Part shown: piece after piece, positions 1 to 35,674 of the stretch
How positions within the stretch are numbered: the first letter of the stretch is position 1
Layout of the letters: the number at the start of each line of letters is the position of its first letter
NCBI GenBank assembly: GCA_018969935.1
Contig: JAGWXJ010000003.1
Location: forward strand, 1-35,674
Length of the DNA: 35,674 nt
Direction of reading: 5' to 3'
From: Alphaproteobacteria bacterium
GTDB taxonomy: Bacteria; Pseudomonadota; Alphaproteobacteria; Micavibrionales; UBA1664
Notes under the pieces: model-generated
The model's input: only the letters and a program-made list of their open reading frames with translations
What the model was told of the DNA's origin: nothing
Databases searched by the model: none
Made by a program: the position numbers and the translations under genes

Positions 1-36
1 CTTTTTAAAATAGGCTTATTCCTATTATATGGCCTA

Positions 37-65
37 TTGACGCCCCTTTAAAAGGTAATTATTCC
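37..65 (+). promoter_or_regulatory. Possible sigma70-type promoter for the pentapeptide-repeat gene
   Basis: A TTGACG hexamer at 37-42 is followed, after 17 bases, by TATTCC at 60-65, about 23 bases before the start codon. The surrounding 88 bases are AT-rich and carry an 11-base direct repeat (TTATTCCTATT at 16-26 and 59-69) whose second copy covers the proposed -10 box. The call rests on hexamer match and position only. Confidence 0.35.
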
Positions 66-88
66 TATTGAGATAAACGGAGGTTTCA

Positions 89-685
89 ATGAAAAAGACA
101 TATATCAAAAACCATAAAAACAAGGGCATTATCTTTGAAGGCACATTCCCGAACCAGCGCGCCGCTTTGGAAGCCGCCGTCCGTGACCACGTATCGCTCG
201 CCTATGCCGATCTGCGCGGCGCACGCCTGAACAACGCAAACCTTGATGGCGCCGATTTGCGTTTCGCCCAGCTGGAAAACGCATCGCTTGTCGGCGCAAA
301 TCTATCCGAAACCGATTTCACGGGGGCCTCCCTTGGCAACGCCGATTGCAGCCTCGCCTGCCTGTGCGAATGCCGTTTACAGGATGCCGATTGTACGGAC
401 ACGGTTTTCGCAGGCACCCTCGTTGGCGGCAGCACCATCGATAATACGATTTTCACGGCGCTCTCGGCCTTTGCCTTGCCCTTTGCCGGTATAAACGCGG
501 GGCGCAACATCCTGCACCATGATGGCAGGGTTTATACATTTACGGGTGCACCCGTTGTTATCAGCGGCCTGCCCAAACGCATAGCCCTGCTGGATAACGC
601 GGTTATCATAGGCAACACGGCCTATGCGCGCGGCGGTTTTTCATCAAGCTGGCTGGCTGAATTGCAACGCCTGTGCGTTGCCTGA
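89..685 (+). CDS. Pentapeptide-repeat protein
   Basis: The 198-residue product has a run of pentapeptide repeats of the A(D/N)LXX type from about residue 38 to 115 (for example ADLRG, ANLDG, ADLRF, ANLSE, TDFTG). Such repeats fold as a right-handed quadrilateral beta-helix. Family members range from DNA-gyrase-protecting mimics to proteins of unknown role, and nothing here shows which applies. The last 80 residues are not repeats and are unrecognised. No signal peptide is visible, so a cytoplasmic location is likely. The start is supported by a strong Shine-Dalgarno (GGAGG at about 80-84) before the ATG. The repeat domain is cysteine-rich (CSLACLCEC around residue 87). It is a single gene, followed immediately by a tRNA gene on the other strand. 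Confidence 0.85.
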   Translation: MKKTYIKNHKNKGIIFEGTFPNQRAALEAAVRDHVSLAYADLRGARLNNANLDGADLRFAQLENASLVGANLSETDFTGASLGNADCSLACLCECRLQDADCTDTVFAGTLVGGSTIDNTIFTALSAFALPFAGINAGRNILHHDGRVYTFTGAPVVISGLPKRIALLDNAVIIGNTAYARGGFSSSWLAELQRLCVA

Positions 686-690
686 TGCGG

Positions 691-777
691 TGGTGGCCCC
701 GGCCGGAATCGAACCGGCACGCCCTTACGGACTCACGATTTTAAGTCGTGTGCGTCTACCAGTTCCGCCACGGGGCC
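691..777 (-). tRNA. tRNA-Leu (anticodon UAA)
   Basis: Read on the minus strand, the 87-base gene has acceptor strands GGCCCCG and CGGGGCC, a D arm with the leucine-type TGGTAGACGCA segment, an anticodon stem CACGA/TCGTG closing the loop CTTAAAA (anticodon TAA), a long class II variable arm, a TTCGATTCC T loop, discriminator A and an encoded CCA. The long variable arm and the UAA anticodon identify it as tRNA-Leu decoding UUA/UUG. It sits five bases from the stop codon of the convergent pentapeptide gene. Confidence 0.97.
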
Positions 778-792
778 ATCATCACACCCGCG

Positions 793-820
793 AAGATACG
801 GGAAATTGCACACGCGTCAA
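793..820 (-). promoter_or_regulatory. Promoter of tRNA-Leu
   Basis: On the minus strand TTGACG (complement of 815-820) and TATCTT (complement of 793-798) are separated by 16 bases. The -10 box ends 15 bases upstream of the mature tRNA 5' end at 777, the right distance for a short tRNA leader. No other gene lies on this strand nearby, so the tRNA is probably transcribed alone. Confidence 0.6.
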
Positions 821-941
821 CACAAACGCCGCCGGCAGCGGCGCGGCATGCCATTTGCGCAACCATTAAACCCTTGATTTCTGGGGGTTTGCGCCCTAGC
901 GTTTCTTCTGTCCCGTACAACAAAAAATCAGGGTGTGTGTC

Positions 942-1475
942 ATGAAACGTGCAATCATCGGCGGCGCTTTTATGCTTGCCGCAGCTATCCCCCAACCGGC
1001 GCAGGCCCAGCGCCTTTCCGTGCCTGCAGGCGTAACCCCGCTGCAATATGACCGCGATATCCCCATCGTTTCGGCGCAGGGGTTTCAGGTTGCCACGATG
1101 GAAATCAAAAATCTGGATGACGTACGCTCATGGCTCCAAATGAAACGCCGTGGCCAGCCCCTGCCCGCCAACGCCGCCATGCGCGTGAATTACTATCTGG
1201 CTGCCAACAGCGGGCTTGATAAACAGGCACCGGCCTTCGTTATCTACGCGCCCGATATTGCGCCCGCCCGCGTCCAGCAAACAGGGCCGCAGGCCTGCGC
1301 CGCCTACTTCAATACGCGCTTCGATTACCAGACCAACTCATCGGAAACTGAGGCCGATATTTTTCTGGGCACCGCAGGTTCCATGCTGGAAGCCCTGTCG
1401 CGCTACGGCTGCATAATCGTGCACAACCAGCGCCATATCCGCGAAGGGCGCATACCCGTCCTTAACAAGCCGTAA
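942..1475 (+). CDS. Exported protein of unknown function
   Basis: This 177-residue protein begins with a typical Sec signal peptide: MKR, a hydrophobic stretch rich in Ala/Ile, then PAQAQ with cleavage probably after AQA near residue 22. The mature part therefore should be periplasmic. It contains two cysteines (in QACAAY and YGCII) that could form a disulfide. I recognise no family or catalytic motif. The ATG at 942 is preferred over an in-frame GTG at 933 because it places the signal peptide's basic residues at the N-terminus. The Shine-Dalgarno is poor (GGG at 931-933). It converges with the next gene, the two stop codons abutting at 1475/1476. Confidence 0.75.
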   Translation: MKRAIIGGAFMLAAAIPQPAQAQRLSVPAGVTPLQYDRDIPIVSAQGFQVATMEIKNLDDVRSWLQMKRRGQPLPANAAMRVNYYLAANSGLDKQAPAFVIYAPDIAPARVQQTGPQACAAYFNTRFDYQTNSSETEADIFLGTAGSMLEALSRYGCIIVHNQRHIREGRIPVLNKP

Positions 1476-2222
1476 TCAGTATTGCGGCACGGCGCCCGCG
1501 CCCTGCATCAGCGTACCTACTTCGCGTATGGCAGCCTCAACAGCCGCTTCGTCAGCCCCGCGCACCACAATCGTGGTGTGCGGCTGCTGGTTGGGCGTAA
1601 ACTTGGGGTAGGAACCGACCGTGATACCCGCATACTTGGCTTCTATGGCAGCAAGCCCGCCCGCTATAACGCTTTCGGGCACATCAGCCGATACGCTGCG
1701 GGAATGGATGACGGCACCACCCTGCAGTTTCGGCAACACGCCTTCCAGCATCGCGGCCATGATTTTCGGCACACCCGCCATCACATGCACATTCTCCAGT
1801 ATGAAACCGGGCGCCGTTGAAACAGGGTTGTCTATCAGCGCGGCCCCAACGGGGATGTCCGCCATCTTCGCGCGCCCTGCATTGATGTTCTCTTCCCCCG
1901 CATAATGCACGACAAGGCGGCGCCAGGCCTCGGCGTTACGCTCCAGCTTGGTGCCGAAAGCCTTGGCCATCGCCTCGGCGGTTTTGTCATCATGCGTGGG
2001 GCCAATGCCGCCCGTTGAAAAAACATAGGTGAATTTTTTGCGCAGCGCGTTCACCGTATCGACAATCGTTTCAATGACATCAGGCACAACCCGCACTTCC
2101 TGCACCTGTATCCCCCGCTCGCCCAGCATCTTGGCAATCGTCTGCACATTTGTATCCAGCGTGCGGCCGGAAAGGATTTCATCGCCGATAATCAAAATGG
2201 CTGCGGTGACAAGATTTTGCAT
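1476..2222 (-). CDS. CinA/MoaB-type molybdopterin-binding domain protein
   Basis: The 248-residue product matches the N-terminal domain of CinA (competence/damage-inducible protein A) and the MoaB/Mog fold. It has the opening IIGDEILSGRT with DTN just after (residues about 9-24) and the signature FSTGGIGPTHDD (about 71-82). The C-terminal nicotinamide-mononucleotide deamidase domain of full CinA is absent, so this is the stand-alone COG1058 form, common in alphaproteobacteria. Proposed roles are in nucleotide or pterin metabolism, and the substrate is not settled. The ATG at 2222 is chosen because homology starts there. In-frame upstream codons (2264, 2321) would add a non-conserved extension and overlap the divergent gene. 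Its Shine-Dalgarno is weak. Confidence 0.88.
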   Translation of the reverse strand: MQNLVTAAILIIGDEILSGRTLDTNVQTIAKMLGERGIQVQEVRVVPDVIETIVDTVNALRKKFTYVFSTGGIGPTHDDKTAEAMAKAFGTKLERNAEAWRRLVVHYAGEENINAGRAKMADIPVGAALIDNPVSTAPGFILENVHVMAGVPKIMAAMLEGVLPKLQGGAVIHSRSVSADVPESVIAGGLAAIEAKYAGITVGSYPKFTPNQQPHTTIVVRGADEAAVEAAIREVGTLMQGAGAVPQY

Positions 2223-2281
2223 AAATAAAACCAATCGTGCTAAGGGTTCGCGGGTAAAAACCATAGATGCAGGATGAAAAG

Positions 2282-2695
2282 ATGCAAGACTGCGCATCCA
2301 CACAATTTGAAACCGCCGCAAAGCCGCAAACGTTCCGCCCTTCTGTCAGGTATGCTGTTGGCTTTAGCAAGCTGTCGTCCTACTTCGGTAAGGTCAGCGG
2401 CGCAAGCTTGGTAATCATAGGCACGACAGGCATACCCACAAGCATTCTGTATACGGCCATCACGGGCGACTTTTTAACCGGCATTTATTTCGGTTATGAA
2501 AGCCTGAAAAGCGCATTCGTGGGCGCGCTGCTGTTTACCGCAAGCCACGCCACCATCAGCGCCATCGGCACCTACAGGGAAGTCGTGGAAAATACATCCT
2601 TCGGCAAAACCTATTCGGGTTCCGAGGTTTTAATGGCCTACCACCGCAGGTTCAACGGGCAATTCACCCAGTTCAATCCGTTCCGTCTGAACTGA
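2282..2695 (+). CDS. Small membrane protein of unknown function
   Basis: The 137-residue protein has two or three hydrophobic segments: GASLVIIGTTGIPTSILY (about residues 40-57), a TGIYFGY-containing stretch and AFVGALLFTASHATISAIG (about 78-96). A polar tail ending QFNPFRLN follows. It is probably an inner-membrane protein. I recognise no family. Two ATGs compete. The one at 2282 is favoured because AGGA at 2271-2274 lies seven bases upstream, whereas the ATG at 2267 has no ribosome-binding sequence. It is divergent from the CinA-type gene. Confidence 0.6.
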   Translation: MQDCASTQFETAAKPQTFRPSVRYAVGFSKLSSYFGKVSGASLVIIGTTGIPTSILYTAITGDFLTGIYFGYESLKSAFVGALLFTASHATISAIGTYREVVENTSFGKTYSGSEVLMAYHRRFNGQFTQFNPFRLN

Positions 2696-2754
2696 AAAAA
2701 AGCCCACAAGACTTTGCATTTCACAAATCGGGCCTGAAAGGTTAATCTGCAGGC

Positions 2755-3561
2755 ATGAAAGACGTACAAAAACGCTCGCGGGACGGTATCCCGCTGCACG
2801 ATGCTTCCGCTTTCGCCTCCATGCGCGCGGCAGGCAAGCTCGCGGCCGAAACGCTGGACTACATCACGCCCTTCGTAAAAACAGGCGTGACAACCGAGGA
2901 ACTGGACAGGCTCTGCCACGACTTCATTACAAAGCACGGCGCCATCCCCGCACCGCTGGGCTACAAGGGCTACCCCAAATCCATCTGCACCTCGATCAAC
3001 GAAGTCGTGTGCCACGGCATCCCCGAAAAGCGCGAGCTGAAGGACGGCGATATCGTCAACATCGATGTCACGGTCATCCTCGACGGCTGGTACGGCGATA
3101 CCTCGCGCATGTACTGGGCGGGTGAGCCTTCCATCAAGGCCCGCCGCCTGACCGACATCACCTACCGCTCCATGATGGCGGGCATCGAGGCCGTAAAACC
3201 GGGCGCGACGCTCGGCTGCATCGGCCACGCCATCCAGACGCTGGCCGAAGCCGAACACTGCTCCGTCGTGCGCGATTTCTGCGGCCACGGCCTTGGCCGC
3301 GTGTTCCACGATACGCCCTCCGTGCTGCATTACGGCGAGCCGCATACCGGCGCCGTGCTGGAACCGGGGATGCTCTTTACCATCGAGCCGATGATCAACC
3401 TCGGCGACTGGCGCACGAAAGTGAAGTCCGATGGCTGGACAGCCGTCACCAAGGACCGCTCGCTCTCCGCCCAGTTCGAGCACACGATCGGCGTGACGGA
3501 AACGGGCTACGAAATTTTTACACTTTCACCAAAAAATCTTCATTTTCCTCCATATGCCTGA
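2755..3561 (+). CDS. map: Methionine aminopeptidase, type I
   Basis: The enzyme removes the initiator methionine from nascent proteins in the cytosol. The 268-residue sequence has the pita-bread fold and all five dinuclear-metal ligands: D104 (NIDVT), D115 (GDTSRM), H178 (CGHGLG), E211 (TIEPM) and E242 (QFEHT). The catalytic histidine H87 (CHGIP) is also present. The spacing is that of Escherichia coli MetAP with a constant offset of seven, and the length is normal for type Ia. It is the first gene of a tight run with radC and purB; its last eight bases overlap the radC start, which suggests translational coupling. Confidence 0.97.
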   Translation: MKDVQKRSRDGIPLHDASAFASMRAAGKLAAETLDYITPFVKTGVTTEELDRLCHDFITKHGAIPAPLGYKGYPKSICTSINEVVCHGIPEKRELKDGDIVNIDVTVILDGWYGDTSRMYWAGEPSIKARRLTDITYRSMMAGIEAVKPGATLGCIGHAIQTLAEAEHCSVVRDFCGHGLGRVFHDTPSVLHYGEPHTGAVLEPGMLFTIEPMINLGDWRTKVKSDGWTAVTKDRSLSAQFEHTIGVTETGYEIFTLSPKNLHFPPYA

Positions 3562-4240
3562 GGCCGCACCAAAGCACCACGAAGGCCATCGCGCGCGGCT
3601 CAAATCCCGCTTCCTTGATGCGGGCCCGCAGGCCCTCGCCGATTACGAATTGCTGGAATTGCTGCTGTTCATGGCCATCCCGCGGCGCGATGTAAAACCG
3701 CTGGCCAAGGCCCTGCTTGCCCGCTTTGGCGATATCGGCGCGGTCTTTGCGGCCCAACCGCACGATATGCTGGAAGTCGAGGGCATGACGGATGGCGCAG
3801 TCGTGGCCCTCAAGGCCATCGATGCCGCAGCCGCCCGCATCGGCAAGGCCGCAGTGGCCAACAAACCCGTGTTTTCATCCTACGCCCGCGTGCTGGATTA
3901 CTGCACAACCGTCATGGCCCGCGAAAAGGTGGAACAATTCCGCGTCCTCTACCTCAACCGCAAAAACATGCTGGAAGCCGATGAGGTCCACCAGCAAGGC
4001 ACCGTTGACCAATCCGCCGTCTTCCCGCGCGAGATTGTCAAACGCGCCCTCGCCCACGGCGCAACAGCCATCATTCTTGTCCACAACCACCCGAGCGGTG
4101 ATCCAACCCCCTCCGACGCCGACATCGAACTGACAGGCGAAATCGTACGGGCTATGGACCCGCTCGGGATTGTGGTACATGACCATCTGATAATCGCCCG
4201 CAACGGGCACACCAGCTTCAAAAAACAAGGACTGCTCTGA
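3554..4240 (+). CDS. radC: RadC family (JAMM/MPN) protein
   Basis: The 228-residue protein has an N-terminal helix-hairpin-helix-like region (about 25-95; LADYELLELLLF, then LEVEGMTDG) and a C-terminal JAMM domain. The metal motif H-x-H-x7-S-x2-D is complete at H177, H179, S187 and D190 (in HNHPSGDPTPSDAD). RadC was once annotated as a DNA-repair protein, but its biochemical role is unclear; the JAMM fold implies a zinc hydrolase or a relative. The start overlaps the end of map, and its stop overlaps the purB start (TGATG), so all three are probably one transcript. Confidence 0.95.
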   Translation: MPEAAPKHHEGHRARLKSRFLDAGPQALADYELLELLLFMAIPRRDVKPLAKALLARFGDIGAVFAAQPHDMLEVEGMTDGAVVALKAIDAAAARIGKAAVANKPVFSSYARVLDYCTTVMAREKVEQFRVLYLNRKNMLEADEVHQQGTVDQSAVFPREIVKRALAHGATAIILVHNHPSGDPTPSDADIELTGEIVRAMDPLGIVVHDHLIIARNGHTSFKKQGLL

Positions 4241-5538
4241 TGATCCCCCGCTACACCCGCCCCGACATGGCCAAAATCTGGGAACCCGAGAACCGCTTCA
4301 ACATCTGGCTGGATATCGAAATCTACGCCGCCGAGGCGATGGAAAAACTGGGCGTCATCCCCAAGGGCGTGGCCGCCAAAACCCGCAAGCTCGCAAAATT
4401 CGATGTCGCCCGCATCGACGAAATCGAAAAGGAAGTCAAACACGACGTCATCGCCTTCCTGACCAACGTAGCCGAATACGTGGGCCCCGAAGCCCGTTTC
4501 ATCCATCAGGGCATGACGAGTTCCGATGTCGTGGACACCTGCTTCTCCGTCCAGTGCACGCAGGCCATTGATATCATCATCAAGGATGTTGACCGTTTGC
4601 TCGCCGCCCTTAAAAAACGTGCTATCGAGCACAAAAACACCATCTGCGTTGGCCGCAGCCACGGCATCCATGCCGAGCCCACAACCTTTGGCCTGAAACT
4701 CGCGGGCCACTATGCCGCCTTCAAGCGTTGCAAACAACGCCTCAAGGACGCCCGCAAGGAAGTAGCCGTGTGCATGATATCAGGCCCCGTTGGCACCCAC
4801 GCCTCCGTTGACCCCGCGGTGCAGGAACACGTAGCCAAAAAAATGGGGCTGGTGGCCGAAAGCGTCTCAACGCAGGTCATCCCGCGCGATAGGTACGCGG
4901 CCTACTTTGCAGCCCTTGGTGTAACCGCCAGCTGCATGGAAAATCTGGCCACGGAGGTGCGCCACCTCCAGCGCACCGAGGTGCGCGAGGCCGCTGAATA
5001 TTTCAGCAAAGGCCAAAAAGGCTCCAGCGCCATGCCGCATAAAAAGAACCCCATCCTCACCGAGAACATTTGCGGCCTCGCCCGCGTTGTCCGCATGGCC
5101 GTGGTGCCTGCCATGGAAAACGTGGCCCTGTGGCATGAACGGGACATCAGCCATAGCAGCGTCGAGCGCGTCATCGGCCCCGATGCCACGATTGCCCTCG
5201 ATTTCGCGTTGAACCGCATGGCCGGCGTCATCGAACAACTGCTGGTGTATCCAGAGAGGATGAAGAAAAACCTCAACAGCCTCGGCGGTCTGGTCTACTC
5301 CCAGCGCGTGCTGCTGGCCCTAACGCAAGCAGGCGTAAGCCGCGAGGATGCCTACCGCATCGTCCAGAAAAACGCGATGGATGTGTGGGACAGCGACGGC
5401 GAAAAATCATTCGCCGCCCTTTTAAAGAAAGACAAAATCGTCAGCAAAAAACTAAAACCCAAACAAATCGACGCCATCTTCGACAACGCCTTCTACACCA
5501 AGCACGTCGATAAGGTGTTTAAGGGAGTCTTCGGATAG
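4240..5538 (+). CDS. purB: Adenylosuccinate lyase
   Basis: This purine enzyme cleaves fumarate from SAICAR and from adenylosuccinate. The 432-residue protein carries the fumarase/aspartase superfamily signature SSAMPHKKNP (about residues 263-272) holding the flexible catalytic loop, the SGPVGTHASVDP segment, and MTSSDVVDTC near residue 90. Length is typical. The ATG overlaps the radC stop as TGATG; AAGGA about ten bases upstream provides a ribosome-binding site. It ends two bases before the start of an AT-rich unrelated gene. Confidence 0.97.
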   Translation: MIPRYTRPDMAKIWEPENRFNIWLDIEIYAAEAMEKLGVIPKGVAAKTRKLAKFDVARIDEIEKEVKHDVIAFLTNVAEYVGPEARFIHQGMTSSDVVDTCFSVQCTQAIDIIIKDVDRLLAALKKRAIEHKNTICVGRSHGIHAEPTTFGLKLAGHYAAFKRCKQRLKDARKEVAVCMISGPVGTHASVDPAVQEHVAKKMGLVAESVSTQVIPRDRYAAYFAALGVTASCMENLATEVRHLQRTEVREAAEYFSKGQKGSSAMPHKKNPILTENICGLARVVRMAVVPAMENVALWHERDISHSSVERVIGPDATIALDFALNRMAGVIEQLLVYPERMKKNLNSLGGLVYSQRVLLALTQAGVSREDAYRIVQKNAMDVWDSDGEKSFAALLKKDKIVSKKLKPKQIDAIFDNAFYTKHVDKVFKGVFG

Positions 5539-5540
5539 AG

Positions 5541-6287
5541 ATGGCATCTGATAACCTTCCAATAGACATCCTTGAATTCGTTACTCGCGAACAAAAGAAT
5601 TTTTTGGTTAGCCTACATAATCAAAAAGAAGAAATAGCAGCACTTCAGCATTTGCAAGGTCTTTACGAGGCTTCATTAACTCTAAAAGAAGTAGACGAAA
5701 AAGATTTAATAATAATCCAACTTTTAACTTTCATTCACTACCACTACTTATACGCAACAGCGTCTTACATGAGATGCCATTTAAACGAAGCTTACGCCTC
5801 TGGAAGGATAGCAATAGACGCCGCTTTAAATGCAGGATTAATCCTCCAAGACAGATCTCTTCAAGTTAAGTATCTAAACAGAGAAGCCCCTTTCGATAAG
5901 ACGGTACGCCATTACAAGAGCTTACCCAAAAAAGGCTTAGAAGTGCACAAGTTCATCCCTGCACTTATCGACATTAATCAGAAATGTAGCATGCTTTGTC
6001 ATGCAGATATTTCCTCATTTCTTCACAGAGTAAATATAGAAAAATCAAAAGAAACGCAGACTCTTTACGTCCAGTATTTTCAGTTTTCACAAGATAAGAA
6101 TGAATTCAAAATTCACTTTCTTCAAACAATTCAAATTTTTGTATTATGTCTTGAAATTTTTTCTGAGTTTCTTGTCGACGAAAAGAAAATACTTCCTAAA
6201 AAATGGCACGAAGAGCTTACAGAACTAGGAACAGCTATTGAGACTAAGATAAACCAATTAAGAAAACTTCTTAATACAAGCGAATAG
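5541..6287 (+). CDS. AT-rich orphan protein, probably acquired
   Basis: The 248-residue product is mostly helical, with many Lys, Leu, Phe and His residues, and has no motif, signal peptide or membrane segment that I recognise. Its codons favour A/T endings (TTA, ATA, AAA, AAT), in sharp contrast to the C/G-ending codons of purB just upstream and of nearly every other gene here. That is the usual sign of recent horizontal transfer. It starts two bases after the purB stop, so it may be translated by re-initiation on the purB message. Two short inverted repeats follow its stop. Short AT-rich genes of this sort are often toxin, defence or phage-derived genes, but nothing in the sequence shows that here. 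Confidence 0.8.
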   Translation: MASDNLPIDILEFVTREQKNFLVSLHNQKEEIAALQHLQGLYEASLTLKEVDEKDLIIIQLLTFIHYHYLYATASYMRCHLNEAYASGRIAIDAALNAGLILQDRSLQVKYLNREAPFDKTVRHYKSLPKKGLEVHKFIPALIDINQKCSMLCHADISSFLHRVNIEKSKETQTLYVQYFQFSQDKNEFKIHFLQTIQIFVLCLEIFSEFLVDEKKILPKKWHEELTELGTAIETKINQLRKLLNTSE

Positions 6288-6290
6288 TAC

Positions 6291-6324
6291 AGCATTTGAA
6301 ATGCTACTAATGGCAAACTTGCCA
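6291..6324. repeat. Two adjacent short inverted repeats
   Basis: The first dyad is AGCATTT-G-AAATGCT (6291-6305) and the second is TGGCAA-AC-TTGCCA (6311-6324), separated by five bases. They start three bases after the stop of the AT-rich gene and precede a TATAAT at 6334-6339. Neither has a T-tract, so they are not good intrinsic terminators. They could be operator half-site pairs or a junction scar of the acquired gene. Confidence 0.5.
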
Positions 6325-6353
6325 TTAAAGGAATATAATCCTATACTGCGGAT

Positions 6354-6980
6354 ATGCCCTTATCCCCCGCACCACGCCCCCAAATAAAAATCTCCAAACG
6401 AACTGATAGGCCCCTGAAAAGGGCAATAAAACCAAGGCGATGGTCCGCAGCGCAGCGGGCTGAACGCGCATTGGCCATCCGCCGCATCAGCCCGTGGGCG
6501 CACTCCACCGGCCCGCGCACGCCTTCGGGCAAATCCCGCGCATCGCAAAACGCCCTCACACACGGCCTGTCCATCGTGCTCGCGGCCCTCCGCGCGCAGG
6601 CGCGTTTCCTTCGTCACTACAAAAAACGGCAAAACAAAAAGCCCGATGTTTCCATCGGGCTCTTGCAAAAATCTTGGTGCAACGGGCTGCGCTTAGGCGG
6701 CTTGTTGCAGGTTCGTGGCGGCGTCCTTGCCGCGTTCCGATTTGATTTCGTAGGAAACGCGCTGGCCTTCATTCAGCGTGCGCATGCCTGCCTGTTCAAC
6801 CGCGCTGATGTGTACAAACACATCCTTGTCGCCGTTGTCGGGCTGGATGAAACCGAAACCTTTTTGGTTGTTGAACCATTTAACCGTACCTGTAGCCATA
6901 GTGGCCTCCTTTGTAGAAAAAGCACTCTCGTGCATGGGCGCCAAACAACAATTGCAAAGCTACCCGTATCCGAAAAATGA
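6354..6980 (+). CDS. Small protein with GPRTP...NALTHGL motif; long antisense extension doubtful
   Basis: The first 90 or so residues look like a real small basic protein. A segment around residues 48-72 ([20 protein letters not shown] then LTHGL) matches a motif I know from short proteins of unknown function in many proteobacteria. Those proteins are usually under about 120 residues. Here the frame stays open past a minus-strand terminator (6641-6660) and across the whole antisense strand of csp, giving 208 residues, and the second half is very probably not conserved. A stop-codon loss, or translation of only part of this frame, are both possible. No convincing Shine-Dalgarno precedes the ATG. 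Confidence applies to the N-terminal part; the true 3' end is uncertain. Confidence 0.45.
6631..6660 (-). terminator. Intrinsic terminator of csp
   Basis: On the minus strand an 8-bp GC-rich stem (GCCCGATG/CATCGGGC, 6641-6660) with a GAAA tetraloop is followed by TTTTTGTTTT. It lies about 30 bases after the csp stop codon and is a textbook rho-independent terminator. Confidence 0.9.
6693..6899 (-). CDS. Cold-shock protein (CspA family)
   Basis: This 68-residue single OB-fold protein binds single-stranded RNA and DNA and acts as an RNA chaperone in the cytosol. The RNP1 motif KGFGFIQ and RNP2 motif VFVHIS are both intact, and the opening [10 protein letters not shown] is diagnostic. The start at 6899 is fixed by a perfect AGGAGG (complement of 6905-6910) five bases upstream; an upstream in-frame ATG at 6944 would add an unconserved 15 residues. 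It is monocistronic, with its own terminator. The leader contains a small hairpin GCAC-GAGA-GTGC (6922-6933), a possible but unproven element of temperature-dependent control. Confidence 0.97.
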
Positions 6981-7072
6981 CGATGTCTTGGAAAAAGCCC
7001 GTAGGCGTAGCAAGCGGTAACGTAAGCTCTCGAATAGCCGCAACATATACCAATTGCACCCAAAGCGCAAAC

Positions 7073-8014
7073 TTAACAGCCAATCGCCTCGGCGGCGTTG
7101 CGCAAAATCTCGGCGCTGCGGGCAAGGTCCGCGGTTTCCTGCTGGTCCAGCGGCGGCACAATCACGCGGGTAACCCCGCCCGCATTGATGATGGCGGGCA
7201 GGGAAAGCGATACATCGTTAATCCCGCAAACCTGCCTGTGGCGCTGCGTACATGTCAGCAGCGCGTTTTCATCTTCCATGATGGCCTTTACCAGCCGCGC
7301 CATGCCGGACCCGATGCCGTAATACGTGGCCCCCTTCCCTTTGATGATGCGCGCGGCAGCGCGGCGCACCCCGTCATCGATATCCTGCCTGATGATGCTG
7401 GATATCGCCTTGCCCGTATCCGCCGCAAACGTGGCCAGCGGTATGGTGCCTACCGCAGCGCCGGACCAGTGCAACACTTCGCTGTCCCCGTGTTCCCCCA
7501 GCACATACGCATGGACGGAATGGCTGGATACCCCGAGGTGCTGCGCAAGCAGCGCCCTGAAGCGCGCCGTATCCAGCATGGTGCCGGACCCGATGACACG
7601 GTGGCTGGGCACCCCTTCCGCGCGGGCAATGTCGCTTGCCAGCTGCGTCATCACATCCACGGGGTTGGTGGCTATCAGCAAAATGGCATCGGGTGCCGCG
7701 CGGATGATCTGCGGGATGATCCCCCTGAAGATATCCGCATTCCGTTTCAGCAAATCAAGGCGCGTTTCCCCCGGCTTCTGGTTCACGCCCGCCGCCACGA
7801 TGATGACGCCGCAATCATGCAGGTCGGCGTATTCGCCTGCCGTAACGGGCATCGCGCGCGCAAACGGTGTTGCGTGCAAAATGTCTTCGGCCTGTGCAAC
7901 GGCTAGGTCGGGGTTGTGGTCCACCAGCACGAGGCCCGTACCAACGCCGCGCAGCACGCACGCATTCGCGCATGCGCTCCCCACATACCCTACGCCCACA
8001 ACACCTGTTTTCAT
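7073..8014 (-). CDS. ldh: L-lactate dehydrogenase
   Basis: The 313-residue NAD-dependent enzyme has the Rossmann motif GVGYVGSA (residues 7-14) and the acidic NAD-ribose residue in VLVDHN. The key residues in classical LDH numbering are present: Q79 (Gln102, which selects lactate/pyruvate over malate/oxaloacetate, in GVNQKPGETR), R85 (Arg109), D148 (Asp168), R151 (Arg171) and H175 (His195, GEHGDS). It interconverts pyruvate and L-lactate in the cytosol. The ATG at 8014 starts the family homology and has a GAGGG upstream; the frame is open to 8065 but that part is not conserved. A possible -10 box GATAAT (complement of 8067-8072) lies about 50 bases upstream. Confidence 0.93.
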   Translation of the reverse strand: MKTGVVGVGYVGSACANACVLRGVGTGLVLVDHNPDLAVAQAEDILHATPFARAMPVTAGEYADLHDCGVIIVAAGVNQKPGETRLDLLKRNADIFRGIIPQIIRAAPDAILLIATNPVDVMTQLASDIARAEGVPSHRVIGSGTMLDTARFRALLAQHLGVSSHSVHAYVLGEHGDSEVLHWSGAAVGTIPLATFAADTGKAISSIIRQDIDDGVRRAAARIIKGKGATYYGIGSGMARLVKAIMEDENALLTCTQRHRQVCGINDVSLSLPAIINAGGVTRVIVPPLDQQETADLARSAEILRNAAEAIGC

Positions 8015-8087
8015 GGCACCCTCGCCCTCTTGTTTTACGGTAAGGAAATTATTGGAACCACCCAAGATTATCCTTGATTTTTGTTAA

Positions 8088-8118
8088 GCCAAAAATGGCG
8101 AAAATCTGTCTTTTTGGC
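8088..8118. repeat. Inverted repeat in a divergent promoter region
   Basis: GCCAAAAA (8088-8095) and TTTTTGGC (8111-8118) form a perfect 8-base inverted repeat around a 15-base centre. It lies between the divergent ldh gene (start 8014) and the gene starting at 8204, just upstream of the possible ldh -10 box. An operator or a coincidental low-complexity repeat are both possible. Confidence 0.4.
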
Positions 8119-8203
8119 GTTATTTCTTTGGGGTGGAACCTCCGCGCGTTCCCGTCTGTTGTCCCTCCGTTGGATGAATGCAAAACCCATAGGAGAATTG
8201 GAA

Positions 8204-9064
8204 ATGAAAACAGTATCAGGCGCGCATTATACGGCCCCTTATCACCAGCGCACCACCCTCAAGGCCTACACCCTCGAACCGACGGAGGAGATAGACGCCC
8301 CCACGCCGCACTCCCAGCTTCCCGATAACCGCCTCCCCCACATGGAAGACGATGACGATGATGACATCAGGCACCAGCCCCCAACGCTGCCCTATGCCAT
8401 CGATGTATCTTCGCCCATGCCCTCGGCGGCGGCCTTGGCCCTGCTACCCTTCGTCGTCGCTGAAAGACAAGGCAATAAGGTGATGTATACATTTGCCCCG
8501 CCCGCAAGTGTGCGCCCCGCTTCATGGCCCTCAGCGCGCTCGCTGGGCACAGCCGACGGCGTATCCATGCAATTCGTCGAACGCACCTGGACTCTATATA
8601 GCCAGATGCTCGCCGACGCCCATCTGGAACTGGTGCTCAAGCAGGCCACGGGCGTCCTGCCCCTTACGTTGCCCGAGGCCATCGCCCTCTACCAGCAACG
8701 CCCCGAATACCAAAACCTTGCGGGAATGGAGCAGGAGGAATTCAACAAAGCCCTTGCCGAAATCATAGCTTGGAGTGAAGCCAACGGTAACCCGCCCATG
8801 GCAACACTGGCACCCGAACACATCCACGCCCTGCTATTAAGCGTCGATGGCGATGTACAGAAACGGCAGGTTATCAGGGACGCACTGGACAAACTGTATC
8901 AGCACGCCCTTAATGAGGGGTACGTAACACAAAACGTAGCAACCGCTGCCCGCATGCCCGACCACGAGTGGGATTTGCATCGCCACATGCTGCCATTCCC
9001 CCACCCGATCCAGATATTTGCAAGGCCGCAACAATCCCAACCTGCCCCGATGCCTACACCTTGA
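8204..9064 (+). CDS. Acidic protein of unknown function
   Basis: The 286-residue protein has no family that I recognise. It has a polar, proline-rich N-terminus, an acidic run (MEDDDDDDI, about residues 47-55), a mostly helical middle (about 120-260) and a proline/glutamine-rich C-terminus. No signal peptide is evident. The start at 8204 is clear from AGGAG at 8191-8195, eight bases upstream; the frame is open further back to 8081, but that segment has no ribosome-binding site and overlaps the divergent promoter region. It is divergent from ldh and 56 bases upstream of the cyclophilin gene. Confidence 0.7.
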   Translation: MKTVSGAHYTAPYHQRTTLKAYTLEPTEEIDAPTPHSQLPDNRLPHMEDDDDDDIRHQPPTLPYAIDVSSPMPSAAALALLPFVVAERQGNKVMYTFAPPASVRPASWPSARSLGTADGVSMQFVERTWTLYSQMLADAHLELVLKQATGVLPLTLPEAIALYQQRPEYQNLAGMEQEEFNKALAEIIAWSEANGNPPMATLAPEHIHALLLSVDGDVQKRQVIRDALDKLYQHALNEGYVTQNVATAARMPDHEWDLHRHMLPFPHPIQIFARPQQSQPAPMPTP

Positions 9065-9120
9065 GTGCTGGCCGGATAACGGGTAGTCTAGGCGCCGAAC
9101 TATTCGGGAGAACCCAGATA

Positions 9121-9672
9121 ATGAAAACCTTGCTAACCCTTGCACTCGGAGCCCTGCTCATGACCACCGCTTCTGCCTCAGCTCAGGAAAAAGCCAACCT
9201 CGTATACATGGACGTACCCGCCGGCCGCGTCGTAATCGAACTGAAACCCGATCTCGCCCCCAAACACGTGGAACGCATCAAGACGCTTACACAAAAAGGC
9301 TTCTACAACGGCATTATTTTCCACCGCGTGATTGAAGGCTTCATGGCCCAGACAGGCGATCCGACGGGCACAGGCATGGGCGGCTCCGACCTCCCCGACC
9401 TTCCTGCAGAATTCAGCAACGCCAACTTCGGCCGCGGCACCGTTGGCGCAGCCCGCAGCGCAAGCCCTAACTCGGCCAACTCGCAGTTCTTCATCTGCTT
9501 CGATGATTGCAGCTTCCTCAACGGCCAATACACCATCTGGGGTCAGGTCATTGACGGCATGCAATACGTTGACAAAATCGCCCGCGGTGAGCCGCCAGCA
9601 AACCCCGATAAAATCGTGAAAATGCAAATGGCCGTGGATGCGGAATCCGCAGCCCCTGCCGCTGCACAGTAA
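9121..9672 (+). CDS. Exported cyclophilin-type peptidyl-prolyl isomerase
   Basis: Cyclophilins catalyse cis-trans isomerisation of X-Pro bonds. The 183-residue precursor begins with a clear signal peptide (MKTLLTLALGALLMTTASASA, cleavage near residue 21), so the enzyme should fold proteins in the periplasm like PpiA. The active-site residues are seen in IIFHRVIEGFMAQTGDP (Arg, Phe, Met, Gln), then GGSDLPDLPAEF, SQFFICF and the YTIWGQVIDGM strand. ATG at 9121 is chosen because it opens the signal peptide and has GGGAGA upstream; a longer in-frame reading back to 8968 only reflects overlap with the previous gene. The GH13 gene follows after nine bases. Confidence 0.93.
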   Translation: MKTLLTLALGALLMTTASASAQEKANLVYMDVPAGRVVIELKPDLAPKHVERIKTLTQKGFYNGIIFHRVIEGFMAQTGDPTGTGMGGSDLPDLPAEFSNANFGRGTVGAARSASPNSANSQFFICFDDCSFLNGQYTIWGQVIDGMQYVDKIARGEPPANPDKIVKMQMAVDAESAAPAAAQ

Positions 9673-9681
9673 TTATATCCT

Positions 9682-11346
9682 ATGGATACAACGGCGCCCC
9701 GAAACCCCGCACAGTGGTGGAAGGGCGCCGTTATTTATCAGGTCTATCCGCGCTCCTATCAGGATAGCAACGGCGACGGCATAGGCGATTTGGCAGGGCT
9801 TACGGCCCGCCTGCCCTACATAGCATCCCTTGGCGTTGATGCCCTCTGGATCTGCCCTTTCTTTAAATCCCCCCAGCGCGACTTCGGATACGATGTATCG
9901 GATTACCGCGACATCGACCCGCTATTCGGCTCCATGGATGATTGCGACAGGCTGATTGCCGAGGCGCACAAACTGGGCCTCAAAATCATCTTCGATCTCG
10001 TTTTCTCGCACACATCGGAAACACACCCGTGGTTTGCGCAATCCCGCCGCAAACAAAACGGCATGGATGACTGGTACGTATGGGCCGACCCTAAACCCGA
10101 CGGCAGCCCGCCCAACAACTGGGTTTCCCTTTTTGGCGGCCCGGCCTGGACCTTCGACCCCATGCGCGGCCAGTATTACCTTCATAACTTCCTGAAGGAA
10201 CAGCCCGACCTGAACTTCCACAACCCGTCCGTACAGGATGCGATACTGGAAATTGTGCGTTTCTGGATGGACCGCGGCGTAGACGGCCTGCGCCTCGATG
10301 TCGTGAACTTCTACTTCCACAACCGCAATCTGGCCGACAACCCTCCACGCCCAAAGGAATTAAGCGCAGCAACCCAGTACGACAAGCCCGACCCGTACAA
10401 CATGCAGCGCCACATCCACGACAAATCCCAACCTGAAAACCTGACCTTCATCGAGCGCATGCGCGCCCTGACAGACACCTACGAAGCCCGCTTCCTGATG
10501 GGCGAGATTGGTGATGATTATCAGGTCAAACGCTCCGCCGAATACACACAAGGCCACAAGCGCCTGCACAGCGCATACTGCTTTGCCATGCTCATCGGCC
10601 TCGACATCAACCTGACAGCCGACTACATCAAATCCGCCATATTGGAGGAGCTGGAGGCATCGGGCAGCCAAAGCTGGCCCACATGGGCCTTCGGCAACCA
10701 CGATATGCCCCGCGCGGTCACGCGCATGGGCAGCCGCAATGTTGCCAACCCGGATTGGCCAAAAATGCTGATGGCCCTGCTGCTAACCCTGCGCGGCACC
10801 ATTTGCATGTATCAGGGCGAAGAACTGGGCCTGACGGAAGCTGTTCTGTCCTTTGACCAGTTGCAGGACCCATGGGGCAAACACCTCTGGCCGGTATGGC
10901 AGGGCCGTGATGGCTGCCGCACACCCTTCCCGTGGGATGACGGCATCAACGCAGGTTTCTCGCCTGCCAAACCCTGGCTCCCCATCGCACCGGACCACAC
11001 AACAAAAAACCAGAAAACGCAGCAAACAGATGCAACATCGATGCTGCATTTCACGATGGGTATGGCCACTTTGCGCAAAAACAATGCTGCGCTTAAAACG
11101 GGTGATATTGCATTCCTCGATGCACCGCAAAACTTGCTGGCATATACCCGCAAGGAAGGCAAAAACGCCTTTTTGTGCGTTTTCAACCTTCAGGATACCA
11201 CAGCCACGTTAAAACATGATCTGGATGTAAAAGCAGGCGGGCTGGCTAATCAGGCTGTTATTTCGGGCGGTACCGTAACGCTCGAAGCATTCGGATTTGC
11301 CGTTGTACCCGTTGCGTCGGAATCCATTTCCCGCGCAACAGCATAA
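9682..11346 (+). CDS. Alpha-glucosidase, glycoside hydrolase family 13
   Basis: The 554-residue protein hydrolyses alpha-glucosidic bonds of short maltose-type or sucrose-type sugars by a retaining mechanism. The (beta/alpha)8 barrel shows conserved region I as DLVFSHTSETHPWF, the nucleophile D206 (GLRLDVVNF), the general acid E275 (LMGEIGDD) and the transition-state stabiliser D341 (FGNHDMPR). The opening WWKGAVIYQVYPRSYQDSNG is typical of oligo-1,6-/alpha-glucosidases. No signal peptide is present, so it works on imported or internal sugars. Exact specificity (maltose, isomaltose, trehalose-related) cannot be read from sequence. No good Shine-Dalgarno precedes the ATG. The final 97 bases overlap a gene on the opposite strand. 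Confidence 0.92.
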   Translation: MDTTAPRNPAQWWKGAVIYQVYPRSYQDSNGDGIGDLAGLTARLPYIASLGVDALWICPFFKSPQRDFGYDVSDYRDIDPLFGSMDDCDRLIAEAHKLGLKIIFDLVFSHTSETHPWFAQSRRKQNGMDDWYVWADPKPDGSPPNNWVSLFGGPAWTFDPMRGQYYLHNFLKEQPDLNFHNPSVQDAILEIVRFWMDRGVDGLRLDVVNFYFHNRNLADNPPRPKELSAATQYDKPDPYNMQRHIHDKSQPENLTFIERMRALTDTYEARFLMGEIGDDYQVKRSAEYTQGHKRLHSAYCFAMLIGLDINLTADYIKSAILEELEASGSQSWPTWAFGNHDMPRAVTRMGSRNVANPDWPKMLMALLLTLRGTICMYQGEELGLTEAVLSFDQLQDPWGKHLWPVWQGRDGCRTPFPWDDGINAGFSPAKPWLPIAPDHTTKNQKTQQTDATSMLHFTMGMATLRKNNAALKTGDIAFLDAPQNLLAYTRKEGKNAFLCVFNLQDTTATLKHDLDVKAGGLANQAVISGGTVTLEAFGFAVVPVASESISRATA

Positions 11347-11942
11347 ATCTTTTGCACAAGCGCATTCAGTTCGCGGGCGTCAGGCAACGCGTTCTCCGAC
11401 CGCCATAGCAGGAAGCATATCTCGCCATCCCCCATGAACATGACTTCGTCATGCGGACCTGCAATATCCATGAAAGACTTGAGCGCCTTGATGCGCTGGG
11501 GCGTCATCCAGGATTCCATGGCCGCACGGTTTTCCGTGGAAGACACGGCAACCTGCGGCCAATTTGCCGTGGTGGATGTATAAACCTCCGGCATCTCCAT
11601 ATCCGCAGCCATATCGGGGTGAAGATGCTTCTTGGAGATAATGAACCGTGTAGCCGGAAAACGGTTCAGATACACCTCGATATGCGAGTAAAGGCGGACG
11701 GTGCGCTCGTCCTCCGTCTGTTCAGGCTGGGTATAAATGACAATACGGCGGTTATTGAGTAGCCCGCTCACAGTAATAGGGTCGGCACTGGACCTGCCGC
11801 GCTCGAATTCCAGCTTGTAGCGGGAGGCAAATGTTTCCCACGCCTTCAGGCGCGCCATGTCGATCCCTGTCGTCATGAACATGTACGACAGCACGACAAT
11901 CGCAACCAGAACCCAGAATATGAGGCCCGCAATCGATACCAT
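11250..11942 (-). CDS. Membrane-anchored protein of unknown function
   Basis: The 230-residue protein begins with one strong transmembrane helix (about residues 4-25, LIFWVLVAIVVLSYMF), followed by a soluble domain of about 175 residues. The anchor suggests a type II or signal-anchored topology. The soluble domain has no motif I recognise; it includes an IVIYTQPEQTEDERTVRLYS stretch and a GDGEICFLLW strand. The last 30 or so residues (Ala/Thr/Pro-rich) are encoded opposite the 3' end of the alpha-glucosidase gene and look like low-complexity tail. It lies 27 bases downstream of the M16 peptidase gene, on the same strand, and the two may be co-transcribed. Confidence 0.7.
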   Translation of the reverse strand: MVSIAGLIFWVLVAIVVLSYMFMTTGIDMARLKAWETFASRYKLEFERGRSSADPITVSGLLNNRRIVIYTQPEQTEDERTVRLYSHIEVYLNRFPATRFIISKKHLHPDMAADMEMPEVYTSTTANWPQVAVSSTENRAAMESWMTPQRIKALKSFMDIAGPHDEVMFMGDGEICFLLWRSENALPDARELNALVQKIYAVAREMDSDATGTTANPNASSVTVPPEITA

Positions 11943-11969
11943 GCGCTGATTCTGCCTGATTTGCAGGGC

Positions 11970-13328
11970 TTAGGCTACAGCCACCCTCGGGGCGCTGCCC
12001 GCCGGTATAAGCGCCCTGCCCTTGAGGCCCAGAAACTTGCCCATCTGCGCGCCCGTAAGCTGCTGGTCGTCAATATGCCCGCGGTGGTCCACAACAGGAA
12101 CGCAAGCATGGATAATATCCCTGATAACCGCCGTAGCCTCCTCGAAGGTCGTGGCCATCAGGTTTGCCTGCTCGGCCTTCACATCAGGCAGCTTACCCAC
12201 CTTTAACAGGCTGTCGATTATTCGTTGGCGGCGCATAGACATGCTTTCGGCCAGATCCGCCGCATGCTCGGCCACGATGTTGCCAATAGATTCACGGCTC
12301 AGTTCGAAGGCCTCTCGGTGGCGCTGGTCCCCGCCCATGATGTCGTGCAGTGATGACCTGATGGCCACAAGCTGCTTGCCGTAATTGTCAGGATGGCAGT
12401 TGGCCGCAATCGCCAGCACACCCTGCGTACTATTGTTAAACGGCACGATTTGCGCACCGATATCGTAAAGCTGCCCGCCCCTGAAGCGGATATCCTCGCT
12501 CAGGGCAGTCTGGAAGTACGATTCAACAAGCTCTAGCTTCGGCTTGACCATGGGATTGGCAAAAGCCTGCGAGGCATCGAACATGATGTTCATGTAAACG
12601 CGGTCGTCCTGCCTCTCAGGCATGGGGAATTTGAAATCCCGCATCATCAACTTGCCGCCAAAGCGCGGGCGGCGGTAACCGGGTTTAAGATGGCCGAAAT
12701 GTTGGGCGCAAAAAACGACATTGTCCTCGTGCGATATACCACCCGCGCTGACATACATCATGTTTTTGCCGACAACGTTATCATGCCAGAAATGCTGAAG
12801 TTGCTCGTAAGTAATGCGCTTCAGATGTTCGGGGTCACCGCCAACCGGCAACGTTGCACGGGCCGCATCCCCGTAAATGGCCTTAAGACGCGCACGCGTA
12901 GCAATCTGCTCGCGGCTGTTATGTTCTTCCTCCATCTCGTCCACGATGGGCTGGCGCTCGTGCTCGACTTGCGGTCTCGTAAACGAGCCTGATACGAACA
13001 TCCGCGCCACAACATCCATAAACTCCTGCACGCTGTCGCACCGCGCTTCGGCAAAGGCCTGTATATTATCCTTGCCTGTCGTCACGTTGCCACGAATGGC
13101 CTTGCGCTTGAGCATACGGTTGAAAGCAAGCTGGTTCATCTCGGGGTGCGCATGGGTCAGCATATGCTCCATGAAGTGGGCGCAACCTAGCTGGTCCAAC
13201 GGGTCATGGAAGCCGCCCGAAGCCAGCACAAGCGAGGCCGCAGCCTTGGGGTGCCCGGGGAAATAATCGGTAACAACGGTAAAACCATTGTCCAGAACCG
13301 TTATCTGGACCTGCTCGAAAAAGCGCAC
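11970..13328 (-). CDS. M16 family zinc metallopeptidase (processing-peptidase-like)
   Basis: The 452-residue protein has the inverted zinc motif HxxEH at residues 51-55 (HFMEH), and the third ligand E131 lies 76 residues later, exactly the spacing in mitochondrial processing peptidase and pitrilysin. The architecture is the two-domain, roughly 450-residue form that works as a dimer clam-shell. No signal peptide is seen. Substrates are unknown. The start is a GTG at 13328, with AGGG a few bases upstream and homology beginning at once; no ATG suits. A membrane-anchored gene follows after 27 bases. Confidence 0.88.
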   Translation of the reverse strand: MRFFEQVQITVLDNGFTVVTDYFPGHPKAAASLVLASGGFHDPLDQLGCAHFMEHMLTHAHPEMNQLAFNRMLKRKAIRGNVTTGKDNIQAFAEARCDSVQEFMDVVARMFVSGSFTRPQVEHERQPIVDEMEEEHNSREQIATRARLKAIYGDAARATLPVGGDPEHLKRITYEQLQHFWHDNVVGKNMMYVSAGGISHEDNVVFCAQHFGHLKPGYRRPRFGGKLMMRDFKFPMPERQDDRVYMNIMFDASQAFANPMVKPKLELVESYFQTALSEDIRFRGGQLYDIGAQIVPFNNSTQGVLAIAANCHPDNYGKQLVAIRSSLHDIMGGDQRHREAFELSRESIGNIVAEHAADLAESMSMRRQRIIDSLLKVGKLPDVKAEQANLMATTFEEATAVIRDIIHACVPVVDHRGHIDDQQLTGAQMGKFLGLKGRALIPAGSAPRVAVA

Positions 13329-13418
13329 GTTCCCTACCCTGTCAGATTTTTCTTATTTCAGAAAATCCTGATACGGAAACATACGAATTGCAAGTGATTT
13401 GCAGTTAATATTACGCCG

Positions 13419-13871
13419 CTATTGCAGGACAGTTGGGCTTCTGGGCGCAGGCGTTTTGACAATCGCGACTTGCTTGCCTGCATAACCTTTACTCAAACCT
13501 GCCTCTTCCATGGCTTTCTTAACGGCAGCATCGGCAAGGGCACGCATTTTTGCATCTTGCACGCTGGTATCCGTAGGCTGCCCCGCATCACCCACATCCT
13601 GCATGGCCACATCAGGTTTCAAAGGCGGCATTTTTGCGGGCTCCATGGCCGTCGGCGTGTGTGAAGCCACACTAACCACCGCCGCAATACCGGCAGCAGT
13701 CGCCGCATTCACGGCTTTATCAACCAACGAGTCAAAACCGCGCTTTGCAAGGTATTTGAACGCAACACGAATGCGTTTGCGCGCTGTTAGGTGCTTGAAC
13801 ACTTTTTTGATGCTCATGCCCGATTTAAGCGTCTTCTTTTTTCTTTTAAATCTCGTTGCACTCTTAGCCAT
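13419..13871 (-). CDS. Small basic protein of unknown function
   Basis: The 150-residue product starts with a very basic segment (KSATRFKRKKKTLKSG, then TARKRIRVAFKYLAKRG, residues about 2-46). An Ala/Val-rich hydrophobic stretch follows (about 50-70), then a Pro/Asp-rich linker and a second Ala/Lys helix. The basic N-terminus could bind nucleic acid or membrane phospholipid; the hydrophobic stretch is marginal as a membrane span. I recognise no family. ATG at 13871 is preferred over 13880 because AGGGA lies nine bases upstream, whereas it abuts the outer ATG. An 18-bp palindrome lies in the leader. Confidence 0.6.
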   Translation of the reverse strand: MAKSATRFKRKKKTLKSGMSIKKVFKHLTARKRIRVAFKYLAKRGFDSLVDKAVNAATAAGIAAVVSVASHTPTAMEPAKMPPLKPDVAMQDVGDAGQPTDTSVQDAKMRALADAAVKKAMEEAGLSKGYAGKQVAIVKTPAPRSPTVLQ

Positions 13872-13887
13872 GATAACCATTCCCTGT

Positions 13888-13905
13888 ATTTACATTTATG
13901 TAAAT
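13888..13905. promoter_or_regulatory. Perfect 18-bp palindrome, candidate operator
   Basis: ATTTACAT-TT-ATGTAAAT is an exact inverted repeat, 8 bases each side of a 2-base centre, 17 to 34 bases upstream of the start at 13871. Its AT-rich symmetric form and two-base centre suit a dimeric repressor site better than an RNA hairpin. No regulator is identified. Confidence 0.5.
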
Positions 13906-14077
13906 TATCAGCGGGTGGTTAACGGTTGGTTAATCTTCATGCCCTACATGGCGGATTCCCTAAGCCCTACCCGCACTCAGGATATCCGAGGAGTCCAAAA
14001 GTGGCAGAAACCATGGGTTTCCATAAAATTATACAATTGAATGAAACTGCTGATTTTATTTGAACTTTTTTGCGTCC

Positions 14078-16144
14078 TCAGCGCGATTTGCGCTTCTGAG
14101 GCCTCTTGGCACCCTTCTGTAACGGCCCTGCAACCGTACCCGTGAGCCCAAGATCAACGGCCTCCAGCTGGCGGATTTCATCCCTGATGCGCGCGGCCTC
14201 TTCAAACTCGAGGTCGCTGGCCGCCTTGCGCATCTGGTCTTCAAGCTTCTTGATGTGCTTTTGCAACTCGGCGGGCGACATGCCCAACGCCTCCTGCCCC
14301 GCACTGGCAACCACCACGCGGTCACCGCGCTCGTACACGCTATCCATCACGCTCGTGATGTTCTTCTTCACGCTTTCAGGCGTAATGCCGTTAGCCGTGT
14401 TCCAAGCAATCTGCTTTTCACGGCGACGCGCCGTTTCTTCCATCGCACCCTGCATGCTCTTGGTAATGGTATCGGCATACAGCACGGCCTTACCTTCAAC
14501 GTTACGCGCAGCCCTACCGATTGTCTGTATAAGCGACGTCTTGGAACGCAAATACCCTTCCTTGTCCGCATCCAGTATCGCCACAAGCCCGCACTCGGGT
14601 ATATCAAGCCCCTCGCGCAGAAGGTTGATGCCCACCAGTATGTCGTAAGCGCCCAAACGCAAATCGCGGATAATCTCGATCCGCTCCAGCGTATCCACAT
14701 CCGAATGCACGTAACGGACCTTCATCCCGTTTTCGGTCAGATATTCGGTCAAATCCTCGGCCATGCGCTTGGTAAGGGTGGTTACCAGCACACGCATACC
14801 CTTGCCTACAACACGGCGGCATTCCTCCATCAGGTCATCCACTTGGTGCTTCGTCGGGCGCACCTCGACAGGCGGGTCAATAAGCCCCGTGGGCCTGACC
14901 ACCTGCTCGGTGAACACGCCTTTGGTCTGCTCCATCTCCCAAGGGCCCGGCGTTGCCGATACAAACACCGTCTGCGGGCGCAGGGCATTCCATTCCTCGA
15001 ACTTCAGGGGGCGGTTGTCCACACACGAAGGCAACCTGAAACCATACTCGGCAAGCGTGCTTTTGCGGCTGCGGTCACCACCGTACATGCCCGTCAGCTG
15101 CGGGATCATGACGTGGCTTTCATCCAGTATCATGATGGCGTTCTTGGGCAGATACTCGATGAGCGTAGGCGGCGGCTCGCCCGATGCACGCCCCGTCAGA
15201 TACCGTGAATAGTTTTCGATACCCTGACACATGCCCGTGGCCGCCAGCATCTCCAGATCGTACGTGGTACGCTGCTCAAGGCGCTGCGCTTCCAGAAGCT
15301 TGCCTTGCGCACGCAAATCCTCAAGACGTGTTTTCAACTCCGCCTTGATACCCTTGATGGCCTGCTGCATCGTAGGCCCCGGGGTTACATAGTGGGAGTT
15401 GGCGTAAATCCGTACCGCATCCATCTTGACCGCAACATCTCCCGTCAACGGGTCGAATTCTGCAATCTCCTCCACCTCGTCCCCGAAGAAGGAAAAACGC
15501 CAAGCGCGGTCCTCGAAGTGCGGCGGCAAAAGCTCTACGGTATCCCCCCGCACCCTGAACGTTCCACGATGGAAATCGATATCGTTTCGCGCATATTGCA
15601 ACTTGATGAACTCGCGGATCATGTCCTCGCGGCCAACCATGTCGCCGCGCCGTACATCAAGCACCATGCCCTGATAATCTTCCTTGGAACCAATACCGTA
15701 AATGCAGGAAACGGACGCAACGATAATAACGTCCGGTCGCTCGAACAGCGCGCGCGTGGCCGAGTGGCGCATACGGTCTATCTGCTCGTTGATGGTGGAT
15801 TCTTTTTCAATATACGTATCGGTGCGCGGAACATACGCCTCCGGCTGGTAGTAATCGTAATAGGAAACGAAATACTCGACCGCGTTTTCAGGAAAGAAAC
15901 TTTTCATCTCCCCGTACAACTGCGCTGCCAGCGTCTTGTTCGGCGCCATGATAAGGGTCGGCCTGCGCGTCTGCGCAATCACATGCGCCATGGTGAATGT
16001 TTTGCCCGAGCCTGTAACGCCTAACAAAACCTGATCCTTCTCGCCCGCCGCAAGCCCCTTCAACAGCTCCGCAATTGCCTGCGGCTGGTCACCCGATGGC
16101 TTGAAGTCGGATACAAGTTTGAACGGCTGGTCAGCATTCGTCAT
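14078..16144 (-). CDS. uvrB: UvrABC excision-repair helicase subunit B
   Basis: UvrB verifies DNA damage handed over by UvrA and recruits UvrC for dual incision. The 688-residue protein shows Walker A GVTGSGKT (residues 42-49), the damage-probing beta-hairpin region [16 protein letters not shown], the DEAD-like motif ILDESH, helicase motif [12 protein letters not shown] and a C-terminal UVR motif ([17 protein letters not shown]) that binds UvrC. A short Lys/Arg-rich tail ends it. The ATG at 16144 is only 18 bases from the divergent nitroreductase start, so each gene's promoter must lie within the other's 5' coding region or overlap it. No LexA-type box was recognised. Confidence 0.98.
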
Positions 16145-16162
16145 AACAGCTATATAGCCTTT

Positions 16163-16843
16163 ATGACCGAACTTATCTACGCCCGCAAAAACCCCGCCGT
16201 CATCGAAACGCTCTTAAAGCGCAGATCCGCCTCCGCCAAGGCCATGGGCGGCGATTGCCCCCCTGAAACCGACATCAAAACCATGCTGGAGGCCGCCATG
16301 CGCGTCCCCGACCACGGCAAACTGAACCCGTGGTGGTTTATCGTTTTCAAAGGGGATGACCGCGCCGCCTTTGGCGAAATCATAAAAACCGCATGGGCTG
16401 CGCGCGAACCGCAATCAACACCCGAAAAACTGGCCGATGAGGCAAAACGCCTGATGCGGGCCCCGCTGGTTATCGCCGTTATCTCCGCCCCCCGTGAAAG
16501 CACGGTACCTGTATGGGAACAGCAATTATCGGCAGGCGCCGCGTGCTACAACCTCTGCCTCGCCGCAAACGCCCTTGGCTACGGCGCCAACTGGCTGACG
16601 GAATGGTATGCTTTTGACCCCGCCATACGCGCGAGCCTCAAATTGCAATCAACCGAAAGCGTGGCAGGTTTTATTTATATCGGCACACCCGAAAAAGCGC
16701 CGGAGGAACGCCCCCGCCCCGCCCCCGAAACGCTACGCAACGACGACTTCAGAAACGCAACAAACCGCGGTAACGAATACGCCAAACAGGGACTTGGCTA
16801 CGTAACCCACGGCCCTGACAACAGCGTTTACAAAAGCAAATGA
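16163..16843 (+). CDS. Nitroreductase family flavoprotein
   Basis: The 226-residue protein resembles the small FMN-dependent nitroreductases of the YdjA type. It has the FMN-binding start [13 protein letters not shown] (Arg residues contacting phosphate), [19 protein letters not shown] (residues about 44-63) and the [14 protein letters not shown] segment. It uses NAD(P)H to reduce nitro compounds or quinones; the physiological substrate is unknown. It is divergent from uvrB, and its stop overlaps the next start (ATGA), so the two plus-strand genes are coupled. Confidence 0.9.
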
Positions 16844-17163
16844 AACCAAAAGAAACCTATCTCGTACTCGATACGACATTCACCGGCAAAGCCGTAGGTA
16901 CGGCATGCGTGGGCGCAGCCAGCGTATCCCTAGGTGGCCTGACCATGGAAGCAACACAGCTGGCCTGCACATTCTTCCGATTTGCCAATCCTGAATTGGT
17001 TGTATTCTCGGCCGGTATATTGGCAATGGGCTACGCCGCACACGAAACATCGGAAGGAATAGCCCCCATGCTTGGCAAACGCTTCGGCCTGCGTATCCGC
17101 GAGGTATGCGCCCCCCGCTGGGATATAACCGGCATTAACTTCAGCAAGTTCTTGCTAAAATAG
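16840..17163 (+). CDS. Small hydrophobic protein of unknown function
   Basis: The 107-residue product has two hydrophobic segments (about residues 17-45, [14 protein letters not shown] then TQLACTFF, and about 50-68, [16 protein letters not shown]), so it may be a membrane protein. No family is recognised. Its ATG overlaps the nitroreductase stop as ATGA, which supports translation. Its 3' end overlaps the convergent fhs gene by nine bases. Confidence 0.55.
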
Positions 17164-18813
17164 GCCTACGATATTGCCGTCCGCATCAAGCCCGATAGCC
17201 TCAGCTGCTGGTACGCGCGGCAGGCCCGGCATGGTGTTGATGGTACCGCATAACGCAACAATAAACCCCGCCCCAGCCGATAACCTTACATCGCGCACAT
17301 GCAGCGTATGGCCTTCGGGTGCCCCCAGTAATTTAGGGTCTGTAGCAAAACTTTCCTGCGTCTTGGCCATGCACACGGGCAAACGGCCATACCCTTCCTT
17401 GATATATTGGTCGAGCTTGGCGCGCACGCCATCCCCCAGCGTTACATCGGATGCGCCGTAAAGCTTGGTCGCCACAGCCGCGATTTTATCCGCAGGATGG
17501 TAATCATCGCCGTAAAGATATTTGGGTGCGCTAGTTGCACAAATTTTGGTAACAATCGTGGCCAGCTCCTCACAGCCCTTGCCGCCTTCCGCCCAGTGGC
17601 GGCAAAGCGCAACAGGCACGCCCTCGGCTTCCACCAGCGCCTTCAGCGTCTGCCACTCCACATCGGTATCGCTCACAAAGTGGTTGATGCCGACAACAAC
17701 AGGCAACCCGAATGACTTCATGTTGCGGATATGGCGTTGCAGGTTCGCAAAACCCTTTTTAAGCGCCTCTACGTTCTCGTGGCTCAAATCGGCTTTGGCC
17801 ATGCCGCCATGCATTTTAAGCGCGCGCACCGTTGCAACAATCACGGCGGCATCGGGCCACAGGCCCGTCTGGCGGCACTTAATATCCAGAAACTTCTCAG
17901 CGCCCAAATCGGCCCCGAAGCCCGCTTCGGTAACGGCATAATCCCCCAAGGCAAGTGCCGTACGCGTGGCTATCACGGTATTGCACCCGTGGGCGATATT
18001 GGCAAACGGCCCGCCATGGACAATGGCAGGCGTGCCTTCCAGAGATTGCACAAGGTTTGGCGCCAGCGCATCACGCAGCAAGGCAACCATGCTGCCCACG
18101 GCCTTGAGATCAACAGGCGTTACAGGTTTGCCCGAACGCGTGTACGCCACAACAATCCGGGAAAGACGCGCAGCCAGATCCTCAAGGCTTTCCGCAAGGC
18201 AGAATATCGCCATGATTTCGGATGCAACCGTAATATCGAAGCGCGAGGCATGGCGCGTTTCAGGTTTGGTACCAACCTCGATATTCCTGAGCGCGCGGTC
18301 ACACACATCAAGCACGCGGCCCCATGTGATGGTCGAGGGGTCGATATCAAGCGCATTGCCAAAATGCAGGTGGTTATCAAGCATCGCGGCCAGCAGGTTG
18401 TGTGCTGCCGTGATGGCATGGAAATCACCATTGAAATGGAGGTTGATATCCTCCATCGGAATGATCTGCGCCCGCCCGCCGCCCGTAGCGCCGCCCTTAC
18501 GGCCAAAGCACGGGCCCAGCGATGGCTCGCGCAAGGCAATCACGGTTTTATGGCCGCCCCTGTTCAGTGCATCGGCAAGGCCAATCGTCGTCGTGGTTTT
18601 ACCCTCGCCCGCAGGGGTCGGGTTTGTGGCCGTTACCAATATCAGCTTGCCGCGGGGGTTCGCCGCGATGCGGCTCTGGCACCACGCAAGGTCAATCTTT
18701 GCCTTGATGTGCCCGTAAGGAATAAGCGCATGATCTGCAATCGCAACCGCATGCGCCACCTCCGCTATCTTTTTAGGGGTAACGCTACGTGCAATCTCAA
18801 GGTCTGTCGGCAT
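17155..18813 (-). CDS. fhs: Formate-tetrahydrofolate ligase
   Basis: The enzyme makes 10-formyl-tetrahydrofolate from formate, ATP and THF, feeding purine synthesis and formyl-Met-tRNA. The 552-residue monofunctional protein has the ATP-binding loop [11 protein letters not shown] (residues 66-76), the [19 protein letters not shown] signature, the family segment [15 protein letters not shown], and a [14 protein letters not shown] segment. Length is normal. It lies nine bases downstream of lysS on the same strand and is probably co-transcribed with it. Confidence 0.98.
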
Positions 18814-18822
18814 GGCTAAGGT

Positions 18823-20331
18823 TTAGTCTTTCAATGGCTTCAGTGTGGGGAAGCAAATGACATCACGGATATTGGGTGAACCTGTCAAAATCATGGTCAG
18901 GCGGTCAACACCAAGCCCCCAGCCGCCGCATGGCGGCAGGCCGTACTCAAGGGCCGTCACGTAATCGGCATCCAGCATCTGCGCTTCCTCGTTACCAGCT
19001 TCGCGGGCCTTTACCTGTTCTTCAAAGCGGGCGTATTGGTCGGCAGGGTCGTTCAGCTCGGTAAACATATTCGCGATTTCCCAGCCGTTCACATACGTTT
19101 CCGTACGCTCCGTCAGGCGGGGGTTGTCGCGATGCACTTTTGCCAGCGGCGATATATCCAGCGGGAAGTCCGTCACATGCGTGGGCTGTATCAGCGTATC
19201 TTCCACCTTTTCTTCAAATACGGCTGCAACAACCTCACCCCACTTGGCGGTCGGTTCAACATGCACGCCCAGCTTCTTGGCAATCGCCCGCGCCTCGGCG
19301 GCATCGAAAATGGTCATGAAATCAATGCCCGTGGCATCCATCACCAGCCCGCACATGGATTTGCGCGGCCACTTGCCGCCTACGTTAATCGTGCGGTCGC
19401 CGTACTTGAATTCAAGCGCGCCGAATACCGTCTGCGCGATATGCTGCACAAGGCCTTCCGTCAGGTCCATCATATCGGAAACATCGGTATAGGCCTTGTA
19501 AAGCTCGGCGGATGTAAATTCAGGGTTGTGCTTGGGGCTGATGCCCTCGTTACGGAAGCAACGGTTGATTTCAAACACGCAATCAGCCAGACCACCAACC
19601 ACAAGGCGCTTGAGATACAGCTCGGGCGCTACACGCATGAAGAAATCGGTATCCAGCGTATTGTGATGCGTCACAAACGGCTTGGCCGTGGCGCCGCCAA
19701 GGATGGGGTGCAGCATCGGCGTTTCAACTTCAATCCCGCCCCATGTCTTTGTCAGGTACTCGCGCATGGCCGTCGTAATCAGGGAACGCTTGCGCAACGT
19801 ATCGCGGCTTTCCTCGTTCACAATCAGGTCCACGTAACGCTGGCGGTAGCGCTGCTCGATATCCGTAAGGCCGTGGTATTTTTCAGGAAGCGGCAGCAAA
19901 CACTTGGTCAAAAGCTGGACATGCGACACGCGCACCGATAGCTCACCGCGCGGCGTACGGCGGATTTTGCCCTTGGCCCCAATGATATCGCCGATATCAA
20001 GGGTATCGAGCTTCGCAAGTTCGTCCGCATTCATGCTGTCCTTGTGGCAAAACACCTGAATTTTGCCCGATGCGTCATGCAGGTCGATAAACATGCCGTT
20101 GTTGCGCATGGCCATGATACGGCCTGCCACCGATACTTCGTCTTCGGTTTCCGTGCCCGATGCCAGCTCGGCATACTTGGCCTGAAGCGCCCCCGCCTCA
20201 TGGGTACGGCCATAGGTATAGGCGTAGGGGTTGCCACCGGCATCACGCACGGCCTTCAGCTTGGCAAGGCGCGCGGCGCGCGGGTCGGTCAGGGTTTGGT
20301 CGGTTGCGGTCTTTTCAGCAGTTTTGGACAT
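18823..20331 (-). CDS. lysS: Lysyl-tRNA synthetase, class II
   Basis: The 502-residue enzyme charges tRNA-Lys. It has the N-terminal OB-fold anticodon-binding domain (about 60-180, with [19 protein letters not shown]) followed by the class II core. Motif 2 is [14 protein letters not shown] and motif 3 is [14 protein letters not shown] near the C-terminus. The ATG at 20331 is the natural start, with a charged, poorly conserved leader of about 20 residues as in many relatives. It is divergent from the pilin-like gene; fhs follows closely. Confidence 0.98.
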
Positions 20332-20394
20332 GACATTTCACTAAGGTTCGAATAGACTTTGTGCTGTTTTATAACAAACACGGTGGGTCCGTCC

Positions 20395-21117
20395 ATGCTG
20401 AAACATGCTCAAAAGGGTAACGTTCTCTTTATTATCCTCATCGCGGTCGTATTGTTTGCGGCCCTGACATACGCGCTTTCCAGCTCAAACCGTGGCAATA
20501 CCACCATGGACCGCGAACGCGGGAGCATCAGCGCCACCGACTACCTGAGCTACGGCCAATCCATGGAAAAAATCGTAGCCCGCATGCTTTCCAACGATAT
20601 CTCGGAAAACGGCCTCAGCTTCGAAAACACCATCTGGAAGTTCTATGACGGCACGGACGTCATGGGCGCCAACGCCAACTGCACCTCATCGGCCTGCAAA
20701 ATCTTTGACCCCGCTGGCGGCGGTCAGGAACCCAAGCTGTTTGCGGCCCAAACCGTTGCATCCCCCGCCAATACGGATGTCCAGAGCGGGCATGGCGTTG
20801 TTTACGCCCTCAAAGTCACGGGCGTAGGCACCACAGCGCACGACCTTGTCATGATGATTGCCATTCTGGACAAAAACACCTGCATGCAAATCAACAACAC
20901 CCTTGGCGTTACCAACCCTTCCAATGCCCCACCGGCTGACTCATGGTCGGGCGCCACGCGTTACACCGGCGCCTTCACCGGCCCCAATGACGCAACGGAC
21001 GAGATTGGCGACGTAGCCACAGCCATCCAGCGCAAAACGGCTGGTTGCATCACCCGCTCGGGCGGCGCTTACGGCTCGGCCGACAACTACTACTATCAGG
21101 TGCTTTACGCCCGCTAA
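20395..21117 (+). CDS. Pilin-like exported protein with a prepilin-type N-terminus
   Basis: The 240-residue protein opens MLKHAQKGNVLFIILIAVVL and continues FAALTYALSSS. That is a short basic leader, a glycine, then a hydrophobic helix of about 20 residues, the layout of type IV pilin/pseudopilin precursors or an N-terminal anchor. The usual Glu at position +5 after the cleavage glycine is not present (the sequence after Gly is NVLFI), so cleavage by a prepilin peptidase is uncertain. The rest is secreted-type, with paired cysteines (C in NCTSSAC, NTCMQ, GCITR) that may form disulfides. ATG 20395 is preferred over an upstream TTG at 20359. The last four bases overlap the convergent comF. Confidence 0.65.
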   Translation: MLKHAQKGNVLFIILIAVVLFAALTYALSSSNRGNTTMDRERGSISATDYLSYGQSMEKIVARMLSNDISENGLSFENTIWKFYDGTDVMGANANCTSSACKIFDPAGGGQEPKLFAAQTVASPANTDVQSGHGVVYALKVTGVGTTAHDLVMMIAILDKNTCMQINNTLGVTNPSNAPPADSWSGATRYTGAFTGPNDATDEIGDVATAIQRKTAGCITRSGGAYGSADNYYYQVLYAR

Positions 21118-21860
21118 TCCTTGGGTACGCGGGCTATGGCCAGCACATCCACCGCGGCGGCCCCTGCCTTGTAAAGGGCATCGGCGCAGGCATTCAGCGT
21201 TGCGCCTGTCGTAAACACATCATCAACCAGCAAGACTGTTTTACCTGCAATTTGGCCCACGCGCGCAGGATTGACGCGGAATGCCCCGCGTACATTCTTA
21301 TCCCTCTCCTTACGGCTTAAGCTGCCTTGAGGTACTGTCCGCTTGATACGCTCAAGGGCATCCACACACACGGGCCGCCCCAGCCGCTGCGCCAAGAGGG
21401 CTGACTGGTTGTACCGCCGCCGCAACAGCCTGAAACGATGCAACGGCACGGGCACCAGCACGTCTGCCTCGGCCAGCACATCGGCCCCCGCCTCCCGCAT
21501 CCAGGGCACAAATGCCCGTACGGCCTGCAACTGGTCACCCGATTTGTAGCGAAGGATGATCTTGCGGCTCGCATCATCATAAATCAGGGCCGCCCGCGCG
21601 CGCCTGAAGGTAGGTGGATATTCCATGCACGCGGCACATATCAGCCCCTCCGGCTGCACCCCGCCCAAATCATGGGGGAAAGGCAAGGCGCACTGGCTGC
21701 AATAGGGCTTGCGGATAAACCTGAGGGAAGCCCAGTAATCATAGGCCACGGTGCCATGGGCATCAACCTCCTGCCCTGTTGCAGGGCACAAGGGCGGAAG
21801 CAGCCAATCAAGCCCGTTTTGGGCCAGTTTCAGGATGTTTTTGGCAAGTGCGGCAGGCAT
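21114..21860 (-). CDS. comF: ComF family phosphoribosyltransferase-like protein
   Basis: The 248-residue protein has an N-terminal zinc-ribbon region with cysteines in LCPATGQ, YCSQC and ICAAC (residues about 25-80). A C-terminal type I PRTase domain ends in the PRPP-binding loop VLLVDDVFTTGAT (209-221). RRRYNQSALLAQRL and DKNVRGAF segments are typical of ComF. In naturally transformable bacteria ComF acts in uptake of DNA into the cytosol; elsewhere its role is unclear. No other competence gene is in this window. Confidence 0.93.
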   Translation of the reverse strand: MPAALAKNILKLAQNGLDWLLPPLCPATGQEVDAHGTVAYDYWASLRFIRKPYCSQCALPFPHDLGGVQPEGLICAACMEYPPTFRRARAALIYDDASRKIILRYKSGDQLQAVRAFVPWMREAGADVLAEADVLVPVPLHRFRLLRRRYNQSALLAQRLGRPVCVDALERIKRTVPQGSLSRKERDKNVRGAFRVNPARVGQIAGKTVLLVDDVFTTGATLNACADALYKAGAAAVDVLAIARVPKD

Positions 21861-21882
21861 GGTCTATATCTATGCATACCAG

Positions 21883-24345
21883 ATGACCACGATGGACGAA
21901 ACACCCGCGCAACAAGCCGAGGACAGCTTTTTGAAAAGCCTGCCCCACGAAGTCGTGCTGCGCGCAAAATACATCGTATCCCACCTGCTGTTGCCTGAAG
22001 GCGCAACTGTCCTTGACCTCCAGTGCGATACGGGCGCCCTAACAGCCGCCATGGCGTATCTAAACCCCCGCCTCAACTTCATAGGTTTGGACCGTAACCG
22101 CCAACTGATCATGCGCGCCCGCGCACGGTTCAAAACGGCGCAACTTGATAACCTCGGCTTTGAAGTAGGCGATGCCCTGAACCTGCGCCGCGCTGATGAT
22201 AGCGTGGACGCCATCGTCGCTTCCAATCTGTTGGGCGATATCTACAGCCGCGGCAATTACGATGAAACCCGCATCGCCGACATGATGGGCAGGCTTTTCA
22301 AGCTTCTAAAAGCCGACGGCCTCATGGTCATCCACGATTACGCCATGCCCGAGGCGGACGAATACGTGCAAATCGAGTTCCCTGTCCCCATCCGCGACCC
22401 GCGGCATTTCAGGCTCTACGGCACCCCCATCGGCAAAACGCAAGGCGAGCGCGAAATCGAATTGCTGCAATGGTTCTCGGAAAACGCAAGCGCGCGTGAC
22501 GCCGTTAAAGGATTTTACCTTGAGGAATTGCCGCCCCATGTACCCTACACGCGCTGCTTCCGCCTGCCTGCCAAATGGGCCTACGAATTCATCATCCGCA
22601 AACAGAACATCCGCAAATTCAAAGCCAATATCGGCCACCAGCACACCTGCCTGACGGAAGCCGATTACGACCGCGTGCTTGGGCGTAACATAGGCGCGCG
22701 CATCCTGCTTACGGCCCCGCAGCGCCAGCCCCACATCACGCGCTCGCATTACGATGGCGCATTCAGGCTGTATACGGCAGAAGGCAAGGCACGCGGCTAT
22801 ATGCCAACAGGGCATATTGTTGTCGCACAAAAAATCCAGCAGGGCCGCCCCTTGCGCCTTGAGGAACTGCGCCCCTCTTCCCACGCCGCGCAATCCATCA
22901 GCATCCAGACAGTGCGCGACGAAAAGAACGGCGAGGTAGCCGATGTTGTCAGCCGCGTAACCCCGCGCGTTGAAATCATCCCCTACTTCATGGCCACCAA
23001 CGGTAGCCTGAAGGTGATATTGCAGGCGGAGGCCGAAAAGGGCATCGCCAACCTGACACCGCGCACGCGCAATAACCTTGATGGCAAACGCTGGTCCGGC
23101 CACATGGTATGTGCACCATCCCTTCCCGTTTACGAACTCGAAGGATTTGACCACGCAAGTTTGGGCGCCATCGCCCGCCTGATGATCCAGAAATTCGGCC
23201 TCACACCGCAGCACGGCAAAGGCTTTGAAGACGGCCTCAAGGGTTATCCATCCCCCGCCATGATCGATGAACGGATGGATACGATATACATCAACGTCCA
23301 GCCACCTATGGCCTTGGGCCCGCGCGCAACCAGCCCCTTCGATGAACTGCGCCTTAAGGTCTACGACGCCGAGGATGTGTTGCGTGCTACGGGCGCAGGC
23401 TTTATTCCCAATGCCTGGCTGGATATCCAGCTACAGGACCTCATGAAGCGCAACGGCCTGAAACCCAAGCCATGGCTGCACGAGGCCGTCCCCCTTTCCT
23501 ACGACCCTCCGCCCGAAGACCAGATGTTAAGGGCAGCGAAAATCCTGAAGCAGAAACCGAAGAAGCCGGAAAAACCATCCGCCAGCAAATGGGCCCCGCC
23601 CGAAAAATGGCCGGTACGCGCAGGCTCCTTCAAACCCATCCGCGGGCATGCGGGGCAGGTCACGGCCCATCGTTCGTCCTTCGTTGAACGCGGACAAAAA
23701 GACGGCGTGGTAAGGGGCCTTGCCGCCCACGACCTCGAATTCGCAAACCCGCAGGCCGACATGCAGAACATCGCGGCCATTATGCCTCTCACCGAGGATT
23801 TTCAAGGCAACACGCTGGTCGGTTTTGAATACAAGGAATTGCCAGTCCCAAGCCGCTTCGGGCAGGAAGGCCCGATGATGAACCTGCCAACCCTGCCCCT
23901 GCCAGCCAGCGTCACGAATATCGATGAAGCCCGCGCTTATATCGCCGAACAATTCGATGTCGAACTCGCGCGCGTAGCGCCGATGGGCGAGAGCTTCTTC
24001 ACGATGGTGGACCTGATGCCCCAGCGTGTTTATCCCTTTATGCTCACACGCTATCCGCGCCGCCGCAATTTAAGTATGAAGTTCAGAAACCTCTACGATA
24101 TCCTTGACCTCACGGACACGGATTTCGCCGACAGCTTCCTCTGGAAATGGGGCCTCGCCCACGCCTATCTGTGTCAGGAAACAGCGCACCAGAGCAACTG
24201 GGCCCCAAGGGCCGAAGCCCATCAGCGCGTGTTTGGCAAAAACGCAGCAAAATGGGAAAGCGCAAGCGCCAGCTGGTACAAGACCAGAAGCGCAAACGAT
24301 AAAAAGCGCATGGCATCAAACGCCCCTCGCCGCAGGCACGAATGA
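21883..24345 (+). CDS. Large protein with N-terminal SAM-methyltransferase-like domain
   Basis: The roughly 820-residue protein starts with a class I methyltransferase-like domain (about residues 20-180). Motif I is degenerate (VLDLQCDTGALTAAM instead of DxGxGxG), then FIGLDRNRQ (motif II), and LMVIHDYAMP. The remaining 600 residues are not methyltransferase. They include a segment YPSPAMIDERMDTIYINVQPP reminiscent of the Nudix-family YPSPG...E strand, a Lys/Pro linker (about 545-570), then a DLMPQRVYPFMLTRYPRRR stretch. A fused modification or nucleotide-hydrolase enzyme is possible but not shown. The start is uncertain: ATGs at 21859, 21883 and 21892 all lack a good Shine-Dalgarno. The gene is divergent from comF and ends in a strong hairpin. 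Confidence 0.7.
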   Translation: MTTMDETPAQQAEDSFLKSLPHEVVLRAKYIVSHLLLPEGATVLDLQCDTGALTAAMAYLNPRLNFIGLDRNRQLIMRARARFKTAQLDNLGFEVGDALNLRRADDSVDAIVASNLLGDIYSRGNYDETRIADMMGRLFKLLKADGLMVIHDYAMPEADEYVQIEFPVPIRDPRHFRLYGTPIGKTQGEREIELLQWFSENASARDAVKGFYLEELPPHVPYTRCFRLPAKWAYEFIIRKQNIRKFKANIGHQHTCLTEADYDRVLGRNIGARILLTAPQRQPHITRSHYDGAFRLYTAEGKARGYMPTGHIVVAQKIQQGRPLRLEELRPSSHAAQSISIQTVRDEKNGEVADVVSRVTPRVEIIPYFMATNGSLKVILQAEAEKGIANLTPRTRNNLDGKRWSGHMVCAPSLPVYELEGFDHASLGAIARLMIQKFGLTPQHGKGFEDGLKGYPSPAMIDERMDTIYINVQPPMALGPRATSPFDELRLKVYDAEDVLRATGAGFIPNAWLDIQLQDLMKRNGLKPKPWLHEAVPLSYDPPPEDQMLRAAKILKQKPKKPEKPSASKWAPPEKWPVRAGSFKPIRGHAGQVTAHRSSFVERGQKDGVVRGLAAHDLEFANPQADMQNIAAIMPLTEDFQGNTLVGFEYKELPVPSRFGQEGPMMNLPTLPLPASVTNIDEARAYIAEQFDVELARVAPMGESFFTMVDLMPQRVYPFMLTRYPRRRNLSMKFRNLYDILDLTDTDFADSFLWKWGLAHAYLCQETAHQSNWAPRAEAHQRVFGKNAAKWESASASWYKTRSANDKKRMASNAPRRRHE

Positions 24346-24370
24346 AAAAGGCGGGCCATGCCCGCCTTTT
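24346..24370. terminator. Bidirectional intrinsic terminator
   Basis: AAAAGGCGGGC-CAT-GCCCGCCTTTT is a perfect 11-bp stem beginning right after the methyltransferase-like gene's stop codon. It has T-runs on either strand and sits between convergent genes, so it can end transcription from both sides. Confidence 0.9.
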
Positions 24371-24389
24371 GAATTTATGACCGCGTAAT

Positions 24390-24677
24390 TTAGTGGCCTT
24401 CCTTGCATTTACCGCAGCATTTATCGCCTTCACCGCATTTGGTTTCCTGCAACATGCCCATCAACTGGTCCTTGATATGGACGCGGCGCTGCTTGAGGTC
24501 CTTCTCGATATCATCGGACGTGGCACCGCCGCCATTCTCGATTTTCTCGATCTCTTTTGTAAGCACATGGTAAGCTTCCATCAGCTTCTCGAAATGCGTG
24601 TTGGATACCTTGAGTGCATGGATGGCATCCTTGTACTCCGGTAAATCGTTGACCAAAGCGTGGTGTTCTACTGTCAT
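24390..24677 (-). CDS. YdcH/DUF465 family protein with cysteine-rich tail
   Basis: The 95-residue protein matches the YdcH family: HHALVNDLPEYKDAIHALK at the start, a coiled-coil middle (about 20-48) and DDIEKDLKQRRVHIKDQL before the end. The family's function is unknown. Unusually it carries an extra tail with C81, C87, C88, C91 and H95, which looks like a small metal-binding site not usual in the family. AGGAG (complement of 24683-24687) five bases upstream fixes the start. Confidence 0.9.
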   Translation of the reverse strand: MTVEHHALVNDLPEYKDAIHALKVSNTHFEKLMEAYHVLTKEIEKIENGGGATSDDIEKDLKQRRVHIKDQLMGMLQETKCGEGDKCCGKCKEGH

Positions 24678-24787
24678 GGTAACTCCTTTGTTTCAGCTCC
24701 AAGCCTAGCAATCACGCCAAAATGCGCTTTGATGAAAGTCAACAATCCGTCATTTGCGTAAACCCTGAATCCCGCTAGGTTAGGCCC

Positions 24788-27580
24788 ATGCAACCAAAAC
24801 TGCCCTATGCAACGGCCTTGGCCGTCCAGTCCGGCCAGTGGGCCGCCCTGACCCCCGATGGCGAACTGCTGTCCGGCCCGCTGGCCGATGCATCGGCATT
24901 GCCCGCAAACGCGCCGGTAATGCTGTGCCATGCGCCCTTTGTGGCCACACGCGTGGCCCTGAATGTGCCCACCATCGACGTGCTGGAACTCTTTGCCTTC
25001 GTAAAACCCGCCCGATTTTGCGTCCCGACCATCGGCGGGCTGGCGCAAGCGTTGGGCCACCCTATCCCCCAATCAGCCGAAGACGCAGCCATGTTGCTGC
25101 CCACCCTTGCGGGCGAACTGCTGGTACATCTGCAAACAGGCACGCCCGAAAGCGCGCGCCCCCAAATCATCGCGCTGGCGGAAGCCATGGGCCAGCAAGG
25201 CCAGGGATGGGGCTGGAGCCAATGGATCATCGAAGCTTTGGGCAGCACCTACGACCCCAATAAAATCACCCGCTCGCGCGATGTGCTGGCCGCATGGGAA
25301 ACCCTGCCCGAATGGGCCGATGAAGCACCACCCACCCCGGCGTCTTCCTATGGAATCACGGGCGAGGAAGCGCGTGACCACCTCCGCGATCTGGTGACGC
25401 GCCGCCGCGGCTTTGGCCGCGCTGGCGAAGGCCGTACCGCACAGGAAAATTATACCACCCGCATCATCCCCGCCTTTGCCCCCCGCGAGCAGGAGGGCGA
25501 ACCGAATGTCGTAACCGCCGAGGCCGGCACAGGCGTAGGCAAAACACTGGGCTACCTTGCCCCCGCGCATCTGTGGGCCGAAAGAAACGAAGGCACGGTC
25601 TGGGTCGCGACCTACACCCGCAACCTGCAAAGGCAAATCGATTCCGAACTGGAAATCCTGTACCCCAACGCCGAGGAACGCGCGCGCAAGGCCGTCATCA
25701 GAAAAGGGCGGGAAAACTATTTATGCCTCCTCAACTTCGATGATCTGGTCGCAGCCACCCAAACCGCGCGTGACCCGCGCACGGTCATTGCGGCAGGCAT
25801 CATGGCGCGCTGGGTTGCCGCCACCAAGGACGGCGACCTTACAGGCAATGATTTCCCCGGCTGGCTCGAAGGCCTCCTGAAATTCGAACACACGACAGGC
25901 TTGGCCGACAGGCGCGGCGAATGCATTTACGCCGCCTGCGCGCACTACAAAAAATGCTACATCGAGCGCGCACAACGCAAAGCCAACCGGGCCCATATTG
26001 TTGTCGCAAACCATGCCCTTGCACTCTCTACGCTGGCACAGGCGGAAGCAGGCGACACCCTGCCCACACGCTACATATTCGATGAAGGGCACCACCTGTT
26101 TGATGCTGCCGACAGCATGTTCGGCATCCACTTGACCGGGCTTGAAGGGGCCGAACTGCGCCGCTGGATTCTGGGTCCTGAGGACGGCAGCGGCCCCCGC
26201 CGGGCGCGCCGCGCCAAGGGCCTGAAAAAACGGATGGAAGGCTTGGTGCTCGAAACCGATGACACGGCAAAACTGATTGAACAGGCCGTGATGGCTGCCC
26301 GCGTTTTGCCCGCACCCAACTGGAAACGAAATTTCAACAGCGACACACCGCAAGGCCCTATCGAGGCGTTTTTGCAGGCCATCTACCATCAGGTAAAGGC
26401 ACACGCTAAAGACGCGCAATCCAGCTGGTCGCTGGAATGCGATATCCATCCGCTAAACCCCGATGTGATTGTAAAGGCGGACGAATGCGTATCGGCACTC
26501 AAAAACCTTCATCGCCCGCTATTTGCACTATCCCGCAACCTGCGCGAAAAGCTGGACACCGACGCCGACCTCATGAATGCGGAAACGCGCATGCGCCTCG
26601 GTTCACTGGCAACCGGCCTTGAACGCAGGGCCACCCGTGTTGTCGCCGCATGGATAGCCATGCTTGAAAACCTCAGGGAGGAAACCCCGCCCGCCTTCAT
26701 CGACTGGTTTGCAATAGAACGCAACGATGGCCGCGATTACGATGTTGGCTACTACCGCCACTATCTGGACCCCGCCATCCCCTTCGGCACCGAGCTACGT
26801 CCGCATGCCCACGGCGTACTTGTAACGTCGGCCACGCTCAAGTCATCCCGCGCCGATGACGAGCGCGCATGGATGGAAGCCGACCGCATGACAGGCATGG
26901 AAGCATTAAGCCCGCTGGCACCCGTGCGCGTGGGCATCCAATCCCCCTTCAAATACGCCGAGCAAACGCGCGTGCTGGTCGTAAACGACATCCGAAAAGA
27001 CGATATAGCCCGCATGACCAAAGCCTACGGCAGCCTTTTCAAAGCATCGCACGGCGGTGCACTGGGCCTGTTCACGGCCATCCACCGCCTGCGCATGGTC
27101 CACGAAAAACTGGCCCCCGCACTGGAAGCCCAAAACATTCCTATTTACGCGCAGCACATCGATAACATCGGCATAGGCACCCTCGTTGATATTTTCAGGG
27201 CCGAGGAAGATGCCTGCCTGTTAGGTACCGATGCCGTGCGTGACGGTGTCGACGTACCTGGCCGCAGCCTGCGCCTCATAGTCTTTGACCGCGTGCCTTG
27301 GCCACGCCCAACCATAATGCACCGCGCCCGCAAGCAAGCCATGGGCGGCAAATCCTACGAAGAGTCCCTAACGCGCATGAAGCTGCGCCAGGCCTATGGC
27401 CGTCTGGTACGCAGCCCAACCGACCACGGGGTATTCGTACTGCTGGACAGCGGCTTCCCCAGCCGCCTTGAGGATAGCTTCCCCGAAGGCGTCGCAGTCC
27501 AACGCGTACCGCTTGATGAAGCCATCCACATCACGCGTTCCTTCTTCACCCGCCCCGAGGAACAGGAAAAAGTTGCCTGA
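24788..27580 (+). CDS. DinG/Rad3-type ATP-dependent DNA helicase with Fe-S cluster motif
   Basis: The 930-residue superfamily 2 helicase has Walker A AEAGTGVGKT (residues 244-253) and four cysteines spaced as in XPD/DinG Fe-S helicases (C313, C379, C384, C390). The DEAH-type box is DEGH (432-435), and motifs V/VI are DAVRDGVDVPG and LRQAYGRLVRSPTD near the C-terminus. Such enzymes unwind 5'-3', often R-loops or D-loops. The first 200 residues are a separate region (no intact exonuclease motif seen). It is probably the DinG-like helicase common in alphaproteobacteria. A small ORF follows after seven bases. Confidence 0.93.
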   Translation: MQPKLPYATALAVQSGQWAALTPDGELLSGPLADASALPANAPVMLCHAPFVATRVALNVPTIDVLELFAFVKPARFCVPTIGGLAQALGHPIPQSAEDAAMLLPTLAGELLVHLQTGTPESARPQIIALAEAMGQQGQGWGWSQWIIEALGSTYDPNKITRSRDVLAAWETLPEWADEAPPTPASSYGITGEEARDHLRDLVTRRRGFGRAGEGRTAQENYTTRIIPAFAPREQEGEPNVVTAEAGTGVGKTLGYLAPAHLWAERNEGTVWVATYTRNLQRQIDSELEILYPNAEERARKAVIRKGRENYLCLLNFDDLVAATQTARDPRTVIAAGIMARWVAATKDGDLTGNDFPGWLEGLLKFEHTTGLADRRGECIYAACAHYKKCYIERAQRKANRAHIVVANHALALSTLAQAEAGDTLPTRYIFDEGHHLFDAADSMFGIHLTGLEGAELRRWILGPEDGSGPRRARRAKGLKKRMEGLVLETDDTAKLIEQAVMAARVLPAPNWKRNFNSDTPQGPIEAFLQAIYHQVKAHAKDAQSSWSLECDIHPLNPDVIVKADECVSALKNLHRPLFALSRNLREKLDTDADLMNAETRMRLGSLATGLERRATRVVAAWIAMLENLREETPPAFIDWFAIERNDGRDYDVGYYRHYLDPAIPFGTELRPHAHGVLVTSATLKSSRADDERAWMEADRMTGMEALSPLAPVRVGIQSPFKYAEQTRVLVVNDIRKDDIARMTKAYGSLFKASHGGALGLFTAIHRLRMVHEKLAPALEAQNIPIYAQHIDNIGIGTLVDIFRAEEDACLLGTDAVRDGVDVPGRSLRLIVFDRVPWPRPTIMHRARKQAMGGKSYEESLTRMKLRQAYGRLVRSPTDHGVFVLLDSGFPSRLEDSFPEGVAVQRVPLDEAIHITRSFFTRPEEQEKVA

Positions 27581-27587
27581 TTGAATT

Positions 27588-27827
27588 TTGGCGCAATCGC
27601 AAAACATACGTACCAACCGCATCGTCATCTGGCACGGCATGAACAACCGCGGCAAACCTGCCATCGCCTACATCAACGATGATGGCGCCGCCATAGTTGA
27701 TATTTTCAACATGCGCGGTTCTGTTTCGGAAGTGGCGGCAATGGTTGAATCCCGCTATCCGAAGGGCCTCGCGCGCCGCGGAATATTTGAGAAATTCACA
27801 ACTCTCTACAGCTTGATGCCGCGCTGA
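27588..27827 (+). CDS. Small hypothetical protein
   Basis: This 79-residue frame begins with a TTG seven bases after the helicase stop; the first ATG is at 27639 and would give 62 residues. Its segment KPAIAYINDDGAAIVDIFNMRG looks like protein rather than noise (alternating strands). No family is recognised and no Shine-Dalgarno is visible for either start. Codon use (C/G at third positions) fits the neighbours. The start is uncertain. Confidence 0.45.
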   Translation: MAQSQNIRTNRIVIWHGMNNRGKPAIAYINDDGAAIVDIFNMRGSVSEVAAMVESRYPKGLARRGIFEKFTTLYSLMPR

Positions 27828-27888
27828 AATACGCGTGTAAAAAATCACGCTGCCACTAAAAAACCGTTTGCGAACCCCAGCAACTTGC

Positions 27889-27922
27889 CTCAAAATTTTT
27901 GAGTCGGGACAATCGTTCCGAA
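27889..27922. repeat. Structured leader upstream of a 50-residue gene
   Basis: CTCAAAA-T-TTTTGAG (27889-27903) is an exact inverted repeat. Right after it, a CGGGAC-AATC-GTTCCG hairpin-forming segment (27905-27920) follows in a 178-base stretch without a clear gene (27828-28005). The rest of this stretch is AT-rich, and I see no clear promoter. Confidence 0.35.
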
Positions 27923-28005
27923 GCCTCAAAAAACTCTTGCATTCAATTTCAAAAAACGCTTTTTTCTCTGCCGCAGAAAGCCAGAGCCGTGAAAGGAGAA
28001 ACGTG

Positions 28006-28158
28006 ATGTTTGGTCTATCGCTCAAAATTACGGAGTTTTTCCCCGGTGATCTCACGGCTATCTTCGGCAACAAATGGCTTTGCCCCCAGCAGGAAACCGA
28101 AAAGTACAAAACCTACGGTGATTGCTACACCTGCCCCGGCACGCTGACGTTCAGCTGA
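28006..28158 (+). CDS. Small 50-residue cysteine-containing protein
   Basis: ATG at 28006 is preceded by a strong AGGAG (27994-27998) at seven bases, better than most in this window, and the frame gives 50 residues. The product has three cysteines (C26, C40, C43, in LCPQQ and DCYTCPG) and aromatic residues, but no recognised family. A longer frame back to 27868 exists, but its upstream part is in the AT-rich leader and lacks a start signal. It precedes the GNAT gene by about 55 bases, so it may be co-transcribed with it. Confidence 0.6.
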   Translation: MFGLSLKITEFFPGDLTAIFGNKWLCPQQETEKYKTYGDCYTCPGTLTFS

Positions 28159-28212
28159 ACCACCGCTTCAAAAAAATTGCATCTGGAAACCGTTAGCCCT
28201 AACTATGCGCTA

Positions 28213-29043
28213 ATGGACTCGAAGCCGTTCGACATCTGCATGCATTTCCGCGCCGCGTCTGCGCAGGTGCATGTTGTCGACCCGAAGATCGCGGGCTCTT
28301 ACGAACTGCTGGAGCAAGCGTATAACGAGATGCTTGTCACAACCTTCCCCGAGGAAGCCCCCTACGAAACGCTCGAAAAATGGCACAGGCGCCTTGAAGC
28401 CGCCGACGCTCCCTCCCGCTATATAATCGGCATCTCGGGCGAACATCTGGACAACCCGAAAAAACGCAAGCTCATGGGCCTGTTTGTCGGCATCTACTAC
28501 AAGAAGGCCGATGCGGGTGTACTGGCCTACAACATCGTAAAACCCCAGTGGCAAGGTTCGGGCTTGGGCGCGGCCCAAGTAGAAATGCGCCGCAAACTGA
28601 TGCTGGAAGCTGCAAGACAGGAAGGCAAAAAGCTCGGCGGCATCTTCGCCGAATGTAATGACCCCGCCCTGATGCCATCCTCGGAAGACGTGATGGACCC
28701 GCGCAAGCGCATCGAGATGTACGCAAAAATGGGCGGCCTTCGCGTCCCCATCAAATACAGCCTGCAACTGGGCCCCGACCCTGCCGACAAATCCGACAAA
28801 ATGATGCTGATTGCCTTCCCTCACCCCGCAACGGAGGAATATCCGCAGTACCGCTGCATCGCCGAATTCATCAGGGGGATTTATGAAGTGCGCGGCTTCG
28901 ACCCCGAAAAGCACCCCGATTTCCACCGCATGGAAAGGCAATTGCGCCGCGGCTTCCACAAAGGCAGACAGTCAACGGAAGGCTGGTTAATACCACTGGT
29001 CAACAAACAGGGTCGTTACGACCGCCACCGCTTCATCCTTTAA
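28213..29043 (+). CDS. GNAT family N-acetyltransferase
   Basis: The 276-residue protein has a GNAT fold: the acetyl-CoA pyrophosphate loop is KPQWQGSGLGAAQ (motif A, Q-x-x-G-x-G), preceded by the beta4 strand DAGVLAYNIV. It is longer than a minimal GNAT (about 150 residues) because of an N-terminal extension and a C-terminal arm ending in HRFIL. The acceptor is unknown. ATG 28213 is used; a TTG at 28177 is also possible, and neither has a Shine-Dalgarno. Its 3' end overlaps by 11 bases the convergent nitrilase-family gene. Fused GNAT-nitrilase proteins exist (YhcX type), so the pairing may be functional. Confidence 0.8.
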   Translation: MDSKPFDICMHFRAASAQVHVVDPKIAGSYELLEQAYNEMLVTTFPEEAPYETLEKWHRRLEAADAPSRYIIGISGEHLDNPKKRKLMGLFVGIYYKKADAGVLAYNIVKPQWQGSGLGAAQVEMRRKLMLEAARQEGKKLGGIFAECNDPALMPSSEDVMDPRKRIEMYAKMGGLRVPIKYSLQLGPDPADKSDKMMLIAFPHPATEEYPQYRCIAEFIRGIYEVRGFDPEKHPDFHRMERQLRRGFHKGRQSTEGWLIPLVNKQGRYDRHRFIL

Positions 29044-29977
29044 AGGCGATAATCCCGCCCGGCCACGCCTCGGCACCCTCGCGGCGCTTGCGGCGGATGG
29101 CATCAATCGGCACCGCCCCCACATGCACATCACCCGCATGAGTCATGCTCATGCCGTAGCTGGGCTCCGATTGCAAAATGATGCCGTCTACAGCCATATC
29201 CATCTCGCACGGGCCGTAAATGGCGGCACCCGCAAAATTGGTTTCGCGCCCCACAAGGTAGGGCGGCACGCCAACCCCGCCGACAGCCGCCACGCCCATC
29301 ATGCCCTCGACGGCCCGCGCGCGGCAATTCAGGAACACGCGGTTGTATCCTGATGGATGCATCGTCATGGAAGGCACTAGAAGCACCTCGATCCCCTCGT
29401 GCATCAGGGCATGCACCACAGCCGATTGCTGGACATCAAGGCATACAAGCACGCCCACCTTCACGCCGTTCAGCATGAATGACGATATTGTCTGCCCGCC
29501 CTGCATGTTGTCGCCCTGCTCGTCCAGCTCCCACGGCGTCAGCACCATCTTGTCCTGCGTCAGCACCAACGTGCCATCAGCCCCGAAGACATAGGCGCGG
29601 TTGAAATACCGCGTCAGCGCCTCGTTCTTGCGGGTGTCGTTAAACTGTTTGAAATACGGCTCCGGATACGGCTTGGGCGCCCGCACGGGATACGAGCCCG
29701 CCAGAATCGCCAACCCCGTTTTTTTGGCAACGGCGGCAACGCCAGCCAACCCCGCTTCGTTTTGTGACTCCGTCCACTCGAAGCCGTCACCCGCCTTCAG
29801 ATCCTTCGGCGCAAACTGGTACCAGTGCACGCATGCATATTCGGGCAGCACCAGAATGTCCGCATTCTGCGCCTTTGCGGCTAATGCCTTTTCTTCGAGA
29901 AGCGCAATCCACGCCTCCATCGAAGCGACGGGAAACGAAAAATCGATAGGCCAGAGGGCAACGCGGAAATCAGTCAT
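29033..29977 (-). CDS. Nitrilase-superfamily carbon-nitrogen hydrolase
   Basis: The 314-residue protein has the complete Glu-Lys-Cys triad: E46 (VLPEYA), K143 (TQDKMVL) and C179 (VCLDVQQ). It should hydrolyse an amide, carbamoyl or nitrile bond of an unknown substrate in the cytosol. Context (next to polyamine genes, with agmatine deiminase 4.6 kb away) would suggest N-carbamoylputrescine amidase. However, the nucleophile context here is CLDVQQ, not the CWDQW expected for AguB, so I do not assign that function. Start ATG at 29977; its promoter region is shared with the divergent decarboxylase leader. Confidence 0.88.
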   Translation of the reverse strand: MTDFRVALWPIDFSFPVASMEAWIALLEEKALAAKAQNADILVLPEYACVHWYQFAPKDLKAGDGFEWTESQNEAGLAGVAAVAKKTGLAILAGSYPVRAPKPYPEPYFKQFNDTRKNEALTRYFNRAYVFGADGTLVLTQDKMVLTPWELDEQGDNMQGGQTISSFMLNGVKVGVLVCLDVQQSAVVHALMHEGIEVLLVPSMTMHPSGYNRVFLNCRARAVEGMMGVAAVGGVGVPPYLVGRETNFAGAAIYGPCEMDMAVDGIILQSEPSYGMSMTHAGDVHVGAVPIDAIRRKRREGAEAWPGGIIAFKG

Positions 29978-29999
29978 CCGGATAGGTTAATTTTTTTCT

Positions 30000-30029
30000 T
30001 TGACAGGGGGTAGAAAATATTTGTATCAC
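30000..30029 (+). promoter_or_regulatory. Promoter of the polyamine decarboxylase leader
   Basis: A perfect -35 TTGACA (30000-30005) is followed after 18 bases by TATCAC (30024-30029) as a -10 candidate. Transcription would begin near 30036, giving a 5' leader of about 330 bases before the decarboxylase start at 30365. The -35 is exact; the -10 is only a moderate match. Confidence 0.55.
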
Positions 30030-30038
30030 GCCCCTAAT

Positions 30039-30057
30039 TGACTCATAATGTGAGTCA
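30039..30057. promoter_or_regulatory. Perfect 7-bp dyad at the predicted transcript start
   Basis: TGACTCA-TAATG-TGAGTCA is an exact inverted repeat with a five-base centre, immediately after the predicted transcription start. It may be an operator for a dimeric repressor or the first hairpin of the leader RNA. No terminator T-tract follows. Confidence 0.5.
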
Positions 30058-30160
30058 TCACGTACGTGCCTCTGGCCTGAAATAGTGGTTTATGTAACGG
30101 CGTAAAACTTGGGTTGAATTGGGGACCAAGCCCCACAACTTTGAATTAGGGTTTTATGTC

Positions 30161-30280
30161 ATGATCACTTTTACAACTGCCTGGGGCCACACGCCCCCCA
30201 TAGGAATGGAAATTGGTTCTTCCACTCACCTGATTGGGCACGGCGTGCTTTCGCACGCATCGACCCGTCGCAACGGATAA
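30161..30280 (+). CDS. 39-codon leader ORF in the decarboxylase 5' leader
   Basis: ATG at 30161 has AGGG at 30148-30151, nine bases upstream, and opens a 39-residue frame ending in a TAA at 30278-30280. The peptide (MITFTTAWGHTPPIGMEIG at the start, STRRNG at the end) contains four His and an Arg-Arg pair two residues before the last. Gammaproteobacterial speF genes are known to be controlled by a leader peptide (SpeFL) that stalls ribosomes with ornithine; this peptide is not similar overall but could play a like role. Translation is unproven. Confidence 0.4.
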   Translation: MITFTTAWGHTPPIGMEIGSSTHLIGHGVLSHASTRRNG

Positions 30281-30364
30281 ACGGTCAAGGCTTTAGAACT
30301 TCCGGCTTTTAATATGGCCGGGGGAACGAAGCCCTATCCGCTTTCCTCGATGGAGATGCGCACG

Positions 30365-31570
30365 ATGTCAAACATCATCACCCCCCAAAGCTTTGCCAAC
30401 CGCACGCCGCGCCAAGTGGCCCTGCCCCCTCATGCCTATACGGGCGAGGTATCGGACGTTGTGCGCCAGCTGGCCCCCGTCAACCCGCTGTACATCATGT
30501 GGCCGGAACGCATTGCCGAAGCGGCAAAACAATTCCTGACCCAATTCCCCGGCGAAACGGTTTACGCAACCAAATGCAACCCAGACAAAATCGCGATCCA
30601 GACCATGTATCGCGCTGGCGTCCGCGCATTTGATGTCGCCTCCATCGGCGAGGTCCGCCTCGTCCGCAAGCTGGCCCCCAAAGCCAAGCTGTACTTCATG
30701 CACACCATCAAGTCGCCCGAGGCGATTGCCGAGGCCTACAAGGTCCACGGCGTCCGCGCCTTCGTGCTCGACAGCATGGATGAGCTTTACAAGATCATGC
30801 GCGCAACCGAACTCGCTCAGGACCTCGAGCTGTTCGTGCGCATGGCCCTGCCGAAAAACAGCAAAGCCCAGATCGACTTCTCGACCAAATTCGGGGCCCT
30901 GCCCTACGATGCAGCAGACTTGCTTAAAGCCTGCCGCCCCGTAGCCTCGCGCCTTGGCCTCTGCCTGCACGTGGGCACCCAGTGCACCGACCCTGCCGCC
31001 TACAAGCGCGCAGTGAAAGTGGCGGCGCAAGTGCTCAAGGCATCCAAAGTATCCATCGACGTCCTCGACGTTGGCGGTGGCTTCCCCGTGGAATACCCCG
31101 GCTCCCAGCCCCTGCCCCCGTTCCAGGATTTCGTGGACACCATCACGAGCGCCCTCAAGGCCCAGAAGATGGATACCATCCCCCTCATGTGCGAACCGGG
31201 CCGCGCGCTCGTGGCCAACGCCGTATCCCTCGTGGTGCGCGTGGAAGGCCGCAAGGGCAACCTGCTGCACATCAACGACGGCACCTACGGCGGCCTCTTT
31301 GACGCGGGCGCCCAAGTGCGCGCGCGTTATGCCACCAAAGTCATCTCGCGTAACGGCACCGCCCGCCGCGAGCAGGATCTCGTCCCCTACCGTTTCGCAG
31401 GCCCTACCTGCGATTCCATCGACATGATGAAAGGGCCGTTCATGCTGCCCTCCGACATCGTGGCAGGCGACTGGATTGAAATTCAGACCATGGGCGCCTA
31501 TTCTCAGGCCCTGAGGTCGAACTTCAACGATTTCGGTCACGCCGACCAAATCGTGATGAAAAAGATTTAA
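30365..31570 (+). CDS. Fold-III ornithine/lysine-type decarboxylase
   Basis: The 401-residue enzyme is a PLP-dependent decarboxylase of the alanine-racemase fold. K70 (VYATKCNPD) binds PLP, HVGTQC and GGGFPVEYPG line the cofactor site, EPGRALV is the phosphate contact, and C349-D350 (GPTCDSIDMM) is the catalytic Cys/specificity region. It should make putrescine from ornithine (and possibly cadaverine from lysine). The start at 30365 has TGGAG (30351-30355) nine bases upstream; a longer frame from 30314 starts inside a leader hairpin and is unlikely. Carboxynorspermidine synthase follows in ten bases, so the two are an operon. Confidence 0.9.
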   Translation: MSNIITPQSFANRTPRQVALPPHAYTGEVSDVVRQLAPVNPLYIMWPERIAEAAKQFLTQFPGETVYATKCNPDKIAIQTMYRAGVRAFDVASIGEVRLVRKLAPKAKLYFMHTIKSPEAIAEAYKVHGVRAFVLDSMDELYKIMRATELAQDLELFVRMALPKNSKAQIDFSTKFGALPYDAADLLKACRPVASRLGLCLHVGTQCTDPAAYKRAVKVAAQVLKASKVSIDVLDVGGGFPVEYPGSQPLPPFQDFVDTITSALKAQKMDTIPLMCEPGRALVANAVSLVVRVEGRKGNLLHINDGTYGGLFDAGAQVRARYATKVISRNGTARREQDLVPYRFAGPTCDSIDMMKGPFMLPSDIVAGDWIEIQTMGAYSQALRSNFNDFGHADQIVMKKI

Positions 31571-31580
31571 GGAGAAAAAT

Positions 31581-32807
31581 ATGGATAGCGTACTGATTAT
31601 CGGCGCCGGCGGCGCAGGTTCGGTTGTGGCCAAAAAATGCGCCATGAACCCCGATGTGTTCAAGAAAATCCACTTGGCGTCCCGTACGCTCTCGAAGTGC
31701 GAGGCCATCGCGCGCGAGTGCAAAAGCACGGTCACGACCTCGCAGGTGGACGCCGATGACACGCAACAGGTCATCAAGCTCATCGAAAAGGTGAAGCCCG
31801 ATCTGCTCATCAACATGGCCCTGCCGTATCAGGACCTCACGATCATGGATGCGTGCTTGGCAACAGGCGTCCACTACATGGACACCGCCAACTACGAACC
31901 CAAGGACGAAGCCAAGTTTTCCTACAAATGGCAGTGGCCCTACCACGACAAGTTCAAGGAAAAAGGCATCATGGGCGTGCTCGGCTGCGGCTTTGACCCC
32001 GGCATGTCCAACATCTACTGCGCCTACGCTCAAAACCAGCTGTTCGATGAAATCCATACCATCGATATCGTCGACTGCAACGCAGGTGACCACGGCCACG
32101 CCTTTGCCACCAACTTCAACCCCGAAATCAACATCCGCGAGGTAACCCAACGCGGCAAATACTGGAAAGACGGCCAGTGGATTGAAATTGATCCGCTCTC
32201 CATCGCCTGCATGGTCGATTACCCTGAAGTCGGCCCCAAAAAGTCTTACCTGATTTATCACGAGGAAGAAGAGTCTCTGGTCAAGAACATCCGTGGCCTC
32301 AAGCAAATCCGCTTCTGGATGACCTTCTCGGATAACTACATCAAGCACCTCGATGTCCTGCAAAACGTGGGCATGACCCGCATCGACCCCGTTATTTACA
32401 ACGGCGTCGAAATCATCCCGCTGCAGTTCCTCAAGGCCCTGCTGCCCGAGCCGTCATCCTTGGCTGAAAACTACACGGGCAAAACCTCCATCGGTTGCAT
32501 CTTCGAAGGCACCAAAGGCGGTAAACCCGTTAAAAAGTTCATCTACAACGTCTGCGACCACGCCAAAACGAACACCGAACTGGGCGCACAGGCCGTGTCC
32601 TACACCACGGGCGTACCAGCAGTCACGGGCGCGATGATGATGTTCAAAGGCATCTGGAAGGGTGCGGGCGTGTTCAACGTAGAACAACTGCCGCCCGAGC
32701 CGTTCATGGAAGAAGTGGCCAAACAAGGCCTGCCGTGGCACGTCAAGGACCTCGACGCCAAAACAGAAGCCGAACTCAAAGGCGCAAAAGAACTCAAAGC
32801 CGCATAA
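31581..32807 (+). CDS. Carboxynorspermidine/carboxyspermidine synthase (saccharopine dehydrogenase family)
   Basis: The 408-residue enzyme condenses L-aspartate-beta-semialdehyde with putrescine (or diaminopropane), reducing the imine with NADPH to carboxyspermidine. It has the N-terminal Rossmann motif LIIGAGGAGSVVAKKC (residues 5-20), the VHYMDTANYEP segment and a C-terminal region matching saccharopine-dehydrogenase-like CANSDH enzymes (DVLQNVGM, TTGVPAVTGAMMMFKG). The start has AAGGAG seven bases upstream. It sits between the diamine-making decarboxylase and the partner decarboxylase nspC, the usual pathway order. A hairpin with a T-run follows. Confidence 0.92.
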   Translation: MDSVLIIGAGGAGSVVAKKCAMNPDVFKKIHLASRTLSKCEAIARECKSTVTTSQVDADDTQQVIKLIEKVKPDLLINMALPYQDLTIMDACLATGVHYMDTANYEPKDEAKFSYKWQWPYHDKFKEKGIMGVLGCGFDPGMSNIYCAYAQNQLFDEIHTIDIVDCNAGDHGHAFATNFNPEINIREVTQRGKYWKDGQWIEIDPLSIACMVDYPEVGPKKSYLIYHEEEESLVKNIRGLKQIRFWMTFSDNYIKHLDVLQNVGMTRIDPVIYNGVEIIPLQFLKALLPEPSSLAENYTGKTSIGCIFEGTKGGKPVKKFIYNVCDHAKTNTELGAQAVSYTTGVPAVTGAMMMFKGIWKGAGVFNVEQLPPEPFMEEVAKQGLPWHVKDLDAKTEAELKGAKELKAA

Positions 32808-32810
32808 GCA

Positions 32811-32839
32811 AAAATCCCCGCTACGGCGGGGATTTTTTT
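32811..32839 (+). terminator. Intrinsic terminator or attenuator between synthase and nspC
   Basis: AAAATCCCCGC-TACG-GCGGGGATTTT (32811-32836) is an 11-bp stem followed by seven T residues. By form it is a standard intrinsic terminator, yet it lies inside a pathway operon and its T-run abuts a start codon of nspC at 32840. It may reduce expression of nspC relative to the upstream genes. Confidence 0.8.
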
Positions 32840-34063
32840 ATGGCGCAAGCCCTAACCCCGCACTATCTTTTCAACATGAAAAACGCATCCCGCCTGCCAC
32901 TCGCAACCATGCACACACCCGCCTATGTCGCAGATGTGGCAGCCATCCGCCAGAACCTCGAACGTGCTGACAAAATCCGCAAAGGCGCTGGCTGCAAGGT
33001 GCTGCTGGCCACCAAGGCGTTTTCGTTTACCGCCCTCTTTCCCATGATGCGCGACTATCTGGACGGCACGACCGCCAGCGGCCTCTACGAAGCCAAAATG
33101 GGCGCTGATTACTTCGGCAAGGAAATCCACGTCTACGCCCCCGCCTACACCGATGCCGAACTGGAAGGATTGGCAAAGCTGACCGACCACATCTACGTGA
33201 ACTCCCCATCCCAGCTCGCACGCTACCTGCCCATCCTGAAGGGCAAGAAAATCGGCATCCGCATCAACCCCGAATATTCGCTCAGCACCGTCGGCGGCGA
33301 GCTTTACGACCCCTGCGCCCCCTGCTCGCGCTTCGGCACCCGCAAGGACCAGCTGGATGATTTGCCGTGGGAACACATCCACACCCTCCATGCCCACGTC
33401 CTGTGCGAAAGCCGTACCGCCGCGGGCACTATCGGCCTCATCGACACCCTCGATGAAAAATTCGGCGCCTACGTTAAACGCGTTAAAGCCGTGAACTTGG
33501 GTGGCGGGCACTTCTTCAACGATGCCGGTTTTGAAATCGAGCCACTAATCGCCCGCATCAAAGCCTTCCGCGAAAAATACGGCGTCGAAGTCATCCTCGA
33601 ACCCGGCGGTACGCTTGTGTATGATGCGGGTTATCTGGTTACATCCGTCATCGATGTCCACAAAAACGGCGATACGCAAATCGCCATCCTCGACAGCTCG
33701 GCTTCCTGCCACATGCCCGACATCATCGAAACCAACGGCGAATTCACGCCAGAAATTGTCGGCGCAACCCGCGACCTGATGGATGGCGCATACCCGCACC
33801 ACTACCTCATGGGCGGCAAAACCTGCATGACGGGCGACTTCATCGCAACCGCCTACGCCTTCAGGGAACCACTCAAAATCGGCGATAAAGTCGTCTTTTG
33901 CGACCAGATGCAATACAGCTTCGTCAAGGACACCACCTTCAACGGCACCCCGCTGCCCGATATGGCTGTCCTGCACGAAGACGGCCGCTACGAAGTAGTC
34001 CAGACTTACGGTTACGAAGACTTCCTCCGCCGCGTCGGCGGCCCCGTCAAAATATCAATGTAA
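32840..34063 (+). CDS. nspC: Carboxynorspermidine/carboxyspermidine decarboxylase
   Basis: The enzyme decarboxylates carboxyspermidine to spermidine (or the norspermidine analogue). The protein (407 residues from 32840) is a PLP fold-III decarboxylase: LLATKAFSF holds the PLP lysine, YLDGTTASGLYEAKMG is an NspC-type signature, VNLGGGHFF and LEPGGTLVYDAG contact PLP, and GKTCMTGD holds the active-site cysteine. Start choice is open. ATG 32840 has GGGG seven to eight bases upstream, but that lies in the terminator stem; 32876 and 32909 lack any ribosome-binding site. Its end overlaps by nine bases a convergent GNAT gene. Confidence 0.92.
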   Translation: MAQALTPHYLFNMKNASRLPLATMHTPAYVADVAAIRQNLERADKIRKGAGCKVLLATKAFSFTALFPMMRDYLDGTTASGLYEAKMGADYFGKEIHVYAPAYTDAELEGLAKLTDHIYVNSPSQLARYLPILKGKKIGIRINPEYSLSTVGGELYDPCAPCSRFGTRKDQLDDLPWEHIHTLHAHVLCESRTAAGTIGLIDTLDEKFGAYVKRVKAVNLGGGHFFNDAGFEIEPLIARIKAFREKYGVEVILEPGGTLVYDAGYLVTSVIDVHKNGDTQIAILDSSASCHMPDIIETNGEFTPEIVGATRDLMDGAYPHHYLMGGKTCMTGDFIATAYAFREPLKIGDKVVFCDQMQYSFVKDTTFNGTPLPDMAVLHEDGRYEVVQTYGYEDFLRRVGGPVKISM

Positions 34064-34555
34064 CCAGTCTTCTGATTGTAGCTTCGATAGCTCGCAGCAG
34101 GGTTGCCCGCCTAACAGCTTGTCAAAAGTAAACACGGGCGAGTTGTTGTATGCCAGCTGCGGCCATGCCGTTTGCGTAAACCCGCTGGCCTTGTAAAACT
34201 GCGCAAGGCGCGTGCCTTCAAGCTCCATCACCGTCGTCCAGATCAAAAAGCGCGAAGCCCCGCGCGCCGCTGCCTTGGCCAGCATCTCGTTCAATATGGC
34301 TTTGCCTAGCCCCTCGCCACGCCGCTCGGGCGCTAGGGCATACCAATCCATCCAGATATCGCCCGGATACTGCCTGAGGCCATAAATACCGCAGATGCCA
34401 AATGCGCCGGCTTGGTCACAAACAAGCCAGCGTTCATAGCCAACCACCTTGGCAGGGTCGGTCGTGTGGGAATCCTTTGGAAACAACGCCCTGAAAAGGC
34501 GCAGATATTCTTCCAAATTCGTGTCATTTACGCTAACAAGGCTGTAACTGCTCAT
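34055..34555 (-). CDS. GNAT family N-acetyltransferase
   Basis: The 166-residue protein is a typical single-domain GNAT: strand DIWMDWYALAPE, the acetyl-CoA loop RRGEGLGKAIL (R-x-x-G-x-G), then FLIWTTVMELEGTRLAQFYKASGF (motif B). The acceptor is unknown. Since it stands between nspC and aguA a polyamine substrate is possible, but nothing in the sequence shows this. The start at 34555 begins the homologous region; the frame continues upstream but that part is antisense to aguA. No Shine-Dalgarno is evident. It is divergent from aguA by 17 bases and overlaps nspC's end. Confidence 0.85.
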   Translation of the reverse strand: MSSYSLVSVNDTNLEEYLRLFRALFPKDSHTTDPAKVVGYERWLVCDQAGAFGICGIYGLRQYPGDIWMDWYALAPERRGEGLGKAILNEMLAKAAARGASRFLIWTTVMELEGTRLAQFYKASGFTQTAWPQLAYNNSPVFTFDKLLGGQPCCELSKLQSEDWLH

Positions 34556-34572
34556 GTGAAGGATTTTACGCG

Positions 34573-35586
34573 ATGACCGCACAAATAACCATCCCGCCCG
34601 AGTGGGCACCGCAAAAGGCGATCTGGACCGCATGGCCCGCCAACCGCGAGGAATGGAATGACGATCTGGATACCCCGCGCCATGACGTGGCAAACCTCAT
34701 CCGTGCGCTTGCCCCCACCAACAAGGTGATGCTGCTCGTCCATGATGCCGAGGCCGAAGCCAGCGCCAAAGCAGCCCTAGGCGATGCCGCCACCTACGTA
34801 CCCGCCAAATACGGCGACATCTGGCTACGCGATACCGGCCCTATTTTTGCCAACGGCCCAGAAAACAATCACGTGGCCCTGCGCTTCAAAACCAACAGCT
34901 GGGGCGGCAAATACGACCTGCCCGATGACGCAACGGTAGGCGACACCATCGCCAACACCGCAAACAAACCCATCAAGCCCTTCCCCTTCGTGCTCGAAGG
35001 CGGCGCGGTAGACCACGATGGCAACGGCACGGTACTGACCACCAAACAAACCCTCCTCAACCCCAACCGCAACGGCTGGACAAAGGAACAAGGCGAAGCC
35101 GCGCTGAAGGAAGCCTTGGGCGCCCGCAAGGTCATCTGGATAGACGAAGGCCTGCTGAACGACCACACCGACGGCCACATCGACAACATCGCACGCTTTG
35201 TGGCGCCGCGCCGCGTCGTCTGCCAAGCCCCCGCCGATGCCGATGACCCGAATGCGCAAACGCTCAACGCCATCGCCGCCACACTGGAAGCCGCCACCGA
35301 TGCCGACGGCAATAAACTTGATGTCATCCGCATCCCCGGCGTTGGCAAGTATGTGAACCCCGAGGGCGGTATCTCCCCCGCCTCCTACATGAACTTCATC
35401 ATCGCCAACGGCGTGGTGGTTGTGCCCGTCTACGGCACCAAAACGGAAAGCGCGGCTTTGGCAGCCCTGCAAAACGTATTCCCTGACCGCAAGGTCATCG
35501 GCGTCAACTCCCGCGGCCTTCTGGGCAGCGGCGAGATGGGCGGCGGGTCCTTCCACTGCATCACCCAACAGGAGCCTGAACTATGA
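34573..35586 (+). CDS. aguA: Agmatine deiminase
   Basis: The enzyme hydrolyses agmatine to N-carbamoylputrescine and ammonia. The 337-residue protein (penta-domain PAD fold) shows YGDIWLRDTGPIF (substrate-binding Asp), FVLEGGAVDHDGNGT, the catalytic His H202 in DHTDGHIDN and the nucleophilic C329 in GGGSFHCITQQEP near the C-terminus. Length is slightly below the usual 350-370. It needs an N-carbamoylputrescine amidase to complete putrescine formation; no clear AguB and no arginine decarboxylase are in this window. Its TGA overlaps the ATG of a downstream lipoprotein gene. Confidence 0.96.
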   Translation: MTAQITIPPEWAPQKAIWTAWPANREEWNDDLDTPRHDVANLIRALAPTNKVMLLVHDAEAEASAKAALGDAATYVPAKYGDIWLRDTGPIFANGPENNHVALRFKTNSWGGKYDLPDDATVGDTIANTANKPIKPFPFVLEGGAVDHDGNGTVLTTKQTLLNPNRNGWTKEQGEAALKEALGARKVIWIDEGLLNDHTDGHIDNIARFVAPRRVVCQAPADADDPNAQTLNAIAATLEAATDADGNKLDVIRIPGVGKYVNPEGGISPASYMNFIIANGVVVVPVYGTKTESAALAALQNVFPDRKVIGVNSRGLLGSGEMGGGSFHCITQQEPEL

Positions 35587-35674
35587 GAAAAACATATCTA
35601 CTTACTATACTGGCATCTACGACACTTCTTATAGCCGCTTGCACAAAAGATGCCGAAGTTGAAATTGCAAAATG
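35583..35674 (+). CDS. Lipoprotein, N-terminal part (runs off the window)
   Basis: ATG at 35583 overlaps the aguA stop as ATGA, and the frame is open to the end of the window (30 codons). It encodes MRKTYLLTILASTTLLIAAC followed by TKDAEVEIAK: a basic start, a hydrophobic core and a lipobox IAAC, so the cysteine at residue 20 should be lipidated. The mature part is cut off and its function cannot be read. The coupling to aguA suggests one transcript. Confidence 0.7.
   Translation, partial: MRKTYLLTILASTTLLIAACTKDAEVEIAK

Follow-up and report, generated by a model that had tools for sequence, protein, structure and literature searches.

A structured RNA element in the leaders of alphaproteobacterial ornithine decarboxylase genes, and its probable role in gating translation initiation

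The window (the whole stretch of 35,674 nucleotides that was analysed) comes from a Micavibrionales genome, and the relatives compared with it carry names such as Micavibrio sp. We read it as a polyamine locus, since the ornithine decarboxylase (ODC) gene is followed by genes resembling those for carboxynorspermidine synthase and carboxynorspermidine decarboxylase (nspC), and by an agmatine deiminase gene. A route from agmatine to putrescine probably exists here as well, given the nitrilase-family gene divergent from odc and the agmatine deiminase gene. The ODC start was placed at 30365, the alignment to the ODC of a same-genus relative (L002) opening at residue 18 of the mechanically called reading frame. 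The features of the locus are as follows.

29033-29977, minus strand: nitrilase-family gene, perhaps N-carbamoylputrescine amidase, divergent from odc
30000-30029, plus strand: likely promoter (TTGACA at 30000-30005, TATCAC at 30024-30029, 18-nt spacer)
30039-30057, plus strand: predicted 5' transcript hairpin, an exact 19-nt dyad of TGACTCA (30039-30045) and TGAGTCA (30051-30057)
30058-30108, plus strand: conserved RNA core, ar45-like (ACGUACGUGCCUCUGGCC ... GGUUUAUGUAACGGCGUAAAAC), matched by model R1 with 51.3 bits, E=1.7e-11
30100-30159, plus strand: helix 30100-30110/30149-30159 that would sequester the start site, enclosing a hairpin at 30111-30141, from the minimum-energy fold
30148-30151, plus strand: weak Shine-Dalgarno-like AGGG, seen in the sequence, for the putatively regulated start codon
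30161-30280, plus strand: upstream open reading frame (uORF) of 39 codons (MITFTTAWGHTPPIGMEIGSSTHLIGHGVLSHASTRRNG), from the ORF list, opened by that AUG
30183-30197, plus strand: predicted post-AUG hairpin GGGGC-CACAC-GCCCC, from the core-constrained fold
30365-31570, plus strand: ODC of the COG0019/fold III family, from the homology start and a family scan
31581-32807, plus strand: carboxynorspermidine synthase-like gene, probably in the same operon (NF043000, E=2.7e-126, under its cut-off)
32837-34063, plus strand: carboxynorspermidine decarboxylase-like gene (nspC), probably in the same operon (TIGR01047, E=1.8e-116, just under cut-off)
34573-35586: agmatine deiminase gene, downstream of the nspC-like gene

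The original prediction for this leader had described a TTGACA promoter, a perfect TGACTCA/TGAGTCA dyad and a leader rich in hairpins, and these descriptions hold. The hexamer is present, and blocks of TTGACA/TTTACA and TTGTATC are kept in an alignment with two related leaders, L002 and L151 (the latter from another family); a generic sigma-70 scan of the window leader scored zero promoters. From the sequence, the transcript is expected to start near 30036. The dyad is exact in the window, and its letters are replaced in L002 and L151 with a stem still possible (TGGCTCATGATGAGAGTCG; CTGAGAGATAATATCCTTCAG; alignment inspected by eye). Because the relatives differ in sequence yet keep the potential to form the stem, the dyad behaves as an RNA hairpin and not as a DNA operator. 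The fold of the 361-nt leader, at -124.8 kcal/mol, was more stable than that of shuffled sequences (-104.7 +/- 5.3 kcal/mol; z = -3.8), none of 100 shuffles being as stable.

The conserved unit of the leader is an RNA element, with its core at 30058-30108 and pairing extending to about 30160, and not a peptide. Leaders of ODC orthologues have in common the motif RCGCACGUGYCKMUGGCC...GGUUAUGCAACGRCGURA, after which come a GC stem-loop, an AAGGG-like site and an AUG. Model R1, built from 20 Micavibrionales ODC leaders, had matches in 57 of the 142 Micavibrionales genomes; those in L143-L145 were set aside, as they lay inside or beside unrelated coding sequence. The window core is identical to that of L002 at 49 of 51 positions and to that of L151 at 48 of 51, and the stem-loop that follows is identical to that of L151 at 26 of 27 positions, whereas uORF codons 1-14 agree at only 20 of 42. 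The core is a near-invariant imperfect hairpin near the transcript start, with conserved internal loops. Its pairs are maintained in 92.1% of cells, as against 88.3% in shuffled alignments and 21-40% when the structure was slid along the alignment. On covariation of the stems, which had been proposed as a check, the signal is limited because the core is so strongly conserved: cells with double changes numbered 29 compared to 14.4 in shuffles, a significant excess, but one from which shuffling does not take out relatedness. Unguided RNAalifold analysis of 30 leaders from other orders recovered both the core stem and a helix opposing the Shine-Dalgarno region (anti-SD helix).

Membership in the Rfam speF family, which the original prediction had proposed to check, was not borne out. 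The RF00518 covariance model gave no match in the window up to E=1 and zero matches at the ODC leaders of L002-L017; among 55 relatives none exceeded the cut-off, the sub-threshold noise lying away from ODC leaders. At E<=1, the ar45 model (RF02347) had no match in the window or the Micavibrionales ODC leaders, and a whole-Rfam scan of the same sequences placed no family at the leader. Similarly, none of 20 representative loci from outside the Rhizobiales had an Rfam match at the element. The suggested kinship with speF leaders does survive in that the element is a conserved structured RNA and is related, but the related part is ar45, which lies upstream of Rfam speF. R1 landed on ar45 sites in 8 of 11 Rhizobiales speF loci (E 0.013-0.28, 127 kb searched), and the window element carries the conserved ar45 core CGCACGUGCC...GCAACGACG 5' of odc. 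The two thus share CGCACGUGCC..UGG / GCAACGRCG and the position before odc, whereas the window lacks the GGGCUUUUUU end of ar45 and has a start codon and a uORF after the element.

Of 289 genomes of the class, 11 had an Rfam ar45 match and 11 an Rfam speF match, 10 being common to both, and in four Rhizobiales loci that were scanned together ar45 sat 8 nt 5' of speF. In 10 of the 11 Rhizobiales loci (L076-L086), CUUUUUUGGU, with which ar45 ends, pairs with ACUGAAGAGG of speF in a perfect 10-bp helix that encloses a variable hairpin. The counterpart of this helix by position in other orders is UCCUUUUUGG/CCGAGAGGGA, the 3' strand of which makes up the Shine-Dalgarno region. Because the helix joins them, ar45 and speF look like halves of one element and, given also their 8-nt spacing, the two Rfam entries RF02347 and RF00518 should probably be merged. 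An extended speF element starting near the transcript start has already been described (Corbino 2005, PMC1273637). Like the window element, it lies 5' of an alphaproteobacterial COG0019 ODC with conservation beginning near the transcript start; the window resembles the region upstream of RF00518 and not RF00518 itself. We consider it likely that the stretch from 30036 to about 30200 belongs, as a divergent copy, to a single cis-regulatory RNA of Alphaproteobacteria, whose Rhizobiales form is the 5' part (Rfam ar45) of extended speF.

R1 was extended with the Rhizobiales matches to give model R2 (71 rows, some of them from ar45). R2 matched 63 of 385 alphaproteobacterial genomes and 47 of 277 genera, mostly at E<1e-6 and mostly in genomes outside the training set, bridging many genera intermediate between Micavibrionales and the ar45-bearing Rhizobiales. 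In 299 genomes of the phylum, matches were confined to Alphaproteobacteria, the share of this sample outside the class not being stated. Most matches (59 of 67) lie directly 5' of a COG0019 decarboxylase gene; the others precede hss-odc (2), speD-speE (1) and a class-I glutamine amidotransferase gene (1), or are unresolved (1) or at contig ends (3). hss is also present at 12 of the matched loci, and extra copies of the element within Micavibrionales precede speE-speD. A conserved structured leader is therefore found, as for riboswitches, before odc, hss-odc and speD-speE, genes of one pathway. The element occurs before polyamine genes across the class; Rfam recognises it in one group (Rhizobiales) alone, and there as two pieces. 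What the computation establishes is that the element exists, how widely it has spread, which genes it accompanies and how it relates to ar45 and speF.

The start codon and Shine-Dalgarno-like site usually lie 45-60 nt 3' of the core. Of 142 leaders, from partly redundant loci, 100 have a short ORF at the AUG that follows the element, and in 35 this AUG is the start of the decarboxylase. In the window, the unconstrained fold buried the AUG, whereas enforcing the core left it more open, and an analogous anti-SD helix is present in other orders and in Rhizobiales. Many leaders have a GGGCC hairpin about 15-25 nt 3' of the AUG, the 5' arm of which complements the UGGCCC of the core and its variable neighbours; in the window, this arm can instead pair with core UGGCCU (30073-30078). 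A post-AUG GGCC occurred in 57 of 121 leaders, compared to 20.4 +/- 3.9 expected. Examples of the pairing are UGGCCCCAU/AUGGGGCCA in L016 and GGCUCC/GGAGCC in L146. Matched core and post-AUG segments paired better than swapped ones (p = 0.0008; 0 of 5000 in an energy test), also at a second variable position with one leader per family (mean p about 0.003), in tests that hold composition constant and remove relatedness only in part. For the window alone the matched-pairing test was not significant (z=+0.5). In the energy model the fold that buries the AUG lies on average about 9 kcal/mol below the core-folded state, so the core perhaps does not form by itself, or else non-canonical pairs are missed by the model. 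Sequestration of the start site and pairing between core and start region are thus supported but not proven.

The reading we favour, and hold to be probable, is that the leader is a bistable cis-regulatory RNA that gates translation initiation, probably for polyamine feedback. The leader would switch between a core-folded state, in which the AUG is more exposed, and a more stable alternative, in which strands of the core pair with the start region and first codons and the AUG is buried. A polyamine-related signal, directly bound or mediated by a protein, may shift this balance and so set the rate of initiation. Control would be direct where the AUG opens the decarboxylase itself; in the window, where it opens the 39-codon uORF, control of ODC would act through translation of that uORF. 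We infer polyamine feedback, the direction of control and the step from uORF to ODC.

Published tests of the A. tumefaciens leader found no binding of ornithine, lysine, diaminopimelate, putrescine, cadaverine or spermidine (PMC1273637), and this negative result with six ligands leaves room for mediation by a protein. The imperfect hairpin could then be the site of a translational regulator, acting without a small-molecule ligand. The hairpin is short and nearly invariant with conserved internal loops, as such a site might be, and the negative ligand tests on the Agrobacterium leader (PMC1273637) point the same way; however, no candidate protein has been identified, and the element, like a riboswitch, keeps to a single metabolic theme. 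We judge a purely protein-binding leader unlikely. A more ambitious form of the bistable gate, which we put forward tentatively and would not back at even odds, is a polyamine riboswitch present throughout Alphaproteobacteria, of which Rfam has so far captured just two fragments, in Rhizobiales. Its expression platform would pair the aptamer with the start site and the initial codons of whichever ORF comes next, evolution having placed there the enzyme or a short uORF.

The uORF of the original prediction is present, with its weak AGGG site, and in-frame codons 5' of its start lengthen the mechanical ORF to 53 aa. The two-codon ORF ATG TCA TGA (30156-30164) overlaps its start, and L002 has ATG TAG there. 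The position of the ORF is meaningful in that its start codon adjoins the element, but the peptide can be aligned with that of L002 over the first 14 codons only, where it is partly conserved. Over these codons MxTxTxAWGHTPPI is common to both, with 1, 2 and 6 changes at codon positions 1, 2 and 3. Changes within this short span fall mostly at third positions, and a modest third-position excess was seen in other close uORF pairs (about 19, 19 and 34 changes, summed by eye), whose indels mostly keep the frame. These two features suggest some selection on peptide or frame, and the close pairs are consistent with translation and weak peptide constraint. The AUG of the uORF is probably regulated and used.

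A ribosome stalled by ornithine, arginine or a polyamine near the TRRNG-stop, re-folding the downstream hairpins in the manner of SpeFL, had been the mechanism originally envisaged. The presence of a uORF with an initiation site, and the block and codon-position pattern common to the window and L002, would suit it, and in both systems a short ORF precedes ornithine decarboxylase. However, TRRNG, the Arg-rich end, shows no conservation in a comparison of more than 100 leaders, the window lacks a conserved C-terminal arrest motif, the peptide varies from leader to leader with the RNA element conserved instead, and roughly one leader in four has this AUG as the start of the decarboxylase itself. 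The recurring WGHxPP-like block, moreover, coincides with an RNA hairpin. The weak conservation of the peptide, and the absence of conservation at its Arg-rich end, leave an ornithine-arrest peptide unsupported; we regard this mechanism as improbable and the peptide as an unlikely sensor, and under the bistable gate the peptide would mainly be a by-product of RNA pairing constraints. The decarboxylase controlled by SpeFL and the window ODC belong to different fold families. Simple coupling, with a ribosome at the uORF stop freeing the ODC ribosome-binding site, was unsupported, as the GGAG stays paired in folding. Control of the window ODC by a terminator was rejected because an intrinsic-terminator scan of the window leader found no terminator-like site between uORF and ODC. 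Terminator-like hairpins are visible by eye in L032 and L034.

It is very doubtful that the conserved 5' part acts chiefly in trans, as a small RNA whose place next to odc is incidental. In Bartonella and S. meliloti, ar45 is observed as a transcript of its own, apart from the speF leader (PMC7717549, PMC2573895), which might suggest such a role, but the linkage to polyamine genes is class-wide, a helix joins ar45 to speF, the downstream start region pairs with the element in keeping with a cis role, and the short transcript may be a terminated leader.

The polyamine theme is shared with a spermidine riboswitch that is a variant of SAM-I (PMC10853860), which is unrelated in sequence and structure; the window had no Rfam SAM match. 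Atypical B12 riboswitches with a uORF in M. tuberculosis (PMC11260477) control the downstream gene through structured RNA and uORF translation, as the window leader may, with an unrelated RNA and ligand. Since 2005 the speF leader has counted among the orphan regulatory RNAs (PMC1273637), and ar45, the small RNA next to it, is of unknown function (PMC7717549). Treating the two as one element, present in 47 of 277 sampled genera with its core and gene context conserved, provides a minimal RNA of defined extent, a wealth of natural variants and a switch that can be tested. Because the downstream polyamine genes vary (hss, speDE, carboxyspermidine route), a wider set of ligands is worth retesting, namely homospermidine, carboxyspermidine, norspermidine and agmatine.

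Some minor observations concern what follows the element in individual leaders. In L165, L168, L169 and L198, from other orders, the uORFs end in a common G-R-[EK]-N-P-L-S-S, which may point to another conserved feature, of RNA or of peptide, farther downstream. Extra copies of the element are followed by a sodium:solute symporter gene in L141, and by GNAT acetyltransferase and carboxylesterase genes in L136 and L138; these are candidate genes for polyamine uptake and acetylation. In one Micavibrionales family (L128-L132, L156, L157), the element precedes the gene for a protein of about 580-620 aa (VLMPTYSPPQGRLLSEFN...), which had no Pfam match in the member tested and is possibly a new polyamine-related enzyme.
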